NCBI RefSeq assembly: GCF_013304445.1
Contig: NZ_JAAITA010000008.1
Span: 1 to 64,000 of the forward strand
DNA from: Blautia hansenii
GTDB taxonomy: Bacteria; Bacillota; Clostridia; Lachnospirales; Lachnospiraceae
Direction of reading: 5' to 3'
DNA length: 64,000 nt
Of the stretch, positions 1 through 64,000 are shown one piece after another. A program made the translations under genes and the position numbers. The first letter of the stretch is position 1, and each line of letters begins with the position of its first letter. Under the pieces are notes generated by a model. That model was not told the origin of the DNA and did not search any database. It saw only the letters and a list, made by a program, of their open reading frames with translations.

Positions 1-41
1 TTACCATACATTATCCTCAAAATATATAGTAGAGATTTAAT

Positions 42-1001
42 TTATTCTATACTAGCCTTATTAATAATCTTTCCACCAGCTTCTGTTTTTTCTTCTGAAT
101 AATACAGAATATTTTTATCCACTTGAAATACATGAAAGCTTCTGGCCAGAATAGCAGTCCGGAAAGATTCAGAAATGTCTTTCACCGAACTTACTGTATC
201 CCCCACATAACTCCGAACCTGAATAGGCAAATCCTGGCTAATGTTCCCGAGAAAACTCCTTAAATATTCCTCTTCTTCCATTCCAAACTCATGAGCAATG
301 CTTACGTCATATAAGAACCCAATATCCAGCCATTCCTTACGCCCTACAATATCCATAAACACCAAATCTTCTTTTTCTGTCCCCAGATAAGCTTTGCAAT
401 TCTGATACACTGCTTTTTGATAAGTCCTCATTTTCTGAAATTCCAGACTGTGTTCCTCATCTTCTAACTCCATGTGAATATACCGAATCCGGTCAGAAAA
501 AGAGAGTTTTTTATTCACATAAACCAATGCCTCCTCATCTCCACGGCCCAACAGTAATGCCTGAATATATCTTACAAAATAGGCTCGGCCCATTTTTTTC
601 TGCTCTATTTCTTTTCGTTTCTGTTTTTTATATAAAGTGCTCACTTTCTCCAAAAGCGAATATAGCTGTTGTCTCTGGATAGGTTTTAAAATATAGTCTG
701 TACATTTATACTTAATAGCCTGCTGTGCATAAGCAAAATCTCCATACCCACTTAAAATAACAAAAAATGCCTCTGAAATTTCTTCCTCCCGGATTCTTTT
801 CAAAAGCGTAATTCCATCCATAACCGGCATCTTAATATCAGACAAAATCAAATCCACCTGAGTATCCTGCAAAAAATCAATTGCATCCTGTCCATTATAA
901 ACAGTACCTGCAATTTCATATCCACAGCTTTCCCAGTCAATTAACATGGAAAGTCCTTGTGCAATATATTGCTCATCCTCAACAATCAGAACTTTTAGCA
1001 T
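42..1001 (-). CDS. YesN-type response regulator lacking the AraC domain
   Basis: This is the response-regulator partner of the histidine kinase just upstream, whose end overlaps its start by 23 bases. Residues 1-120 form a receiver domain, with acidic pocket E8/D9, phosphoacceptor D55 in LSDIKMP and K106 in YILKP. The remainder resembles the variable middle region of YesN proteins. The C-terminal AraC-type double helix-turn-helix of family members of about 500 residues is absent, so no DNA-binding part is visible. The frame stops at a TAA at 42-44. After that stop the same frame stays open for about 13 codons to the window edge, so a premature stop is as possible as a natural short form. The receiver call is secure; the regulatory output is unknown. 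Confidence 0.85.
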   Translation of the reverse strand: MLKVLIVEDEQYIAQGLSMLIDWESCGYEIAGTVYNGQDAIDFLQDTQVDLILSDIKMPVMDGITLLKRIREEEISEAFFVILSGYGDFAYAQQAIKYKCTDYILKPIQRQQLYSLLEKVSTLYKKQKRKEIEQKKMGRAYFVRYIQALLLGRGDEEALVYVNKKLSFSDRIRYIHMELEDEEHSLEFQKMRTYQKAVYQNCKAYLGTEKEDLVFMDIVGRKEWLDIGFLYDVSIAHEFGMEEEEYLRSFLGNISQDLPIQVRSYVGDTVSSVKDISESFRTAILARSFHVFQVDKNILYYSEEKTEAGGKIINKASIE

Positions 1002-2787
1002 CTTTCTCTGCCTCCCTATTTAGAAATTGCACCGGAACGGAAATGGTCACTATGGTTCCCACATTTTCTTCACTTTCCAGCGTAAATTTTACATTTCCAT
1101 CTGTAAACATTTTTAATCTGAGACATGCATTCACTACGCCCACTCTTCCGCTTTGCTTCAGCATTTCAATACTTGCATGTTCCATCCTGTCTCTGAGTGT
1201 GGAGAGGTATGCCTCTGAAATTCCACTTCCTGTATCTTCGATTTCCATATATAAATACTCTTGTTTTGTAAATACTTTTACAAAAATCCAACAATGCGCC
1301 GCCTTATCTTCAATTCCGTGGACACAGGCATTTTCTACAAACGTTACCAACGATAGTTTGGGAATCTTATATCCGCTGCATTCCTGCTGAATTTCAATAG
1401 AATAAGACAAACGGCTTCCAAATCGGTATTTTTGCAATTTTAAATACGATTCCACAAACTGACTTTCCTCTTGAATTGTCAGTAAATCGGTTCCCCACTC
1501 TACATACTGGCGCTCCATAATAGAAAGCTGCTCAATCATCTCTGCTGTTTCGTATTCCTGTTTTAATACACTTCTCATTCTTATATTTTCTAACACATTG
1601 AAAAGAAAATGAGGATTAATTTGACCATGAAGAGCTAAAAGTTCTGCCTTCTGTCTGGCAATATTAATTTCCTGCTGTTTCAAACGGCTTTTATATACGG
1701 TTTCTATAAGGTGATTATTTTCCTGCACCATACTGTTATAATTACGCATAAGAAATGCAATTTCATCTGTACCCTGAATCCCCTGAATTTCTTCTAATTT
1801 TCCTTGATTCCTATAGCTCAGGGTTTTGTTTAAAAATTCCAACCTGTCTGTAAAGGTTCTTCTAAGAGGCCGTAGCATAGCATAAGGTATAAGTATATTT
1901 AAAGAAATCAAAAGAGCAATCGCCGGCCAATGTCTATAAATCCCACGGAAAAAACTATCCTCCTGGGGTACTGCATAAATCTCTAATTCTTGTCCAAACA
2001 GAGAAAATTCTTCCACATACTCTTCTTTTCTACGGACATCTGTGATTTTCTCAAAATCCTGCTGTGTGTTCATATCGTAACGATTAGAGAAAATAATCTT
2101 CTCACCATCACATACATATACCTCATCCTCATAATTTGACTGCACCAGATTTTCATTGATTCCTACATAGTCCAGGTCAATTTTAAGCAATTTCTCATAC
2201 GGATCTCGTTTATAGCGGTTCAGTTTTCGTACAAAAGAAACCTTCCGAATAGACGCAAACTTTGTAATTTGAGAATTGTCATAGTAAAAATACATCTGCA
2301 TTTCCTGCTGCGACTGTGTAAATTCCTGATACCAAGATTCATTCGTAATGCTTTCCATTTTCCAGAACTTCCCTCCGTTTACTACAGTCGGATTATCTGT
2401 ATACATAGTAATCACAACATTGCTGGTTCCCAGGGAACTTTCAAACAAAGAATCTTTTAAAAGTTCCTGGTATTGATTATAATAATCCAGCCCTGATGAA
2501 AATTCTTGATTCAGGAATTCGTTAATATATTTATTGAAATATATGTTTTCAGATAAGGCTGCTGCCTTATCTGCATCACCGCTTAACATATATTCCACGG
2601 ATTTCACCATATTTTTCAGTCTGGTTTTTCTCCCCTCTTCTTCATCATGAATAAACATCCCGCAAATAACGGTGTCTGTAACAACTAGGGGAATCATTAT
2701 ACAATAGAAATAGAGGAGAAAAATCTTTTTCTTTATTTTTATGTTATTTAAGTACACATCTAATTTCTCTATTATCTTTTTCATCAA
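979..2787 (-). CDS. YesM-type sensor histidine kinase
   Basis: Membrane sensor kinase of the YesM (His_kinase/HATPase_c) family. A first membrane helix lies at about residues 22-46, an extracellular sensing region at 47-285, and a second helix at 288-305 followed by a HAMP-like linker. The phosphoacceptor is H393 in GQINPHFLFN. An N-box (FVENACVHG) and a glycine box (EDTGSGIS) of the ATP-binding domain follow. It should phosphorylate the response regulator encoded directly downstream. Nothing in the window shows its stimulus; YesM proteins often sense carbohydrate-related signals, but no transporter gene adjoins this pair inside the window. Confidence 0.93.
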   Translation of the reverse strand: MMKKIIEKLDVYLNNIKIKKKIFLLYFYCIMIPLVVTDTVICGMFIHDEEEGRKTRLKNMVKSVEYMLSGDADKAAALSENIYFNKYINEFLNQEFSSGLDYYNQYQELLKDSLFESSLGTSNVVITMYTDNPTVVNGGKFWKMESITNESWYQEFTQSQQEMQMYFYYDNSQITKFASIRKVSFVRKLNRYKRDPYEKLLKIDLDYVGINENLVQSNYEDEVYVCDGEKIIFSNRYDMNTQQDFEKITDVRRKEEYVEEFSLFGQELEIYAVPQEDSFFRGIYRHWPAIALLISLNILIPYAMLRPLRRTFTDRLEFLNKTLSYRNQGKLEEIQGIQGTDEIAFLMRNYNSMVQENNHLIETVYKSRLKQQEINIARQKAELLALHGQINPHFLFNVLENIRMRSVLKQEYETAEMIEQLSIMERQYVEWGTDLLTIQEESQFVESYLKLQKYRFGSRLSYSIEIQQECSGYKIPKLSLVTFVENACVHGIEDKAAHCWIFVKVFTKQEYLYMEIEDTGSGISEAYLSTLRDRMEHASIEMLKQSGRVGVVNACLRLKMFTDGNVKFTLESEENVGTIVTISVPVQFLNREAEKDAKSSDC

Positions 2788-2843
2788 AACCCTTCTTTTT
2801 TATCTCAGTTAGGACATACAAAAACTCCTGCGTTTATTATTTC

Positions 2844-3254
2844 TCACCCCGTATAAGCCTCTTCCACAGTATTTTTAAAGTTTTGTTTTTCAAGCCACGC
2901 GCTCTCTTCCTCTGTTTCAGGAATATCAATTCTTTCAATTTTGAAAATAACCGGTCTGGTGCCATCATTACAGCAGGCAATCATCATTCGCTCATCGTTT
3001 GTCCATTTATGCATGATTGAACCACCCTGCAAAGCTGTGTACACATATCTGCTGATGGCATCCCATGCCTCGCCACAGAATTTCCCATTCATCAAATGAT
3101 AAAAATCATCACGTTCACTGGTTCTTTTTAAGACAAAGGTATCTCCCTCTTTAAAGCAGGGACACGGGCCTGACCGGGGATTCGCCAGATATTTTTCCTG
3201 GTAATCTGTAAATACTTTTGTCTCTAATACTGTTATTTTACATTCATGCTGCAT
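2844..3254 (-). CDS. TIGR04076 family protein
   Basis: Small 136-residue cytoplasmic protein recognised as TIGR04076-like. It has an opening CKITVLET strand, a cysteine-containing segment (GPCPCFKEGD) at about residues 29-38, a FCGEAWDAI motif and a late pair of cysteines (IACCNDG). The family has no established function that I know of; the conserved cysteines suggest metal or redox chemistry, which is inference. A good ribosome-binding site (GGAGG, nine bases before the ATG) supports the start. It lies 56 bases upstream of the sensor kinase and 28 bases downstream of the acetyltransferase, so the genes may share a transcript. Confidence 0.7.
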   Translation of the reverse strand: MQHECKITVLETKVFTDYQEKYLANPRSGPCPCFKEGDTFVLKRTSERDDFYHLMNGKFCGEAWDAISRYVYTALQGGSIMHKWTNDERMMIACCNDGTRPVIFKIERIDIPETEEESAWLEKQNFKNTVEEAYTG

Positions 3255-3282
3255 CTATAAGTACCTCCGTAAATTGAAAATT

Positions 3283-3729
3283 TTATCTCTTCTCCATAAC
3301 AAAATTTGTAAGGAAAATCCCCTGTCTCTCTACCTGCTGCTCACGAACCACCTGAAAACCTCTTTTCTCGAAAAAAGGTTTTGCTGTAATCGAAGCATGG
3401 GTAACAATTTTTCCTGAAACGGCCTGCTCCAACTCCCGGCAAAGAGCCGCAGCAATCCCTTTTCTCTGATAGTCTGCGTGGACATATAAGTGGTCAAGAT
3501 ATCCCGTTTCATCGATATCTCCAAAACCTGTCTGAACTCCATTTCCCTCTGCAACCACGCTGTAATGCTCTTGAAATCTCTGATTCCATTCTTCTAAGTT
3601 TACCTGTCCTGTAGCCCATACGTCTAACTGTTCTTTTGTATAATCTTTCGCATTGATTGTGTGAACCGTATGATAGAATAACTCTGTCAGTTCTTTGCAG
3701 TCAGAGGGCTGATATTTCCGAATCACCAT
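3283..3729 (-). CDS. GNAT family N-acetyltransferase
   Basis: A 148-residue single-domain acetyltransferase. The GNAT fold is shown by the N-terminal IRKYQPSDCKELTELF strand-helix and by the acetyl-CoA loop QRKGIAAALC at about residues 95-104. The late segment KPFFEKRGFQVV is the typical beta6-beta7 region. It resembles YafP-like members; the acceptor substrate cannot be told from sequence. The ATG has a modest AGGAAAAAG ribosome-binding site. An extended -10 element (TGGTATAAT on the minus strand, 3791-3799) lies about 60 bases upstream. Confidence 0.88.
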   Translation of the reverse strand: MVIRKYQPSDCKELTELFYHTVHTINAKDYTKEQLDVWATGQVNLEEWNQRFQEHYSVVAEGNGVQTGFGDIDETGYLDHLYVHADYQRKGIAAALCRELEQAVSGKIVTHASITAKPFFEKRGFQVVREQQVERQGIFLTNFVMEKR

Positions 3730-3790
3730 TTTCTTTTTCCTGCCATAATCTAACTTTTATCACTTGTTCGTGTATTGTATTATTGTTCTG

Positions 3791-3799
3791 ATTATACCA
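3791..3799 (-). promoter_or_regulatory. Extended -10 promoter for the acetyltransferase gene
   Basis: On the minus strand the sequence TGG-TATAAT is a perfect -10 hexamer with the TGn extension. No good -35 hexamer is placed 17 bases upstream. It lies about 60 bases before the acetyltransferase ATG and would drive that gene and perhaps the TIGR04076 gene. The rest of the 305-base gap at 3730-4034 holds only a terminator hairpin; no gene or RNA was recognised there. Confidence 0.5.
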
Positions 3800-3875
3800 C
3801 ACAGCCGCAGGATTTTGTAGCTATTCTTTCCGCAAATCGGCCACAATGACATCGCAGGATTCTTCGTTTTCGACG

Positions 3876-3907
3876 CATAAAGAAACCGCCGCCAATCCCG
3901 GCGGCAG
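3876..3907 (-). terminator. Rho-independent terminator after the LysR gene
   Basis: On the minus strand, CTGCCGCC (3907-3900) pairs with GGCGGCGG (3893-3886) around a six-base loop, eight pairs with one G-U, followed by TTTCTTT. It would end transcription coming from the LysR gene and the two-component operon. Confidence 0.8.
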
Positions 3908-4034
3908 TTCCTTTTAAGAAGTATATTATTTGTGAATTCCTCTTTATCCTATCATAGCCTTCCCTTTTTGATAAGCAACAAAGGGTTGTACCCCCTAAAC
4001 AAATTCGTGATACCCCTTCTGCAAATTCCTGCGG

Positions 4035-4802
4035 CTATCGTATCAGTTTCTTCTCAGCTATCATTTTCAGCCAGCGCATGACATGATTGTGAAAGAGCAA
4101 AATATCAGGATTTGGCACACTTCCTTTCCGGGTGAGCATATAAGTAGACCAGAAATACTCCCCGTCTGAAAAGGGCAGCATGACTAAGGAATCCTGTTTC
4201 ATGTCCTCAAAAATAAAATCTACGGTTACGGAAATCCCCTTGTTTTGCTGCACCATCTTATGGCACAGGCTGAAACCGCTGGTTTCAAACACAAGGTTCG
4301 GTTCAAACCCCGCCTCCCGGCATTTGTCCACAATCAGATGATGAATACTGAATTCCGGGCTTTCAAGATACAGACGCTCTCCCTTTAAATCCGCAATGCT
4401 CACAGATTCCTTTTTTGCAAGAGCATGCTCACGGTTTACCAGCAGCTTAATCTCAAACTTTTCCATAAAAGTAGCATCCATATATCCGGTGCTGGAATCT
4501 CCCACCGTAAACGCCACATTGCCCTCTCCCTGCAGGAAGCGCTGCTCAATGCAGCGGATTTCACTGCAGATATGATGGTAAGGTACAAGAAAATCTTCCA
4601 GATGTTCATACAGATATTCCCCGGATTTTGTCAGTGTAATACCGGAAGAAGTTCGATTTAAAAGCGTGGCCTCCAGTTCATTTTCAATATTTTTAATAAT
4701 CTTGCTCAGTCCCTGGGGCGTCATATACAGGGCATGGGCTGCTTTGGTAATGCTTTTCTGCTGACACACCATTTTGTAGTATTCCAATTCCCGAATATTC
4801 AT
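4035..4802 (-). CDS. LysR family regulator with an internally shortened effector domain
   Basis: Transcription regulator. The start at 4802 is chosen because MNIRELEYYK is the normal LysR opening, AGGAGG precedes it, and its ATG overlaps the upstream stop as ATGA. Residues 1-60 form the winged helix-turn-helix (SITKAAHALYMTPQGLSKIIKN, quoted in part). At 255 residues it is about 45 shorter than usual. The gap falls in the effector domain: the linker (YHHICSEIR) runs directly into RFLQGEGNVAFTVG, which normally comes about 45-50 residues later. The first strands of subdomain I are therefore missing while the reading frame is kept. Ligand binding may be altered or lost. DNA binding should be intact. 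Confidence 0.85.
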   Translation of the reverse strand: MNIRELEYYKMVCQQKSITKAAHALYMTPQGLSKIIKNIENELEATLLNRTSSGITLTKSGEYLYEHLEDFLVPYHHICSEIRCIEQRFLQGEGNVAFTVGDSSTGYMDATFMEKFEIKLLVNREHALAKKESVSIADLKGERLYLESPEFSIHHLIVDKCREAGFEPNLVFETSGFSLCHKMVQQNKGISVTVDFIFEDMKQDSLVMLPFSDGEYFWSTYMLTRKGSVPNPDILLFHNHVMRWLKMIAEKKLIR

Positions 4803-6511
4803 GATTCCTTTTCCTCCTTTACTGCCGTTCTGGCCTTCTGGGTAATCTCTTTTCCTCCTGCCGCATACCACTCTTTCACGAAAGTATCAAAATAGCCCAC
4901 CGGTTTTTCTCCACATATAATCTGAATAAAAGTCTGCTGTTCCAGCTTCAGAAGGTCTTCCTCCGGTCCGGGATTTTCCCCTTGTAACGGCAGAGACTGA
5001 GCCGTTTCAAAACCGGAATCCGCCAAAAGCCCTACTGCTGTAATGCGTGAAGTATACGCCGCCCAGGCATTGGCTGTAGTCAGGCTGCCGTCCAGATAGG
5101 CTTTGCAGGTGGTGTAATAAGACTTTTCCAATCCGGACAACGCCTCCGGCTTTTTCTCTCCCTCAAGAGCTTCTCTGATATGCCTGGTGGTACGATACAA
5201 GGCATCTTTGTAATCCACATTGATATTCATGGGTCTTGCCGTAGGGTCTACGTTTAAGGAAAAATATTCGTTGACTTCATTTGCATTTCCATCATCATAC
5301 CGGGAGTAATCAAAAATCACGCTGATATATTTTGCAGGAATCTCCGGATGTTCGTAGCCTTTTCGCACAGCTACATACAAAGTGTCATCATAAGTTTCGT
5401 ATTCCTGCACCTGATTTTCGTCTTCCTCCGTGAGAAAATAAGGTTTCCACACGGCTTCCTTATCTCTGTCGTAGGACTGCATCAAAGGATTGTTAGGCGC
5501 CCACCACTTACCGAAAAAAGCGCCGCATTTTCCTTCGGCAATGAGTTCCGTCAGGTTGTCTTCTGTGCGCAGGAGAAACTTGCTGTCCAAAATTCCTTTT
5601 GTGTACAGACTGTTCATATAAGCCAGTGCACACTTGGTCTCTTCTGTAACAGAGCCATAGGTAATCTCTCCGCTCTCTCCTGCTATCCATTTCCTCGGCT
5701 TTGCGTGAAACATGGTGAAAATCCCATCTGCCGAATATTTGGCATTACTGCCGGTTACCAGCTGGGTGTTGCATGCCAGCCCGATGGTTTCCCCGTTTCC
5801 CGCCAGGTCTTTTTCTACAAATTTCCCAATACAGGCCATGGCGTCCTCCATGCTCTCCGGTTCCTGAAGTCCCAGCTTATCCAGCCAGTCTTTCCGCATC
5901 CATAACAACGTGGGACCATGGTCAATAACCGTGTCCGGAAAACCATACAAACGGCCTTCAAAGCGGGCAGAATCCAAAAGCCCATGGGAATAGCTTTCAT
6001 ACATTTCTTTGATTCTGGGAGTCGTACACGTCTCATACACAGCCGTCAGATCTTCAATCCGCCCTTCCCTGGCTAACTTCTGTAAGGTATCCCTGCCTTT
6101 TACCACCAGAATATCCGGCATGTTTTTGTCCTTAACTGCCATTTCCACAGCTTCCTCATACTGGCTGCCTTCCTCCAGTTCAAAAACATCTTCATTCTGA
6201 ATATTCAGCATTTTTCTCAAATACCGGGTATAGCCATTGTCCTCATAGGTATCCCCTGCCGGAAGATTAGAATTATCCCGTCCCGAAATTTTTCCCAGGG
6301 TATAGTATACGGTTTCCGGATAATCCCCATAAGGTGTGTGTGCAGCTTCTTCCCAGGATTTCTCCCTATCTTTTTCTGAAATTTCTGTTTCTTTCCCCTC
6401 TGCCTTTTCCTTTTTTAAGGAATCTTTCCAAAAGAAAAAACTGAAAAATCCAAGACACAACACGCCTGCGCCAAGTATCAAAAATTCACGAATTTTTCTG
6501 TTTTTATTCAT
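4799..6511 (-). CDS. Membrane-anchored extracellular solute-binding protein (LipO-like)
   Basis: A 570-residue family 1 solute-binding protein resembling LipO-type sugar-binding proteins. The N-terminus is a hydrophobic helix (about residues 10-30) with no lipobox: its only cysteine follows GVL, not L-A/S-G/A. It therefore looks membrane-anchored rather than lipid-anchored. A charged linker and a periplasmic-binding fold follow. It is not adjacent to a permease. It starts 8 bases inside the end of a YesM kinase gene and overlaps the LysR gene by 4, so it is translated with regulators. An accessory sensing role with the kinase is plausible inference; transport with the ABC permeases about 3 kb upstream is the alternative. 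Confidence 0.8.
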   Translation of the reverse strand: MNKNRKIREFLILGAGVLCLGFFSFFFWKDSLKKEKAEGKETEISEKDREKSWEEAAHTPYGDYPETVYYTLGKISGRDNSNLPAGDTYEDNGYTRYLRKMLNIQNEDVFELEEGSQYEEAVEMAVKDKNMPDILVVKGRDTLQKLAREGRIEDLTAVYETCTTPRIKEMYESYSHGLLDSARFEGRLYGFPDTVIDHGPTLLWMRKDWLDKLGLQEPESMEDAMACIGKFVEKDLAGNGETIGLACNTQLVTGSNAKYSADGIFTMFHAKPRKWIAGESGEITYGSVTEETKCALAYMNSLYTKGILDSKFLLRTEDNLTELIAEGKCGAFFGKWWAPNNPLMQSYDRDKEAVWKPYFLTEEDENQVQEYETYDDTLYVAVRKGYEHPEIPAKYISVIFDYSRYDDGNANEVNEYFSLNVDPTARPMNINVDYKDALYRTTRHIREALEGEKKPEALSGLEKSYYTTCKAYLDGSLTTANAWAAYTSRITAVGLLADSGFETAQSLPLQGENPGPEEDLLKLEQQTFIQIICGEKPVGYFDTFVKEWYAAGGKEITQKARTAVKEEKES

Positions 6512-8204
6512 ACGTATGCTCCTCCCGGTCTGCCGGAAACCGGATTTCTACTCGGGTTCCTTCTCCTTTTTTGCTGTAAATCTTCAGCCCGGATTCTTCT
6601 CCATAGAGCAGCCGGATTCTGTCATGGACATTGCGCATGCCATAGCCTTTGGACTGATACGTCAGCATGGACTCCGCCTGTTCTTCTTCCATTCCTGCAC
6701 CATTGTCTTCCACAAAAAACACCAAATCTCCCCCTTCTAAAAGCGCAGAAATTTTCAGCTTTTTCTCTTCTTTTTCCGAAACATCCAATCCATGTTCAAT
6801 GGCATTTTCCACAAGAGGCTGCAGAATCAATTTGGGCACAGAACAGCTTAAAATCTTTTCCTCTACCTGCTTTTCCACCTGAAAACTGTCGTCATGCATG
6901 ACCAGCTGAATGTGTAGATACGCCTCAATATTCCGCAGTTCATTGGCCGCAATGGTCATCGTTTCCCCTTTGTTCAGACTGGTACGGTAATAAGTGGATA
7001 AGGCCAGCGTTACCTGGCTGATTTCATCATTTCCCGCTTCAATGGCCTTCCAATTAATAATAGACAGGGAGTTATAGAGAAAATGGGGATTTATCTGTGC
7101 CTGCAAAGCCTGCATTTCTGTTTTCTGCAGATGGATTTTTGCCTCATACACCTGGGAAATCAGTTTATTAATCTCGTTCATCATTCTCCGGAATGTACGG
7201 ATAAGCACGCCGATTTCATCTTTGGAATCGCTGACCACCGTTACCTGCCGAAGTCCCAGGTTAATCTGGTTCATATTCTCTGTCAACTGCTCCAGCCGTG
7301 CCACCATACCTCTGGAAAAGAAATATCCCAGCAGGAAAATCAGTACCAGACATCCGGCCAGTACAGGTACATTTCCCCACATTAAATTTGCCACTGCAGC
7401 ATCTATCACCTGTTGGGACTGATAAAAGCAAAAGTTCCAGCCTGTAGTCTCCGCCCTTGCTTCGGTACACACATAATGTTCCTTCAGATAAATCAGAGAG
7501 GTTTCTTTTTCCGGCGTCAATGACGGTTCCATATCACGGCCGGAAAAAATCACATTTCCCTCTTCGTCTGTAATCAGTCCGCCCTGGTTATTTTCCAGCA
7601 CAGAGGCAAAGGGTTCTAAAAGTTTGTCATAATCCAGGGTAATGACTAACAGTGCATGGATTTCTTCCTGCTTATAAAACTTCCGCACTGCCAGAATTTC
7701 TTTTGGATTTCCCTGGCGCACAATCCACTGTATGGTATCCTGAGGATATATCTGTGCATACCACTGCTGGCTTTGGGCGGTGGACAAAGGAGCCAGCGTA
7801 GAACCATGTTCTACCTGAATATTGGAGGCATACAGCGTAATTCCCCGGATTTCCTCATGATAGAGCTGAGGCATCGTAAGAAGAGGGTCTGCTGTTTCCG
7901 TATACTCCAGATAAGCCTCATAATCAGACTCGTACTGTTTCTCCATAATTCTGCGTAAATCTGAGGAATAGGCCAGATAATGCAGCAGATTCCCATAAAT
8001 CTCTGCCTTATTTTCAATGCTCTCCATGGACTGGTTTACCACCTGCTGCAGGGTATCTTTCTCCTTTTCCCGCATCATATCCACCGTGCGCAACAGCGTA
8101 TAAGCACTGATAACAGCAGCCGGTATCAGGCTGCATAAAATCATAATTACAGTAAGTTTATAGCGGTATTTTAAATTTTTATATTTCTGCAGCAGCTTCC
8201 TCAT
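6504..8204 (-). CDS. YesM-type sensor histidine kinase
   Basis: A 566-residue sensor kinase. Membrane helices lie at about 17-38 and 278-296, flanking an extracellular dCache-like region. A HAMP linker leads to the phosphoacceptor H374 in AQINPHFLYN. The ATP-binding domain shows LVENAIEHG and EDNGAGM. The gene follows its response regulator with a 26-base overlap and overlaps the solute-binding protein gene by 8 bases, implying translational coupling. With the transporter just upstream, the likely input is a carbohydrate. Confidence 0.93.
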   Translation of the reverse strand: MRKLLQKYKNLKYRYKLTVIMILCSLIPAAVISAYTLLRTVDMMREKEKDTLQQVVNQSMESIENKAEIYGNLLHYLAYSSDLRRIMEKQYESDYEAYLEYTETADPLLTMPQLYHEEIRGITLYASNIQVEHGSTLAPLSTAQSQQWYAQIYPQDTIQWIVRQGNPKEILAVRKFYKQEEIHALLVITLDYDKLLEPFASVLENNQGGLITDEEGNVIFSGRDMEPSLTPEKETSLIYLKEHYVCTEARAETTGWNFCFYQSQQVIDAAVANLMWGNVPVLAGCLVLIFLLGYFFSRGMVARLEQLTENMNQINLGLRQVTVVSDSKDEIGVLIRTFRRMMNEINKLISQVYEAKIHLQKTEMQALQAQINPHFLYNSLSIINWKAIEAGNDEISQVTLALSTYYRTSLNKGETMTIAANELRNIEAYLHIQLVMHDDSFQVEKQVEEKILSCSVPKLILQPLVENAIEHGLDVSEKEEKKLKISALLEGGDLVFFVEDNGAGMEEEQAESMLTYQSKGYGMRNVHDRIRLLYGEESGLKIYSKKGEGTRVEIRFPADREEHTYE

Positions 8205-9708
8205 CTTTTCCCAATCCCTTCCTGCATGCTTCCGGAGTCATGCCAAAATGCTCCCGGAAACTTCTGCAGAAATAGGAGTTATTGGAAAATCCCACCTCTC
8301 TGGCTATCTGAGAAATCTTCTTCGGGCTGTATTCCAGCAGTTCTCTGGCCTTGTCCATACGGTAGCCTTTGATAAACCGGTTCAGGTTCATACCTGTCTC
8401 CTGTTTAAAGATACTGCTTAAATATCCGGGAGACAGATATACCTTTTCTGCCAGCATATCAATGCTTAAATCTTCCTGATAATTCTCATAAATATAATTT
8501 TTCACCTTGGTGACTTCGCTGCGGGTTCCTTTTGTATTTTCTGCCAGAAATCCCTCCAAATCTCCCACTGCTTTCTCTGTAATATCCAGCACATCTTTTA
8601 AGTGACGGCAGCGGTAAAGACGGTCAATTTCCCGGCTTAGCTTTTTCTCATCCGGCAAATCCATCACTTCATAAATCCCCTTCACAATACTGGAAAAGAG
8701 AAATTTCACATACATTTCCGAATAGGATTTTTCCGGATGATAGACTTCCCGAAGGGTTCGAAAATGCTTCTTCAAGTGCAGCATATCTTTGTTATGAATG
8801 TCTTCCAGAATCTTTTTCAGAAGTTCTGAATCCTGCAAAGAAGAGATGTCCTGCTGCTCTTTTTCCTGTGCTTCTAAAGAGAATATATGCTTTCCGGGCT
8901 GGTAAAACTGTTCTTCCAAAAGCTGCTCCAGGCCTGCAAACACCTGAGGAAACTCCTGAAAATTCTGGATTTCTTTACTTACAGCAAAGCAGCACTGCGC
9001 TTCATAATTCTGCCAAAAAAACTGATACAGCTGCCTGCACAGCAATTCATAATCACTGGATTTTTCCCGGAAAAAGAAGAGAGATTCCCCTGCATTTAGA
9101 TTCAGATAATAAAAATTCCGATGAATTTCCGCTTTTAATTTTTCCCGAAAAATCTCTTCCTCCACCTCAAAAAAGCTGCTGGAGGTTTCTGCCAGTACCA
9201 TGTAATGATACGGCTCCCATTCTTCTGTATTCCACTGTCCCTCGCCCTCAATTTTCCCGGTATACAGATAATTCTGAAGAAAAAAACGCTGCAGATAATC
9301 CTGTTGTCTGGTCTGTATCATCTGTTCCTTTCTCTGTCCGTTAATTTCTCCCACTGCCTTTTGTATGGTTCGGGAAAATTCCCCCGGATCTACCGGTTTT
9401 AAAATATAGTCAGACACCCCGTAGCGAATGGCGCTCTGTGCATAGGAAAAATCGCTGTAGCCGCTGAACATAATCATTTTCATGGCCGGGTGTTTCTCAG
9501 ACACCTGCCGGGCCAGTTCCAGCCCACTCATATAAGGCATTTTAATATCTGTCAGAAGAATATCCGCCTTTTGTTTTTCTAAAATTCCCAGAGCCTCTCT
9601 GCCGTTGGATGCCTCCAGTATCTGAAATTCTTCTGCTTCTCTTTTCAAAAGAAATTTCATTCCGTTTCTCTCTATCTTTTCATCATCTACAATCAAAATC
9701 GTGTACAT
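8179..9708 (-). CDS. YesN-type response regulator with AraC DNA-binding domain
   Basis: Response regulator of 509 residues. The start at 9708 is chosen because MYTILIVDDEK is the usual receiver opening and GGAAGGAAAG precedes it; an in-frame start further upstream adds 18 unlikely residues. Receiver residues are D8/D9, D54 in LLTDIKMP and the lysine in YILKPVD. The C-terminal hundred residues are a complete AraC double helix-turn-helix (LSIDMLAEKVYLSPGYLSSI, and ISQIAREVGFSNNSYFCRSF). It is the partner of the kinase that follows and is the natural candidate to activate the ABC transporter promoter upstream, since that promoter lacks a good -35. Confidence 0.95.
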   Translation of the reverse strand: MYTILIVDDEKIERNGMKFLLKREAEEFQILEASNGREALGILEKQKADILLTDIKMPYMSGLELARQVSEKHPAMKMIMFSGYSDFSYAQSAIRYGVSDYILKPVDPGEFSRTIQKAVGEINGQRKEQMIQTRQQDYLQRFFLQNYLYTGKIEGEGQWNTEEWEPYHYMVLAETSSSFFEVEEEIFREKLKAEIHRNFYYLNLNAGESLFFFREKSSDYELLCRQLYQFFWQNYEAQCCFAVSKEIQNFQEFPQVFAGLEQLLEEQFYQPGKHIFSLEAQEKEQQDISSLQDSELLKKILEDIHNKDMLHLKKHFRTLREVYHPEKSYSEMYVKFLFSSIVKGIYEVMDLPDEKKLSREIDRLYRCRHLKDVLDITEKAVGDLEGFLAENTKGTRSEVTKVKNYIYENYQEDLSIDMLAEKVYLSPGYLSSIFKQETGMNLNRFIKGYRMDKARELLEYSPKKISQIAREVGFSNNSYFCRSFREHFGMTPEACRKGLGKDEEAAAEI

Positions 9709-9745
9709 GGTTCTTTCCTTCCTTTTCTTTTCGCTAACGGAAAAT

Positions 9746-9787
9746 ACAGACAGAACCGACACAGAAAGTTGCGTCAGTCCTGTCTGT
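9746..9787 (-). terminator. Imperfect hairpin between transporter and two-component genes
   Basis: ACAGACAG (9746-9753) pairs with CTGTCTGT (9780-9787), and inside it ACCGAC (9755-9760) pairs with GTCAGT (9773-9778). On the minus strand it is followed only by ATTTTC, so as a terminator it is weak. It may attenuate transcription or set a processing point so that the transporter message exceeds the regulator message. Confidence 0.5.
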
Positions 9788-9822
9788 TTTATTGTAACAT
9801 GATTTCCATTTCTGTCAACGCG

Positions 9823-10665
9823 TCAGCCCTTTACGGCTCCTGCCACCACACCCTCAATAATGTATCTCTGACAGAACAGATAAAATACAATAATCGGGAT
9901 AATGGAGAGTACCAGCACGCCCATCATAGCTCCCATATCAATAGAACCGTATCCGCCTTTTAAGTACTGAATGGCAATGGAAATGGTCTTATATTTCTTC
10001 GTATCCAGTACCAGCACCGGCAGCAGATAATCGTTCCAAATCCACATGGCATCCAGAATGGCTATGGTAATGCAGGTTGGCTTCATCACCGGAAGCACGA
10101 CCCTGAAAAAGCATTGCAGAGGCGTACAGCCGTCAATCATACTGGCTTCTTCAATTTCCAGGGGAATGGACTTCACAAATCCCGTAAACATAAAGACAGC
10201 CAGCCCGGCTCCAAAGCCCAGATAAATCATCACCAGCCCCCAGGGATTGTCTAGTTTCAGCATATTGGCGATTTTGGACAACGTATACATTTCCATCTGG
10301 AAAGGCACAACCATGGCAAAAAGGCACAGCGTATAAATGATTTTTGTCCCCCGTGTCTTCACCCGACTGATATACCAGGCACACATGGAGCAGCACAGAA
10401 TAATCAGCGCCACAGAACACACCGTAATGAGCACAGTCCAGCCAAAGGCCGGCAGAAATCCTGTTTTTTCCAGTCCTCTTACGTAGTTTTCCAGCCCCAC
10501 AAACATCCTATCTCTGGGAATCCGGAAAGGATACCGACTGATATAGGCTTTTTTCTTAAAGGAGTTTATCACAACCAGCACAATGGGATACAGATACAAA
10601 ACACTGACAATGGAGAAAAACAGGGTAAGAATCCAGCCATGTTTCGCTTTTCTTGCATGGTTCAT
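9823..10665 (-). CDS. Carbohydrate ABC transporter permease (MalG type)
   Basis: Inner-membrane permease of 280 residues with six predicted helices. The coupling-helix EAA motif is EIEEASMIDGCTPLQCFFRV (about residues 178-197). It belongs to the MalG branch of CUT1 sugar importers. It overlaps the MalF-type gene by a single base (TAATG), so the two are translated together as a heterodimer. No ATPase gene lies nearby; CUT1 systems in Clostridia commonly share an MsmK-type ATPase encoded elsewhere. Confidence 0.95.
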   Translation of the reverse strand: MNHARKAKHGWILTLFFSIVSVLYLYPIVLVVINSFKKKAYISRYPFRIPRDRMFVGLENYVRGLEKTGFLPAFGWTVLITVCSVALIILCCSMCAWYISRVKTRGTKIIYTLCLFAMVVPFQMEMYTLSKIANMLKLDNPWGLVMIYLGFGAGLAVFMFTGFVKSIPLEIEEASMIDGCTPLQCFFRVVLPVMKPTCITIAILDAMWIWNDYLLPVLVLDTKKYKTISIAIQYLKGGYGSIDMGAMMGVLVLSIIPIIVFYLFCQRYIIEGVVAGAVKG

Positions 10666-11507
10666 TACTGCTGCACCTCCTTTTTCCGGCTGATTCTGTT
10701 CTGTACCAGCGCAATGACGGCAACCAGTACAAAGAATACAACGGCCTTGGCCTGACCCACGCCTTCATAGCCTGTTCTGCCATAGAAAGTTCTGTAAATA
10801 TTCAGAGCCAGCAGTTCCGACATATTGGAAGGCGCGCCGTTGGTCAGCGCCAGGTTCTGATCAAAAAGCTTAAAGCCATTGGTCAGCGTCAGAAAGGTAC
10901 AAATTGTTACAGAAGGCATGACCATGGGAATGGTTACATGGCGCAGAAGCTGTCTCTTGTTTGCCCCGTCGATTTTTGCCGCTTCTATGAGTTCTCCGGG
11001 AATATTCTGAATGCCCGAAATGTAAATAATCATCATATAGCCCACCTGCTGCCAGCACACCAGAATCACCAGACCCCAGAATCCATACACGGAAGAATAG
11101 GTCAAGGTCTTTCCATACTGTGCCAGAATACCGTTTAGCAAAAGCTGCCAGATATAGCCCAGGATAATGCCGCCAATAAGGTTTGGCATGAAAAATACGG
11201 TACGGAACAGGTTGGTTCCCCGAATCCCCTTCGTAAGCAGCATGGCCACAGTAAAGGCCAGTACATTAATGAGAATCACGGATACAACGGTAAACAGTAC
11301 CGTGTACCACAGTGCATGTATAAATTCTTTATCATTGCATATTTTCAGGTAATTGCTGATACCCACCCATCTGGCGTCTGTGACTGTGGTAAACTTGCAG
11401 AAGGAAAGATAAATTCCCAGTGCAAAGGGTGCCACAAATCCCAGAACAAAGGCCAGCATGGTAGGCAGTACAAAAACCGGAAAATATTTTTTAATGGTTT
11501 TTTCCAC
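10665..11507 (-). CDS. Carbohydrate ABC transporter permease (MalF type)
   Basis: Permease of 280 residues with six predicted helices. Its EAA motif is ELIEAAKIDGANKRQLLRHV at about residues 180-199. It pairs with the downstream MalG-type permease and receives substrate from the lipoprotein encoded 29 bases upstream. The substrate is not identifiable from sequence, but the family imports mono- and oligosaccharides. Confidence 0.95.
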   Translation of the reverse strand: MEKTIKKYFPVFVLPTMLAFVLGFVAPFALGIYLSFCKFTTVTDARWVGISNYLKICNDKEFIHALWYTVLFTVVSVILINVLAFTVAMLLTKGIRGTNLFRTVFFMPNLIGGIILGYIWQLLLNGILAQYGKTLTYSSVYGFWGLVILVCWQQVGYMMIIYISGIQNIPGELIEAAKIDGANKRQLLRHVTIPMVMPSVTICTFLTLTNGFKLFDQNLALTNGAPSNMSELLALNIYRTFYGRTGYEGVGQAKAVVFFVLVAVIALVQNRISRKKEVQQ

Positions 11508-11536
11508 GATTTCTTCCCCCTTTTTCTAAGAAGGGC

Positions 11537-12919
11537 TTATTCTGCATGGGCTGCAGCGTATTCAGAAGCCCAGCCGTCTACAAAGGCCGTCCGAACTGCG
11601 TCCCAGTCACCGGTTCCCTGTGCGTATTCCAGCATAGCGGAGCCCACTTTGTTTTTCCATTCTTCAGAAGGCATAGTGGTAAAGTTCCAGCTTACCGGAG
11701 TTTTGCCTGCTTTCGTGTATTCATCGTTGGCTTTTACCAGAGGATTTTCCGGCAGATATTCATCAAAAGTAGTAAACGGTGTGATGAATCCCATTTCGTT
11801 TGCCAGCATGTCTCTTCCTTCATCGCTTTCCACAACCCAGGTCAGGAAGTCCAGAGTAGCCTGAATATCTTCTTCGGACGCTTTTTTATTTACACACCAG
11901 TAGTTTTCAGAACCGGTGCAAAGTCCCTGATTTTCCTCACCTTCGGCACCGATGTAGATGGGCAGCATACCCATGTCTTCGTCTGCCACCTCCATATCTT
12001 TGATATCGTTGTAAGCCCAGGTTCCGTTCTGATAGAATACAGCTTCCCCAAGAGCAAATTCGGAAGAGGCGTCCTCACCTGTTTTAGAGGAAATCATAGA
12101 CGGTTCACAGGTGGAATCTTTCAGATACATATCCCAGACATTTTTGAAATTGTCCAGATAGGTTCCCTTTATTGCTTCTGATGAGGTCACGCCTTCGTCC
12201 TTGTATTCATAGTATACCGGCAGATTTGCCAGATGCGTTTTGAATCTCCAGTCAGAGGAAGAATCCATACCTGCGGAGGTAAAGGCTCCCATAACTCCTA
12301 AATCCTCTTTATGCTTCTGAATACCATCTGCTACTTTTTTCAAGGCGTCGAAACTATTTAGTTCCTCTATGGATTTGATTTCTGCATCCGGCAGTTCAAA
12401 ATATTTTTTTAACAGTGCCTTGTTGTAAATAATGCCATACGTTTCAATGACATAGGCAATACCCTGTACTGCGTCTCCGTCTTTCAATACATAGTCATCA
12501 CTGCTGACGTCTTTGTAAATCTGGGAATCGGATAGGTCATAGCAGTAGTCTTTCCAGGAAGCCAGCCCCACCGGACCGTTTACCTGAAACAGAGTCGGGG
12601 GCTCGTCCTTTGCCATTTCGGACTTCAAGGTAGACTCGTAGGTTCCGGAAGCGGCTGTCTGGACTTCCACGTCCACCCCTGTCTCATCTGTATACTGCTC
12701 CGCCAGTTCTGTCCACTGGTCTGCCTGTTCCGGTTTAAAGTTCAGATAATACACCTTACCGTCTCCGCCCTTTTTCGCTGTATTGTTGTCTTTTTCCGAA
12801 GACTTGTCCTCGCTTTTGGTTTCGGAGCTCTGGTCTGTGCCGCTTCCTCCGCAGCCGGCCAGCATGGATGTCATCATAGCAGCTGTCAGCAGCATTGCAA
12901 ATACTTTTTTAAATTTCAT
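11537..12919 (-). CDS. Sugar ABC transporter substrate-binding lipoprotein
   Basis: A 460-residue family 1 binding protein. The signal peptide ends in a clear lipobox, MLAGC with C23 as the lipidated cysteine, followed by a Ser/Glu/Lys-rich linker to about residue 50. It captures substrate for the two permeases downstream. The ATG has a GGGAGG ribosome-binding site. A perfect TATAAT on the minus strand (12964-12969) lies about 45 bases upstream, but the -35 region is poor, which fits activation by the YesN regulator encoded in the same cluster. Confidence 0.95.
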   Translation of the reverse strand: MKFKKVFAMLLTAAMMTSMLAGCGGSGTDQSSETKSEDKSSEKDNNTAKKGGDGKVYYLNFKPEQADQWTELAEQYTDETGVDVEVQTAASGTYESTLKSEMAKDEPPTLFQVNGPVGLASWKDYCYDLSDSQIYKDVSSDDYVLKDGDAVQGIAYVIETYGIIYNKALLKKYFELPDAEIKSIEELNSFDALKKVADGIQKHKEDLGVMGAFTSAGMDSSSDWRFKTHLANLPVYYEYKDEGVTSSEAIKGTYLDNFKNVWDMYLKDSTCEPSMISSKTGEDASSEFALGEAVFYQNGTWAYNDIKDMEVADEDMGMLPIYIGAEGEENQGLCTGSENYWCVNKKASEEDIQATLDFLTWVVESDEGRDMLANEMGFITPFTTFDEYLPENPLVKANDEYTKAGKTPVSWNFTTMPSEEWKNKVGSAMLEYAQGTGDWDAVRTAFVDGWASEYAAAHAE

Positions 12920-12994
12920 ATGTTTTACCTCCCTTATTGTAAAGCTCTCTTTTGTTTGTCTATATTATATCTATTCCTCTTTTCAAAAAATATG

Positions 12995-13040
12995 ATAAAA
13001 AACCCGGAAACATGTTCAATTTCCATGTTTTCGGGTTTTT
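12995..13040 (-). terminator. Terminator after the DeoR-type regulator
   Basis: AACCCGGAAACATG (13001-13014) pairs with CATGTTTTCGGGTT (13024-13037) with one mismatch around a short AT-rich loop. T-rich tracts occur on both sides, so it can work in either direction. It isolates the fructose regulator from the transporter operon downstream. Confidence 0.88.
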
Positions 13041-13066
13041 GTGTTTTCTTTTATTGGAAGAACTGC

Positions 13067-13810
13067 TTATACAATAATCAGATTCTGATAATTTGCATAG
13101 GTTTCGTCCGGCATACAGTCTGTAATAATCTGAGCTGCATGGAACTCACCGAAGCTCACCGGGCTGACTTGGTGAAATTTCCTGCTGTCACACAGCACAT
13201 AAGGCCGCTGGGTGTGTTTCATGGCACACTCTTTTATCATGGCCTCATTGATGTCCGGGGTCGTAAATCCGGCCATGGGATTGACTCCATTGGCGCCCCA
13301 GAAGCCTTTTGTAAAATTGTATTTTTTCAGATTGACATAGGCTTCATTTCCCACAATCGCCTCCGTGGCTGCTTTTAATTCTCCGCCGATTAATATCACC
13401 CGGAAGCCGTTCTCTGCCAGCATCAGCGCATGGGAAACAGCATTTGTAACAAACATGGCCGTGCGTTCCGTCAAATAGGGAATCATGTAGCCCGTGGTGG
13501 TTCCCGCATCCAGATAGATAAAATCATCCGGCTCAATCAAAGATGCCGCATAGCGGGCAATCCGCAGCTTTTCTTCTCTGCTCTGCTCTTTTCTGAGAGC
13601 CACTTCCTCTTCCCTGGTGTTGATTCTGGATTCTGTCTGCACCGCACCGCCGAAAACTTTAATCAGAGCTCCCTTTTTATGGAGTACATTCAAGTCTCTG
13701 CGAATCGTGGATTCCGATGCCCCAAAGACATCTTTTAATTCCTGTACGGTCACACTGCCTTTCTGCTCCAACATCCGCAGTATTTCTTCCTGTCTTGTTT
13801 CTGTCAGCAT
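13067..13810 (-). CDS. fruR: DeoR/GlpR family transcription regulator, probable fructose repressor
   Basis: A 247-residue DeoR-family protein. The N-terminal winged helix-turn-helix (residues 1-57) contains VTVQELKDVFGASESTIRRD, the DeoR signature. The C-terminal sugar-phosphate sensor has DAGTTTGYMIPYL at about residues 100-112. These proteins normally sense a sugar phosphate made by the operon they control. It lies directly downstream of fruK-fruA-ptsH-ptsI but has its own promoter (13884-13912) and its own terminator. Its assignment as FruR rests on context and on the paired operator-like boxes at fruK. Confidence 0.85.
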   Translation of the reverse strand: MLTETRQEEILRMLEQKGSVTVQELKDVFGASESTIRRDLNVLHKKGALIKVFGGAVQTESRINTREEEVALRKEQSREEKLRIARYAASLIEPDDFIYLDAGTTTGYMIPYLTERTAMFVTNAVSHALMLAENGFRVILIGGELKAATEAIVGNEAYVNLKKYNFTKGFWGANGVNPMAGFTTPDINEAMIKECAMKHTQRPYVLCDSRKFHQVSPVSFGEFHAAQIITDCMPDETYANYQNLIIV

Positions 13811-13883
13811 TTTCTTTTCCCTCTGGAATTTCCATTCCTTCCTTTCCCCATCCTGCTAAAAGCATTGCTGCCCCTTTCCCTAT

Positions 13884-13912
13884 ATTCTACACAGAAAAAG
13901 GGATTGGGGCAA
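13884..13912 (-). promoter_or_regulatory. Promoter of the DeoR-type regulator
   Basis: Minus strand TTGCCC (13912-13907), 17 bases, TAGAAT (13889-13884). It lies about 75 bases before the regulator ATG and shows the gene can be expressed apart from the pts operon. No copy of the fruK operator-like box is present here. Confidence 0.7.
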
Positions 13913-13922
13913 CCGATATATT

Positions 13923-15581
13923 TTATAAAAATGTTTGTAAAAGCTTTTCTCTGTCTTCTTCCACTCTGGTTTCTCTGATAATCTTTCTAAGGGGCAGAAC
14001 CTTGCCCGGAGATACGGACAGTTCATCTACACCCATAGCCAGAAACAGACGGGTAAGTTCTGTATCGCCGCCCAGTTCACCGCAGATACCGCACCAGATG
14101 TTTTCCTTGTGCGCATTCTGCACCGTCTGGTAAATCATGCGGAGCACAGCCGTATGGTGCGCGTCATAAAAGCTGTCCAGTTCTTCATTCTGGCGGTCAA
14201 TAGCCAGCAGATACTGGGTCAAATCATTGGTTCCGATACTGAAGAAGTCCACTTCCTTTGCCAGCAAATCGCTGATAATGGCCGCTGCAGGAGTTTCTAT
14301 CATGATTCCCTGCTCGATTTCTCCAAAGGCCAGATTTTCCTGCTGCAATTCTCTTTTGACTTCTTCCACGATTTCTTTGATTCTGCGGACTTCCGCTACA
14401 GAGGTAATCATGGGATACATCACAGCCAGTCTGCCGTATGCGCTTGCCCGGAAAATAGCCCGCAGCTGGGTTTTGAAAATCTCCGGTCTGGTCAGGCAGA
14501 TACGGATAGCCCGCAGTCCCATGGCTGGATTTTCTTCTTTCGCAAGCTGGAAGTAATCCGCCTGTTTGTCTGCCCCGATATCCAGGGTACGAATAATCAC
14601 TCTCTTGCCTGCCATGGTCTCGGCAACCGTCTTGTAAATCTTAAACTGTTCTTCCTCTGTAGGGTAGGTATCGCTTTCCAGATAGATAAATTCACTTCTG
14701 AAAAGTCCGATTCCCTCTGCGTCATTTTGCAGCACCATAGCCAGATCCCGGCTGTTTCCGATATTTGCATAAGTCAGCACCTTCTGGTTATCCAGCGTAA
14801 CGCTTTCCTTTCCCTTCAGGGTCAGAAGAAGTTCTCTTTTTTCCTTTTCCTCTGCCAGTTTGCCTTCCATAAGTTTCATGGTTTCTTCATCCGGCTCCAC
14901 ATAGATACAGCCCTGATTGCCGTCTACCACCGCCATTTTTCCGTCTATGGTGTCATCCAGGGGCAAATCTGTACCGATAAGTGCCGGAATACTCATGGTT
15001 CTGGCCAGAATAGCGGTATGAGAATTTACAGAGCCATGTACGGTAACAAAGGACAGCACCTTGTCCTTATCCAGCTGTACCGTCTGGCTGGGAGCCAGGT
15101 CGTCTGCCACAATAATCACCGGCTCCTCTGTCAGAATTTTACTCTTGTCCTCTCCCTTTAAGGCAGCCAGGACACGTTCGGAAATGTCTTTTACGTCTGC
15201 GGCTCTTTCCCGCATATAATCGTCATCCATAGCGGCAAACATAGCAGAAAAGTTATCGCTGGTAGCCGCCACTGCATACTCCGCATTGACCTCCTGGGTA
15301 CGGATAATATTCTCAATGGATTCCAGATAATCCTCGTCCTCCAGCATCATCTGATGAATTTCAAAAATTGCCGCATTGGCTTCCCCTACTTCGGTGAGCG
15401 CCTTCTCATACAGTCCCTGAAGCTGCTCTATGGCCGTTTCACGGGCCTTGTGAAAACGTTGGATTTCTCCCTCTACGTCCATGATTTTGCTGCGCTTTAC
15501 CTGTTGCTCATCTTTTTTGTAAACGCAGATTTTTCCTATGGCAATGCCGTTAAATACACTTTTTCCCTTGTATGTTTTCAT
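13923..15581 (-). CDS. ptsI: PTS Enzyme I (phosphoenolpyruvate-protein phosphotransferase)
   Basis: General cytoplasmic PTS enzyme that takes phosphate from phosphoenolpyruvate and passes it to HPr. At 552 residues it is slightly shorter than the usual 570. The phosphohistidine is H188 in GSVNSHTAIL. The PEP-binding barrel carries GIGLFRSEFIYL and the late FFSIGTNDLTQYLLA motif. It ends the fruK-fruA-ptsH-ptsI operon, 23 bases after ptsH. Having the general PTS proteins inside the fructose operon implies their synthesis rises with fructose. Confidence 0.97.
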   Translation of the reverse strand: MKTYKGKSVFNGIAIGKICVYKKDEQQVKRSKIMDVEGEIQRFHKARETAIEQLQGLYEKALTEVGEANAAIFEIHQMMLEDEDYLESIENIIRTQEVNAEYAVAATSDNFSAMFAAMDDDYMRERAADVKDISERVLAALKGEDKSKILTEEPVIIVADDLAPSQTVQLDKDKVLSFVTVHGSVNSHTAILARTMSIPALIGTDLPLDDTIDGKMAVVDGNQGCIYVEPDEETMKLMEGKLAEEKEKRELLLTLKGKESVTLDNQKVLTYANIGNSRDLAMVLQNDAEGIGLFRSEFIYLESDTYPTEEEQFKIYKTVAETMAGKRVIIRTLDIGADKQADYFQLAKEENPAMGLRAIRICLTRPEIFKTQLRAIFRASAYGRLAVMYPMITSVAEVRRIKEIVEEVKRELQQENLAFGEIEQGIMIETPAAAIISDLLAKEVDFFSIGTNDLTQYLLAIDRQNEELDSFYDAHHTAVLRMIYQTVQNAHKENIWCGICGELGGDTELTRLFLAMGVDELSVSPGKVLPLRKIIRETRVEEDREKLLQTFL

Positions 15582-15604
15582 GATTTTTCAGCCGCCCTCT
15601 GCTC

Positions 15605-15862
15605 TTATAAATTCTCTTTCAGGAAAGTTTCCAGTGCTGCTGCAGCAGCTTCTTCGTCTTCACCTTCCACATCAATTGTCACTTCTTCACCCTGTTTTAC
15701 GCCAAGTCCCATAAGGCCGAAAATCTTCTTAGCGTCTACGGTTTTGCCGCCCTTTGTGATTTTTACAGAAGAAGCAAAGCCTTTTGCTGCTTTTACAAAG
15801 TCTCCTGCCGGACGTGCGTGGATTCCTTCTGCGTCTGTGATTACATACTGAAATGATTTCAT
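15605..15862 (-). CDS. ptsH: HPr phosphocarrier protein with Lys at the regulatory Ser46 position
   Basis: Phosphocarrier between Enzyme I and the EIIA domains. It has 85 residues and the phosphohistidine H15 in GIHARPAG, with R17 and P18 intact, so the catalytic role is supported. In Firmicutes HPr, Ser46 (KSIMGLM) is phosphorylated by HPr kinase to control catabolite repression. Here the codons read DAKKIFGLM, placing lysine at 46, so this HPr should not be a substrate for HPr kinase. A second HPr-like gene at 27967-28254 keeps the serine. Good AGGAGG ribosome-binding site. Confidence 0.96.
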   Translation of the reverse strand: MKSFQYVITDAEGIHARPAGDFVKAAKGFASSVKITKGGKTVDAKKIFGLMGLGVKQGEEVTIDVEGEDEEAAAAALETFLKENL

Positions 15863-15897
15863 AATTTTTTCCTCCTGAATGTACTTTTATATTTGTT

Positions 15898-17814
15898 TTA
15901 TTCTGTTACTTTCTTTTTCAAAATGCCCAGAAGCAATGCTCCTGCTGCCGTACCTGCTGCCAAAGCTGCCAGGTAGAACAAAGCATGGTCTACAACCGGG
16001 AACACGAAAATTCCACCGTGAGGCGCCATCAGGGTACAGCCAAAAGCCATGGACAGCGCTCCCGCCAGTGCAGAGCCTATCATACAGGAAGGCAGTACAC
16101 GAACCGGGTCAGAAGCTGCAAAAGGAATGGCTCCCTCGGTAATAAAGGCCAGTCCCATAATAAAGTTTACCGGACCGGATTCTCTTTCTTCTTTTGTAAA
16201 TTTATTCTTAAACAACAAGGTAGAAAGTGCAATGGCACAAGGCGGAACCATACCGCCAATCATAACGGCTGCCATAATATCATAATTTCCTGCAGCAATG
16301 GAAGCTGTTCCAAATACGTAGGCGGCTTTGTTGAACGGGCCACCCATATCAATGGCCATCATGCCCGCAACAATAATTCCAAGTAATATTTTACTGGAAC
16401 CGTTCATATTGGTCAATGCTGTATTTAACGCTGTGTTCAATGCGCCCACCGGAGGCTCAATGATAAAGTTCATAATCAGTCCCATAAGCAGGATTCCCAC
16501 AAAGGGATACAAAAGCACAGGGGCGATTTTTTCAATGGCCTGAGGCAGTTTGTCAAACACCTTTCTCAAAAGCAGAATCAGATAACCTGCCAGAAATCCG
16601 GCTGCCAGCGCACCCAGAAATCCGGATTTGCCGTTTGCTGCCATCATACCGCCTACAAATCCCAAAGCCAGCGCCGGACGGTCTCCAATACTCATGGCAA
16701 TAAAACCTGCCAGTACCGGAAGCATAAGTCCGAATGCAATGCCGCCGATTTCTTTCAGCATGGCAGCTACAGGAGTAATGGTACCGAAGTTTGCTCTCGC
16801 TTCTGCGGAAAGACTGTTCATATCCACACTTAAGCCATCAATCAGAAAGGCCAGAGCAATGAGGATACCGCCGCCTACTACGAAAGGCAGCATATGGGAA
16901 ACGCCGTTCATCAGCTGCATGTAAATCTTGTGTCCGGTTCCGCCGGAAGTCTTTACCGTTTCTGCCTTTCCTGCTGTTCCTGCCTGATAAACCGGCGCGT
17001 CTCCTTTGATAGCCCTTTCCACTAAAGCATCAGCCTTGCTGATACCATCTGAAACCTGACATTCAATCAGTTTCTTTCCGTGGAAACGTTCCATAGGCAC
17101 TTTGGCATCTGCTGCTACAATGATACAGTCCGCCTCCTGAATTTCCTTTTCTGTCAGCACATTTTTTGCGCCGCCGGAACCTCTGGTTTCTACTTTGATA
17201 AAGCAGTTAGCTGCTTTGGCTGCTTTCTCCAGACCCTCTGCTGCCATATAAGTATGGGCAATTCCCGTAGGGCAGGAAGTAACGGCCAGTATTTTACACA
17301 CCTTTTCGTCCTGAGCCGTTTCGCTCTGGGCTGCAAGCTGTTCGTTCAGATCCGGTTTTTCATCGTCTGCCTCATCCACCACCTGCAGAAATTCTTCCAC
17401 ATCTTTTGCATTTTTCAGTTTTTCCACAAATTCCTCATCCATCAGAAGCACGGACAGCTTGCTCAGTACGTCCAGGTGAATGTTGTCTTTTGTATTGGGC
17501 GCTGCAATGAGGAACAGCAGATGTACCGGCTCTCCATCCAGAGAATCAAAATCCACGCCGTCTTTGATGACCATGGCTGCCAGACCCGGTTTCTCCACGG
17601 CATCACATTTTCCATGGGGAATCGCAATGCCTTCACCGATTCCCGTAGTGCTCTCTTCTTCTCTTAAATAAACCTGCTTACGGTAAGCTTCCTCGTCCCG
17701 GATTTTACCGCTTTTTACCATTAATGCCACCGCTTCGTCCAGGGCTTCGCTCTTAGAATGTGGGCAGCTGTTTAACGAAATACTTCTTTTATCCAGCAAA
17801 TCTGTAATTCGCAT
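15898..17814 (-). CDS. fruA: PTS fructose transporter, EIIABC
   Basis: Fructose-specific permease of 638 residues that imports fructose as fructose 1-phosphate. Domain order is A-B-C. EIIA (1-150) has the phosphohistidine H67 in GIAIPHGKC. EIIB (170-275) has the phosphocysteine C181 in AVTSCPTGIAHTYMAAE. The membrane EIIC domain (about 300-638) contains many helices and glycine-rich turns. It is 36 bases upstream of ptsH and 21 bases downstream of fruK, consistent with one transcript. Confidence 0.97.
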   Translation of the reverse strand: MRITDLLDKRSISLNSCPHSKSEALDEAVALMVKSGKIRDEEAYRKQVYLREEESTTGIGEGIAIPHGKCDAVEKPGLAAMVIKDGVDFDSLDGEPVHLLFLIAAPNTKDNIHLDVLSKLSVLLMDEEFVEKLKNAKDVEEFLQVVDEADDEKPDLNEQLAAQSETAQDEKVCKILAVTSCPTGIAHTYMAAEGLEKAAKAANCFIKVETRGSGGAKNVLTEKEIQEADCIIVAADAKVPMERFHGKKLIECQVSDGISKADALVERAIKGDAPVYQAGTAGKAETVKTSGGTGHKIYMQLMNGVSHMLPFVVGGGILIALAFLIDGLSVDMNSLSAEARANFGTITPVAAMLKEIGGIAFGLMLPVLAGFIAMSIGDRPALALGFVGGMMAANGKSGFLGALAAGFLAGYLILLLRKVFDKLPQAIEKIAPVLLYPFVGILLMGLIMNFIIEPPVGALNTALNTALTNMNGSSKILLGIIVAGMMAIDMGGPFNKAAYVFGTASIAAGNYDIMAAVMIGGMVPPCAIALSTLLFKNKFTKEERESGPVNFIMGLAFITEGAIPFAASDPVRVLPSCMIGSALAGALSMAFGCTLMAPHGGIFVFPVVDHALFYLAALAAGTAAGALLLGILKKKVTE

Positions 17815-17835
17815 ATTTTTTCTCCCTCTTTCCTG

Positions 17836-18747
17836 TTATTCTTCTTCCAGACGGTTATAAACCGCTTCTACTTCTTCTCTTGTGGCCAGAAACTCTGAAA
17901 AAGCACTGGCGCTTCCTGCGGAAACCCCCATTTTAAATGCATGTCCGTAATCTTTTTTCTCCAGCCATCCTGCCAGAAATCCGGCTACCATGGAATCTCC
18001 GGCGCCTACGGCATTGACCAGTGTTCCCCTAGGTGCAGGCAGCGCGTAAACCTGTCCATCCTCTGCTGCCAGCACAGCGCCTTGTCCTGCCATGGACACC
18101 AGTACGTTTCTGGCTCCTTTTTCCTGCATTTTTCTGGCATAAGGCACAGCCTCTTCTCTGGTACGGATTTCAACTCCAAAGATTTCTCCCAGTTCATGAT
18201 TGTTGGGCTTAATGAGGAACGGTCTATATTGCAGAACATTTAACAGCAGCTCCCCTGTAGCATCTACTGCAAAGTGGATACCTTTTCCCTGCAGTTTTGC
18301 CATAATGTCACGGTAAATGGAATTGGGCAGGCTTTCCGGTATGCTGCCGGCCAAAACCAGAACATCTCCCGCTTTCAGCTTTTCCAGTTTTTCCAAAAAC
18401 TGCTCCATATCTTCTCTGCAAATCCCCGGTCCTTTCCCGTTAATCTCCGTTCCGTCAAAATCCTTCAATTTCACGTTGATTCTGGAAAATCCTTCTTCTG
18501 CTTCAATAAAGTCACAGCAAAATCCCAGCTTCTCTACTCTGCGCTGAATCTCTGCTCCTGTAAACCCTGCGGTAAATCCCAGTGCAGTGTTTTCTATGCC
18601 CAGATTAGCCAGAACTGTGGATACGTTGATTCCTTTTCCTCCGGGAAGCATCTGTTCTGTCTGGGTACGATTGGTCATTCCCATCTGAAAATCTTTTACT
18701 GAAACAATATAGTCCAGAGAAGGATTAAAAGTAACTGTGTAAACCAT
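17836..18747 (-). CDS. fruK: 1-phosphofructokinase
   Basis: PfkB-family sugar kinase of 303 residues converting fructose 1-phosphate to fructose 1,6-bisphosphate. The N-terminal PGGKGINVSTVLANLG motif and the C-terminal GAGDSMVAGFLAG motif with its catalytic aspartate are both present. As first gene of the fructose operon it sits behind a near-consensus promoter that overlaps an operator-like box. The ribosome-binding site GGAGGAAAG is strong. Tagatose 6-phosphate kinase is the alternative in this family, but fruA next to it settles the call. Confidence 0.95.
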   Translation of the reverse strand: MVYTVTFNPSLDYIVSVKDFQMGMTNRTQTEQMLPGGKGINVSTVLANLGIENTALGFTAGFTGAEIQRRVEKLGFCCDFIEAEEGFSRINVKLKDFDGTEINGKGPGICREDMEQFLEKLEKLKAGDVLVLAGSIPESLPNSIYRDIMAKLQGKGIHFAVDATGELLLNVLQYRPFLIKPNNHELGEIFGVEIRTREEAVPYARKMQEKGARNVLVSMAGQGAVLAAEDGQVYALPAPRGTLVNAVGAGDSMVAGFLAGWLEKKDYGHAFKMGVSAGSASAFSEFLATREEVEAVYNRLEEE

Positions 18748-18784
18748 TGTTTCTTTCCTCCTGCGTCCTTTGTTTTATAGCCCT

Positions 18785-18813
18785 ATTATATAGTCATATT
18801 CCGTCAATTTCAA
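18785..18813 (-). promoter_or_regulatory. fruK operon promoter
   Basis: Minus strand TTGAAA (18813-18808), 17-base spacer, TATAAT (18790-18785). This is close to a consensus vegetative promoter about 40 bases before the fruK ATG. The spacer is almost entirely occupied by the box described at 18794-18809, so a protein bound there would exclude RNA polymerase. Confidence 0.85.
18794..18809. promoter_or_regulatory. Candidate operator, proximal copy
   Basis: TCATATTCCGTCAATT. The same 16-base sequence with one change recurs at 18899-18914. This copy lies between the -35 and -10 hexamers of the fruK promoter. The likely ligand is the DeoR-type repressor at 13067-13810; that link is inferred from position. 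Confidence 0.65.
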
Positions 18814-18898
18814 TCATATTAATTTACAATTTTTTTCCTGTTTTCTTATGCAATTTTCACAATCAGTCATACTTATTCACTTTTTTATCCCCTTTCTT

Positions 18899-18914
18899 TC
18901 ATATTCCGTCATTT
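18899..18914. promoter_or_regulatory. Candidate operator, distal copy
   Basis: TCATATTCCGTCATTT, 15 of 16 bases the same as the promoter copy, in the same orientation and starting exactly 105 bases away. That distance is ten turns of B-DNA, which would put both sites on one face of the helix and suits repression by looping. Confidence 0.6.
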
Positions 18915-18946
18915 ATACTGTCTACCCTTTTCTCCTCTTTTTCCTT

Positions 18947-18990
18947 CCACAAAAAAAAGACACTCCTCCTTTTGAGAAATGTCTTTTGTG
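18947..18990 (-). terminator. Terminator of the dgt-dnaG-rpoD operon
   Basis: On the minus strand AAAAGACA (18987-18980) pairs with TGTCTTTT (18962-18955), followed by more T residues. It stands 45 bases after the Tim44-like gene and ends the long operon that begins with dgt. Confidence 0.75.
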
Positions 18991-19031
18991 TCTAGTGTAC
19001 AGTCTGCCCTTGATCTGCTTTTTTATACGCG

Positions 19032-19769
19032 TCAGACATGGAAGGCATCGATATCGATTTCCTCTTTTTGTTTGATTTCATCCAACACCCACCGTTCATT
19101 CCGGTACACAAACTTCCAATATTCAAAAAAAGCCTCGGGCCGGTTTTTTCCCCGGATAATTTCCCTGGTATTTTTATTTATGTAAAAACCCGTCATCTTT
19201 CCATGAATCAGATACCAGATAACATCCTGATCCTCTCCCTCTTCATCCTGCACGCCTACCGGGATGGCACTAAGAAGCTTCACTTTTTTCTGCACGACCT
19301 CTTCCCCACGCATATGCATCCACTGCAGTTTTACATTAAAATCCTTTTGCAGCCGTTCACTCATATAAGGCACGCCGTAAGTAACATCCATTCTTCTCCA
19401 GCATTCCTGAATCTGAAAATAGGATTCCTCCACCTGTTTCTGAACCTCTCGGTAATCCCAGTTTCTTCCGCTTTCGGAAAATACCGCCATGGCCCGGTGG
19501 GTACGGCGCCTTGCCCTGCGGGCTTTCAAAAGCAGCACTGCTGCACCGGCTCCTCCGCTTGCCACGAAAACTCCCAGTCCAAACTGCGCCGCAGACACAA
19601 TATCAGAGGTTCCACCGCCGGAACTTCTACCGGAGTGATAGGAACTGCCTCCTGCACTTCCACCTCCTCCGCCTGAGCTTCCGCCTCCGCCGGCTCTTGC
19701 CCACACCGGCACGGCACAGAGGCAAAGAAGTATACACAAGATTCCCAATATCATTCCCTTTTTCTTCAT
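19032..19769 (-). CDS. Tim44-like domain protein, exported or membrane-bound
   Basis: A 245-residue protein. A signal peptide (residues 1-25, ending near VWARA) is followed by a Gly/Ser-rich low-complexity stretch (26-55) and a membrane helix at about 58-82. The C-terminal domain (100-240) matches Tim44-like domains: QIQECWRRMDV, a central sheet region, and the closing EYWKFVYRNERWVLDEI. Bacterial members have no settled function. It is the last gene of the replication/transcription operon. The Gly-Gly-Gly-Ser run is biased in composition but in frame. Confidence 0.75.
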   Translation of the reverse strand: MKKKGMILGILCILLCLCAVPVWARAGGGGSSGGGGGSAGGSSYHSGRSSGGGTSDIVSAAQFGLGVFVASGGAGAAVLLLKARRARRRTHRAMAVFSESGRNWDYREVQKQVEESYFQIQECWRRMDVTYGVPYMSERLQKDFNVKLQWMHMRGEEVVQKKVKLLSAIPVGVQDEEGEDQDVIWYLIHGKMTGFYINKNTREIIRGKNRPEAFFEYWKFVYRNERWVLDEIKQKEEIDIDAFHV

Positions 19770-19804
19770 ACTAAAACCCTCATTGTGTTTCTGAAAACCC
19801 TGTT

Positions 19805-20587
19805 TTAAAGTACTCTGCAGGGGTGCGAAACTTCCATGGTTTCCACCTCCAAATCCGGTGTCATCTTCCGCAGCTCCTGTTTCATGTATTCCATAAAAAT
19901 GTATTCGGTACCATAGTGACCTGCGTCGATGACCGCCACTCCCTGCGCCACCGCATCTATGGAGGAATGGTAATCCATATCTGCTGTCACATAAACCTGT
20001 GCCTTCTGTCGGAGTACCTCTTGCATCAGGCTCTTACCGGAACCGGTACAGACTGCCGCTTTGCGCACTTTCTGTTCCGGATTGCCATACAGCTTTACAA
20101 AAGGCAGGTCGTACTGCTCTTTCACAAATCTGCCGCATGCTTCCAAAGTCATCTCTTCGGGCAGCATTCCCACTCTTCCAATGCCTTCCCGGCGGTTCTC
20201 TTCTTCAAACGTAACCTCCAGTACCTGCCGCTTTGTGAGCTTCAGCAAATCTGCGCTGAGGTCTGCCATTCCCAGCACATCAAAATTCGTGTGCATGGCA
20301 TAGTAACAAATGTGATTTTCTATGAGTTTCAAAATGCGTCGTCCGATAAAATCTCCGGCTGTTACCTGCTTCATTCCTGAAAAAATCAGAGGATGGTGGG
20401 TAATCATCATATCCGCCCCTGCTGCAATGGCTCTGTTTAAGGTTTCATCCGTCACATCCAGCGCCAGAAAGATTTTCTTTACCTCCCACTCTCTATCCCC
20501 TACAAGAAAGCCGGAATTATCCCAGTTTTCTGCAAAAGACACGGGATATTTTTCTTCTATTTTCTCTATAATTTCATTCGCCTTCAT
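19805..20587 (-). CDS. Nif3-like dinuclear metal center protein (YqfO family)
   Basis: Conserved Nif3-family protein with a dinuclear metal centre. The start at 20587 (MKANEIIEKIEEKYP) is chosen over one ten codons earlier because it is the usual opening; it lies 14 bases inside trmK. Metal ligands are visible in ITHHPLIFSG and AMHTNFDVL in the first half and in DAGHYGTEY near the end. At about 260 residues it lacks the inserted PII-like domain of the longer Bacillus YqfO. Position after trmK is conserved across Firmicutes. Its reaction is uncertain; a GTP cyclohydrolase I type 2 name is often given. Confidence 0.9.
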   Translation of the reverse strand: MKANEIIEKIEEKYPVSFAENWDNSGFLVGDREWEVKKIFLALDVTDETLNRAIAAGADMMITHHPLIFSGMKQVTAGDFIGRRILKLIENHICYYAMHTNFDVLGMADLSADLLKLTKRQVLEVTFEEENRREGIGRVGMLPEEMTLEACGRFVKEQYDLPFVKLYGNPEQKVRKAAVCTGSGKSLMQEVLRQKAQVYVTADMDYHSSIDAVAQGVAVIDAGHYGTEYIFMEYMKQELRKMTPDLEVETMEVSHPCRVL

Positions 20588-21281
20588 AATAAGCCAGCGC
20601 CTCTTTTCTCTGTGCAATTTCCTGCTGAAGTTCTGCAGTCCTCTTTTTTGCAGATTCTGTTTCTGATTTCTGCAGGCTTTCTAAAAGCTTTTCTGCCTTT
20701 TGCTGCTGCCCCTTCAGATACTGCTTCAAAACAGGGTGCTTCTGTCTTAGAAGTTCTCCGCCGTATACATATTCCACCTCTGTCTTCCAGGACATTTTCC
20801 CATGTACGGCTTTCATCATGGGATAATATTTTCCCTCTTCTTCTATCATGTCCTCCTGCACGATCCGGTATCCCTGCTGTGCCAGAAACTTGCGGAAATG
20901 GGCAATTTCGGACTGGGGCTGCAAAATCAGTTCCGAAATCTCCAAAAGAACCTCCCGTCCCTCCAAAAGAATCTTTTCCATTAAAGGACCGCCCATGCCA
21001 GCAATCACCACACTTTGGACTTCTCCTCTTTTCAGAGCCTGCACACCATCTGAAAGACGGGTTTCTATGTAATTTTCCAATCCCCATTCCCGAATATGAG
21101 CTTTTGCCCGCAGCAGAGGACCCTCGTTTACGTCCATGGCAATGGCCTTCGGAATCTGTTCCTTCTGCAGCAGATAAATGGGGATATAACCGTGGTCACA
21201 GCCTACGTCTGCCAGCACACAGCCCTTCCCCACAAATCCGGCAACGGCTTTCAGCCTTCTGGAAATTTGTAGTTCTCTCAT
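20574..21281 (-). CDS. trmK: tRNA (adenine(22)-N1)-methyltransferase
   Basis: SAM-dependent enzyme that methylates A22 in the D-arm of tRNA. The Rossmann SAM site is VGKGCVLADVGCDHGYIPIY (residues 17-36, key GCDHG), and the catalytic-loop region is IAGMGGPLMEKIL. Length 235 residues is normal. The C-terminal third is a coiled coil rich in Gln/Glu/Lys, typical of the family. It follows rpoD by 11 bases and overlaps the Nif3-like gene. Confidence 0.95.
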   Translation of the reverse strand: MRELQISRRLKAVAGFVGKGCVLADVGCDHGYIPIYLLQKEQIPKAIAMDVNEGPLLRAKAHIREWGLENYIETRLSDGVQALKRGEVQSVVIAGMGGPLMEKILLEGREVLLEISELILQPQSEIAHFRKFLAQQGYRIVQEDMIEEEGKYYPMMKAVHGKMSWKTEVEYVYGGELLRQKHPVLKQYLKGQQQKAEKLLESLQKSETESAKKRTAELQQEIAQRKEALAYYEGE

Positions 21282-21292
21282 ACGATTCTTCC

Positions 21293-22417
21293 TTAATCCA
21301 GATAATCTTTCAGCTTGCGGCTACGGCTCGGATGGCGGAGTTTTCTAAGAGCCTTTGCCTCAATCTGACGGATACGCTCTCTGGTAACGTTAAATTCTTT
21401 TCCTACTTCTTCCAGGGTTCTGGCTCTTCCGTCATCCAGACCGAAACGCAGACGCAGCACCTTCTGCTCTCTCTCTGTCAGGGTTCCCAGAACCTCTACC
21501 AACTGTTCTTTCAAAAGAGTAAAGGCGGCGGCATCTGCAGGAACCGGCACATTGTCGTCCTGAATAAAATCTCCCAGATGACTGTCTTCCTCTTCACCGA
21601 TAGGGGTTTCCAGAGAAACCGGCTCCTGGGAAATTTTCAGAATTTCCCTTACACGGTCTACGGACATATTCATTTCCTTTGCAATTTCCTCAGGCTGAGG
21701 CTCTCTTCCCAGTTCCTGCAAAAGCTGGCGGGAAACACGAATCAGCTTGTTGATAGTCTCTACCATATGCACCGGAATACGAATGGTTCTGGCCTGGTCT
21801 GCAATTGCTCTGGTAATGGCCTGACGAATCCACCAGGTTGCATAAGTGGAAAACTTATATCCCTTACGGTAATCAAATTTTTCCACCGCTTTGATAAGAC
21901 CCAGATTTCCCTCCTGAATCAAATCCAGGAACAGCATACCGCGTCCCACATAACGCTTTGCAATGCTGACTACCAGACGAAGGTTGGCTTCTGCCAGACG
22001 TTTTTTCGCACTTTCATCTCCGTTTTCCATTCTCTTGGCCAGAGTGATTTCTTCCTCTGCACTTAAAAGAGGCACTTTTCCGATTTCCTTTAAATACATA
22101 CGAACCGGGTCTTCAATGCTGACGCCTTCCGGAACGGAAAGGTCAATGTTTTCCATATCTACTTCGTCTTCTTCGCTGAGATTCAAATCATCGTCATCCC
22201 CGATAATCAAATCGTCCATATCGTTGTCCTGAATCCGCAGCACGTCAATGCCGTTTGCTTCCAGGAAATCAAAGACCTTGTCCAAATGTTCCGGGTCCAA
22301 AGGAAAATCCTTAAAGAAATCATTGATTTCCTGATACTCCAGTACATTTTTCTTCTTTTTAGCCAGTTCCATGAGTTCTCCCAGTTTCTCACTGAATTTC
22401 GCCATGTTCATTTCCAT
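21293..22417 (-). CDS. rpoD: Primary RNA polymerase sigma factor (sigma-70)
   Basis: Housekeeping sigma factor of 374 residues, the short Gram-positive SigA form. Region 1.1 occupies about 1-60, an acidic stretch follows, and [11 protein letters not shown] opens region 1.2. Region 2 contains [21 protein letters not shown] (shown in part) and the -10-reading [10 protein letters not shown]. Region 4 ends with [20 protein letters not shown], the -35-reading helix-turn-helix. It sits between dnaG and trmK as in most Firmicutes. Confidence 0.98.
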
Positions 22418-22501
22418 AAATGTTCCATCCTCTCAATTCTTTACTCTATAAGTTTTTCCATGTGTTCTTACTTTTATCTGATTTTCTTCTATATGGTTTC
22501 C

Positions 22502-24289
22502 TCAATCAAAGGAAATATGCAGGGTAACTCTGCCCCGCTCCAAATCCTCCAGCCTCTTTCTGGCCTCTACGATTTGCTGCAGCCCTGCCAGGTCTGTCGG
22601 GGCCAGATGTTCATTCTTCCATGTAATGCTGTCCCTCTTTAAACGGCACACAGTTTCCAATACAGCCTTTCTGGCCTCTTCCTCCCCTTCCAAATGCAGG
22701 GTTGCATGAAAAAGGGCGGTGACTTCCTTCTGCTCCTCCGGGTCTGAAAACTGGTTCAGCAGTCTGGCGGGATTTACCTCTCCCTCCTCATGCTGCGCAA
22801 AGACCAGTTCGGCTGCCCGGTGATACAGAGGCGTGACAAAATCCTCCGGTGTGATGTAACCTGCAATGGTGTCAAACATAGAAGGATAAGAGGTCAGACA
22901 GGTCAGCATCAGCCGCTGGGCTTTGCGTCCGCCGTCCTCCCTGCTGTCCTTTTTCCCGCCTGTTTCCCGGATACGGGGTGTACGGGGCTGGGAAGACACA
23001 GCCGAAAGAGCCATATTGTTCACCATTTTTCGCAAGTCTTCAAATTTAATCTGATAAATACCGGAAAGACTTTCTATATAATTATTTCTCTCCAGTTCCT
23101 CCGGAAATTCCAGCAGCTTTCTGGCTATCTCCCGGAAAAATGCCGTTTTGCTCTCCGGGTCAGATAAATCATATTGTTTTTCTAAAACCCGTATTTCAAA
23201 CAAAAACGCATTTTCTGCTTCCTCCAGGCGTTTCTCAAAGGTCTCTCTTCCCTCTGCTTTGATAAATTCATCCGGGTCTTTATAAGGGGTCAGATTGACC
23301 ACTCTCGGCCGGATTCCTGCTGCCTTTAAAATCGGAATCCCCCGAAGGGCCGCCTTCTGTCCCGCCTCATCGCTGTCATAAGTCAGAAGCACCTCTTTTG
23401 TATACCGGCTCATGAGGCTGGCATGCCCCGAAGTCAGGGCCGTTCCCAGAGACGCCACTGCATTGTTGAAGCCAGCCTGATGCATGGCAATGACATCCAT
23501 ATATCCCTCACAGATGATGAGATAGGGTTTTCTGGAGGTTCTGGCAATATTCAGCCCATACAGATTCCGGCTTTTATCAAAAACCTTTGTCTCCGGAGAA
23601 TTCAAATACTTTGGCTTGGCGTCTCCCATAACACGGCCCCCAAAGCCAATTACCCGGTTGTTCACATCCATAATGGGAAACATGACACGATTCCAGAACT
23701 TATCCTGCATGCCTCTTCGTTCCTCGATATGAAACAGCCCTGACTCCTTTAAAAGCTCGTCCGTATAGCCCTTGCTCTTTAAATATTTGTAAAGCGTACC
23801 GGAATACTTGGGGGAATAGCCCAGCCCGAACTTTTTAATGGTTTCATCGGAAAGCTGACGGTTTTTCAGATAATCCAGTCCCTGCCTGCCACTTTCCTGC
23901 CAAAGCTGATAATAATAAAAAGAAGCCGCCCGCTTCTGTATCTCCAAAAGCCGGGACTTCAAATCTGCAGACGCCCTGGCCTCTTTGGAAAATTCCTCTT
24001 CCGGAAGCCTCACTCCGGCCCGCTCTGCCAGATATTTTAATGCCTCTACAAAATTGTAGTTTTCATATTCCATAATGAAGGTGAAAACATTTCCTCCTGC
24101 CCCGCAGCCAAAGCAGTAATACATCTGCTTGTCCGGGCTGACGGAAAAGGAAGGGGATTTCTCATTGTGAAAAGGACACAGTCCGAAATACGAACTGCCC
24201 TTTCGCTGCAATTTCACATATCCGGAAATCACATCCACAATGTCATTTTTCATACGGACTTCCTCTATGATTTCATCGGAATAATACAT
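22502..24289 (-). CDS. dnaG: DNA primase
   Basis: Makes RNA primers for DNA replication. It has 595 residues. The CHC2 zinc finger is at residues 38-65 (CPFHNEKSPSF ... YYCFGCGAGG). The catalytic core has the EGYMDVIAM acidic motif and the TOPRIM DSDEAG motif. The C-terminal region (from about 430) is the DnaB-interacting domain, preceded by a low-complexity Arg/Gly/Asp linker. Between dgt and rpoD. Confidence 0.98.
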   Translation of the reverse strand: MYYSDEIIEEVRMKNDIVDVISGYVKLQRKGSSYFGLCPFHNEKSPSFSVSPDKQMYYCFGCGAGGNVFTFIMEYENYNFVEALKYLAERAGVRLPEEEFSKEARASADLKSRLLEIQKRAASFYYYQLWQESGRQGLDYLKNRQLSDETIKKFGLGYSPKYSGTLYKYLKSKGYTDELLKESGLFHIEERRGMQDKFWNRVMFPIMDVNNRVIGFGGRVMGDAKPKYLNSPETKVFDKSRNLYGLNIARTSRKPYLIICEGYMDVIAMHQAGFNNAVASLGTALTSGHASLMSRYTKEVLLTYDSDEAGQKAALRGIPILKAAGIRPRVVNLTPYKDPDEFIKAEGRETFEKRLEEAENAFLFEIRVLEKQYDLSDPESKTAFFREIARKLLEFPEELERNNYIESLSGIYQIKFEDLRKMVNNMALSAVSSQPRTPRIRETGGKKDSREDGGRKAQRLMLTCLTSYPSMFDTIAGYITPEDFVTPLYHRAAELVFAQHEEGEVNPARLLNQFSDPEEQKEVTALFHATLHLEGEEEARKAVLETVCRLKRDSITWKNEHLAPTDLAGLQQIVEARKRLEDLERGRVTLHISFD

Positions 24290-24304
24290 ACTGCTCCCTC
24301 ATTT

Positions 24305-25324
24305 CTACTGCCCTTTTCCAGGAACGCTCCAGCCTCTGGGAATAAAGATATCCCGAAATTTTTCTAAAGAATACTGGTCTGTCATTCCTGATATATAATC
24401 ACATACTACTCGCTCTTTCGGTTCCTCCTCATACAGAAGTTTCCGATATTCCTCCGACATTTTCTCCGGATATCTGCTGTAGTACAGATACAATTCTTCC
24501 ACTACATGCTCTGCCTTTTCTTCCTCTCCCTTTGCCACAGGGTTCAGATACACATCCTGAAACATCAGGGCACGGATATCCCGAAGCCCCTCCTCGATTT
24601 CCGGTGACATGGAAATCCGGTCTTTTCCCTGACTGTGTTCCACAATGTCATGGACAAAGGTATTCAGCCGTTCCCTGGTGGTATATCCCAGCAGCATGCG
24701 AAGGGTAATAGGAATATCATCTTCCGTAATAATCCCCGCTCTCTGGGCATCGTCCATATCATGGTGAATATAGGAAATCTTGTCACAGTAGCGCACCACC
24801 TGTCCCTCCAGGGTGTGAGGCGTACCGCTGGTTCTGTGATTTAACATCCCGTCCCGGACTTCCCGGGTCAGATTTAACCCTCTGCCGTCCTTTTCCAGAC
24901 GCTCCACCACCCGGACACTCTGTTTATAGTGGGCAAATCCCAGAGGGCATACCCGGTTCAGTGCCCGCTCTCCTGCATGCCCAAAAGGCGTATGACCCAA
25001 ATCATGGCCCAGGGCAATGGCCTCTACCAAATCTTCATTTAAGCACAGCGCCTTTGCCACGGTTCTGGCTGTCTGAGAAACTTCCAGGGTATGGGTCAGA
25101 CGGTTCCGGTAATGATCCCCCTGGGGCGCTAAAAACACCTGGGTCTTGTCTTTCATTCTGCGAAAAGACTTGCAGTGGACAATCCGGTCCCTGTCCCGCT
25201 GGTATACAGTTCGTATATCACATTCCGTCTCCTGCCGGTCCCTTCCCTTAGAACGGATACTGCAGGACGCATAGGGATTTAAAAACTGCAGTTCCCTTTG
25301 TTCCATTTGCTCGCGGATATTCAT
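24305..25324 (-). CDS. dgt: Deoxyguanosinetriphosphate triphosphohydrolase-like protein
   Basis: HD-domain nucleotidase of 339 residues, expected to split dNTPs to deoxynucleoside and triphosphate. Metal ligands are in HTLEVSQTARTVAKAL and the HD motif GHDLGHTPFGHAGERAL. First gene of the operon with dnaG, 15 bases ahead of it. Members of this short clade have a less defined substrate range than E. coli Dgt. Confidence 0.94.
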   Translation of the reverse strand: MNIREQMEQRELQFLNPYASCSIRSKGRDRQETECDIRTVYQRDRDRIVHCKSFRRMKDKTQVFLAPQGDHYRNRLTHTLEVSQTARTVAKALCLNEDLVEAIALGHDLGHTPFGHAGERALNRVCPLGFAHYKQSVRVVERLEKDGRGLNLTREVRDGMLNHRTSGTPHTLEGQVVRYCDKISYIHHDMDDAQRAGIITEDDIPITLRMLLGYTTRERLNTFVHDIVEHSQGKDRISMSPEIEEGLRDIRALMFQDVYLNPVAKGEEEKAEHVVEELYLYYSRYPEKMSEEYRKLLYEEEPKERVVCDYISGMTDQYSLEKFRDIFIPRGWSVPGKGQ

Positions 25325-25415
25325 AGGCAGTCACCTGTCTTTCTTCAAAAGAATCTTTCACAATAATTATTTCCGATTCCTTGGCGATTTCCTTTTTTTC
25401 TTTTCAAAAAACCCA

Positions 25416-26249
25416 TTATTCTTTATAAGCTTCCCGCAAAAGTGCAATTTCTCTGGCATATCCCTCTAAATCATTGGGCGTTTCCAGATAAAAAGGCAGA
25501 TGCGAAAGGGCCGGATGGTTGATGACACGGACAATGGCTTCCAGCCCGATTTTCCCTTCCCCGATTCTGGCATGGCGGTCCTTGTGGCTGCTCAGGCCAA
25601 ACATACTGTCATTTAAGTGAACAGCCCTTAGCCGGTTCAGTCCGATAACCTTATCAAATTCTGTCAGAACACCGTCCAAATCCGTTACAATATCATAACC
25701 GGCGTCATACACATGGCAGGTGTCCAGGCACACGCCCATTTTTTCCTGCAGTTCTACCCTGTCCAGAATTTCCCGCAGTTCTTCAAAATTTCTTCCCACT
25801 TCGCTGCCCTTCCCCGCCATGGTTTCCAAAAGTACCGTGGTACTCTGATCCTTTTTCAGCAGTTCATTGAGCATTTGGGCAATATAGGCAATGCCCGTCT
25901 CTGGCCCCTGTTTTACATGACTGCCCGGGTGAAAGTTATAGCAGTTTCCCGGCGTGTATTCCATTCTCTGCAAATCGTCCCGCATGGTGTTTACTGCAAA
26001 TTCCCGCACACTCTCATCTGCGGAGCAGGCATTTAAGGTATAAGGCGCGTGGGCCAGAATCTGCGCAATCCCCTGCTCTTTTGCTTTTTTATGGAAAATT
26101 TTTACATCTTCGGGATTGATTTCCTTTGCTCTGGCGCCCCTGGGGTTTCTGGTAAAAAACTGAAAGGTATTGGCATGGATTTTCTCCGCCTCCTTTGCCA
26201 TGGCGGTATAGCCCTTTGCTGATGATAAATGACAACCAATAGTCAGCAT
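25416..26249 (-). CDS. nfo: Deoxyribonuclease IV (AP endonuclease)
   Basis: Zinc-dependent endonuclease IV acting at abasic sites in base-excision repair. The TIM-barrel fold of 277 residues has the family signatures [26 protein letters not shown] and [20 protein letters not shown], which include most metal ligands. It lies alone between the EAL operon and dgt. Confidence 0.97.
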
Positions 26250-26296
26250 CTGATTCCTCCTTGTGTTGTTCGTTTTGTATTTACAGTTTCAGAAAG

Positions 26297-26332
26297 AAAC
26301 AGAGCTTGCTGCAAAATGCAGCAGCTCTGTTT
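26297..26332 (-). terminator. Terminator of the MFS-to-EAL operon
   Basis: AAACAGAGCT pairs with AGCTCTGTTT, and inside it GCTGCA pairs with TGCAGC with one bulged base, giving a stem of 16 pairs. On the minus strand it is followed by CTTTCT. The EAL gene's stop codon lies at the base of the stem. The poor T-tract leaves some doubt. Confidence 0.7.
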
Positions 26333-27929
26333 AGCTGCAGGGATTTACCCCCCCGCACATATTTATCTCGAAATCGGGAAAGACAAACGTATCCGCCCAG
26401 GTTTCAAACTCTTTTAAGGGCAGGGGTCTGGAAAAATAAAAACCCTGTATCACATCACAGTGCATGGAGTTCACATACGCCAGCTGCTCCTGTGTTTCAA
26501 TCCCCTCTGCTACGGTTTTTATATGCAGGCTCTCTGCCAGTTCCTGAATACATGCGATGATACTTCTTGCCTTTTCGCTGTGCAAATCCAAGAAAAACGA
26601 ACGGTCCAGCTTCAGTACATCAATGTCAAAATCCTTCAACATAGTGAAAGACGAATAGCCTGATCCAAAATCATCCAGAGAACAAAGAAATCCCTGCTCA
26701 TGCATAATCCGGATTCCCTCCTCCACCCTGGACAAATGAGCATGCTCCAGAAACAGCGTCTCTGTGACTTCAAATTTCAAAAGTGATTTATCCACCCTAT
26801 AATCATCTGCAATACGGATAAAATCTTCCATAAAATCTTCTCTTGCAAAATGACTTCTGGAAAGGTTTACGGAAACCGGATATAATTTTTTCTTCTCCCC
26901 TTCCCTCTGCTTCAGCCATCTGCAAACTCTTTCAAAAATATACTTTTCCAATGCCTGGATTTTTCCGCTGTTCTCCAAAAGAGGAATAAATTCCGAAAGC
27001 GGCAAAATCCCTCTTCCCGGATAATCCCATCTGACCAGTGCTTCAGCTCCCTTAATTTTTCTTTGCTGCAAGCTGACTTTGGGCTGCAGATATACCTGAA
27101 ACTCTTCATCAGCCAGCGCTTGGACAAAGCGGTTGTTCATTTCTCTTTCCCTCTGCTGCTTCTGTGCCACCTCACAATTATAAAAAGCGCACTTTCCCGC
27201 CTCTTTTGCGGTCTGGCTCTTTAATGCAGCTCTTGTCTGGTCCTGAATCACAGTGATATCTGTCCCGTTATCTTTCACAAAGCTGGCGCCCAGACGAAAT
27301 TTCACTCTATACCTGGGCAAATCCGTATATTGAAAAGAATTGATTTCCCTTATAATTTTCTCCATCCGTTTCTGGAGCTTCTGTGGTTCTCTTTCCTTCA
27401 GGCAGAGAAAAAAATGATCCATTTCTGTACGGGCGGCAAACTCATATTCCTCTTTGTCCAGAAATTTTTCGATTACCGTGTAGAAATATCGCAGCATTTT
27501 GTCTCCATTCTGCTTTCCCAGGGTTTCATTAATCTGTTTAAAATCCACAGAATCCATGAAAACCAACGCATACTGATCAGCCTTTTGTTTTCTGCACAGT
27601 TCCTGATAGCGCATGGCAAACTCCATTTTATTAATGCCTCCGGTAATTTCATCTGAAAACGCCAGCTGCTCCAGTCTTTTTCCGCTTTCGTTATAACTCT
27701 TAAAAAGCAGAAAAAAGAGGATTCCAAAAACCAAAAAACTAATAGCCAGTACCCCTGTCATTTTCCCTATACAGGCCTCCTGCTTTCTCATATACAGCAT
27801 ACCGTATAAGCCATACCCTATAATTCCCAGCGCAAGAATACCCAGAACCCAGAGGTAGTACTTTATTTTCTTTCTTGCCCGGGAAAGTCTGTCCACATAT
27901 CCCTTCCGCTGCTTTCTGTAAGATTTCAT
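26331..27929 (-). CDS. Membrane EAL phosphodiesterase with degenerate GGDEF domain
   Basis: A 532-residue cyclic-di-GMP enzyme. Two N-terminal helices (about 25-45 and 52-72) anchor it. The GGDEF-like domain (about 90-250) has RTEMDHF where GGDEF should be, so cyclase activity is not expected; it may bind nucleotide as a regulator. The EAL domain (265-525) keeps the catalytic set: EALVRW, SVNLSRSHF, EVTET, SLDDFGSGYSS, DVLKLDRSF and TVAEGIET. It should hydrolyse cyclic-di-GMP. It is the last gene of an operon with an HPr-like protein, RNase H, GDPD and an MFS transporter, an unusual set. Confidence 0.92.
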   Translation of the reverse strand: MKSYRKQRKGYVDRLSRARKKIKYYLWVLGILALGIIGYGLYGMLYMRKQEACIGKMTGVLAISFLVFGILFFLLFKSYNESGKRLEQLAFSDEITGGINKMEFAMRYQELCRKQKADQYALVFMDSVDFKQINETLGKQNGDKMLRYFYTVIEKFLDKEEYEFAARTEMDHFFLCLKEREPQKLQKRMEKIIREINSFQYTDLPRYRVKFRLGASFVKDNGTDITVIQDQTRAALKSQTAKEAGKCAFYNCEVAQKQQREREMNNRFVQALADEEFQVYLQPKVSLQQRKIKGAEALVRWDYPGRGILPLSEFIPLLENSGKIQALEKYIFERVCRWLKQREGEKKKLYPVSVNLSRSHFAREDFMEDFIRIADDYRVDKSLLKFEVTETLFLEHAHLSRVEEGIRIMHEQGFLCSLDDFGSGYSSFTMLKDFDIDVLKLDRSFFLDLHSEKARSIIACIQELAESLHIKTVAEGIETQEQLAYVNSMHCDVIQGFYFSRPLPLKEFETWADTFVFPDFEINMCGGVNPCS

Positions 27930-27966
27930 CTTTCTTCTGTCCTCTCCCGTCCATTTTGTGCGGAGC

Positions 27967-28254
27967 CTACTTTTTCAGGTTTTCTCCCAGACCGCTCTCT
28001 ACTGCCTGCACAGCAGCCCGAAGGGCTTCCTTCTCGTCTTTTCCCTCACAGGTTATTTCAATCTCCTGTCCCTGGCGAACGCCGGCCGCCACAATACTCA
28101 ACAGGCTTTTCAGATTCACCGTACCCTTTACATTATTTTTTTCATATTGAAACTGCACAAGCGCATCATATTTCAAAATACTGTTTGACAAAACCGTAGC
28201 TGTTTTCAAGTGCAGTCCTGACGGATTCAGGATTTTCACTTTCTGACTTACCAT
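27967..28254 (-). CDS. HPr-like protein, Crh-like candidate
   Basis: A 95-residue HPr-fold protein. The start at 28254 is supported by AGGAGGG eight bases upstream. It keeps a histidine at position 15 (GLHLKTA), but the arginine and proline that follow it in true HPr (HARPA) are lysine and threonine, so phosphotransfer is doubtful. It keeps the serine equivalent to Ser46 (VNLKSLLSIVAAGV, S50 here). That is the reverse of the ptsH product in this window. A regulatory, Crh-like role under HPr kinase is inference. It lies between RNase H and the EAL gene. Confidence 0.85.
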   Translation of the reverse strand: MVSQKVKILNPSGLHLKTATVLSNSILKYDALVQFQYEKNNVKGTVNLKSLLSIVAAGVRQGQEIEITCEGKDEKEALRAAVQAVESGLGENLKK

Positions 28255-28290
28255 ATGCCATCCCTCCTTTTCTTTTTCTTTCACAACCCT

Positions 28291-28893
28291 TTACCTGATG
28301 CCAAGGGCTGCCTTTGCCAGAGCATCCACTGCCTCGTTCAGTTCCACTCCGCTGTGTCCCTTTACCTTGTGGAAGACAACCTGCACGTTTTTTAAACTGT
28401 CGAAGTACGCTTTATAGCGGATGGTTCCCGGTCTATTGCGTTTCCACTCTCCCGTGGCCCAGGACTCAATGCCCTGATAATCGTAATACAGGTGCAGAAG
28501 GGGAATTTTGTGTTCCTCACAATATACCATGGCTGCCATAGCCCCCTCCAGCTCTCCTGCCACATTTCTCATACTGATATCCTCAGTTCCATAAAAAGCC
28601 TTGCTCATTTCTATCTTTTTTCCCTGCCAGAGCAGAATACAGCCATAAGAATATCCCTTCTTTGCCGCATCAAAGCTGCCGTCCACATAAGCCGTACAGC
28701 CCTCGGATTCTTCCTGCTCTGCAGGGGAAACCTTTCCCGTCCCCTGCGTAAGATACTGCTCTGCTTCCTGCAAAGTGGGAAAACTTTTATACTGCGCTCC
28801 CGGAAATCCATTCACATTTTTTCTGCACTCCTCCCAGGTGAGAAAAATTCCCGTTGTCTTTCCTTTTTTTACTGCATAAACTTTTTTTGCCAT
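28291..28893 (-). CDS. rnhA: Ribonuclease H with N-terminal viroplasmin-type domain
   Basis: RNase H1 of 200 residues that removes RNA from RNA-DNA hybrids. Residues 1-50 form a caulimovirus viroplasmin/hybrid-binding domain (KVYAVKKGKTTGIFLTWEEC). The catalytic domain follows, with the four acidic residues in AYVDGSFD, GELEGAMAA, YYDYQGI and NEAVDALA. The extra N-terminal domain raises hybrid affinity in eukaryotic RNase H1. The gene is 6 bases after the GDPD gene. Confidence 0.95.
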   Translation of the reverse strand: MAKKVYAVKKGKTTGIFLTWEECRKNVNGFPGAQYKSFPTLQEAEQYLTQGTGKVSPAEQEESEGCTAYVDGSFDAAKKGYSYGCILLWQGKKIEMSKAFYGTEDISMRNVAGELEGAMAAMVYCEEHKIPLLHLYYDYQGIESWATGEWKRNRPGTIRYKAYFDSLKNVQVVFHKVKGHSGVELNEAVDALAKAALGIR

Positions 28894-28898
28894 GTGTC

Positions 28899-29711
28899 CT
28901 ACTCCCGTCCATTCTCCGGCCGGAACCCTTCAAAAATCCAGGCGTCAAACTGTCCTCTGCAGCGTTCCAGCTGATTTTTGCTCTTTACGGTCCAGGCATA
29001 AGCCGGACACCGAAAGAGATGTCTGCATATCCATAAGGATACTGCATGCGGACTTCTGCAGTCATAAGCAATAAAGTCCGGTTTCGTAAGGAAATTTAAG
29101 AGCAAATGCCGCAGGATGTAATACTGCGGCTTGCGCCACCCTTCTTCCTTCTGGTAATTCATGGAAAGCTGTCCCCTGCACACCTGGGGCCTGTGTTTCC
29201 GATACCACAAAAGCACCTGGGGATGAAAGGATTCTATACAGTACGCTCCATGATACTGTTTCAATATTTCATCGGTCTTTTCACAGATTTTGCTCTTTTC
29301 TTTGTATTTCAGTTCAATAATCAGAGGTACTTTTCCATCTACCACCTTCAGCACCTCTGTCAAAAGAGGAATCCTCTCTTTTGAAAAAAAGATAGGGTAC
29401 TGCTGCAGTTCTTCGTAAGTGCATGCGTCCACTTCTTTCTGCACATTGCAGTTTCTCCGCAGATGAAAGTCGTGGGTCACCACGACCTGGTTATCCCTGG
29501 TAAGCTGCACATCCAGTTCAATCCCATACCCTGCTTTCACTGCTTTTTCAAAAGCCGCAAGGGAATTTTCCGGCGCATTTCCGGCATTGTTGTGCAGCCC
29601 TCTGTGGGCATAATATGTCTCCCGGCTCTTCTGCGGTCTGTGAAATATTCTGGGCATAACAAGCGCCAGATAACCCAGTCCTGTATACCCCATAATCTTC
29701 TTTTTGTTCAT
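28899..29711 (-). CDS. Glycerophosphodiester phosphodiesterase
   Basis: GDPD-family enzyme of 270 residues that splits glycerophosphodiesters into glycerol 3-phosphate and an alcohol. Catalytic and metal residues are in AHRGLHNNAGNAPENS, GIELDVQLTRD and VVVTHDF. A hydrophobic N-terminal segment (about 5-20) could anchor it or act as a signal. It starts 4 bases after the MFS transporter gene, and a coupled role in taking up and breaking down lipid head groups is possible but not shown. Confidence 0.93.
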   Translation of the reverse strand: MNKKKIMGYTGLGYLALVMPRIFHRPQKSRETYYAHRGLHNNAGNAPENSLAAFEKAVKAGYGIELDVQLTRDNQVVVTHDFHLRRNCNVQKEVDACTYEELQQYPIFFSKERIPLLTEVLKVVDGKVPLIIELKYKEKSKICEKTDEILKQYHGAYCIESFHPQVLLWYRKHRPQVCRGQLSMNYQKEEGWRKPQYYILRHLLLNFLTKPDFIAYDCRSPHAVSLWICRHLFRCPAYAWTVKSKNQLERCRGQFDAWIFEGFRPENGRE

Positions 29712-29714
29712 ATG

Positions 29715-31001
29715 CTAATCCTCCACATCAAAATGCTCTAAAACACTTTTCTTTTCCTGTGGTCTGCTGTCCCCGTGGTGTACCATACTCATGGTCACCA
29801 TGGCCATGCAGGTGAAAATGCAGGCATAAGGGAAAAGTACACGGTAAGATATATGCTGCATGAAAAACCCCGAAAAAACAGGGGTAAATATCTGGGCAGC
29901 CATGGAAAAGGTGTAGTAGACACCTGTGTATTTCCCCACATCTCCCAGAGAGCAGATTTCCACTACCATAGGAAGGGAATTGACACTGACAGAAGCCCAG
30001 CCCATGCCAATCAGCACAAAGCCTATATTAATAGCAGGATGATACACCGGGAAAAAGGCTGCCCCCAGATAGCTGAGGAGCAAAAGCACCAGACCTCCCT
30101 GGATACACTTTTTCCTTCCGAATTCTTCCGACAGAAAGCCAATGGGAATATAGCTGACAATGGCTGCTGCGGTGGCTATCATCAGGCAGTCCGCAAACCC
30201 GCCGCCCTCCAGCTTCCACACCTTTACCGCATATCTGGAAAAGGCAGTCGTCACGGCATTATAAGCAGTAAACCAGAAAAAGATGGAAAGCAATATCATA
30301 TACAGACTTTTCTTCACTGGTTTTGGAAGTTCGCTGGTATGGGCTGCAACAGCTTCTCCCTGTTCTTTTTCTTCCTGTATCTCTTCTGCTGCAATCTGTG
30401 CCGCCAGCTTTTTCTCTCTCACCGTAAGCAGCAAGAGCAAAACGGCCGCTGTCATAATAAAGGCTACGCCTGCAAAAACTCCCGTATAGTCCGGACGGCT
30501 GCCGTCTTTTACCAGAAAACGAATCAGCAGCAGCGTATACACACCCCCTACCGCTCCCATAAGATTAATCACTGCATTGGCCTTGCTTCGCAAATGCTTA
30601 GGTGTCAAATCCGGCATCAAAGCCACTGCCGGAGAGCGGTAAAGTCCCATGGAAACCAGCAGTACGGCCAGACAAACCACAAACACAAGAAAATTTTCTG
30701 TCCGGTCTGCCCCCGGCAGTATCATCAGAAAAACAATCGAGATACCCGTTCCTGCCAGTATAAAAGGCGTCCTCTTTCCCAGAGGCGTATCCGCCTTGTC
30801 CGAAAGAGTGCCGAAAAAAGGAAGCAGAAACACAGCCAGCACATTATCCGCGGCCATAATCATTCCCGTGAAAGTTTCATTCAAATGAAACGTATTCTGC
30901 AATATCAGCGGAATGATATTGTCGTACATCTGCCAGAAAGCACAGATGGAAAGAAAGGCCAACCCGATAAAAAAGGTGCGGCGGTAATTCAGTTTTTCCA
31001 T
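29715..31001 (-). CDS. MFS transporter, SLC45/glycoside-pentoside-hexuronide-like
   Basis: Major facilitator protein of 428 residues with about twelve predicted helices. The loop after helix 2 (FFGTLSDKADTPLGKRTPFI) resembles SLC45/GPH transporters, which move sugars with protons. A charged cytoplasmic loop (about 200-225) separates the halves, and the second half has the related GFLSEEFGRKKCI motif. First gene of the operon with GDPD, RNase H, HPr-like and EAL. Substrate unknown. Confidence 0.9.
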   Translation of the reverse strand: MEKLNYRRTFFIGLAFLSICAFWQMYDNIIPLILQNTFHLNETFTGMIMAADNVLAVFLLPFFGTLSDKADTPLGKRTPFILAGTGISIVFLMILPGADRTENFLVFVVCLAVLLVSMGLYRSPAVALMPDLTPKHLRSKANAVINLMGAVGGVYTLLLIRFLVKDGSRPDYTGVFAGVAFIMTAAVLLLLLTVREKKLAAQIAAEEIQEEKEQGEAVAAHTSELPKPVKKSLYMILLSIFFWFTAYNAVTTAFSRYAVKVWKLEGGGFADCLMIATAAAIVSYIPIGFLSEEFGRKKCIQGGLVLLLLSYLGAAFFPVYHPAINIGFVLIGMGWASVSVNSLPMVVEICSLGDVGKYTGVYYTFSMAAQIFTPVFSGFFMQHISYRVLFPYACIFTCMAMVTMSMVHHGDSRPQEKKSVLEHFDVED

Positions 31002-31106
31002 AGTATTCCTCCCCCATAAATTCCCGAAAACAGGAATCCTTTTCTGTAATACGTTTATTTTATCATAGCAGGGCGAAAAAGCATAGAAATTTTTCTTTGC
31101 ACAGCA

Positions 31107-31144
31107 GAAAAAGTGCAGCCTCTGTAAAAAGCTGCACTCTTTTG
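31107..31144 (-). terminator. Terminator after malic enzyme
   Basis: AGTGCAGC and GCTGCACT, separated by 11 bases, form an eight-pair stem followed on the minus strand by TTTTTC. It separates the LDH-family/malic-enzyme operon from the MFS operon. Confidence 0.85.
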
Positions 31145-31174
31145 GTTACTTTCTGTATTCTGTTTTCTGTCTTA

Positions 31175-32347
31175 TCAGATTCTTGCCACACCTGTTTTTT
31201 TAGCAGCTTCTGCTACAGCCTTTGCTACAGCCGGAGCTACTCTCTTGTCAAACGGATTCGGAATGATGTAATCCGGAGACAGTTTATCCTCTTCTACCAG
31301 CTCAGCGATGGCATAAGCAGCTGCCACTTTCATTTCATCGTTAATGTCTTTAGCACGCACATCTAAAGCGCCGCGGAAGATACCCGGGAATGCCAGTACG
31401 TTGTTAATCTGGTTCGGGAAGTCGCTTCTTCCGGTTCCCACAACAGCTGCACCTGCATTTTTCGCCAAATCCGGCATGATTTCCGGTGTCGGATTTGCCA
31501 TTGGGAAGAGGATTGGTTTTTCTGCCATGTTTCTTACCATTTCTTCCGTTACTGTTCCCGGAGCGGATACACCGATGAAGACATCCGCGCCTTTTAATAC
31601 TTCCTCCAGAGTTCCTTTTTCCATGTTCTGGTTGCAGATTTCTGCCATTTCCTGTTTCTCAGCGTTTAAGTTTTCACGACCTTTGTAGATAGCGCCCTGT
31701 CTGTCGCACATCACCACGTTTTTCAGTCCCAGGCTTACCAAAAGTTTGATAATGGCAATACCGGCTGCACCTGCCCCGGAGGTTACCACTTTAATTTCAT
31801 CCAATTTTTTGCCTGTTAATTTCAATGCATTGATCAGCGCTGCTGCAGTTACCACAGCAGTACCGTGCTGGTCATCGTGGAAAATCGGAATATCACAGCA
31901 TTCTTTTAATTTTCTTTCGATTTCAAAACATCTCGGTGCAGAAATATCTTCCAGGTTTACACCGCCAAAGCTGCCAGCCAGAAGACTTACGGTTTTTACA
32001 ATGTCGTCTACATCTTTGGAACGTACACACAGCGGAAAAGCGTCTACATCGCCAAAAGTTTTAAACAGCGCGCATTTTCCTTCCATAACCGGCATACCTG
32101 CTTCCGGTCCGATATCACCCAGTCCCAGAACGGCGGTTCCGTCTGTGACAACGGCTACCATGTTGCCGCGGCGTGTGTATTTGTAAGACAAATCCACATC
32201 TTCTGAAATTTTCAGACATGGCTCTGCAACGCCCGGTGTATAAGCAACGGACAGTTCTTCCGGTGTCTCGATTTTTGCTCTGCTGATAACTTCAATTTTT
32301 CCCTGCCAGTCTTCGTGCTGTTTTAATGCAAATTCTTTTTTATCCAT
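31175..32347 (-). CDS. NAD(P)-dependent malic enzyme, short bacterial form
   Basis: Converts malate to pyruvate and CO2 with reduction of NAD(P). At 390 residues it is the short form without the phosphotransacetylase domain. Catalytic and metal motifs are visible: SVAYTPGVAEPCLKI, VVTDGTAVLGLGDIGP, FHDDQHGTAVV and the nucleotide-binding GAGAAGIAI. It is 25 bases downstream of the LDH-family gene and surely cotranscribed. Since that enzyme has an arginine typical of malate dehydrogenases, the pair could interconvert oxaloacetate, malate and pyruvate. Confidence 0.96.
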   Translation of the reverse strand: MDKKEFALKQHEDWQGKIEVISRAKIETPEELSVAYTPGVAEPCLKISEDVDLSYKYTRRGNMVAVVTDGTAVLGLGDIGPEAGMPVMEGKCALFKTFGDVDAFPLCVRSKDVDDIVKTVSLLAGSFGGVNLEDISAPRCFEIERKLKECCDIPIFHDDQHGTAVVTAAALINALKLTGKKLDEIKVVTSGAGAAGIAIIKLLVSLGLKNVVMCDRQGAIYKGRENLNAEKQEMAEICNQNMEKGTLEEVLKGADVFIGVSAPGTVTEEMVRNMAEKPILFPMANPTPEIMPDLAKNAGAAVVGTGRSDFPNQINNVLAFPGIFRGALDVRAKDINDEMKVAAAYAIAELVEEDKLSPDYIIPNPFDKRVAPAVAKAVAEAAKKTGVARI

Positions 32348-32372
32348 GGTTTTAATCTCCTTTTCTGATGTT

Positions 32373-33329
32373 TTACTGTTCTTTTACCTGTGCCCAGAAA
32401 TCTTTCAAAAGCTCTACGGAACGGTTCATAGCTGCTTCTTCTTCCTCATTCATAGGAATTTTGAAAGCTGCTTCAATGCCTTCCCAGCCCACACGGCATG
32501 GAAGGGATACGGCAACGCCTGCCCACTTGCCAAAGCTTTCGTCCAGCATATGTGCTACCGGAAGAATTGCGCTGTTGTCCTTCATAATGGTTTCTACAAT
32601 GGTGGAAACCGCCATGGCCACACCATAGAAGGTTGCGCCCTTTAAGCCAATAATTTCTGCACCGCCGTTTTTGGTATGTTCTGCCAGTTCCTCTTTGTCA
32701 AGAGTAATTCCAACCTGCCTTGCGTACTCTTCCAGAGGAAAGCCTCCTACCGTTGCAGAGCTTAACACAGCCACCTGGCTGTCTCCGTGCTCTCCTGTAA
32801 TATAAGCCTTTATATCCTCTACATTTACATGCAGTCTGGAACTTAAATTATAGCGAAGTCTTGCGGTATCCAAAGAGGTTCCGCTTCCGATAACCCGGTT
32901 TGCCGGAAGTCCTGATGTTTCCAGAACCGCCATGGTAGTAATGTCTGCAGGATTGGATACCACCAGAATCAACGGATTTTCCGCATATTTCATAATGTTC
33001 TCTGTAATGCTCTTTACAATGGATACATTGGTTTTTGCCAGTTCCAGACGTGTCTGTCCCGGTTTTCTGGCAATTCCTGCTGTGATAATGATAATCTGTG
33101 CATCCCGGCATTCCTCATAACCGCCCTGTCTAACCCAGACCTGCTTGTGGAAACTGGTTCCATGGGCAATGTCAATGGCCGCTCCTTTTGCCCGGTCTTC
33201 ATTGACATCAATCAGTACAATGTCGTTGGCCTGTGCTCTTACCATCAGGGTGTAGGCAATGGCCTCACCTACATTCCCTGCACCTACTACTACAATTTTG
33301 TCTCTATGCGTATTTTTCATTTTTCTCAT
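32373..33329 (-). CDS. L-lactate dehydrogenase family enzyme with malate-type specificity residue
   Basis: A 318-residue NAD-dependent 2-hydroxyacid dehydrogenase. Overall it looks like LDH: VVGAGNVGEAIAYTL for NAD, RVIGSGTSLDTARLR with the substrate arginine R157, and GEHGDSQV with the catalytic H181. In the mobile loop, however, the discriminating residue (canonical position 102) is arginine, R88 in GIARKPGQTR, where LDHs have glutamine (as in NQKPGETR). Arginine there is the malate dehydrogenase signature. The neighbouring malic enzyme supports oxaloacetate/malate as substrate. A good start is the first ATG after AAGGAG, though a second ATG three codons on is possible. Confidence 0.9.
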   Translation of the reverse strand: MRKMKNTHRDKIVVVGAGNVGEAIAYTLMVRAQANDIVLIDVNEDRAKGAAIDIAHGTSFHKQVWVRQGGYEECRDAQIIIITAGIARKPGQTRLELAKTNVSIVKSITENIMKYAENPLILVVSNPADITTMAVLETSGLPANRVIGSGTSLDTARLRYNLSSRLHVNVEDIKAYITGEHGDSQVAVLSSATVGGFPLEEYARQVGITLDKEELAEHTKNGGAEIIGLKGATFYGVAMAVSTIVETIMKDNSAILPVAHMLDESFGKWAGVAVSLPCRVGWEGIEAAFKIPMNEEEEAAMNRSVELLKDFWAQVKEQ

Positions 33330-33345
33330 GCGCTCCTTTTTCTTT

Positions 33346-33732
33346 TTATGCCCTGCCCTTTTCGCTGTGCTGCAAAAAAGGCGGCGCTCTTAAAGCGCTC
33401 CGTATAGTGCTGGTTTCCCTTGGCCGAATCCATCCGCAGTTCTGCTTACTATAGCTGCAGACCTCCTCTGGCTTCTTCCGTCCCCCCGCTTGCTGCCATA
33501 CAGCCTGCTGCCCAAACGTAGCTTTCCCTTTTTTCACTCCGTAGAGGAGATGTTTTACATCTCGATGTACCAGAGCATGTCCTACAGGTCTCGTCCGTCG
33601 TTCCAATCCTTCTTCTGCGCTTTCCTGCTCTTTCGGCTGTACCGCACTGCCCTGTATACAAAAAATGGTGGTCTGTGCCAACAGAAACACAGAAAGAAAT
33701 GTCCACGTCAGTACCTGTTTTCTGCCCTTCAT
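33346..33732 (-). other. Transcribed leader or small gene of unknown nature upstream of the LDH-family gene
   Basis: I do not recognise this. A strong promoter (33806-33834) leads into it. An open frame begins at 33732 behind AAAGGGGTGG and would encode 128 residues. The first 30 form a convincing signal peptide or membrane helix (GRKQVLTWTFLSVFLLAQTT). The later part is Arg/Gly/Gln-rich and unlike a normal protein. The frame runs straight through a terminator hairpin at 33372-33402 before stopping at 33346. So either only the first part is coding, the gene is frameshifted, or the unit is a structured RNA. Inside it GAGATGT-AAA-ACATCTC makes a perfect hairpin. Confidence 0.4.
33372..33402 (-). 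terminator. Terminator or attenuator upstream of the LDH-family gene
   Basis: On the minus strand GGAGCGCT-TTAAG-AGCGCC is followed by GCCTTTTTTGC. The core stem is GCGCT/AGCGC with GG/CC below an internal loop. It lies 43 bases before the LDH-family ATG and 400 bases after the upstream promoter, so it would end or attenuate that transcript. Confidence 0.7.
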
Positions 33733-33805
33733 GTGTCCACCCCTTTCTCTGCTTTTATGCACAACCACCAAATTCCTCTTTGTTAAAAAATTCACTTTTT
33801 AGGAA

Positions 33806-33834
33806 ATTCTAACATAAAGTCTTGAGAGTGTCAA
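33806..33834 (-). promoter_or_regulatory. Consensus promoter upstream of the LDH-family operon
   Basis: Minus strand TTGACA (33834-33829), 17 bases, TAGAAT (33811-33806), with a TGT extension before the -10. This is the best match to the vegetative consensus seen in the window. Transcription should begin near 33799, 67 bases before the open frame at 33732. Confidence 0.88.
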
Positions 33835-33859
33835 TTCTTCTTTTTATTTATTTTACCCT

Positions 33860-34390
33860 TTATCTGCTCTCCAAATCTTTCTGTATTCCCTCCAAAAAAG
33901 GAACCATAATACTGCCTGTCCTCTGCAGAAACCACCGGGGCGAAAGTTCGCTGTATTTGAAGTGTTTCCTTCCCCCATTCTGCCCCCGTTCCCAAAAGGC
34001 ATACATCTCTTGAAAAGGCATGTAATAGATTTCATCTCTGTGAGAAAAATAGAGAATCAAAAAAGCAATCCCCTGCTGCTTCTCAAAGTCTTTCATAAAC
34101 TCCACCTGATGAGCATGAATATTCTGCAGGGGAAAATTATCTGTGCAGCACTCCTTTGCGTCAAAACACACTGGAATTCCCTGGACAGCCCCAATATAGT
34201 CCACCGTACTTTTCTGGTCAAAATAGGCCAGGGTAATGTGACGGCTGTTCTGGTCAATGCGCACCGGCGTAATGGGGGTGGGCACTTTCTGAATCAGCGC
34301 CAGCTTTTTCTCCCTGTACTGCTGACAGGTTCGGTTAATCAATTCCTCTAAGGTAGAGCCGCGAAGCCCTCTGGAACTCCATGTAGCCAT
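33860..34390 (-). CDS. recU: Holliday junction resolvase RecU
   Basis: Junction-resolving nuclease of Gram-positive bacteria, 176 residues. The opening WSSRGLRGSTLEELINRT (residues 4-21) and the nuclease core STVDYIGAVQGIPVCFDAKE with catalytic D and E-x-K-type residues are clear; YFSHRDEIYYMPF follows. It ends a run of ten tightly packed genes that starts with the alarmone synthetase gene at 42.9 kb. Confidence 0.95.
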   Translation of the reverse strand: MATWSSRGLRGSTLEELINRTCQQYREKKLALIQKVPTPITPVRIDQNSRHITLAYFDQKSTVDYIGAVQGIPVCFDAKECCTDNFPLQNIHAHQVEFMKDFEKQQGIAFLILYFSHRDEIYYMPFQEMYAFWERGQNGGRKHFKYSELSPRWFLQRTGSIMVPFLEGIQKDLESR

Positions 34391-34402
34391 AATGCCGCCT
34401 TT

Positions 34403-34942
34403 CTATTTCAGAACCTCAATGCCCGGAAAATACCGCAGCACTGCCTTTCCCAATATCTTTTCTTTCTTCACATAGGGTTTGTCCCACATACGGGAATCCC
34501 TGGAATTATTCCGGTTGTCCCCCAGCATGAAATAACAACCCTCCGGTACAGTGTATGGTCCAAAGTTTCCCACAGGGGTTTCAGGGGTAAAGCTGTCATC
34601 CAAAGGCGTATCCGAACCATTGATATACACCTTTCCTTCCCGGATTTCCACGGTTTCCCCTGGCAGACCGATAACCCTTTTGATAAATCTCTGACTTTCA
34701 TCATCCGGATACTTAAAGATTACAATATCAAATCTCTCCGGATCGTCAAACAAATAGGCCAGACGGTTTCCGAAAATCCGGTCCCCGGTCATAATGGTGT
34801 TCTCCATGGATTCTGAGGGAATCACCGCATTAATCAGCAGGAAATTGTCCACCACCAAAACCACAATGACAACAAAAAGTATCATTTTCACATACTCCCA
34901 CAGTTCCTTCCACAAAGATTTTTTCTTAAATGGTTTGCTCAT
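34403..34942 (-). CDS. lepB: Signal peptidase I
   Basis: Membrane protease that removes signal peptides from exported proteins. The start at 34942 gives 179 residues; its ATG overlaps the upstream stop as ATGA. One membrane helix lies at about 17-38. The catalytic serine is in PSESMENTI, the lysine in RFIKRVIGLPG, and the conserved MLGDNRNNSRDSR box follows. Usual length for the short Gram-positive SipS type. Confidence 0.96.
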   Translation of the reverse strand: MSKPFKKKSLWKELWEYVKMILFVVIVVLVVDNFLLINAVIPSESMENTIMTGDRIFGNRLAYLFDDPERFDIVIFKYPDDESQRFIKRVIGLPGETVEIREGKVYINGSDTPLDDSFTPETPVGNFGPYTVPEGCYFMLGDNRNNSRDSRMWDKPYVKKEKILGKAVLRYFPGIEVLK

Positions 34943-35919
34943 AGCTTCATCTCCCTTATGTTTATCCCTTTTAGCACCTGCTGAAACAAGTCGGGTACCG
35001 GTGCCGTCACTTCTTTTCCCGCCAGATTTTCCAATCTCTTTTCGGACTTTGGAAATTCCAGCTTCCAGGCATGCAAAAGCTGATACTGCACCCCATATTT
35101 TTGGCAATACTTCTCATTCACCCTGGCGTCCCCGTATTTAAAGTCTCCGATAACCGGATGCCCCGTACCTGCCAGATGGCTTCGGATTTGGTGGGAACGT
35201 CCGGTTAAAAGCTGCACCTTCAAAAGCGTATCCCCATTATCCCCCACAGCCAGCGGCTCGTATTTTGTCTCAATGGGCAGACTTCCCTCTCTTTTCCGGC
35301 TGCACAGGGTCACTTTGTTCCGCTTCTCATCTTTCCACAGATACCCCTTAATATGGGCTGCTTCCCGGATTTCTCCTTTTACCAGAGTCAGATAATATTT
35401 GTGCATACTTCTCTCCTGAAAACACCGGGACAATTCCTGCAGACCCTGTACGGTTTTCCCGGCCGCCACCAGACCGCTGGTATTTCTGTCCAGACGGTTG
35501 CACACACCGGGACGGAAAGTCCGCAAATCCTCTTTGGTAAGGCTTCCCGTCTCCAGCAGATATCCGGTGAGATATTCCACCAGAGAAACATCCTCCTTTT
35601 CTGCTTTCTGAGACAGCATACCCGCCGGCTTGTTCACAAAAAGTACCTGTTCATCTTCATAAACAATATCCAAAGCCGTTTTTTCTCCCTGTTTTACCTG
35701 TCCGCAAAATTTTTCCAGCGTTTCCTCGGAAAAAAACAGCTTCACCACATCTTCTGTTTTCAGTTTTTCGCTTCCGTCTGCCTTCTTTCCGTTTAAGGTA
35801 ATATTTTTCTTGCGGAGCATTTTATAAATAAAACTTTTTGGAGCTTCCTTTAAATACTTACCCAGAAATTTATCCAGCCTCTGTCCGCTTTCCATTTCTT
35901 TTATGATTAACTGCTTCAT
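34939..35919 (-). CDS. RluA family 23S rRNA/tRNA pseudouridine synthase
   Basis: Pseudouridine synthase of 326 residues. An N-terminal S4 domain (MKQLIIKEMESGQRLDKF to about residue 70) precedes the catalytic domain, whose aspartate lies in CNRLDRNTSG. The late motif GRSHQIRSHLAGTGHPVIGD is typical of RluC/RluD. The start at 35919 is chosen because the frame upstream is unrelated filler. Nine bases after the two-helix membrane protein gene. Confidence 0.93.
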   Translation of the reverse strand: MKQLIIKEMESGQRLDKFLGKYLKEAPKSFIYKMLRKKNITLNGKKADGSEKLKTEDVVKLFFSEETLEKFCGQVKQGEKTALDIVYEDEQVLFVNKPAGMLSQKAEKEDVSLVEYLTGYLLETGSLTKEDLRTFRPGVCNRLDRNTSGLVAAGKTVQGLQELSRCFQERSMHKYYLTLVKGEIREAAHIKGYLWKDEKRNKVTLCSRKREGSLPIETKYEPLAVGDNGDTLLKVQLLTGRSHQIRSHLAGTGHPVIGDFKYGDARVNEKYCQKYGVQYQLLHAWKLEFPKSEKRLENLAGKEVTAPVPDLFQQVLKGINIREMKL

Positions 35920-35927
35920 ACTTTCTC

Positions 35928-36545
35928 CTACAGGGAAATTGCGTGAATCACCCGCATGATTTTCCCGTTTCTCGTCAGATTGGGTTCTGCCGGGTCCGGA
36001 CGGAATTTTATGTCTTTTTCCAGCGATTCCCTGTGTTCCCACATGGAATCCAGACGGGACGTGTAATCCCCAAGTCTGGTGAAAATTTTCACGCTGACAT
36101 AAAAACCGTTCTGCCGCAGAATGTCCTGTATATGTTTTTCTGTAAAAGCCGTATCCGTCTTTGCTCTGCTGGTGTATCCCACAACCGTATTGCCGCACAC
36201 AGCAATGGAATCCACGAAAGACTGTTTCTCATAGGCGGAAATCACCAGTTCATAGGAACAGGTCAGTCCCTTTTTATGCTTTTCTATCTGTTCGTAGTCT
36301 TCCCGTTTCATGGGCTTCTGCATATACATCATAATCATGCCCACAGCAAATTTGCACGCAGGAAGACAGGCAACTACAGCTACAACAGTAAAAACGGTAT
36401 TTCTCGTTCTGTGAATATATAAACCTGTAAAAAATACCAGAAGGGGGGCAAGAAGCGCCAGTATCGTATACAGGGTCCTCTTTTTCTGCTGGCTTTTGAT
36501 ATAACCGTAATCGCCCTTCTGTATTTTCTGTTTTGTTTTACTCAT
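35928..36545 (-). CDS. Conserved two-helix membrane protein of unknown function
   Basis: I do not recognise the family. The product from 36545 has 205 residues: a basic N-terminus (SKTKQKIQKGDYGYIKSQ), two adjacent membrane helices at about 25-44 and 50-70, then a soluble cytoplasmic domain of about 130 residues with a conserved-looking FRPDPAEPNLTRNGKIM tail. AGAGGAGC precedes the start. It lies between a pseudouridine synthase and a short-chain dehydrogenase in the same transcript, which says little about its role. Confidence 0.75.
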   Translation of the reverse strand: MSKTKQKIQKGDYGYIKSQQKKRTLYTILALLAPLLVFFTGLYIHRTRNTVFTVVAVVACLPACKFAVGMIMMYMQKPMKREDYEQIEKHKKGLTCSYELVISAYEKQSFVDSIAVCGNTVVGYTSRAKTDTAFTEKHIQDILRQNGFYVSVKIFTRLGDYTSRLDSMWEHRESLEKDIKFRPDPAEPNLTRNGKIMRVIHAISL

Positions 36546-36550
36546 GTTTT

Positions 36551-37324
36551 CTATGCTCCTCTTTTGTCTCCATACATACACCTCATAATCATCCTGTGCG
36601 GAACTATTTTGCAGAAAATTCTGGTAACCTTCATGGAAATGCCGTACACGGAAAGTTCTCTACCTCTTTCAGCATCCTTTAAAGCTTTTTTTACCACCTT
36701 TTTTGCAGAAGCAATAAAGGGTTTCTTGTATGCAGGCATCTGCTCTTTTCCGCCCATCTTATCCAGAAACGGCGTATCCACCGGTCCGGAACACACTGCC
36801 GTTACTCTGGCGCTTCTCTTTAGTTCCACGTTCAGAGCCCTGGCAAAGCTGAGTACATAAGCTTTTGAAGCCGCATAAACCGCAAAACCCGGCTGCGGCA
36901 CAAAAGCCGCGCCGCTGGCCAGTAAAAGAAGGTGCCCCTTTTTGCAGTAGGGAAGACAGAGTTTTGTCACCGCAGTAAGCGCCGTGCAGTTTAACTCAAT
37001 CATGTTTTGCAAATCAGACAAACCGGTTTCTTCCACGGTTTTCTGCACTCCTGCTCCGGCGCTGCACACCAGCCAGGCTATCCTGGGACGTTCCTGTCTC
37101 AGAGCTGCTGCCAAAGTATCTAAATCCTTTGGACTGGTAATATCCAATGCAAAAACCCTCACCTTGGAAACCTCTCTTTGCAGTTTCTCCAGTGCTTCCC
37201 GATTTCTGGCTATTGCCCACACTTCTTCTATGAAAGGCTTCTGTTCTCCTATCTGCCGGACAAATTCCGTTCCCATGCCACAAGAGGCTCCGGTCACCAC
37301 CGCAATGGTTTTTCCTGTTTCCAT
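36551..37324 (-). CDS. Short-chain dehydrogenase/reductase
   Basis: SDR-family oxidoreductase of 257 residues. The cofactor site is TGASCGMGTEF, and the active site has the YAASK motif (AVYAASKAYVLSF) with the expected serine upstream. The start at 37324 is chosen for its GGAAGGTGAG ribosome-binding site. The C-terminal segment ends with a hydrophobic Arg-rich stretch as in acyl-carbonyl reductases of the DltE type. Substrate unknown. Confidence 0.92.
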   Translation of the reverse strand: METGKTIAVVTGASCGMGTEFVRQIGEQKPFIEEVWAIARNREALEKLQREVSKVRVFALDITSPKDLDTLAAALRQERPRIAWLVCSAGAGVQKTVEETGLSDLQNMIELNCTALTAVTKLCLPYCKKGHLLLLASGAAFVPQPGFAVYAASKAYVLSFARALNVELKRSARVTAVCSGPVDTPFLDKMGGKEQMPAYKKPFIASAKKVVKKALKDAERGRELSVYGISMKVTRIFCKIVPHRMIMRCMYGDKRGA

Positions 37325-37328
37325 TTTC

Positions 37329-39242
37329 TCACCTTCCACCTGATTTTTTCTTATGCACATTTCGTATGGATTTTTTCTTTCTGCCGTTTTCCCTGCTGTT
37401 TACCTGTTTCTTCTGAAAATCCCGGACATGTTCTTTCTCCGGTTTGCCTTTTCCGCCTCTTGGCCGAATCAGACATTTTTTATCAAAACCAATCAAATCG
37501 CTTCTGCCGCTCTTTAAAAGGGCTTCTTTTACCAGTTCATAGTTTTCCGGATTTTTGTACTGGAGAAGGGCTCTCTGCATGGCCTTTTCCCTGGCGCTTT
37601 TCGGTACATAGACCTTTTCCCCGGTTCTGGGGTCCAGCCCGGTGTAATACATACAGGTAGACATGGTAGACGGTGTGGGATAGAAATCCTGCACCTGCTC
37701 CGGCATAAAGCCCATATCCCGCACATACTCTGCCAGCTTCACAGCCTCCTTTATGGTACAGCCCGGATGAGAGGACATGAGATACGGCACTACAAACTGT
37801 CTTTTCCCGGATTTCTCATTGGCCCGCTGGAATTTTTTCAGAAACTCTTCGTACACCTTATGTTCCGGTTTTCCCATATAGTACAACACATGGTCGGATA
37901 CATGTTCCGGCGCTACTCTTAACTGTCCGCTGACATGATAAGCAGCCAGTTCGTTTAAAAATTCCGGCGAAGGATCTGCATTGACATAGTCGAAGCGAAT
38001 ACCGGAGCGGATAAACACTTTCTTAATTCCCGGCAGATGGCGCAGCTTCCGAAGAAGTTCCAGGTAATCCCTGTGGTCTGCCTCCAGATTTTTGCAGGGC
38101 TTTGGAAACAGACACTGCCGGTTGGTACAAATCCCCTTTGTCATCTGCTTTTTGCAGGAAGGGTGACGAAAATCTGCTGTAGGGCCGCCCACATCGTGAA
38201 TATACCCCTTAAAGTCCGGCTTCTCTCTATAACTTTCGGCTTCCCGCAAAATGGACCCGTGACTTCTGGTCTGGACAATCCTTCCCTGATGAAAAGCCAG
38301 AGCGCAGAAATTACAGCCGCCAAAGCAGCCCCGGTTGCTGGTGATACTGAACTGAATCTCTTCAATAGCCGGAATTTTCCCCTGCTTTTCATACATGGGA
38401 TGATATGTTCCCATATACGGCAACTCATAGACCTCATCCATTTCCTTCTGTGTCAATGGTTTTGCAGGGGGATTCTGTACCACAAACCCTTTCGTTCCAT
38501 AGGATTCTGCCATCACCTTTCCGGTAAAGGGGTCTGTATTCTCATACTGAATCCGAAAACTCCCGGCATAGGCTTCTTTTTTTGCAGATAACGCTTCAAA
38601 AGAGGGCAGCAAAATCCCCTCCGGCGCTTTTTTTGCCTTATACACCGTCCCCGGCACAAAAGTAATAGAACTTACAGGAATTCCCTTATCCAGAGCCTCG
38701 GCAATTTCCAGAATACTGTGTTCTCCCATACCGTAAGAAATCAAATCCGCTCCGGAATCCATAAGCACAGAACGTTTCATGCTGTCTGACCAGTAATCGT
38801 AATGGGCCAGTCTGCGAAGAGAAGCCTCAATGCCCCCCAGAATCACCGGCGTGTCCTTATACGTCTGACGAATCAGATTGCCGTAAACCGTCACCGCCCG
38901 GTCCGGGCGCAGCCCCATCTGTCCGCCCGGAGAATAGGAATCCTGCCTTCGGTGCTTTTTCGCCACGGTATAGTGGTTCACCATAGAATCCATATTTCCT
39001 GCAGAAACCAGAAAGGCCAGCCTGGGCTCTCCAAAAACGGAAATGCTCTCTTTTTTCCGCCAGTCGGGCTGGGAAATAATACCTACGGAATACCCCCGGC
39101 TCTCCAGAAGACGGGTAATAATGGCCGCTCCAAAGGAGGGATGGTCTACATAAGCGTCTCCGCTGATATAGACAAAATCCGGCTGCCAGATGCCTCTCTC
39201 TTCCATTTCCGCTCTGGTGACAGGCAAAAATTCTCTGCTCAT
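37329..39242 (-). CDS. YgiQ family radical SAM protein
   Basis: Large radical SAM protein of 637 residues. N-terminal domain (1-280) precedes the radical SAM core with the iron-sulfur motif RGCFGGCNFCAL. The family-typical GHDVGG-like segment here reads GYIHDVGGPTADFRHPSC, followed by further cysteines. The ATG at 39242 with AGGAGC upstream is preferred to a GTG two codons earlier. The C-terminus is Lys/Arg-rich. The reaction is not established. It overlaps the HAD phosphatase gene by 4 bases. Confidence 0.95.
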   Translation of the reverse strand: MSREFLPVTRAEMEERGIWQPDFVYISGDAYVDHPSFGAAIITRLLESRGYSVGIISQPDWRKKESISVFGEPRLAFLVSAGNMDSMVNHYTVAKKHRRQDSYSPGGQMGLRPDRAVTVYGNLIRQTYKDTPVILGGIEASLRRLAHYDYWSDSMKRSVLMDSGADLISYGMGEHSILEIAEALDKGIPVSSITFVPGTVYKAKKAPEGILLPSFEALSAKKEAYAGSFRIQYENTDPFTGKVMAESYGTKGFVVQNPPAKPLTQKEMDEVYELPYMGTYHPMYEKQGKIPAIEEIQFSITSNRGCFGGCNFCALAFHQGRIVQTRSHGSILREAESYREKPDFKGYIHDVGGPTADFRHPSCKKQMTKGICTNRQCLFPKPCKNLEADHRDYLELLRKLRHLPGIKKVFIRSGIRFDYVNADPSPEFLNELAAYHVSGQLRVAPEHVSDHVLYYMGKPEHKVYEEFLKKFQRANEKSGKRQFVVPYLMSSHPGCTIKEAVKLAEYVRDMGFMPEQVQDFYPTPSTMSTCMYYTGLDPRTGEKVYVPKSAREKAMQRALLQYKNPENYELVKEALLKSGRSDLIGFDKKCLIRPRGGKGKPEKEHVRDFQKKQVNSRENGRKKKSIRNVHKKKSGGR

Positions 39243-39922
39243 ACACACGCTCCTTTTTGTGCTTCATTTTCCAGAACTTCCAGATAATCCTGCACATACC
39301 AGTCCGCCAGTTCCCGCTTCTGTCTCTCCTGCTTTTTACTGTAAGCGTCTTCTATGGCACAGACTTTCATGCCCGCCCGCTTTCCGGCCAGGATTCCCAT
39401 GGGAACATCTTCAAACACCAGACAGTCTTCAGGCGCTGCTCCCAATCCCTGAGCAGTTTTCAGGTATACATCCGGCGCAGGCTTGCTCTTTGGCACCTCG
39501 CAGCAGGTGGTAATACAGTCGAAATACGCTTCTATATTATGTGCTTTTAAAACCTCTGCAATCAGTTCCCGGCTGTTGCTGGAACTGATTCCCACAGAAA
39601 TTTTCCGCTTCTTTAATTCTTTCAGAAATTCCAGAGCCCCCGGTTTTAGGGGAACCTCATGACAATATTTTTCCCTGGACATCAAAAGCCAGGTCTCCTT
39701 AATTTCTTCCAGGGAATCTTCTATCTGAAACCGCTCTTTGAAAAACTTTGCAGTTTCTGTAAATCCCATGCCTTCCAGTTCATCCTGAAAAGCCTCTAAA
39801 TCTTCCGGTATGGAAACTTTTTTTGCCGCCAGATATTCCATGTCAATGGACTTCCACATCCACATGGAATCCACCAGTGTGCCGTCCAAATCAAAAATAA
39901 CGGCCTTTATGTTCTCAAGCAT
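39239..39922 (-). CDS. HAD family hydrolase, beta-phosphoglucomutase-like
   Basis: HAD phosphatase of 227 residues, subfamily with an alpha-helical cap. Motif I is FDLDGTLVDS, motif II includes VGISSSNSREL, and motif IV is LVFEDVPMGILAGKRAG. It could be a phosphosugar phosphatase or a beta-phosphoglucomutase; the cap does not decide. It overlaps the pseudouridine synthase gene by 8 bases at its start and ygiQ by 4 at its end. Confidence 0.92.
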   Translation of the reverse strand: MLENIKAVIFDLDGTLVDSMWMWKSIDMEYLAAKKVSIPEDLEAFQDELEGMGFTETAKFFKERFQIEDSLEEIKETWLLMSREKYCHEVPLKPGALEFLKELKKRKISVGISSSNSRELIAEVLKAHNIEAYFDCITTCCEVPKSKPAPDVYLKTAQGLGAAPEDCLVFEDVPMGILAGKRAGMKVCAIEDAYSKKQERQKRELADWYVQDYLEVLENEAQKGACV

Positions 39923-40631
39923 GTTCCTTCAACCTCTCTATTTCTTCCTGAGTTAATTCCCGGTACTCTCCCGGCTGCAGCTTTTCGTCCAACTGCAGGC
40001 TGCCCATGGACAGCCGCTTCAAATACACCACTTCATTGTCCACAGCCTGAAACATTCGTTTCACCTGATGAAATTTCCCCTCCCGGATGGTCAGCAGTAC
40101 CTGGTCTTTTTCTCCCTGATACCAGTTAGCTGCGGCAGGCAGAGTTTTCTCTTTTTCTCCAATATCCACGCCGCTTTCCAGCTGTTTTAATTCTTCTTCA
40201 GACACCGAATACCGCAGCTTTACCAAATAGGTTTTATCTACATGTTTTTTCGGCGCCAGCAGATTGTGAGCCAGTTCCCCGTCGTTGGTAATCAGCAGTA
40301 AACCTTCCGTATCCTTATCCAGCCGCCCTACCGGAAACAAATCCTTCCGTTTTTTGGAGACAAGCAAATCCAGCACGGTTTTGTCCCGCTTATCCTCTGT
40401 GGCAGACACCACGCCCTGAGGTTTGTGCAGCATATAGTAAGAAAACGTTTCATAAGCCAGACACTTACCGCCGGCCGCCACCCGGTCTTCTTCGATGTCA
40501 ATTTTATAGTCCGGAGTCTTTACAATTTCCCCGTTTACCGTCACGCTTCCCTTGCGAATTTGCTGCTTTACCTGGGAGCGGGTGCCAAGACCCATATCTG
40601 CCAGATATTTATCCAGTCTTATTTTTCCCAT
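39915..40631 (-). CDS. RsuA/RluB family pseudouridine synthase
   Basis: rRNA pseudouridine synthase of 238 residues. An S4 RNA-binding domain (IRLDKYLADMGLGTRSQVKQ) opens it, and the catalytic aspartate is in FPVGRLDKDTEGLLL. The motif EGKFHQVKRMF is typical. It should act on 16S rRNA (RsuA) or 23S rRNA (RluB/E/F); length fits RsuA. Its ATG shares one base with the stop of the upstream methyltransferase. Confidence 0.93.
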   Translation of the reverse strand: MGKIRLDKYLADMGLGTRSQVKQQIRKGSVTVNGEIVKTPDYKIDIEEDRVAAGGKCLAYETFSYYMLHKPQGVVSATEDKRDKTVLDLLVSKKRKDLFPVGRLDKDTEGLLLITNDGELAHNLLAPKKHVDKTYLVKLRYSVSEEELKQLESGVDIGEKEKTLPAAANWYQGEKDQVLLTIREGKFHQVKRMFQAVDNEVVYLKRLSMGSLQLDEKLQPGEYRELTQEEIERLKEHA

Positions 40632-42028
40632 TACTGTAATCTCCAACCTGCATAATACTTGTTCTTCAAAATGCCCCTGTCCAGCTTGCCAAAGCCCAGC
40701 GGAAAGCCGTCCACACACACTAACTGCCAGCCTTTTGCCTGTGCCGGCTCCTGCTCGGATACTTCTATGGTCTCTCCCTTTAAATACTTTACAGTACGTA
40801 CATCGTCTCCGGAAAGCCAAATGCAGGAAGCAAAGGTTTCCGGAGAGAGAGCCATAGCCAGAGCCTGGCTGGGTTCAAAACGATTTTTCTTGATATCCCC
40901 CAGATACAGCCCGGTGCGCAGATAGCGAAGTCTGGGCATCTGCACCTCTTCTGGCAGGAAATACAGCCGGTCTTTTTCTATCTGAAAACGGCCCTTGTTA
41001 AAATCCAGAGATACCAGTTTTAAAAATTCCTCCACACAGGCAGGCAAGTCTGTTTTTTTCTTCTCACCTGCTGCCTTTGCACCATTCCTGTCCTCCTCTT
41101 TGAGTCCTTTTTTCCGCAAAAGCGCAGCAAAATGTCCTTCTCCCGGCATTCTATGAGGAAAAATACGGATACAGGAAGCCAACTGCCGATTCACTTCCTC
41201 CGAAACCTCTTCCAGAGGAAATCCATGGACAAAGCCTTCATACCATACCGGAGTAACCACCTCCATATCCTCTCTTCTGCTCAAAAGATGGGCAATCACT
41301 TCCTCATTTTCCTTTTTGGAAAATGTACAGGTGGAATACAGCAGCATACCGCCGGGACGCAGCATTTGGGCCCCCTGCTCCAGAAGTTTCTTCTGAATCT
41401 CAGCATAGTAAGCGGGCGGTTTTTCCTCCCAGTATTCTGCCATTTTAGGCTCTTTATGAAACATGCCTTCCCCAGAACAGGGGGCATCAATTAAAATCTT
41501 GTGAAAAAATTCCGGAAACTGCCTGGTAAGCTTTTCCGGGTCTTCGCTGGTAACGTAAATATTCGGAATTCCTGCCAGTTCCAGATTTTTAAGCAGCGCC
41601 TTGGCACGGCTGTTGCTGATATCATTGGCAAGCAAAAATCCTGTTCCCTTCAGCTTCGCTCCCAGTTCCGTGGCCTTTCCCCCCGGCGCGGCACACAAAT
41701 CCAGCACATAGTCCCCAGCTTCTACGGGTAGACGGCTGGCCGGTGTCATGGCGCTGGGCTCCTGCAGATAGTAAAGCCCTGCAAAGTAATAAGGATGGCG
41801 GGAGGGCGGCTGACTGCTCTCCCTGTCTATGTAGTATCCGTTCTCTATCCAGGGTACCTGCTCCTTTCCAAAAGGAGTCATACTCTCCCACTTTTCCTTT
41901 GTCAGCTTATAAGTGTTCACTCGCATTCCCTGCCTGAGAGGCTGTTCATAAGTCTTCAGATACGCCTCAAATTCCTGCCCCAAAAGGCCTCGCATTTCTT
42001 CTTCGTAATCTTTCGGCAACTTTATCAT
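40631..42028 (-). CDS. RsmF/RsmB-like rRNA cytosine-5 methyltransferase
   Basis: NOL1/NOP2/Sun family m5C methyltransferase of 465 residues. The SAM site is VLDLCAAPGGKATELG; the two catalytic cysteines are in DAPCSGEGMF and YSTCTFSKKENE. A C-terminal PUA/NCL5-like RNA-binding region follows from about residue 320. That extension favours the RsmF (YebU) type. One base separates it from the alarmone synthetase gene. Confidence 0.94.
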   Translation of the reverse strand: MIKLPKDYEEEMRGLLGQEFEAYLKTYEQPLRQGMRVNTYKLTKEKWESMTPFGKEQVPWIENGYYIDRESSQPPSRHPYYFAGLYYLQEPSAMTPASRLPVEAGDYVLDLCAAPGGKATELGAKLKGTGFLLANDISNSRAKALLKNLELAGIPNIYVTSEDPEKLTRQFPEFFHKILIDAPCSGEGMFHKEPKMAEYWEEKPPAYYAEIQKKLLEQGAQMLRPGGMLLYSTCTFSKKENEEVIAHLLSRREDMEVVTPVWYEGFVHGFPLEEVSEEVNRQLASCIRIFPHRMPGEGHFAALLRKKGLKEEDRNGAKAAGEKKKTDLPACVEEFLKLVSLDFNKGRFQIEKDRLYFLPEEVQMPRLRYLRTGLYLGDIKKNRFEPSQALAMALSPETFASCIWLSGDDVRTVKYLKGETIEVSEQEPAQAKGWQLVCVDGFPLGFGKLDRGILKNKYYAGWRLQ

Positions 42029-42029
42029 T

Positions 42030-42857
42030 TTATTGCATTTCCTCTATTTCCTCGTATGTAAGCGCCTGAGCCCGGTACCCTTCCGCCAGAATATCCAGCT
42101 CCCTGTGGAACCGCTCCAGCTGCTCCAGCTCTCCGTTTTTGTAAATCCGGTAAAATTCATCCTGTATTTTCGCCACTTCCCGCTGATTCGAATAGTGGTA
42201 CAGATTTTCTATGTTATTCAGAATATCCGCCACCAGATTGGACTGGTGCAGCATGGAATTCTGGGCGTCCATAACCTCGTTTCGCACGGAAGACATTTCC
42301 GCATCCAGCTGCAGAATGGAATCTGCAGCCCGGCTCAGCCTCTTCGCCAGATGAGGCGGCATATTGCCCTTGTATTTGTACTGCAAAGAGTGCTCAATGG
42401 TGGCCCAGAAATTCATGGCCAGTGTTCTTATCTGGATTTCTGCCCGGATTTCCTTACGTCCGTTTAAAGTTTCTGTGGCGTAGAGGATAATCATATGGTA
42501 ACTGCGATAGCCGCTTTCTTTCATGTGAGTCACATAATCTTTTTCCTCCAGCACCTGCATATCACTGCGCCTGCGGATTAATTCAGCTACCTTCTCAATA
42601 TCCTCATAAAACTGGCAGATAATACGGACGCCTGCAATATCCTCCACCTTTTCCTCCAATTCATCCCAGGAAATGTTTTTTTTCTGCATTTTCTCCAGAA
42701 TGCTGTTAATGGACTTTACCCGTCCGGTCACCTGCTCAATAGGGGAATACAGGTCTTTTTCTTTGTGTTCTTTTTTCAGCTGATTAAATTTCATGACCAG
42801 TTCCTTCACTGCAAGCTCATAAGGAATCAGCAGTTCGCGCCATAAACGTATTTCCAT
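42030..42857 (-). CDS. RelA/SpoT-type small alarmone synthetase (RelQ/YjbM-like)
   Basis: Synthesises (p)ppGpp from ATP and GDP/GTP. 275 residues with synthetase domain only: no HD hydrolase and no TGS. Motifs visible: TGRVKSINSILEKM, DIAGVRIICQFYED, EKDYVTHMKESGYRSYHM and EIQIRTLAMNFWATIEHSLQ. It is intact, unlike the related broken gene at 50294-50880. First gene of the ten-gene run, so alarmone synthesis is cotranscribed with RNA-modifying enzymes, lepB and recU. Confidence 0.95.
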   Translation of the reverse strand: MEIRLWRELLIPYELAVKELVMKFNQLKKEHKEKDLYSPIEQVTGRVKSINSILEKMQKKNISWDELEEKVEDIAGVRIICQFYEDIEKVAELIRRRSDMQVLEEKDYVTHMKESGYRSYHMIILYATETLNGRKEIRAEIQIRTLAMNFWATIEHSLQYKYKGNMPPHLAKRLSRAADSILQLDAEMSSVRNEVMDAQNSMLHQSNLVADILNNIENLYHYSNQREVAKIQDEFYRIYKNGELEQLERFHRELDILAEGYRAQALTYEEIEEMQ

Positions 42858-42909
42858 AAAACATTACTCCTTAACTATATCCATAAAGTATAGCATATTT
42901 TTTTTCTTT

Positions 42910-43578
42910 TTAATAGAAAAAATTTTTCTGCCTTTTCTGTAAAAACTGCAGCACCGGATATGGATTCAACGCATGGTCTTCCTCTGTCTGTGTCCGCACA
43001 TAAATACCCAGGTGCAAATGCGGTACAAATTTTCCTGCAGTTCCTTCTTCCCCGTATCCCGTATCACCCAGAAACCCCAGGACTTCTCCCGCCTTTATCT
43101 GCTCCCCTGTCTGAAATTCCCGCGCATAAGAAGACAGATGAGCGTAGTAGAAATAACCGCCTCCGGGACTTCGGATGCCGATTCTGTATCCGCCCAGAGG
43201 CAACCATCCCACCTTTTCCACGATTCCGTCAGTCATACTGAGAATGGGATAATATCCGCTTTTTTCCTCTCTGCCGAAAATATCACAGCCTTCGTGCAGC
43301 CGTTCTCCCTGAAATGTCCGCCTGGCATGCCAGGAATTTTCAAAGAAAAACTGCTGTCCCTGCACCTCTTTTCGCCCGGCTGCGGGAAAATACTGCAAAT
43401 CTTCCCAGAAAATACCATAGAGCCTGATTTCTTCTGCCGGAATTTCCAGCCGCTCCAACATTCTCGTAGGAATCCCTCTGTCTCTCAAATCCTGCAAAGA
43501 CGTTTTTTCTCTCAGATGCCCTGCCGTCTGCGTGTCCAGAAACAAAAGCAGGCACAGCCCCAGCAGCCATTTTCGCAC
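42910..43578 (-). CDS. M23 family metallopeptidase, exported
   Basis: Cell-wall peptidase of the LytM/M23 type, 222 residues. The start is taken as GTG at 43578, since GGAGG stands seven bases upstream and the product then opens with a signal peptide (RKWLLGLCLLLFLDTQTAG). The zinc site is split between LHEGCDIFG and the closing HLHLGIYV. The domain occupies about residues 100-215. It may act at division or sporulation; context does not say which. Confidence 0.88.
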   Translation of the reverse strand: MRKWLLGLCLLLFLDTQTAGHLREKTSLQDLRDRGIPTRMLERLEIPAEEIRLYGIFWEDLQYFPAAGRKEVQGQQFFFENSWHARRTFQGERLHEGCDIFGREEKSGYYPILSMTDGIVEKVGWLPLGGYRIGIRSPGGGYFYYAHLSSYAREFQTGEQIKAGEVLGFLGDTGYGEEGTAGKFVPHLHLGIYVRTQTEEDHALNPYPVLQFLQKRQKNFFY

Positions 43579-43651
43579 AAAAATTCCTCCGTCTGCCCAC
43601 AGTTTTACCTTACATATCATTCTATGTGCCTACGGAGGAATTTATGACTTT

Positions 43652-45103
43652 TTAAGCCCTTATTCTTTTTAATACTTCCAGAAGATACTTCCAGACCCTT
43701 TCCACTGAGGAAATGGACAGCTTCTCTTCTGTGGTGTGAATGTTCTGCATATCAGGTCCCAAAGACACGCAGTCCAGACCCGGAATTTTTTCATAAAAGA
43801 GACCACACTCTAAGCCTGCATGAATAACCTTGACCTCCGGCTCTTTTCCATACATTTCCCTGAATACCTCTGTCATAACAGGACGCAGGCTGGAATCCTG
43901 ACGGTATTCCCAGGCCGGATAATCTCCTTCGATATCAAAGCTGCCGCCCAGAAATTCTGTAAGATATGCAATTTTATCTGCCAGAGCCTGTTTTGCGCTT
44001 CCCACGGAGCTGCGCACACTGGCAGTTCCGCACAACGCTTCCGGTGTCAGACTGGTGATTCCCAAATTACAGGAGGTTTCTACCAAATCCTCGATAAAAC
44101 CGCACATTTTCTGGATACCGTTTGGATAATGCAGCAGAAAGAACAGCACCTTTTCCTGACTCACCGGGTGCAGAACCGGCTCTGTGCCTTCACCCAGAGC
44201 TTCCACGGTTACCGTAATACCTTCGTCACTTCCGGTGTATTCTCTGCGGAGTGTTTCCGTAAAGGTTTCCGCATAAGCACCCAGCGCTTTTCCGTCTTCT
44301 GCATCCGCCAATACCAGCGCCTCTGCCTTCCGGGGAATAGCATTGTCTTTCTGTCCGCCTGTAAGTTCCGCCAGGGCATACTCTGCCCCGCCTTCTGCCT
44401 CATGAAGAAATCTGGCCAGAAGAATGGTTGCATTTGCCCGGTTTTTATCAATTTCCGCACCGGAGTGCCCGCCTTTTAAACCGGATACGGTAACCTTCCA
44501 CTTCTCATTTGTATACTCCTGATACCGTACGGGAAGTTTGGATACTGCTGTCATGCCGCCTGCACAGCCGGCCCACAGATATCCTTCCTCCTCCGAATCC
44601 AGATTCAGCAGATACTTTGCCTTAAGAGGCGCAGTATCCAGCGCTGCCGCGCCTAAAAGTCCGATTTCCTCATCCACAGTAATCACTACTTCCAGAGCCG
44701 GGTGCTGCAGTGTGTCATCCTCTAAAATTGCCAGGACATAGGCCACGGCAATACCATCATCCCCTCCTAAAGTAGTATCTTTGGCATAGATAAAATCGCC
44801 GTCAATTCCCAGCCGCAGCGCATCTTTGGCAAAATCATGACTGCTTTCCAGTTTTTTCTCACATACCATGTCCATATGTCCCTGCAGCATAACCACAGGC
44901 GCTTTTTCATAACCTTCTGACGCGTCCTTAAAAATTACCACATTGTTGCTTTCGTCCTGTATATAGCGAAGTCCCCGCTTTTTCGCAAATTCCACCAGAT
45001 AATCACTGATTTCCTTTGTATTTCCCGAACCATGAGGAATTTTTGTCAGTTCCTCAAAATAATAAAAAACTCTCTTTGGCTCTAAATTTTCTAAAACTGC
45101 CAT
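43652..45103 (-). CDS. pepD: Aminoacyl-histidine dipeptidase
   Basis: M20-family metallopeptidase of 483 residues that splits Xaa-His and other dipeptides. Metal ligands are in GHMDMVCEK, GGDDGIAVA and DEEIGLLGA, and a late HAGLECGLFYEKI matches PepD. A lid domain occupies the middle. Divergent from ylbJ across 146 bases. Confidence 0.95.
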   Translation of the reverse strand: MAVLENLEPKRVFYYFEELTKIPHGSGNTKEISDYLVEFAKKRGLRYIQDESNNVVIFKDASEGYEKAPVVMLQGHMDMVCEKKLESSHDFAKDALRLGIDGDFIYAKDTTLGGDDGIAVAYVLAILEDDTLQHPALEVVITVDEEIGLLGAAALDTAPLKAKYLLNLDSEEEGYLWAGCAGGMTAVSKLPVRYQEYTNEKWKVTVSGLKGGHSGAEIDKNRANATILLARFLHEAEGGAEYALAELTGGQKDNAIPRKAEALVLADAEDGKALGAYAETFTETLRREYTGSDEGITVTVEALGEGTEPVLHPVSQEKVLFFLLHYPNGIQKMCGFIEDLVETSCNLGITSLTPEALCGTASVRSSVGSAKQALADKIAYLTEFLGGSFDIEGDYPAWEYRQDSSLRPVMTEVFREMYGKEPEVKVIHAGLECGLFYEKIPGLDCVSLGPDMQNIHTTEEKLSISSVERVWKYLLEVLKRIRA

Positions 45104-45249
45104 TTCTGTTACCTCCTGCTGTTTTTCTATGATTCATTTTTACACATTCTGGGACAAATAGCAAGTCCCATTCCCATTTCGGACATAGCCGGATTTTCTG
45201 GTTCATATAGTAAGACAAAGAAGCATCCCAACTTTTTCGGGGGATTTTT

Positions 45250-46218
45250 ATGAAACGTGCCTTTTCTTTTCTTCCTTTTATTCTTTTTTTCTGTCTGCTC
45301 CTGTTCTTTCCCAGGCAGTCCCTTCTGGGGGCAAAGACCGGGCTGATGTTGTGGTTCTTCACACTCCTGCCCTCCATGCTGCCCTTTCTTATCCTGTCCT
45401 CTCTGTTTGTGCACCTGGAGGTTTTGGAGAAACTCTTTGGCCGGGGCGCTTCTTTCTGGCGCAGGGCATTCGGACTTTCTCCCCAGGGAACTTACGCCCT
45501 CTTTATGGGGATTTTCTGCGGTTATCCCATGGGAGCCAAAGTCACGGCTGATTTGTACCGAGGCCAGCGTATTACCAGACAGGAGGCTGATTATCTGCTG
45601 ACCTTTTCCTGTCATCCGGGCCCCTCCTTTCTCTCTGCCTATCTCTGTGTGGAAATTCTCGGAAGGGAAGACGTGACCGGATGGACTTATCTGGTGATTT
45701 ACCTGTCCTCTTTTCTGTGTTCCCTGATGTTTCGCCCTTCCCGCAGGCGACAGTCTGTACCGGAAACCCCGGCTGTTTCTGCACCTTTCCGGGAAAACTT
45801 AAAAAAAGAGACATCCGCCTCCCTGTCTCTGGGAGAAGCCCTGGATGCCTCTATCTTAAATGCATTCCTATCCATCACCAAGCTGGGAGGATATATGATT
45901 TTGTTTTCAGTTTTACAAAGTTTCCTGAAGACATGGCTTCCAGCAGTTCCCTGTATCCGTTATCCGGTACTGGGACTTATGGAAATCACCACCGGGCTTT
46001 CTGCTCTTTCCCAAAGCCGGCTGCCCTTTTCCCTGCTCTACATTCTCACCGTATCCTTTACTTCATTTGGCGGTCTATGCGTAGCAGCCCAGACAAAATC
46101 CATGCTGGCCGATACAGATTTGTCTCTTATCCCTTATCTGAAAGGAAAGCTTTGCTGTCTTACCATTACTCTGGCTCTGACCTTTTTCTTAGTCGAAGTC
46201 GTCAAAGTCATCGTCTAA
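45250..46218 (+). CDS. ylbJ: YlbJ-like integral membrane protein, nucleoside-recognition (Gate) domain
   Basis: A 322-residue membrane protein with about eight helices. The Gate-type motif region GIFCGYPMGAKVTADL and LTFSCHPGPSFL matches the YlbJ/SpoIIM-like sporulation family. Bacillus YlbJ is about 408 residues, so this is a shorter version. In B. subtilis rsmD, coaD and ylbJ (ylbH-I-J) are neighbours; here coaD and rsmD lie just beyond, facing it. Its last 30 bases overlap, tail to tail, the coding end of the minus-strand coiled-coil gene. Confidence 0.85.
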   Translation: MKRAFSFLPFILFFCLLLFFPRQSLLGAKTGLMLWFFTLLPSMLPFLILSSLFVHLEVLEKLFGRGASFWRRAFGLSPQGTYALFMGIFCGYPMGAKVTADLYRGQRITRQEADYLLTFSCHPGPSFLSAYLCVEILGREDVTGWTYLVIYLSSFLCSLMFRPSRRRQSVPETPAVSAPFRENLKKETSASLSLGEALDASILNAFLSITKLGGYMILFSVLQSFLKTWLPAVPCIRYPVLGLMEITTGLSALSQSRLPFSLLYILTVSFTSFGGLCVAAQTKSMLADTDLSLIPYLKGKLCCLTITLALTFFLVEVVKVIV

Positions 46219-46851
46219 ATCATCATCGTAATCATCCGGTTCATAGGAATCCGCCTGTGCAGGGGACGGTGCTGCAGCCTCTTCCTGTACAGGCGCACTG
46301 CCGCCCTGTGTAAGCTGCGGAGAAAGCTCTGCACGGTTCTGTTTGATAACATCTACAGAAGCCTGCAGGGTACGGACAAATTCATTGTACTTAGCAGCCG
46401 CATCCTCTAACATAGAAGAAGCAATCTGTCCCATATTTGCCATCATTTCATCCGTATAGGAAACTGCGCTGAGACGCAGATTGTTTGCGTCATTGGTTGC
46501 TGCATCAATGATAGCCTGTGCCTGCTGGTTTGCACTGTTTACAGTCTCATTGGCCTGTGCATACGCCTGCTGCATGACTTCAGATTCTTTTACCATTTCC
46601 TGTACCTGTTTCTTGGTATCTTCAATGATATTATCTGCCTTTGCCTGGGCGTCCTGCAGAATTGCATCCTTGTTGCTGATGATTTTCTGGTATCGTTTAA
46701 TTTCATCAGGAGTTTTCAGACGCAGTTCTCTTAAAAGTTCTTCGATTTCTTCTTTATTCACAATGATTTTCGTTGTGGATAAAGGCTGATATTTACAACT
46801 CTCTACATATTCTTCAATTTCTTCAATAATCTGTTCAATTCTGCTGCTCAT
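46189..46851 (-). CDS. Coiled-coil protein of the ATP synthase B/E-like or DivIVA-like type
   Basis: A 220-residue soluble protein. Residues 1-50 form a helical start (SSRIEQIIEEIEEYVESC). A long Ala/Gln/Glu coiled coil covers about 55-165. A Pro/Ala linker leads to a very acidic tail (DDYDDDLDDDFDDFD). Such proteins are often named V-type ATPase subunit H or E-like in Clostridia, but no ATPase genes are near, and a DivIVA-like structural role is as likely. It lies 24 bases after coaD. Confidence 0.7.
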   Translation of the reverse strand: MSSRIEQIIEEIEEYVESCKYQPLSTTKIIVNKEEIEELLRELRLKTPDEIKRYQKIISNKDAILQDAQAKADNIIEDTKKQVQEMVKESEVMQQAYAQANETVNSANQQAQAIIDAATNDANNLRLSAVSYTDEMMANMGQIASSMLEDAAAKYNEFVRTLQASVDVIKQNRAELSPQLTQGGSAPVQEEAAAPSPAQADSYEPDDYDDDLDDDFDDFD

Positions 46852-46874
46852 TTCTTAATTCTCCTTATCGTATC

Positions 46875-47375
46875 TCATTCTGTTTTTTCCGAATGTCTGT
46901 TTCTGTATTTTTCTTCCACCCTCTGCACCACATATTCCGGCACAAATTTGGAAATATCCGCCCCAAAAGAAGCTGCTTCCTTTACCGTGGTGGAACTTAA
47001 ATAGGCATACTGGAGACTGGTAGTCAAAAACATGGTGTCGATATCCATTGCCAGTACCCGGTTTGTCTGCGCCATCTGCAGTTCATATTCAAAATCTGTA
47101 ATTGCCCGCAGACCGCGGATAATAACCTTTGCTTCGCAGCTCCGTGCAAAATTCACGGACAAACCGTCGAAAGACTGCACCTTTACATTTGGTATGTCTT
47201 TTGTTATATACTCTAATATATTAACACGTTCCGCAACAGAAAACAACGGACTTTTTGCAGAATTATTCAAAACTGCCACAATTACCTCGTCGAAAAGCTC
47301 TGCCGCCCTTTTTATAATATCTAAATGTCCATAGGTCGCCGGGTCAAAGCTTCCCGGATAAATTGCTCTTGTCAT
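46875..47375 (-). CDS. coaD: Phosphopantetheine adenylyltransferase
   Basis: Penultimate step of coenzyme A synthesis. 166 residues. The nucleotidyltransferase motif is [16 protein letters not shown], and the late [16 protein letters not shown] box is present. It overlaps rsmD by 4 bases (ATGA), the conserved Firmicutes arrangement. Confidence 0.98.
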
Positions 47376-47929
47376 TTTGGTGCCTTTCTTATGAAAACAT
47401 GCTGATTTGTCTTATACTGTTTCACTTTTTCCGTGAAAAATCCGTACTCTTCCAGATAATCGAATTTTGTAGAAAGAGAAGCTTCCACAATAATCCGTGT
47501 GTTCTCATCCACACAGGCTGCCCCGCGCAGCTGCTCCAGTACCTGCTTCTCCAGTTCCCTGTCATAAGGAGGGTCCATAAAAATACAGTCAAAAGGCTCT
47601 GCCTCCTGCAGAGAAGACAGAACACCAAAAACGTCCTGGCTGTATACCTGGGCTTTGGACGCAAGTCTGGTAAATTTCAGATTCTCCTCTATAACAGCGG
47701 CTGCTCTTCTGTTTTTTTCAATAAAGGCACAAAAGTCTGCCCCTCTGCTTAAAGCTTCAATCCCAATGCCCCCGCTGCCTGCAAAAATATCCAGAAATCT
47801 GCACTGGCAAAGATAGGGCTGCAGCATATTAAACAGCGTCTCTTTAATACGGTCTGTGGTGGGGCGGGTCTCCAGCCCCGGAATGGTTTTAAGCGGCATA
47901 CTTTTTGCACTGCCTGCAATTACTCTCAT
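47372..47929 (-). CDS. rsmD: 16S rRNA (guanine(966)-N2)-methyltransferase
   Basis: SAM-dependent enzyme of 185 residues that methylates G966 of 16S rRNA. The SAM site is [19 protein letters not shown] and the catalytic motif is FMDPPYD. Located 30 bases after the mgsA-like gene and translationally coupled to coaD. Confidence 0.97.
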
Positions 47930-47959
47930 ATCTTCTGTCCTTTTTTCAAAGTATCACAT

Positions 47960-48352
47960 TTAACGATTCAGGCGATAATCCAAATCGCCCTGGTCCAGTC
48001 CCAGAATCAGGGACTCTGCGGTTGCAATATTGGTCGCAATGGGAATGTTGTACTGGTCGCAGCATCTGGAAATCTGATACACGTCCGGCTCTTTTGCATC
48101 TATCATAGCCGGATTGTAGAAAAAGATTACCATATCAATATCGCCGCGCTCAATCATTTCCGTAAACTGCTTATCTCCGCCCATGCTTCCCGGAAGGAAT
48201 TTGTGAACCCGAAGATTTGCAGCTTCTTCGATACGCCTTCCTGTGGTTCCCGTAGCATAGATTTCATGTTTTGCCAGTATATTTTTATAGGCAATACAAA
48301 AATCCTCAATCAGGGCTTTCTTACTGTTATGTGCTATAATTCCAACGTTCAT
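47960..48352 (-). CDS. mgsA: Methylglyoxal synthase-like protein with altered active site
   Basis: A 130-residue protein of the MgsA family, which converts dihydroxyacetone phosphate to methylglyoxal. The fold signatures YATGTTGRRIEEA, GGDKQ and NIPIATNIATAES are clear, and the catalytic base D60 (D71 of E. coli) is kept, as is D90 (D101). Three other active-site residues differ at a constant offset of eleven: D20 is N9, D91 is N80, and H98 is K87. Activity is therefore doubtful. A strong promoter precedes it and it heads the rsmD-coaD transcript. Confidence 0.8.
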   Translation of the reverse strand: MNVGIIAHNSKKALIEDFCIAYKNILAKHEIYATGTTGRRIEEAANLRVHKFLPGSMGGDKQFTEMIERGDIDMVIFFYNPAMIDAKEPDVYQISRCCDQYNIPIATNIATAESLILGLDQGDLDYRLNR

Positions 48353-48425
48353 CTACATCAATCCTTATTTTTTATAATAGCAACAATGCCGGGTTCTGTA
48401 CCACCTGGTATTGTAGTCCAGAGTC

Positions 48426-48454
48426 ATTATAGCAAAAACACCAAGTTTTTGCAA
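48426..48454 (-). promoter_or_regulatory. Promoter of the mgsA-rsmD-coaD transcript
   Basis: Minus strand TTGCAA (48454-48449), 17 bases, TATAAT (48431-48426) with a TGC extension. The leader of about 70 bases contains the small palindrome TACCAGGTGGTA. Near-consensus vegetative promoter. Confidence 0.85.
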
Positions 48455-48656
48455 TTATTTTTTGTCCATTTATACACTTTTTACAAAAAGTCTAATGCTT
48501 TCACCTCATAAATGCTCTGATTATGAAACTCGATTTCATATTGTAATACAATTCACAAAATTTGTCAAAACTTGAAAGAACTTCTAGGCTAAAATCTTTT
48601 CAAATTCACATAATAGCATTGTAACACAAAATCATATTTCAAAGGAGGAACAAAAA
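48455..48656 (+). other. AT-rich region upstream of the spore protein gene
   Basis: Part of the 304-base gap between the mgsA-like gene and the spore protein gene. No gene or RNA is recognised. A possible -10 for a forespore sigma factor, CATAATA at 48609-48615, lies about 40 bases before the ATG, but the matching -35 is poor, so it is only a candidate. An AAAGGAGG ribosome-binding site ends the stretch. Confidence 0.35.
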
Positions 48657-48887
48657 ATGTCTAACAACAATTCTTCTTCAAACAGAGCAGCTGTACCAGA
48701 AGCAAAAGGAGCCTTAAACCGTTTTAAATATGAAGTAGCCAACGAATTAGGTGTACCTCTTACAGACGGATACAACGGAAACCTGACTTCCAAACAGAAC
48801 GGTTCCGTAGGCGGTTATATGGTCAAAAAAATGATTGAAGCACAGGAAAGACAGATGAGCGGAAGCGGCTCTACACAGCAGTTCTAA
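48657..48887 (+). CDS. Alpha/beta-type small acid-soluble spore protein
   Basis: A 76-residue DNA-binding protein that coats and protects DNA in dormant spores. Family signatures are LNRFKYEVANELGVPL, which contains the germination-protease cleavage region, and NGSVGGYMVKKMIEAQER. It shows that the organism forms spores or descends from one that does. A perfect AAAGGAGG ribosome-binding site precedes it and a terminator follows. Confidence 0.96.
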   Translation: MSNNNSSSNRAAVPEAKGALNRFKYEVANELGVPLTDGYNGNLTSKQNGSVGGYMVKKMIEAQERQMSGSGSTQQF

Positions 48888-48910
48888 AAGAACCATTCCT
48901 GCTTTCACGG

Positions 48911-48945
48911 AAAAGAGGGCTTTTTACAGGTCCTCTTTTCTTTGT
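48911..48945 (+). terminator. Terminator after the spore protein gene
   Basis: AAAAGAGG pairs with CCTCTTTT across a 13-base loop, followed by CTTTG. It ends the spore protein transcript just before the toxin-antitoxin promoter. Confidence 0.75.
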
Positions 48946-48967
48946 GCAAATTTCCAATATTTTCCTC

Positions 48968-48996
48968 TGGACATTTCTTTTTCAGGGGTGTATGAT
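48968..48996 (+). promoter_or_regulatory. Promoter of the type III toxin-antitoxin locus
   Basis: TGGACA (48968-48973), 17 bases, TATGAT (48991-48996). Close to consensus. Transcription should start near 49003, about 22 bases before the first antitoxin repeat, so one promoter can serve both RNA antitoxin and toxin as in known type III loci. Confidence 0.85.
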
Positions 48997-49024
48997 AGGA
49001 AATACAAAAACATACGTTTCCCTT

Positions 49025-49116
49025 TCAAATGTCTGTTGCTTCCCGGTATGCAACGAAAAGATACCCGGGCTCAAATGTCCGTTGCTTCCTGGTATGCAAC
49101 CCAAAGATAACCAGGC
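49025..49116 (+). repeat. Tandem 46-base direct repeat, two copies
   Basis: Both copies begin TCAAATGTC and share the GTTGCTTCC, GGTATGCAAC and AAAGATA blocks; they differ at only a few positions, two of which are the compensatory pair in the pseudoknot. A truncated third copy (TCAAAT) starts at 49117. Confidence 0.92.
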
Positions 49117-49122
49117 TCAAAT
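49025..49122 (+). ncRNA. cptI: CptI/ToxI-like RNA antitoxin, two pseudoknot repeats
   Basis: Two tandem 46-base units (49025-49070 and 49071-49116) and the first six bases of a third. In each, GTTGC pairs with GCAAC to make a five-pair hairpin with a ten-base loop. In the loop, CCCGG (49042-49046) can pair with CCGGG (49065-49069) downstream, forming an H-type pseudoknot. In unit 2 these are CCTGG (49088-49092) and CCAGG (49111-49115): one pair has changed from C-G to T-A on both sides, a compensatory change supporting the fold. Known type III antitoxins are such repeats placed between promoter and toxin, cut by the toxin into units that then inhibit it. CptI units, as I recall, number about two and are about 45 bases. 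Confidence 0.85.
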
Positions 49123-49183
49123 ACAGCCCCTTCTTAAAGCATATCCAAAATCATATCAGTCCAATCAAATCTTAGGAGAATCT

Positions 49184-49756
49184 ATGACAAATCATCATTT
49201 TTATTTCATTTCAGACGAGTATTTTCAAAAATTTCACGACCGATACCTAATGCAAAACAAAGAATCCACAAAAGAAAAGAGCCACAACCGCCCCTGCTAC
49301 TGTGCTTTTCAGGACAGACAGCACCCGGAGCTCTACTGGTTCATTCCTTTTTCTTCCCAGGTGTCCAAATTCCGAAAAGTATACAAAAGCAAACTGGCCC
49401 GGTACCAGCGGTGCAATACCATTGTATTCGGCCAGGTGCTGGGACATGAAAAGGCTTTCCTGATTCAAAATATGTGTCCGGTCACCAGACGCTACATCAC
49501 CATGGAATACATGGATTCCGCCTCCCAAAACCCTGTACAGATTTCCCACAAAACCCAGCGGCAGCTTCTGAAATACGCCCGTGAAGTTATCGAACAACTT
49601 CGCCGGGGCAACACTTCTCTTATTTTTCCCGACGTACTCTCCATCGAAAAGCAGCTTCTGAAAGAAGTGCAGCAGGAAGTCCAGAAAAAAAGAACCTCTT
49701 TTACAACAAATCATAAAAGAAGTTCTCTCCCTGTTTCAAAAAAGCCTGTCTTATAA
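49184..49756 (+). CDS. cptN: Type III toxin, ToxN/AbiQ superfamily (CptN-like endoribonuclease)
   Basis: A 190-residue protein predicted to be the endoribonuclease toxin of a type III system. The start at 49184 has AGGAG six bases upstream; a longer frame from 48944 would translate the antitoxin repeats and is rejected. The family pattern is FYFISDEYFQKFHDRYLM, then NRPCYCAF, YWFIPFSSQVSKF, TIVFGQVLGHEKAFLIQNM and PVTRRYI, which I recognise from CptN/TenpN-like toxins. The last 40 residues are basic and low in complexity. It is followed by a DUF6465 gene reading toward it, with a 6-base overlap. ToxN-type loci give phage defence by abortive infection or stabilise DNA. Confidence 0.82.
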   Translation: MTNHHFYFISDEYFQKFHDRYLMQNKESTKEKSHNRPCYCAFQDRQHPELYWFIPFSSQVSKFRKVYKSKLARYQRCNTIVFGQVLGHEKAFLIQNMCPVTRRYITMEYMDSASQNPVQISHKTQRQLLKYAREVIEQLRRGNTSLIFPDVLSIEKQLLKEVQQEVQKKRTSFTTNHKRSSLPVSKKPVL

Positions 49757-50158
49757 GTCTATTTTTCTTCCACCTTCTACGAATTCACCATTTACTACAT
49801 AGTAAGCAGCGTTTTCTTCCGGTTTTACATAAATCTGTACGTCTTTAATGTCACTTTCTTTTTTACCTGTCTCTGCTACCCATGCTTTTCTCACATTTGC
49901 CTTGATGATTTCCGTATCCAGTTCTTTTCCCGCAAACTGTAAAAATACGCTTTCCTTTGCAGCAGCCGGTGTTGTCTTTGCAGTTCTCGTCTTTGTGGCA
50001 GTTGCTTTTTTTGCAGCCGCTTCCTTCTTTGCCGCCCCTCTTTTTACCGGCGCTTTCTTTGCAGCTGTTTCGATTTTTGTTTCTTCTGTCTTCGCTGGAG
50101 TCGTCTTTACAGCGGCAGCCTCTGCTGCAGCCTTTGTGGTTGTCTTTCTAACTGACAT
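49751..50158 (-). CDS. DUF6465 family protein
   Basis: A 135-residue protein. The first 75 residues are a low-complexity Ala/Lys/Thr stretch with repeated KKA/AAK patterns, like histone-tail or nucleoid-binding linkers. The C-terminal domain (SVFLQFAGKELDTEII to GEFVEGGRKIDL) is the DUF6465 part. The start at 50158 is backed by AAGGAGGAG. Function unknown; DNA binding by the basic tail is inference. Confidence 0.85.
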   Translation of the reverse strand: MSVRKTTTKAAAEAAAVKTTPAKTEETKIETAAKKAPVKRGAAKKEAAAKKATATKTRTAKTTPAAAKESVFLQFAGKELDTEIIKANVRKAWVAETGKKESDIKDVQIYVKPEENAAYYVVNGEFVEGGRKIDL

Positions 50159-50293
50159 TTCTATCTCCTCCTTTGTCACTTGCAACTTTAAATATCCTGT
50201 TTATGATACCTCTTTTGCTAAAAACTTTCAAGTTTTTTCATTGAAAAAGCAGTCAAGCCACCCTTCTACACCATAGTCTCCCATTTTTATGTT

Positions 50294-50880
50294 TTATAGT
50301 TTATTTCGAATCCCCTGCATTTTCAGGTCCAATTCCGCACTTTGATTTGCACAGTACAATAATTCCTCTGCCAACTCCCTCTGCAAGTCATCTGAAAGAT
50401 TTTTCTTATATCTGATTTTATGCTCCAGACTTGCCCAAAAATCCATAGCGATTGTCCGAAGCTGTACTTCTACTTTCATATCCCGCTTCTCATCTTTAAG
50501 AAAAATCGGCACCGAAATAATTAAATGTAAAGAACGATATCCGTTTGGTTTCGGATTTTTAATATAGTCTTTCATTTCTATAAACGTAATGTCGTCCTGC
50601 TTGAGCAAACAATCTGCCAACATATAAATATCTTCACAAAACGAGCATATGACTCTTACTCCTGCAATGTCATTGATGTTTTCCTCAATCGCATCTATAG
50701 ACAGCGGAATATTCTTATCCCTAATTTTGTCTCAACTTCCATAATCGCGCAGCGATAATACGCCATTATAGTGTCTCTTGGTTTCATATTTTTATGAATC
50801 AAATCCATAACTTCATCTGACATAAGATGTTTCATCGCAACTTGCGGTGCTCTGTTTTGTAGTATTTTCTTAATCTCCAT
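50294..50880 (-). pseudogene. Broken small alarmone synthetase (RelQ/YwaC-like)
   Basis: Two fragments of a single (p)ppGpp synthetase gene. The N-terminal piece (from the ATG at 50880) runs to AIMEVETKLGIR and then hits a stop. In another frame the remainder continues with NIPLSIDAIEENINDIAGV, DYIKNPKPNGYRSLHL and VEVQLRTIAMDFWASLEHKI. The substrate-binding segment normally between these (about 35-40 residues with the NPIE...SRIK region) is missing, so this is a deletion with frameshift, not only a frameshift. No functional synthetase can result. An intact relative is at 42030-42857. Confidence 0.85.
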
Positions 50881-50954
50881 ATTGTAATTCTCCCACTCTC
50901 TTCAAACATTTTGAAGATGTTTGAATGGATACTTATAATGATTCAAAACTCTTT

Positions 50955-51587
50955 TTAGGCACATACGTAGCAATCTCTCCCTTTTCGTTTTGCCTGATAT
51001 AATAGTTCATCTGCTTTTTCTATCAGTTCAAAGATATCTTCCCCATTATAATAAACCGCATATATTCCCATACTGACCGTCAAGCGGTCAGACACTTTCG
51101 ACTTCTCATGAGAAATATGTTTATCTGCCAGATTCTTTCTGACTCGCTCTGCCATATCCTTGGCACAGTCTGCTGTTGTTTCCTGAAGTATCACAAGCAT
51201 CTCTTCCCCGCCGTATCGTATCACCAAATCTTTTTTCCGAACAGATTCCGCCAGAATCTCTGCAAGTGCTTTAATCCCATTGTCTCCTTGCACATGTCCA
51301 TAATAATCATTGTACTGTTTGAAATAATCAATATCCATCATAAGCAGGGGCAAGGGCTTGCCCGCCAGTTTCTTTTTATTTTTTCTCATGCACCTTGTCA
51401 AATACTCACGGTTATGCAATTTGCTCATAGGGTCGGTATAGCTCTTTTTTCGCCATTTTATCAGCCAAAATACAATATCCGCTAATATCATAATTCCTAT
51501 GACGCTTATAACTGCAATGATGATTTTTCTGATTTGATGCTGTTCCGTCAAAGAATAATACTGATGAACTTTTTCCGAATATTCCAT
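50955..51587 (-). CDS. GGDEF diguanylate cyclase, C-terminal part of a split TPR-GGDEF gene
   Basis: A 210-residue product with one membrane helix (about 23-44) and a GGDEF domain. The active site reads RYGGEEM and the inhibitory I-site RKKD stands just before it, so cyclic-di-GMP synthesis with product control is expected. The ATG at 51587 is in the same frame as the TPR gene upstream, only five codons after that gene's TAA. The two together look like one receptor: external TPR sensor, membrane helix, cyclase. The start has only a weak AAGG ribosome-binding site, so expression may depend on reinitiation. Confidence 0.85.
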   Translation of the reverse strand: MEYSEKVHQYYSLTEQHQIRKIIIAVISVIGIMILADIVFWLIKWRKKSYTDPMSKLHNREYLTRCMRKNKKKLAGKPLPLLMMDIDYFKQYNDYYGHVQGDNGIKALAEILAESVRKKDLVIRYGGEEMLVILQETTADCAKDMAERVRKNLADKHISHEKSKVSDRLTVSMGIYAVYYNGEDIFELIEKADELLYQAKRKGRDCYVCA

Positions 51588-51599
51588 ATAATCCGTACC

Positions 51600-52928
51600 T
51601 TACTGCTGATTTTTGAGTTCAATCACCTCCACATATTGTTCACGGGTTTCGATATATGCATTCATATTATTTTCCTGCATATAAATATCTGCCCTATCAG
51701 AATAAGCATTTTTTTCGAGTCCGAGCCCCGCATCTGCTGAACGTGTGACAATCTGCCGATATAACTCCAATGCTTCATCAAATTTTCCCTGTTCCTTATA
51801 CAATCTTGCATAGGAATAATCTAAATACACATCCTTATTCAACGAATATTCCACATCATCTGTGTTCAGCAACTCCTTTGCAGCCTCCAGTTCATACTCT
51901 GCCTGTTCAAGATTGCCCTCATTCATATACAGCTGTGCTCTCAGATTTCCCCACAGAATTTGGATATCATCTTTCTGGGATTCCGGTATTTTAGGTATCA
52001 GTTCCTCCAATTCATCCAACACAGAAAGCACTTTTTTATGCTGTCCCAGTTCAAGATATGCGGCTCCTTCATTGACCAAAGCAAGACTGGCATCCGCCAA
52101 CAAATCATCATCCTCTCTCTTTTGGAAAATCTCCAAAGACTGCTCATAATATTCGATTGCTGTTTGATACTGTTCCAACCCATAAGCATTGTCTCCAAGC
52201 ACTGCCAAAAATTTTGACATATATTTGGAACGATTGGGAATCAGAGGAGAGGATTCCAATAACTCAAGTCCACGCCAACAATATTGTAAAGCAACAGAAT
52301 AATCCCCGTCTATCGAATATAATTGTCCAATATTTCCATACAGCCTAACCTTGCTTTCTGCTTTCAGTCCCTTCACATTTGTCACATACTCTTCTAAAAG
52401 TCTGGCACCTTGCTTGTTATTCTCTTGGTTTTCCAAAAATATGGATGCAATCCTCCAGCATAAATCAACATTATTTCTATACTCTTTTGATTGCGCCATA
52501 TAATTCAACGCTTTTTGACTGTTTTCTGCGAAATCTTCTGTTTCTCTTTCATCATATTGAAGCGATTCATTCAGTAGAACGTATGTATATATTTTGATAA
52601 AATCATCGTCTTGTTCTTGAATCCTTTCCGCTGCTGACATAAACTCTTTCGCCGCCGTTCCATAATCCCCCTGTGCATAAGCAGTTACTCCTGCCAAAAA
52701 ATCATGCTGACTGTTTTCTTCTGAAGACTGAAGATATGTTTTTATCTCATTATATTGCTTTGTTTTTATTTCTTGCCCTTCTACCATAATCTTTGCATAA
52801 GCCAAAAGAGATTCTGTTTCACTCTCATGCGGTTTCCTGATAAGCAGAACAATTACCAACAACATTACTATTCCTACTATCAAAAATCTAATTTTCTTTA
52901 CCATTCGTATCTCCTGGCAATTTTTCAT
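51600..52928 (-). CDS. Membrane-anchored TPR protein, N-terminal part of a split TPR-GGDEF gene
   Basis: A 442-residue protein. A helix at about residues 11-29 is followed by roughly eight tetratricopeptide repeats, such as ALQYCWRGLELLE and AIEYYEQSLEIFQ, predicted to face outward. It ends IELKNQQ and a TAA at 51602-51600. The same frame then continues GTDY-MEYSEKVHQYY into the helix and GGDEF domain of the next gene. Proteins with this TPR-helix-GGDEF layout are common in Clostridia, so a CAA-to-TAA change is a likely cause. Alternatively the two chains are made separately and associate. Confidence 0.8.
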   Translation of the reverse strand: MKNCQEIRMVKKIRFLIVGIVMLLVIVLLIRKPHESETESLLAYAKIMVEGQEIKTKQYNEIKTYLQSSEENSQHDFLAGVTAYAQGDYGTAAKEFMSAAERIQEQDDDFIKIYTYVLLNESLQYDERETEDFAENSQKALNYMAQSKEYRNNVDLCWRIASIFLENQENNKQGARLLEEYVTNVKGLKAESKVRLYGNIGQLYSIDGDYSVALQYCWRGLELLESSPLIPNRSKYMSKFLAVLGDNAYGLEQYQTAIEYYEQSLEIFQKREDDDLLADASLALVNEGAAYLELGQHKKVLSVLDELEELIPKIPESQKDDIQILWGNLRAQLYMNEGNLEQAEYELEAAKELLNTDDVEYSLNKDVYLDYSYARLYKEQGKFDEALELYRQIVTRSADAGLGLEKNAYSDRADIYMQENNMNAYIETREQYVEVIELKNQQ

Positions 52929-52953
52929 TCATTTTGTATACTCCCTCCATTTG

Positions 52954-55011
52954 TCACAAGCCCGGTGTTTCTATTCGATTTTTCGTATAGGACTGCAGAC
53001 AGTCCCTAAGACGGGCGTTCTGCGGAAGAGACAAATCCCTGTCCAGTGCCAGAATAGAACCTGCAGCTTCACTGGCCTCTTTCAAAATCTCTGCGTCCTG
53101 AAAGATGTCTGCAAGCCGGAATTCCAAAAGACCGCTTTGCCGTATTCCAAACAAGTCTCCCGGTCCTCTCAGCCTTAAATCTTCCCCTGCAATATAGAAG
53201 CCATCATTGGACTTTACCAGAATCTCCAATCGCTCCTTCGTCTCTGCGTCCTGTCCTCCCTGTACAAAAATACAGTAGGACTGGTGTTCGCCCCGCCCTA
53301 CCCGGCCGCGGAGCTGATGAAGCTGTGCAAGCCCAAAGCGTTCTGCATTTTCCACCATCATCACAGTAGCATTGGGCACATTGACTCCTACTTCAATAAC
53401 CGTGGTAGATACCAGCACCTGGATTTCATTGGCTGCAAACTGTTCCATGATTCTGTTTTTTTCTGCTGCTTTCATTCTCCCATGGAGATAAGCCACCTGA
53501 ATATTTCCGGGAAGCGCTTCCTTTAATTTCTGGCTGTAATCCAGTACATTTTCCGCTTCCAGCCCCTCACTCTCTTCTACCATGGGACAGATAACATAGA
53601 CCTGCCGCCCCTCCTGTACCTGTTTTTGAATAAAGCTGTATGCTTTTGGCCGATAGGATGTATCCACTACGCAGTTTTTAATGGGAAGTCTTTTTGCGGG
53701 AAGTTCGTCCATAACAGAGATATCCAGGTCTCCGTAAAGAATAATCGCCAACGTTCTGGGAATGGGCGTAGCACTCATAACCAGTACATGGGGCTTTGTT
53801 CCTTTTTTCGACAAATTCTCTCTCTGTCCGACCCCAAAACGGTGCTGTTCATCTGTAATTACAAGGGCCAGATTTTCATAAATAACCTTTTCCTGAATCA
53901 AAGCATGCGTTCCTACAACAAGACGTGCTGTTCCGGATACAATTTTTTCATATCGTTCCCTTTTTTCCCTGGCTGTATTAGAACCTGTAAGCAGCACAGC
54001 TTCAAAAGGCATCCCCTGCTTTTCCAGCAGTTTACACAACTCCTCATAATGCTGTCTGGCCAGCACTTCCGTAGGCACCATAAGCGCTGCCTGATACCCG
54101 TTTGCCGCTGTCAGTATCATAGAAAGAAACGCAATGATCGTCTTTCCGCTTCCCACGTCTCCCTGTACCAGTCTGGACATCCGTGTGTGTCCAGTCATAT
54201 TGGTTTCAATCTCGTTCCAAACACGCTTCTGTGCATTGGTCAAAGGATATGGCAGATTTTCTATCACATTTTCAGTCTCCCACACTGGTTTCATGGCAAA
54301 GGCATTCCGGGAATCCATATTTTTTTCTTTCATCATGCGGACAGACAGAATAAAAAACAGAAATTCATCAAAAACCAGCCTTTTGCGCCCTATGACCAAA
54401 TCTTTCTTATCTTTTGGAAAATGCGTATGGGACAAGGCATAATTGTATTCTGCCAGCTGATAATGATTCCTATATTCCTCCGGCAGATATTCTGCTGTAA
54501 TTTCCCGGCTGTCCAGAATCTGATGCATGGTCTTGACCATGAGTTTGTTCGTCAGACCCTTTGTCAGACTGTATACCGGATACAGGGTATGAAGCATAGC
54601 CTCATAATCCTCTCTGCCAAAGATTTCCGGCTGTTCCATGGTGAGCCGCCCACCCTTTTTCACAACGATTCCACGAAAAATATAAAGTCCCCCTGACCGC
54701 AGAGTATTCCTAAGGAACGGCATATTATACCAGGTTAGTTGCAGACTGCTTCTCTCATCCCGCAGGGAAACCGTCACTACAGTTCTTTTTCCGGTATTGC
54801 TCATACCTACTCTTCCTGCAATCCGCCCCAGAACGGCTGTTTTCTTTCCCTCTTCTGCCTCTGATACAGATACCGGTTCTTTATATTCATCATAATCTCT
54901 GGGATAATACCGCAAAAAATCTCCCACTGTGACAATTCCCAGTTTTGTGAAAAGCTTTTCTGTTTTTTCCCCAATTCCTTTTATGCTTCGTATGCTGTCC
55001 TGCTCTCTCAT
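52954..55011 (-). CDS. recG: ATP-dependent DNA helicase RecG
   Basis: Replication-fork reversal and junction helicase of 685 residues. A wedge/OB domain fills the first 250 residues. Walker A is QGDVGSGKTIIA, the DEAH-type box is DEQH (ITDEQHRFG), and helicase motif VI is QLRGRVGRGEHQSYC. C-terminal TRG region present. Located between the FakA-like gene and the split TPR-GGDEF gene. Confidence 0.98.
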   Translation of the reverse strand: MREQDSIRSIKGIGEKTEKLFTKLGIVTVGDFLRYYPRDYDEYKEPVSVSEAEEGKKTAVLGRIAGRVGMSNTGKRTVVTVSLRDERSSLQLTWYNMPFLRNTLRSGGLYIFRGIVVKKGGRLTMEQPEIFGREDYEAMLHTLYPVYSLTKGLTNKLMVKTMHQILDSREITAEYLPEEYRNHYQLAEYNYALSHTHFPKDKKDLVIGRKRLVFDEFLFFILSVRMMKEKNMDSRNAFAMKPVWETENVIENLPYPLTNAQKRVWNEIETNMTGHTRMSRLVQGDVGSGKTIIAFLSMILTAANGYQAALMVPTEVLARQHYEELCKLLEKQGMPFEAVLLTGSNTAREKRERYEKIVSGTARLVVGTHALIQEKVIYENLALVITDEQHRFGVGQRENLSKKGTKPHVLVMSATPIPRTLAIILYGDLDISVMDELPAKRLPIKNCVVDTSYRPKAYSFIQKQVQEGRQVYVICPMVEESEGLEAENVLDYSQKLKEALPGNIQVAYLHGRMKAAEKNRIMEQFAANEIQVLVSTTVIEVGVNVPNATVMMVENAERFGLAQLHQLRGRVGRGEHQSYCIFVQGGQDAETKERLEILVKSNDGFYIAGEDLRLRGPGDLFGIRQSGLLEFRLADIFQDAEILKEASEAAGSILALDRDLSLPQNARLRDCLQSYTKNRIETPGL

Positions 55012-55073
55012 ATTCCTCTGCTCCTACTGCCTTTTCTCTCTCTGTTCTGTCCGGCTTTGTCTTGCCGTACAGG

Positions 55074-55123
55074 AAAAGGCTGCGGCACACACGGTATGAA
55101 ACACACCGCTCTGTGCCGCAGCC
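55074..55123 (-). terminator. Terminator after the FakA-like gene
   Basis: On the minus strand GGCTGCGGCACA pairs with TGTGCCGCAGCC, twelve perfect pairs, with an inner CGGT/ACCG stem, followed by TTTTCC. Ends the asp23-fakA transcript ahead of recG. Confidence 0.92.
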
Positions 55124-55151
55124 CCGTTTTCTTACAGGGGTTTCCAAAAGT

Positions 55152-56801
55152 TTATTCCACGGAAACAATATAGTAGTAAATTGGCTGTCCGCCGTTATGA
55201 ATTTCAATATCAAAATCAGGATACTGCTCTTCCAGACGTTCTGCCAGATGTTCTGCATCTTCTTCGCTTACATCCTGTCCATAGTATACACTGATAATTT
55301 CTGAATCTTCATCTGTCATTTCCTGCAGGGCCGCTACAGTAATATCTTCAATACCGGTTCCCACTGCCAGAAGGCCATGATCGCCGATTCCCATAATATC
55401 CCCCTGACGGATTTCCTTGTCATCAATCTTTGTATCACGGACAGCATAAGTAATCTGACCAGTCTTTACATTTCCCACTGCTTCCATCATTTCCTCTGTA
55501 TTCTGTTCTACCGTCTTATCCGGTACATAGGAAATCAAGGCGGTAATTCCCTGAGGAATGGTCTTGGTCGGAATGACAATGATATTTTTGTCCTCAGTCA
55601 AATCTCTGGCCTGATTTGCTGCCAGAATAATGTTCTTATTGTTTGGGAAAATGAAAATATTCTTTGCATTGACCCGTTCAATAGCCTGCAGCACGTCTTC
55701 GGTACTGGGGTTCATGGTCTGTCCGCCCTCAATCAGGTAATCCGCACCCAGTTCTTTAAAGATTTCTCCCATACCGGCTCCAACGGATACGGAAATAAAA
55801 CCAACCTCTTTTTCCGGTTCTGCCGCCGCCTGCTGTGCAGCCATTTTTTCTGCTTCTTTGATAACCTTTTCGTGATGTTCCAGACGCATATTGTCAATCT
55901 TCATGTTGGATAACTGTCCATACGTCAGAGCCCGCTGGATTGCCTCACCAGGATCGTTGGTATGTACATGGACTTTGACAATCTCATCGTCCGCTACCAC
56001 AACCAGAGAATCTCCAATAGACATCAGATATTCTTTAAACTCGTGCTCGTCTTTTTCCGTAAACTGCTTTTCCAGCATAATGATAAACTCTGTGCAGTAT
56101 CCGAATTTGATATTGCTTTCTTCTGCAGAAACCGGCTTGCCTGACACGGCTGTTTTGGGTTTTTCAAAATTTAAGTCAATTTCTTTGCCCATATATCCGT
56201 CAAAAGCGCCCTTCAATACTTCCAAAAGACCCTGTCCGCCGGAATCCACTACGCCTGCTTCCTTCAGCACGGGAAGCATGTCCGGAGTTCTGGAAAGCAC
56301 CAACTCTGCCTCTGCAATTACATCGGTAAAGAAGGTTTCCAGACTGTCACTTTCTCCGGCAATTTCCAGGGCTTTTTCTGCCGCCCCTCTTGCCACAGTC
56401 AGAATGGTTCCTTCTTTTGGCTTCATAACCGCTTTATACGCAGTCTCCACACCTTTTTCAAACGCTCTGGCAAAAATAACAGCGTCTACGGTATCGTAAT
56501 GTTCGATGACTTTTGTAAATCCTCTTAAAAGCTGAGAAAGAATAACACCGGAGTTTCCTCTTGCACCTCTTAAAGAACCGGAAGAAATAGCCTTTGCCAA
56601 AGCTTTCATACTGGAATCAGACAGCGCGCTCACTTCGGAGGCTGCTGACATAATCGTCAGAGTCATATTGGTTCCGGTATCTCCATCAGGAACCGGAAAG
56701 ACGTTCAATTCATTAATCCACTCTTTTTTCGCTTCCAGATTTTTGGCCCCGGAAAGGAACATTCTGCCAAGCATCTTCGCATCAACGGTATTGGTATTCA
56801 A
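55152..56801 (-). CDS. DAK2 domain protein, FakA-like fatty acid kinase
   Basis: A 549-residue protein. The N-terminal DAK2 (DhaL-like) ATP-binding domain carries the metal-binding PVPDGDTGTNM and the glycine-rich SGSLRGARGNSGV. The middle and C-terminal DegV-contacting domains include IFPNNKNIILAA and the closing QYPDFDIEIHNGGQPIYYY. In staphylococci FakA phosphorylates fatty acids bound to FakB. Conserved with asp23 and rpmB in Firmicutes, as here. Confidence 0.93.
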   Translation of the reverse strand: MNTNTVDAKMLGRMFLSGAKNLEAKKEWINELNVFPVPDGDTGTNMTLTIMSAASEVSALSDSSMKALAKAISSGSLRGARGNSGVILSQLLRGFTKVIEHYDTVDAVIFARAFEKGVETAYKAVMKPKEGTILTVARGAAEKALEIAGESDSLETFFTDVIAEAELVLSRTPDMLPVLKEAGVVDSGGQGLLEVLKGAFDGYMGKEIDLNFEKPKTAVSGKPVSAEESNIKFGYCTEFIIMLEKQFTEKDEHEFKEYLMSIGDSLVVVADDEIVKVHVHTNDPGEAIQRALTYGQLSNMKIDNMRLEHHEKVIKEAEKMAAQQAAAEPEKEVGFISVSVGAGMGEIFKELGADYLIEGGQTMNPSTEDVLQAIERVNAKNIFIFPNNKNIILAANQARDLTEDKNIIVIPTKTIPQGITALISYVPDKTVEQNTEEMMEAVGNVKTGQITYAVRDTKIDDKEIRQGDIMGIGDHGLLAVGTGIEDITVAALQEMTDEDSEIISVYYGQDVSEEDAEHLAERLEEQYPDFDIEIHNGGQPIYYYIVSVE

Positions 56802-56818
56802 AACAAGTTTCCTCCTTA

Positions 56819-57175
56819 TTAATCAATTACTCTTACGCCTTCTACGAGGATATTGATTTTCTCTATAGTCAGGCCTGTAAATTCTTCTACTTTGTACTTC
56901 ACGTTGCTGATTAAGTTGTCAGAAACGGCTGAAATACTAACTCCATAGGCAACAATCACATGAAAGTCCAGAGTAATTTTGTTATCGGCAATGGTGACAT
57001 TGATTCCATGCTTCAGGCTGTCTCTTTTTAATAATTTTACAAGTCCGTCTTTCATGCTCACGGCAGCCATACCTACAATCCCAAAACATTCTACTGCTAC
57101 ACTGCCCGCATAAGTGGCAATCACATCGGTATCAATCATAATTTTTCCTAATCCTGTATCAACAAATCCATTCAT
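56819..57175 (-). CDS. Asp23/Gls24 family envelope stress protein
   Basis: A 118-residue protein of the Asp23/YloU family. Pattern: LGKIMIDTDVIATYAGSVAVECFGIVGM (in part) at the start and INILVEGVRVID at the end. Members are abundant and membrane-associated through AmaP in other Firmicutes; here it precedes the FakA-like gene by 17 bases. An extended -10 (TGGTAGAAT, minus strand, 57209-57217) lies about 35 bases upstream. Confidence 0.93.
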   Translation of the reverse strand: MNGFVDTGLGKIMIDTDVIATYAGSVAVECFGIVGMAAVSMKDGLVKLLKRDSLKHGINVTIADNKITLDFHVIVAYGVSISAVSDNLISNVKYKVEEFTGLTIEKINILVEGVRVID

Positions 57176-57208
57176 GCACGGATACCTCCATACTTTTTTA
57201 TAATATGT

Positions 57209-57217
57209 ATTCTACCA
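57209..57217 (-). promoter_or_regulatory. Extended -10 promoter for asp23-fakA
   Basis: Minus strand TGG-TAGAAT, with no strong -35. Placed about 35 bases before the asp23 ATG and divergent from the rpmB promoter. Confidence 0.5.
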
Positions 57218-57265
57218 TATCTTTTCCAAAAACGAAATAATAATTTAAATTTTTTATAATTTTAC

Positions 57266-57294
57266 TTGCAAAAGTGTATATCATCTGCTAAAAT
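57266..57294 (+). promoter_or_regulatory. rpmB promoter
   Basis: TTGCAA (57266-57271), 17 bases, TAAAAT (57289-57294) with a TGC extension. Start expected near 57301, giving a leader of about 50 bases that ends in AAGGAGGTG. Confidence 0.82.
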
Positions 57295-57350
57295 AGTCAG
57301 TGTTGTGAGTTTGTTACACGGACTTATTATATATTTAAGGAGGTGCTACC

Positions 57351-57539
57351 ATGGCAAAGTGCGCAATTTGTGAAAAAGGTGCTCATTTTGGAATCAGCGT
57401 GAGCCATTCTCATAGAAGGTCAAACAAAATGTGGAAATCCAACATCAAATCTGTAAAAGTTAAAACAGACAACGGAAACGCAAAGAAAATGTATGTTTGT
57501 ACTTCCTGTTTAAGAAGTGGTAAAGTGGAAAGAGCTTAA
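57351..57539 (+). CDS. rpmB: 50S ribosomal protein L28
   Basis: Ribosomal protein of 62 residues. Typical features are AKCAICEKGAHFGISVSHSH at the start, SNKMWKSNIKSV, and CTSCLRSGKVERA at the end. The two CxxC-type cysteine pairs make it the zinc-binding (C+) paralogue form. AAGGAGGTG ribosome-binding site; strong terminator follows. Confidence 0.98.
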   Translation: MAKCAICEKGAHFGISVSHSHRRSNKMWKSNIKSVKVKTDNGNAKKMYVCTSCLRSGKVERA

Positions 57540-57556
57540 TACTGATTGACACATTG

Positions 57557-57590
57557 ACAGACCTTGTCGAAAAGACAAGGTCTGTTTTTT
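57557..57590 (+). terminator. rpmB terminator
   Basis: ACAGACCTTGTC and GACAAGGTCTGT form twelve perfect pairs around GAAAA-type loop bases, followed by TTTTTTG. One of the strongest terminators in the window. Confidence 0.97.
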
Positions 57591-57597
57591 GTTTGTT

Positions 57598-57744
57598 TTA
57601 AAAATGGCAGCTGCAGAACAGATTGTACCCTATCAGCAGGCACAAAGCTGCCACAACCACCATGAAGAGCGTCTTGGGAAAAATCAAAGCAATAAACAGT
57701 CCCATTCCGAATGCAAACAGAAACAATCCACATACACGGCTCAT
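57598..57744 (-). CDS. 48-residue two-helix membrane protein
   Basis: A small gene reading from ATG at 57744 to TAA at 57598. The product has two hydrophobic helices (CGLFLFAFGMGLFIALIF, and LFMVVVAALCLLIGYNLF) joined by a Pro-Lys turn, ending CSCHF. AAAGGAGAG precedes the ATG at good spacing. It sits 53 bases downstream of gerW in the same direction, so it may be cotranscribed with gerW. Family not recognised. A longer frame on the same strand (57536-57784) runs through the rpmB terminator and is less likely. Confidence 0.7.
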   Translation of the reverse strand: MSRVCGLFLFAFGMGLFIALIFPKTLFMVVVAALCLLIGYNLFCSCHF

Positions 57745-57797
57745 GCTCTGCTCTCCTTTGCCTTTTCCCTATTAGTATATGCAAAGCCGCTTCCTTT

Positions 57798-58220
57798 CTA
57801 TTCTGTTTTCCCTGTTTCCTGGGCTTTGTCTTCTGTTTTTTCCTCTTTTTTTTCTTCGGTATGAATCACAACTTCAGATTCTTTCTTACCCTCTGTAAAT
57901 TTATTCAGGAAATCCGGCACCATATCCAAAACCTTAGTAAGACCGTCCTGATTCTTGATATTCACCAGTTTTGTCACACCGCCGGAAATGACCAGCACCG
58001 CACTGGGAGAAATCTTTCCTCCCATAGCGCCGCCGCCGTTGTTTTTCTTTTCTTCGGCAAAAGCACCTGCCCCTACGCCAAAAGAAACATCCACCAAAGG
58101 CAGAATAATGGTATCTCCCACGGTAATCGCTTCTCCTACCACTGTTTTTGTAGTAATAAAGCTGTCCATTCCCTTAAACAAAGATTCTACTGTAGTCCGA
58201 AAATTATTCTCTGCAGCCAT
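57798..58220 (-). CDS. gerW: GerW (YtfJ) family sporulation protein
   Basis: A 140-residue spore protein of the YtfJ family. Core motifs are GEAITVGDTIILPLVDVSFGVG (in part), a glycine-rich GGGAMGGKISPSAVLVISGG, and VDMVPDFLNKF-like helix here reading LDMVPDFLNKF. In B. subtilis it affects germination and lies beside ytfI, a DUF2953 gene; the same pair occurs here. Lys/Glu-rich tail. Confidence 0.93.
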   Translation of the reverse strand: MAAENNFRTTVESLFKGMDSFITTKTVVGEAITVGDTIILPLVDVSFGVGAGAFAEEKKNNGGGAMGGKISPSAVLVISGGVTKLVNIKNQDGLTKVLDMVPDFLNKFTEGKKESEVVIHTEEKKEEKTEDKAQETGKTE

Positions 58221-58233
58221 GTCTGCTTCCTCC

Positions 58234-59145
58234 TTAAAAATATGTTCTTATTTTTTTCACCAGATACCGGATATCCCGGCTCCAAAACAGGTTCCATGCC
58301 AGAAGCACAAAGTGAATTCCGTAAATCCGCCCCTTAATACCGATTCTTCCCTGGAAAAGATTTCGGTCAAAATAAGGTTCTATGGTAAAGTGTTTCCCAT
58401 AAAGAGGGTAAAATATGCCCGCCGCGCCCAAAAGTTCACCGGCCAGACACGGATCTTCCAGTCCAAATTTCACATGTCCCTCCACTTTGCCGGGACGTAT
58501 GCGGCGAAGAAACTTCTTTACTTCTGCAAAAAGCAGTGACTTTCCATTTTGAAACTGTTCTGATTTCAAAAGTTTTTTGATGGATTCCATTTTAGCACAG
58601 ATTTTCTTCCATGTTAACCGGAAATTTTTCAGTGCTTTGAAAAATCTGCTTGGCAGCTCCCACATTTTTTTCAGAAAGTTCCATGCTTTTTTTAACCATG
58701 ACTCCCTTGGGGGAGTGTGCTTCTGCTTTTTTTGTTTGTTCTCCTCTGTTGTTTCCGGCTTAGGTTCTGTTTCCTGCGCCTTCGCTTCCGTCCTTGGAGG
58801 TTGTTCCTGCGCCTGTTCTTTTGATGCTTCTGCGAGAAAAGAAACAGTGTTTTTGCTGTTTTTCCTGCGCTCCCGTCTTTTTTCCAGGGGAATTCCAAAC
58901 AGTCTCACCGTACATTGCATTTCCCCGGTGCTTCCGCTGTAGGTTCCCTTCACAGATACCAGATGAAAAAGCCAGGATATCTTTGCCGTTCCTCTGCATC
59001 CTGCCTCATCTTTTTCCCCTTGTATCCCATAGCCTACCGGACAGAACAGCAGAGAGAATATGAGCAGCAGAAGCAGTCCCAGAAGTATCAGCAGAAGGAT
59101 ACCCACTGCTTTTAAAATTCCCAGTAAGATATGTAGCACAATCAT
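58234..59145 (-). CDS. DUF2953 domain protein (YtfI-like)
   Basis: A 303-residue protein. The start at 59145 is favoured by AGGTGA upstream. An N-terminal helix (about 2-30, leucine-rich) anchors it. A basic, Pro/Glu/Lys-rich linker (about 95-150) leads to the DUF2953 domain at the C-terminus (VKFGLEDPCLAGELLGAAG, and IKGRIYGIHFVLLAWNL). YtfI partners GerW in Bacillus. Function unknown, probably sporulation. Confidence 0.87.
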   Translation of the reverse strand: MIVLHILLGILKAVGILLLILLGLLLLLIFSLLFCPVGYGIQGEKDEAGCRGTAKISWLFHLVSVKGTYSGSTGEMQCTVRLFGIPLEKRRERRKNSKNTVSFLAEASKEQAQEQPPRTEAKAQETEPKPETTEENKQKKQKHTPPRESWLKKAWNFLKKMWELPSRFFKALKNFRLTWKKICAKMESIKKLLKSEQFQNGKSLLFAEVKKFLRRIRPGKVEGHVKFGLEDPCLAGELLGAAGIFYPLYGKHFTIEPYFDRNLFQGRIGIKGRIYGIHFVLLAWNLFWSRDIRYLVKKIRTYF

Positions 59146-59149
59146 AATG

Positions 59150-59485
59150 TCACCTGCTGCTCTCCTCTCCAATCTGATGTTCCAGCCACTGCCGCACCTG
59201 GGCTGTACCGGTCTGTTCGTATGTTTTTCGCACCAACATTTCTGTCATCTCCAGGGCTTCCCCATAACCTCGGCAGAGTCCTATAATCAAGGGACAATGT
59301 TTTCTTCTGGCTCTTTGCTTCAGTTCATTGGCCGAAAAAATATCCAGCTGGTTCCTTGGATTGGATGCCAGGGTAATGAGATAAACATCCACCACCCCTG
59401 CGCCCATACTGATTTTCCGTATCAGCTGTTTTTTCTTCTTTCTTGCATTATCACCAACATACAGTTTCTTATACCAATTCAACAT
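59150..59485 (-). CDS. Conserved hypothetical protein, 111 residues
   Basis: Not recognised. The product from ATG at 59485 starts LNWYKKLYVGDNARKKKK, has a short hydrophobic strand (VVDVYLITLA), and continues as alternating strands and helices with no membrane segment. It begins 7 bases inside the polyphosphate kinase gene and ends 5 bases before the DUF2953 gene, so it is cotranscribed with both. Confidence 0.7.
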   Translation of the reverse strand: MLNWYKKLYVGDNARKKKKQLIRKISMGAGVVDVYLITLASNPRNQLDIFSANELKQRARRKHCPLIIGLCRGYGEALEMTEMLVRKTYEQTGTAQVRQWLEHQIGEESSR

Positions 59486-60999
59486 AACGATTCCTTTTTT
59501 TCCTTTTTCAAACGCTCCTCTAAAGCCTCTGCCACGGTTTCCAGAACCTTGATTCTGGCATAGTATTTTTGATTTCCTTCCACAATTATCCATGGCGCCT
59601 GTGAGGTAGATGTACGGATAATCATTTCATTGACGGCCTCCTCATAGAGATCCCATTTTTCCCTGTTCCGCCAGTCTTCCTCCGTAATTTTCCACTGTTT
59701 CTTCGGATTTTCCATTCTGGCATCAAAGCGCCGCTTCTGTTCTTCCTTGTCAATCTGCAGCCAGAATTTCAGCACAATGGCACCCCCATGAACCAAAGAC
59801 TCCTCCATTTCGTTGATTTCCCGGTAAGCCCTCTGCCATTCTTCTTTTGTACAAAAACCTTCAATTCGCTCTACCATAACTCTGCCGTACCAGGTTCTGT
59901 CAAAAATAGCAATATGTCCGGCTTTGGGCATATTTCTCCAAAATCGCCAGAGATAGTGATGGCTTTTCTCCAAATCACTGGGAGCAGCCGTAGGGTTCAC
60001 CACATACCCTCGGGGGTCCATAGGTTCTGTCAGACGTTTAATGGCTCCGCCTTTCCCAGCCGCATCCCAACCTTCAAACCCCAGTACTACCGGAATCCTC
60101 CTGCGATAAATTTCACTGTGAAGAAGTTCTATGCGGCTCTGCAGTTTTTTCAATTTTTGTTTGTATTCCTTTTCTGTATAAGAAAGAGATAAATCCACCT
60201 TACTCAAAACCGAAGACACCAACGAACATTCCGGCAGCACACTTGGCGCTCCATCGTCTGTCTTTGTATTTTTTTCTTCTTCCTTTTTCTTAGCCCGCAC
60301 CGCCTCTTCCAGACGGCGGATAACCTCTGTGTAAATCTTTACAGTAGCAAATCTCCGGTTCTCTGCCTCCACAATAACCCAGGGCGCACAGGCTGTTTCT
60401 GTCTTTTCCAGCATTTCTTCATTTATACTTTTATATCTGCGGTAATTCCTGTTTCTCTTTTCGTCCTGCCTGCTGACCTTCCAGGCGGTTTCTTTTGAAC
60501 CCAGCATTTTATCAAACCGTTTTCTCTGCTCTTTCTGGCTGATATAGAGAAAAAACTTGATAAGCACATTGCCGTCGTCTGTCAGAGTTCGCTCAAAACT
60601 ATTAATTTCCTCGCAGGTATGCAAAAACTCTTTTTCCGGAAAGTTTTTTTCAAACCGTTCTGTGGAAAGCCGCCTATACCAGCTGGTATCAAAAATAGCA
60701 ATTCTTCCCTTCTCCGGAATCTTTGTCCAGAATCGCCAGAGAAAGGGGTGCAGTCTTTCCTCTTCGTTTGCCTCCTTAATGGCAAAAACCTGAAACCCTC
60801 TGGGGTCTAACGGGTGAATCAGATGATTAATCTGTACCCCTTTTCCAGAGGCATCCAGTCCTTCAAAAACAAGTATGACCGGAATCCCCAGGCTTCTGCA
60901 CTCTCTCTGCAGGCCGGCCAGCCGCTCTTTTAGACTATCTATGCCTTCCTGATAAGCTTCCTTTGTCATTTTCTTTGTAAGGTCAATCTGTTCCAGCAT
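59479..60999 (-). CDS. pap: Two-domain PPK2 polyphosphate:AMP phosphotransferase
   Basis: A 506-residue protein with two PPK2 domains in tandem. Walker A motifs are GLDASGKGVQINHL in the first and GWDAAGKGGAIKRL in the second; each is followed by a lid-type DPRGF/DPRGY and a Walker B FDTSWYRR or FDRTWYGR. Two-domain class II PPK2s phosphorylate AMP to ADP using polyphosphate. Start at 60999 with AGGAGGAAG upstream. It could regenerate nucleotides in dormant or starving cells, near spore genes; that is inference. Confidence 0.93.
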   Translation of the reverse strand: MLEQIDLTKKMTKEAYQEGIDSLKERLAGLQRECRSLGIPVILVFEGLDASGKGVQINHLIHPLDPRGFQVFAIKEANEEERLHPFLWRFWTKIPEKGRIAIFDTSWYRRLSTERFEKNFPEKEFLHTCEEINSFERTLTDDGNVLIKFFLYISQKEQRKRFDKMLGSKETAWKVSRQDEKRNRNYRRYKSINEEMLEKTETACAPWVIVEAENRRFATVKIYTEVIRRLEEAVRAKKKEEEKNTKTDDGAPSVLPECSLVSSVLSKVDLSLSYTEKEYKQKLKKLQSRIELLHSEIYRRRIPVVLGFEGWDAAGKGGAIKRLTEPMDPRGYVVNPTAAPSDLEKSHHYLWRFWRNMPKAGHIAIFDRTWYGRVMVERIEGFCTKEEWQRAYREINEMEESLVHGGAIVLKFWLQIDKEEQKRRFDARMENPKKQWKITEEDWRNREKWDLYEEAVNEMIIRTSTSQAPWIIVEGNQKYYARIKVLETVAEALEERLKKEKKESLC

Positions 61000-61085
61000 A
61001 TTTCTTCCTCCTTTTGCACCTTTGCCAAAAAGGCTGCCGCACGAAGCATGCACTCCCGAATGTGCCGCTCATGGGACAGCCCTGA

Positions 61086-61538
61086 TTAGAAATACTTCCG
61101 ATTTCCCCACAGATTTGCTTTTTTCAAATCCAGGTATTCACTATAAGCCTTTTCCAATATCTGCTTTTCATTTGAAAAACGTAAAAGATGGTAAGCTTCA
61201 TGGAATTTGTAAAAACCGGAGTCCACAAAATACTCTTCCCTCTGAGGCCTGCTGTAATAGCTTCCGGCAGACATCAGATACCAGTAGACATCCTTTTCTA
61301 CAGTATCCTCCGGTATGCAAAAACTATACTGACTTTTTCCTACATATTTAATAATATTGGCATTTACTCCGGCTTCTTCCCTGACTTCCCTCAGCGCCGT
61401 ATCCTTATAGTCTTCGCCTTCCTCTACGGTTCCCTTGGGCAGTACCCAGCCTTCGTATTTATGCTTGTAGGACTTGTACAAGGTCAGTATTTTTCCTCGA
61501 TATATTACCACCCCGCCACAGCTTGTTGCTTCAATCAT
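61086..61538 (-). CDS. NUDIX hydrolase
   Basis: A 150-residue NUDIX enzyme. The Nudix box is GTVEEGEDYKDTALREVREE followed by AGV, complete. ATG at 61538 with AGGAGG ten bases upstream; a TTG three codons earlier is too close to that site. The substrate is not evident; diadenosine polyphosphate hydrolases of similar length are one option. It precedes the polyphosphate kinase by 86 bases. Confidence 0.92.
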   Translation of the reverse strand: MIEATSCGGVVIYRGKILTLYKSYKHKYEGWVLPKGTVEEGEDYKDTALREVREEAGVNANIIKYVGKSQYSFCIPEDTVEKDVYWYLMSAGSYYSRPQREEYFVDSGFYKFHEAYHLLRFSNEKQILEKAYSEYLDLKKANLWGNRKYF

Positions 61539-61597
61539 TTTGCACAATCCTCCTGCTTAAAGCACCTACGGTGCCTGCGTTGTGTTTCTTTATTGGT

Positions 61598-61626
61598 AGT
61601 ATACCTCTTTTTTCGGACAAGTGCAA
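61598..61626 (-). promoter_or_regulatory. Promoter of the NUDIX gene
   Basis: Minus strand TTGCAC (61626-61621), 17 bases, TATACT (61603-61598). The short leader contains the hairpin GCACC-GTA-GGTGC. Confidence 0.78.
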
Positions 61627-61683
61627 CAAATTTAACAAACTATAGCGGTAAAATTTGTGGACTTTGTTAAGTTTTCCCTGTTT

Positions 61684-63135
61684 TTAGCCATAATAGAAGG
61701 CATTAAAAATTTCATGAGCCACCGGAACTGCTACCGAGCTTCCGGTTCCTGCGCCTTCTGCAATGACAGCCACCACCAAATCCGGGTCTTCCACATTGGA
61801 AAATCCAATAAACCAGGAGTGAGTCTTAATGCTTCCGTCTGCACCGTAGTATTCCGCAGAACCTGTCTTTCCTGCCGCAGAATAACTCTCCCCGGAAAGC
61901 TGAGTTCCGGTTCCCCGGTTCACCACCTCTGCCATAAGGTTTTTCAGAGTAGCTGCTTCGCTTGCTGTCATCAGTTCCTTATAAACCGTTGGCTTTGTAC
62001 TTTTTACCTTTGTGCCGTTAATTGTTTCCACCCGGTCAATGTAATACGGCTGCATCAGTTTTCCATCATTAGCTATTGCACTGGTAATCAGCGCCATATG
62101 CATAGGAGATACCAGGGTATTCCCCTGTCCGATGGAAGTCTGCATCAAAAGCGGATTGCCCGGTGTACTGCCCAGGTCGAATTTGCTCTTGGTATAATCA
62201 ATGGGAATGGGCAATTTCTTATTAAACAGCAAATCTTCCGCCGTCTTCTGCAGATTGCTGCCTCCCAAATCCAATCCTATCTGGGTAAAAGCCGTATTGC
62301 AGGATTCTGCAAAAGCAGTTGTGAAGTCTTCACTGCCATGCACTTCCCCGCCAAAGCAGGGAATGGTATGGTTATCCACTGTAATACTGCCTGTGCAGTT
62401 ATAGGAGAAATTGTCAATGGTTCCGTTTTTCCGCATATATGCCAATGCATCTACTACCTTAAAAATGGAGCCCGGCGGATATGCACCCTGCGTAGCCCGG
62501 TTCAAAAGACTGCTGTTGCTGGAATCGCTGACCAGATAGTCCCAGTCTGCGCTTAAAGTGTTGGGATTAAAGTCCGGTTTGCTCACAGAGGCCAGCACCG
62601 CCCCTGTTTTAGGATCCATAACCACAACTGCACCATTATATCCGCCCAGGGCATTGTAAGCCCTTTCCTGCAGCTTGGTATTCAGTGTAGTCACCACATT
62701 GTCCCCCGGATTCTTGTTTTCCAGAATCTCATTTTTCACCTGATCAATATAGTCACTGTGTGAAGTCATAAGAGAATAGTTAGCCAAAGCCTCCACACCA
62801 TTCTTCCCATGACTGTCATATCCCACCACATGGGCAAACATATTTCCATACGGATAAACTCTCGTCTCGTTTCCCGCTTCATCTGTCTCTGTTCTGGCCA
62901 GTACCTGTCCGTCTGCGGAAAGAATACTTCCTCTTAAAATCCGCTCTTCCATCTGATTCTGGCGGGTATTATAAGGGCTGCTGATAACCGCCTCCCGCTT
63001 TGCCACATTAAAATAGACCATATAGCCAATCAGGGAGAGAAAAATCACTACAAAAAAATAACTGATAATGGTATACTCCCTGTTCCGGGCCCGTTTTGCT
63101 TTTTTTCTTTTTTTATTTTTATTTTTGCTTTTCAA
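61684..63135 (-). CDS. Class B penicillin-binding protein
   Basis: Peptidoglycan transpeptidase of 483 residues. One N-terminal helix (about 25-45) follows a strongly basic cytoplasmic tail (KKRKKAKRARNR). The transpeptidase motifs are GSIFK (active serine), SCN and KTG (AGKTGSAE). It lacks the PASTA repeats of sporulation-type SpoVD. It overlaps the FtsW/RodA gene by 17 bases, the usual glycosyltransferase-transpeptidase pair. Confidence 0.96.
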   Translation of the reverse strand: MKSKNKNKKRKKAKRARNREYTIISYFFVVIFLSLIGYMVYFNVAKREAVISSPYNTRQNQMEERILRGSILSADGQVLARTETDEAGNETRVYPYGNMFAHVVGYDSHGKNGVEALANYSLMTSHSDYIDQVKNEILENKNPGDNVVTTLNTKLQERAYNALGGYNGAVVVMDPKTGAVLASVSKPDFNPNTLSADWDYLVSDSSNSSLLNRATQGAYPPGSIFKVVDALAYMRKNGTIDNFSYNCTGSITVDNHTIPCFGGEVHGSEDFTTAFAESCNTAFTQIGLDLGGSNLQKTAEDLLFNKKLPIPIDYTKSKFDLGSTPGNPLLMQTSIGQGNTLVSPMHMALITSAIANDGKLMQPYYIDRVETINGTKVKSTKPTVYKELMTASEAATLKNLMAEVVNRGTGTQLSGESYSAAGKTGSAEYYGADGSIKTHSWFIGFSNVEDPDLVVAVIAEGAGTGSSVAVPVAHEIFNAFYYG

Positions 63136-64000
63136 GTTCCTCGTCCTCGTCTTCTCTTAAAATATACAAGCCCTGAATAATGGCCAGCATAATAATGGTA
63201 CTCAGTGCAGAACTTCCTCCGTAGCTGACCAGGGGAAGGGTAATTCCCGTCATGGGAATAAACTTGCTGACACCTCCAATGGTAAGAAAAACCTGAAAGG
63301 CGTATTCTGTCCCAAGCCCCAGGGCAATGAGTTTATAGAAACGTTTTTTAATGCGCAGAGAAATGTTCACTACCAAAAGGAACATACTCATGCAAATGAG
63401 AATCATACATATGGCAAACAGGCCGCCCAGCTCCTCGCAGATAGCTGCAAACATGTAGTCCTGTTTCACAAAAGGAATCATTTCCGGGGAACCCTGGCAA
63501 AGCCCCATGCCAAACCAGCCTCCTGCCCCAATGGCAAACAGACCTTGAACAATCTGGTAGCCAGAACTCTCATACACAGAAAAGGGCGCTTTCCAGGCTA
63601 TAACCCTCTGCTGCACATGAGAAAAGAGAAAATAGGCAACTATAGCCGCCAGAGCGCCGCTTCCCAGGCCGGCCACAAGATATACAGGCTTTTTAGTCGC
63701 CACATACAGCATCACCACATAAGTGATGAAAAATACCACGGCGCTTCCCAAATCCCTGGATAGCACCAGCACCAGTACATGTACCGCCGCCACAATGGTA
63801 GTAATCACATGATCTTTAAACTGTGCACTTTTCTTATACAGCCTGCTGGCCACAAAAAACACAAAAATAATCTTTACAAATTCTGAAGGCTGAAAAACGA
63901 AAGAACCCAGGTTGATGTTGATTTTTGCCCCGTTGACATTGGCCCCAAAAATCAGTACCACCAGCAAAAGCCCCAATCCCGCGGCTGCATAAAACCATGT
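63119..64000 (-). CDS. FtsW/RodA/SpoVE family lipid II polymerase, partial
   Basis: SEDS-family peptidoglycan glycosyltransferase, cut by the right edge: the frame stays open to base 64000 with no start in view, so only the C-terminal 294 residues are seen. Seven or so helices are visible. Family motifs are INLGSFVFQPSEFVKI, SRDLGSAVVFF with the catalytic aspartate, and ITLPLVSYGGSSAL. Cotranscribed with the penicillin-binding protein that is its likely partner. FtsW, RodA and SpoVE cannot be told apart here. Confidence 0.95.
   Translation of the reverse strand, partial: TWFYAAAGLGLLLVVLIFGANVNGAKININLGSFVFQPSEFVKIIFVFFVASRLYKKSAQFKDHVITTIVAAVHVLVLVLSRDLGSAVVFFITYVVMLYVATKKPVYLVAGLGSGALAAIVAYFLFSHVQQRVIAWKAPFSVYESSGYQIVQGLFAIGAGGWFGMGLCQGSPEMIPFVKQDYMFAAICEELGGLFAICMILICMSMFLLVVNISLRIKKRFYKLIALGLGTEYAFQVFLTIGGVSKFIPMTGITLPLVSYGGSSALSTIIMLAIIQGLYILREDEDEELEKQK

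What the first reader, a model, noticed from the sequence alone, without database searches (positions are those of the whole stretch)
48968..49756. Type III toxin-antitoxin locus of the CptIN/ToxIN kind with pseudoknot repeats
Promoter, two 46-base RNA repeats and a ToxN/AbiQ-like toxin lie in the canonical order. Both repeats can form the same H-type pseudoknot, and one pair differs by a compensatory change (C-G at 49044/49067 versus T-A at 49090/49113), which is evidence for selection on RNA structure. Type III systems are rare and can act in phage defence; this one sits between a spore protein gene and a basic DUF6465 gene.
Basis: partly seen in the sequence, partly recalled or inferred. 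Interest (0 to 1): 0.92.

Follow-up and report, generated by a model that had tools for sequence, protein, structure and literature searches.

The report
RNA-guarded toxin locus lacking its terminator
A gut bacterium carries a known kind of toxin gene thought to be kept harmless by a small folded RNA made just in front of it, but here and in its two closest sampled relatives the stop signal that normally separates the RNA from the toxin is missing and a strongly conserved stretch stands in its place, so the balance of the pair must be set some other way.

Summary
In detail: 48968-49756 has a promoter-like site, two 46-base repeats and a 190-residue ORF. The ORF is a CptN toxin (NF047359, E 7e-61; PDB 4RMO, E 5e-22). 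The repeats fit the CptI H-type pseudoknot: on 13 chosen related units all 130 pair-cells pair and 5 of 10 pairs changed on both sides. It is CptIN-type, not ToxIN, and not rare: 56 of 397 sampled family genomes exceed the cut-off.

The intrinsic terminator between antitoxin and toxin, part of the published locus definition, is present in 54 of 59 full-length loci. The window locus and two sister species lack it, and they are the only ones of the 59 shown to lack it while keeping repeats. They form one clade at one genomic site. The toxin is under purifying selection (dN/dS 0.07) and the 64-base spacer is far more conserved than synonymous sites (5/64 changes; dS 1.36). A further repeat-boundary motif lies before the ribosome-binding site, but chance gives it in 21% of shuffles. 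I file it as a terminator-less CptIN variant. Processing and toxicity are inferred.

The parts
48910..48940 (+). Intrinsic terminator of the upstream SASP gene, insulating the locus
   Evidence: 48885-48950 folds to a long hairpin with T tract, -22.1 kcal/mol; an overlapping terminator-like site at 48901-48920; homologous hairpin in L003
48968..48996 (+). Putative sigma-A promoter TGGACA-17-TATGAT
   Evidence: same hexamers in G004; middling strength among 46 related loci
49028..49073 (+). Antitoxin repeat 1 (46 nt), H-type pseudoknot: S1 GTTGC/GCAAC, S2 CCCGG/CCGGG
49074..49119 (+). Antitoxin repeat 2 (46 nt), same pseudoknot with S2 CCTGG/CCAGG
49120..49167 (+). Conserved C-rich, weakly structured 48-nt spacer between two TCA|AAT motifs, where most relatives carry the intrinsic terminator
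   Evidence: no terminator; 5 of 64 differences from G004 over 49120-49183
49165..49170 (+). Fourth copy of boundary motif TCAAAT (others start at 49025, 49071, 49117), beginning 19 nt before the start codon; possible extra toxin cut site
   Evidence: but 1028 of 5000 shuffles of the spacer contain TCAAAT; cleavage inferred from CptI_Er
49174..49180 (+). Shine-Dalgarno AGGAGAA
   Evidence: sequence; 15/15 identical in G004 over 49169-49183
49184..49756 (+). cptN-like toxin gene, 190 aa, predicted endoribonuclease
49692..49725 (-). Inverted repeat inside the toxin's C-terminal tail codons, reads as a terminator of the convergent DUF6465 gene (run of 7 T on the - strand)
   Evidence: 49656-49760 folds at -26.3 kcal/mol on the - strand
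49751..50158 (-). DUF6465 gene; its stop codon overlaps the last toxin codon

Best explanation
This is a chromosomal CptIN-type toxin-antitoxin module. One transcript starts near 49003. CptN, an RNase A-like endoribonuclease with the ToxN/Kid fold, cuts it at ..UCA|AAU.. boundaries into two 46-nt pseudoknot RNAs that bind and block the toxin (inferred from the solved CptI/CptN pair). Shown here by sequence: in this clade of three sampled species the intrinsic terminator that mostly separates antitoxin from toxin elsewhere is absent, so transcripts can run into the toxin gene, and a strongly conserved 64-base leader stands in its place. Inferred and much less sure: this leader keeps the toxin low after transcription. 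The favoured way is that free toxin also cuts at the extra UCAAAU just before the Shine-Dalgarno, trimming its own mRNA while it matures the antitoxin. I give about 0.22 to this step (lowered from 0.3 after the chance test) and about 0.15 to Rho-dependent termination; the rest is open.
For: Toxin family: NF047359 E 7.1e-61, 204.5 bits against a cut-off of 90; 4RMO E 4.6e-22. Columns of CptN_Er Ser51, Ser52, Lys56 and Tyr104 are kept in the window. Pseudoknot: 130/130 cells paired, 5 of 10 pairs with both-sided change (reached by 5 of 500 shuffles), slid controls 17-35% paired. Constraint: toxin core dN/dS 0.073 against G004 and 0.126 against G007. Terminator present in 54 of 59 full-length loci, window included; of the 5 without, L029 and L062 also show no repeats; the other three are one clade, 100/100. 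On an earlier set the same test was positive in 49 of 54 loci and 12 of 212 shuffles. Leader: 5/64 differences, against about 61 of 98 synonymous sites (Fisher p 3.5e-13) and 21/78 in promoter plus 5' leader (p 0.004). Further boundary motif before the start codon in 3 of 32 loci, exactly this clade. Toxin dS 1.36 is like recG 1.30 and rsmD 1.14, as vertical descent would give.
Against: No transcript, cleavage or toxicity data. The three terminator-less loci are related, so this is one evolutionary event, and TCAAAT turns up in 1028 of 5000 shuffles of the spacer. If the Arg of the published Ser-Ser/Thr-Arg triad is Arg53, the window has Gln there (as do 16 of 47 rows), and Asp81 and Ser85 are Leu and Lys. 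The promoter is not weaker than in relatives (10 of 12). The leader shows only weak pairing (alifold -1.1). Not all neighbours share the toxin's dS: SASP 0.40, MGS 0.54, DUF6465 0.60. In one search the number of further pair types (6) is below the shuffled mean (9.4).
Confidence: 0.86

Rival explanations
1. Ratio control is by Rho: the C-rich, G-poor, weakly structured spacer is a rut-like site that ends most transcripts before or early in the toxin gene, replacing the intrinsic hairpin.
For: Spacer 49120-49168 has 14 C and 3 G and little structure; 557 of 63952 overlapping stretches on this strand are as C-rich and G-poor; the genome has a Rho gene (PF07497, E 2e-32); the leader is conserved.
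Against: The spacer is short for a rut site. The same count on the other strand is 0, so the strand as a whole leans to C over G and the 0.9% is a weak signal. No rut motif was tested.
Confidence: 0.15
2. The system is a decaying or domesticated remnant: the toxin is weak, so loss of the terminator was tolerated.
For: Loss of a regulatory part; several matches in relatives are fragments or carry stops; the last 31-32 residues run over a neighbour's terminator; Arg53, Asp81 and Ser85 columns differ from CptN_Er.
Against: dN/dS 0.07-0.13 in the toxin core, Ser51, Ser52 and Lys56 columns kept, repeat 1 differs at 1 of 46 bases from G004 and the leader at 5 of 64 while toxin dS is above 1.
Confidence: 0.12
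3. The spacer is conserved because a 48-codon ORF (49030-49173) overlapping the antitoxin is translated and coupled to the toxin.
For: Open in the three species and ending at a TAG that overlaps the Shine-Dalgarno region.
Against: No ribosome-binding site seen before its ATG; W-G004 changed codons are 4 synonymous and 7 not.
Confidence: 0.04
4. The repeats and pseudoknot are chance, and the protein is not a type III toxin.
For: None found.
Against: Family match and covariation.
Confidence: 0.01

Closest known systems
CptIN of Eubacterium rectale, PDB 4RMO (PMC4627078)
   Same: Toxin homologous over about 155 residues (E 4.6e-22); two repeats; 45-nt units against 46; S1/S2 H-type pseudoknot with short L1 and A-rich loop 2; the unit ends in A followed by AA.
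   Different: The E. rectale antitoxin was cloned as repeats plus terminator (plasmid table), whereas the window has none; the window toxin has about 31 extra C-terminal residues; repeat sequence differs. Non-cognate CptI did not neutralise CptN in that paper, so cross-talk is unlikely.
NCBIfam NF047359 'type III toxin-antitoxin system CptIN family toxin'
   Same: Match over residues 5-158, 204.5 bits.
   Different: The protein model does not cover the RNA, the terminator or the tail.
CptIN loci L022, L023, L052 (G358, G102 of the same family; G509 of the same order)
   Same: Same TCAAATG boundary and GTTGC- or GTCGC-type S1; compensatory S1 and S2 changes.
   Different: All three have a strong hairpin with a T-rich tail before the toxin (L022).
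ToxIN / AbiQ
   Same: Same type III principle: repeats upstream of an endoribonuclease toxin.
   Different: No Pfam ToxN match; longer repeats; the E. rectale CptIN complex is a heterotetramer, not a hexamer (PMC4627078).

Membership tests
CptIN (type III toxin-antitoxin) | Toxin of the CptN protein family | tested here: met
   NF047359 204.5 bits, cut-off 90; 4RMO E 4.6e-22
CptIN (type III toxin-antitoxin) | Tandem nucleotide repeats just upstream of the toxin | tested here: met
   46 nt, 2.1 copies, 49025-49122
CptIN (type III toxin-antitoxin) | Repeat folds as an H-type pseudoknot | tested here: met
   Covariation over 13 chosen units; two pseudoknots in 200 nt versus 2/2000 shuffles. The fold itself was not measured
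CptIN (type III toxin-antitoxin) | Promoter with -35 and -10 before the repeats | tested here: inconclusive
   10 of 12 match at the right place, same hexamers in G004, but such matches are about as frequent by chance in the region
CptIN (type III toxin-antitoxin) | Rho-independent terminator between repeats and toxin (criterion in PMC5086642 section 7, and PMC8860590 passage) | tested here: not met
   No + strand terminator between repeats and toxin; the same test is positive in 54 of 59 loci
CptIN (type III toxin-antitoxin) | Conserved RNase active-site residues | tested here: inconclusive
   Ser51, Ser52, Lys56 and Tyr104 columns kept; Arg53 is Gln; Asp81 and Ser85 not kept
CptIN (type III toxin-antitoxin) | Toxic RNase that processes and is neutralised by its own repeat RNA; heterotetramer | not testable with these tools
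   Needs bench work
ToxIN / AbiQ | ToxN_toxin PF13958 match | tested here: not met
   No Pfam hit to E 0.1; none in the whole genome (its controls rang nowhere either)

The most novel reading that the evidence does not exclude
A type III system that has replaced transcription attenuation by self-processing. The toxin sets its own level by cutting its single full-length mRNA at four boundary motifs, the last just before the ribosome-binding site, so the same act that makes antitoxin also trims the toxin message. The conserved spacer would be a third, non-pseudoknot unit. Probability lowered from 0.25 after the chance test.
Probability: 0.18. Interest if true: 0.65.

Novelty: new variant of a known kind. 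Interest (0 to 1): 0.42.

Why it matters
The terminator between antitoxin and toxin is thought to keep type III antitoxin in excess (PMC5086642, PMC12373285, passages) and is used as a search criterion. A clade that lacks it while keeping toxin, pseudoknots and a conserved leader under selection suggests that the criterion would miss real systems, and offers a natural experiment on how these modules set their toxin-to-antitoxin ratio.

Tried and rejected
Rejected: ToxN/AbiQ assignment. Rejected: a known Rfam family for the repeats (none; the 6 hits are all below gathering score). Not supported: a phage- or plasmid-borne close copy. No match in 'phages'. In viral contigs 13 stretches matched a peptide pattern and none was a relative, but that scan reaches close relatives only. 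Plasmids gave 5 records, all under 60% identity, and no DNA match. PHROG 33519, of unknown function, does match (E 1.1e-18). Not supported: a weaker promoter as compensation (10 of 12, middling among 46 loci). Weak: the spacer as a decayed third repeat (170 of 2000 shuffles score as high against repeat 1 and 78 of 2000 against repeat 2). Weak: the fourth TCAAAT (1028 of 5000 shuffles). Weak: the 31-32-residue C-terminal tail as a functional part; among the loci listed only L017 (38) and a broken piece of L014 (45) have a longer one, its dN/dS is about 0.39 on few codons, and its codons overlap the DUF6465 terminator.

Limits. The strict pseudoknot scan finds none in many relatives because it was tuned to this repeat. 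The 13 units come from 7 of the 9 loci given to the pattern (L025 and L047 gave none); the 48-nt spacer pieces were left out. One search has 46 loci plus 4RMO, with partial proteins and one duplicate (L021 = L002) among them. In one search only matches held as loci were examined; of 68 distinct toxins 9 were set aside before the count (8 partial, 1 weak match, L017), and the low-repeat loci listed there include some with short or masked upstream sequence. In one search, of 48 repeat-bearing loci 32 had a usable boundary hexamer and 16 did not; L003 has two further copies. The structure prediction never finished, so no model was used. The founding 2012 survey (10.1093/nar/gks231) is not held and was not read. 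PMC4627078: abstract, passages and the results section. PMC5086642: passages and its section 7. PMC8860590 and PMC12373285: passages only. One search (type III toxin-antitoxin with Blautia) found 0 papers; searches showed no title or abstract start about a terminator-less type III locus (listings only; one search listed 15 of 1,355). That is no proof that none is in print.

Full report
Observation. The array, toxin ORF and neighbours are as described. The ATG at 49184 follows AGGAGAA.

Identity. The protein matches NF047359, the CptIN-family toxin, at 204.5 bits against a cut-off of 90, and CptN of PDB 4RMO at E 4.6e-22. Pfam (to E 0.1) and PADLOC (to E 1) gave no hit; PHROG 33519, of unknown function, did. 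In an alignment of 46 loci plus 4RMO, the columns of CptN_Er Ser51 (46 of 47 Ser), Ser52 (43 of 47), Lys56 (47 of 47) and Tyr104 (31 of 47) are kept in the window. Arg53 is Gln here (Gln in 16 of 47), and Asp81 and Ser85 are Leu and Lys. Residue roles are from PMC4627078 (results section); equating its 'Arg' with Arg53 is my inference, and Lys56 is conserved but not named there.

RNA. The 45-nt CptI_Er crystal RNA has S1, a one-base L1, S2 and a long A-rich L2, and ends in a cyclic phosphate at an A (PMC4627078). The window units have the same order, with a two-base L1. On 13 chosen units from the window, two sister species and four further loci, all 130 cells pair and 5 of 10 pairs have changes on both sides (5 of 500 shuffles reach this). 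Slid structures pair in 17-35% of cells.

The missing terminator. Published criteria ask for a Rho-independent terminator between repeats and toxin (PMC5086642 section 7; PMC8860590 passage). The window scan finds none on the + strand there. My own hairpin-plus-T test on the last 100 bases before the start codon is positive in 54 of 59 full-length loci, window included. On the earlier set it was positive in 49 of 54 loci, against 12 of 212 shuffles at the same score. The five without are L001 (window), L002 (G007), L003 (G004), L029 and L062. L002 has the same toxin and contig length as L021, Candidatus Blautia stercoravium. L029 and L062 show no repeats either. So, of the 59, only the window clade is seen to keep repeats without a terminator. 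That clade has 100/100 support and lies among terminator-bearing loci, though deeper forks are open and the root is a midpoint. As a check on the tool, L022 gives a 12-pair hairpin where expected, and L003 gives only the SASP terminator.

The leader under selection. Between window and G004 the toxin core has dS 1.36 and dN/dS 0.073. The 64 bases 49120-49183 differ at 5 positions, against about 61 of 98 synonymous sites (p 3.5e-13) and 21 of 78 bases of promoter and 5' leader (p 0.004). Repeat 1 differs at 1 of 46 and repeat 2 at 8 of 46. A coding reason is unlikely (4 synonymous, 7 non-synonymous codon changes). The spacer ends in a fourth TCAAAT, 48 bases after the third. Among 32 loci with a usable boundary hexamer only the three of this clade have such a further copy before the start codon. 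These three are one lineage, and TCAAAT occurs in 1028 of 5000 shuffles of the spacer, so the motif is a lead, not a proof.

Site and history. In the genus, 20 of 20 genomes have the SASP gene. In 3 of 20 cptIN lies between SASP and DUF6465. In 13 of 20 the two genes are neighbours with no cptIN seen. In 4 of 20 DUF6465 was not found within the stretch held. Toxin dS (1.36) is like that of recG (1.30) and rsmD (1.14), as vertical descent would give; SASP, MGS and DUF6465 are lower (0.40, 0.54, 0.60). Family-wide, 67 of 397 genomes have a match and 56 are over the cut-off.

The 3' end. The last toxin codon overlaps the DUF6465 stop. The tail codons contain an inverted repeat that reads as a DUF6465 terminator on the other strand. 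In G004 the toxin stop codon lies at the start of the second arm of that repeat. The extra tail is therefore probably incidental.

Mechanism. Shown: homology, covariation, absence of a terminator, conservation of the leader. Inferred from the solved pair: self-processing and inhibition. Inferred with low confidence: how the ratio is kept. Self-cutting at the fourth motif is my first choice (about 0.22), Rho (present) my second (about 0.15). Promoter weakening is not supported.

Verdict. The toxin belongs to the CptN family. The locus looks built to work like CptIN but fails one published locus criterion, so I call it a terminator-less variant. Phage defence should not be claimed.

Noticed in passing
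L062 (G260:C63:2695-3153): A CptN-like ORF without stops (40% identity to the window toxin) with a TATAAT-like site (by eye) and C-rich leader but no repeats found in 300 bases and no terminator in 100 bases upstream: an apparent orphan relative.
   Followed up: partly
L029 (G315): Full-length CptN relative with no repeats found upstream and an imperfect terminator hairpin.
   Followed up: partly
window 50200-52950: A RelA/SpoT-like gene in two pieces (50695-50880 and 50294-50623), a GGDEF protein and a further protein (51600-52928) lie between DUF6465 and recG in the window; in the G007 and G004 stretches none of the four was found and recG is next to DUF6465.
   Followed up: partly
window 49692-49753: A likely DUF6465 terminator lies inside the convergent toxin's coding sequence, and the last toxin codon overlaps the DUF6465 stop codon.
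   Followed up: yes
window 49030-49173: A 48-codon frame open through both repeats and the spacer in the three species, ending at the Shine-Dalgarno; no ribosome-binding site seen and no synonymous bias.
   Followed up: yes
G244, G261, G319, G320 and others: Several CptN matches are fragments and a few carry stops, suggesting decay of the family in some of these genomes.
   Followed up: no
PHROG 33519: A viral protein family of unknown function matches toxin residues 1-161 (E 1.1e-18) and could be examined as CptN-like.
   Followed up: no
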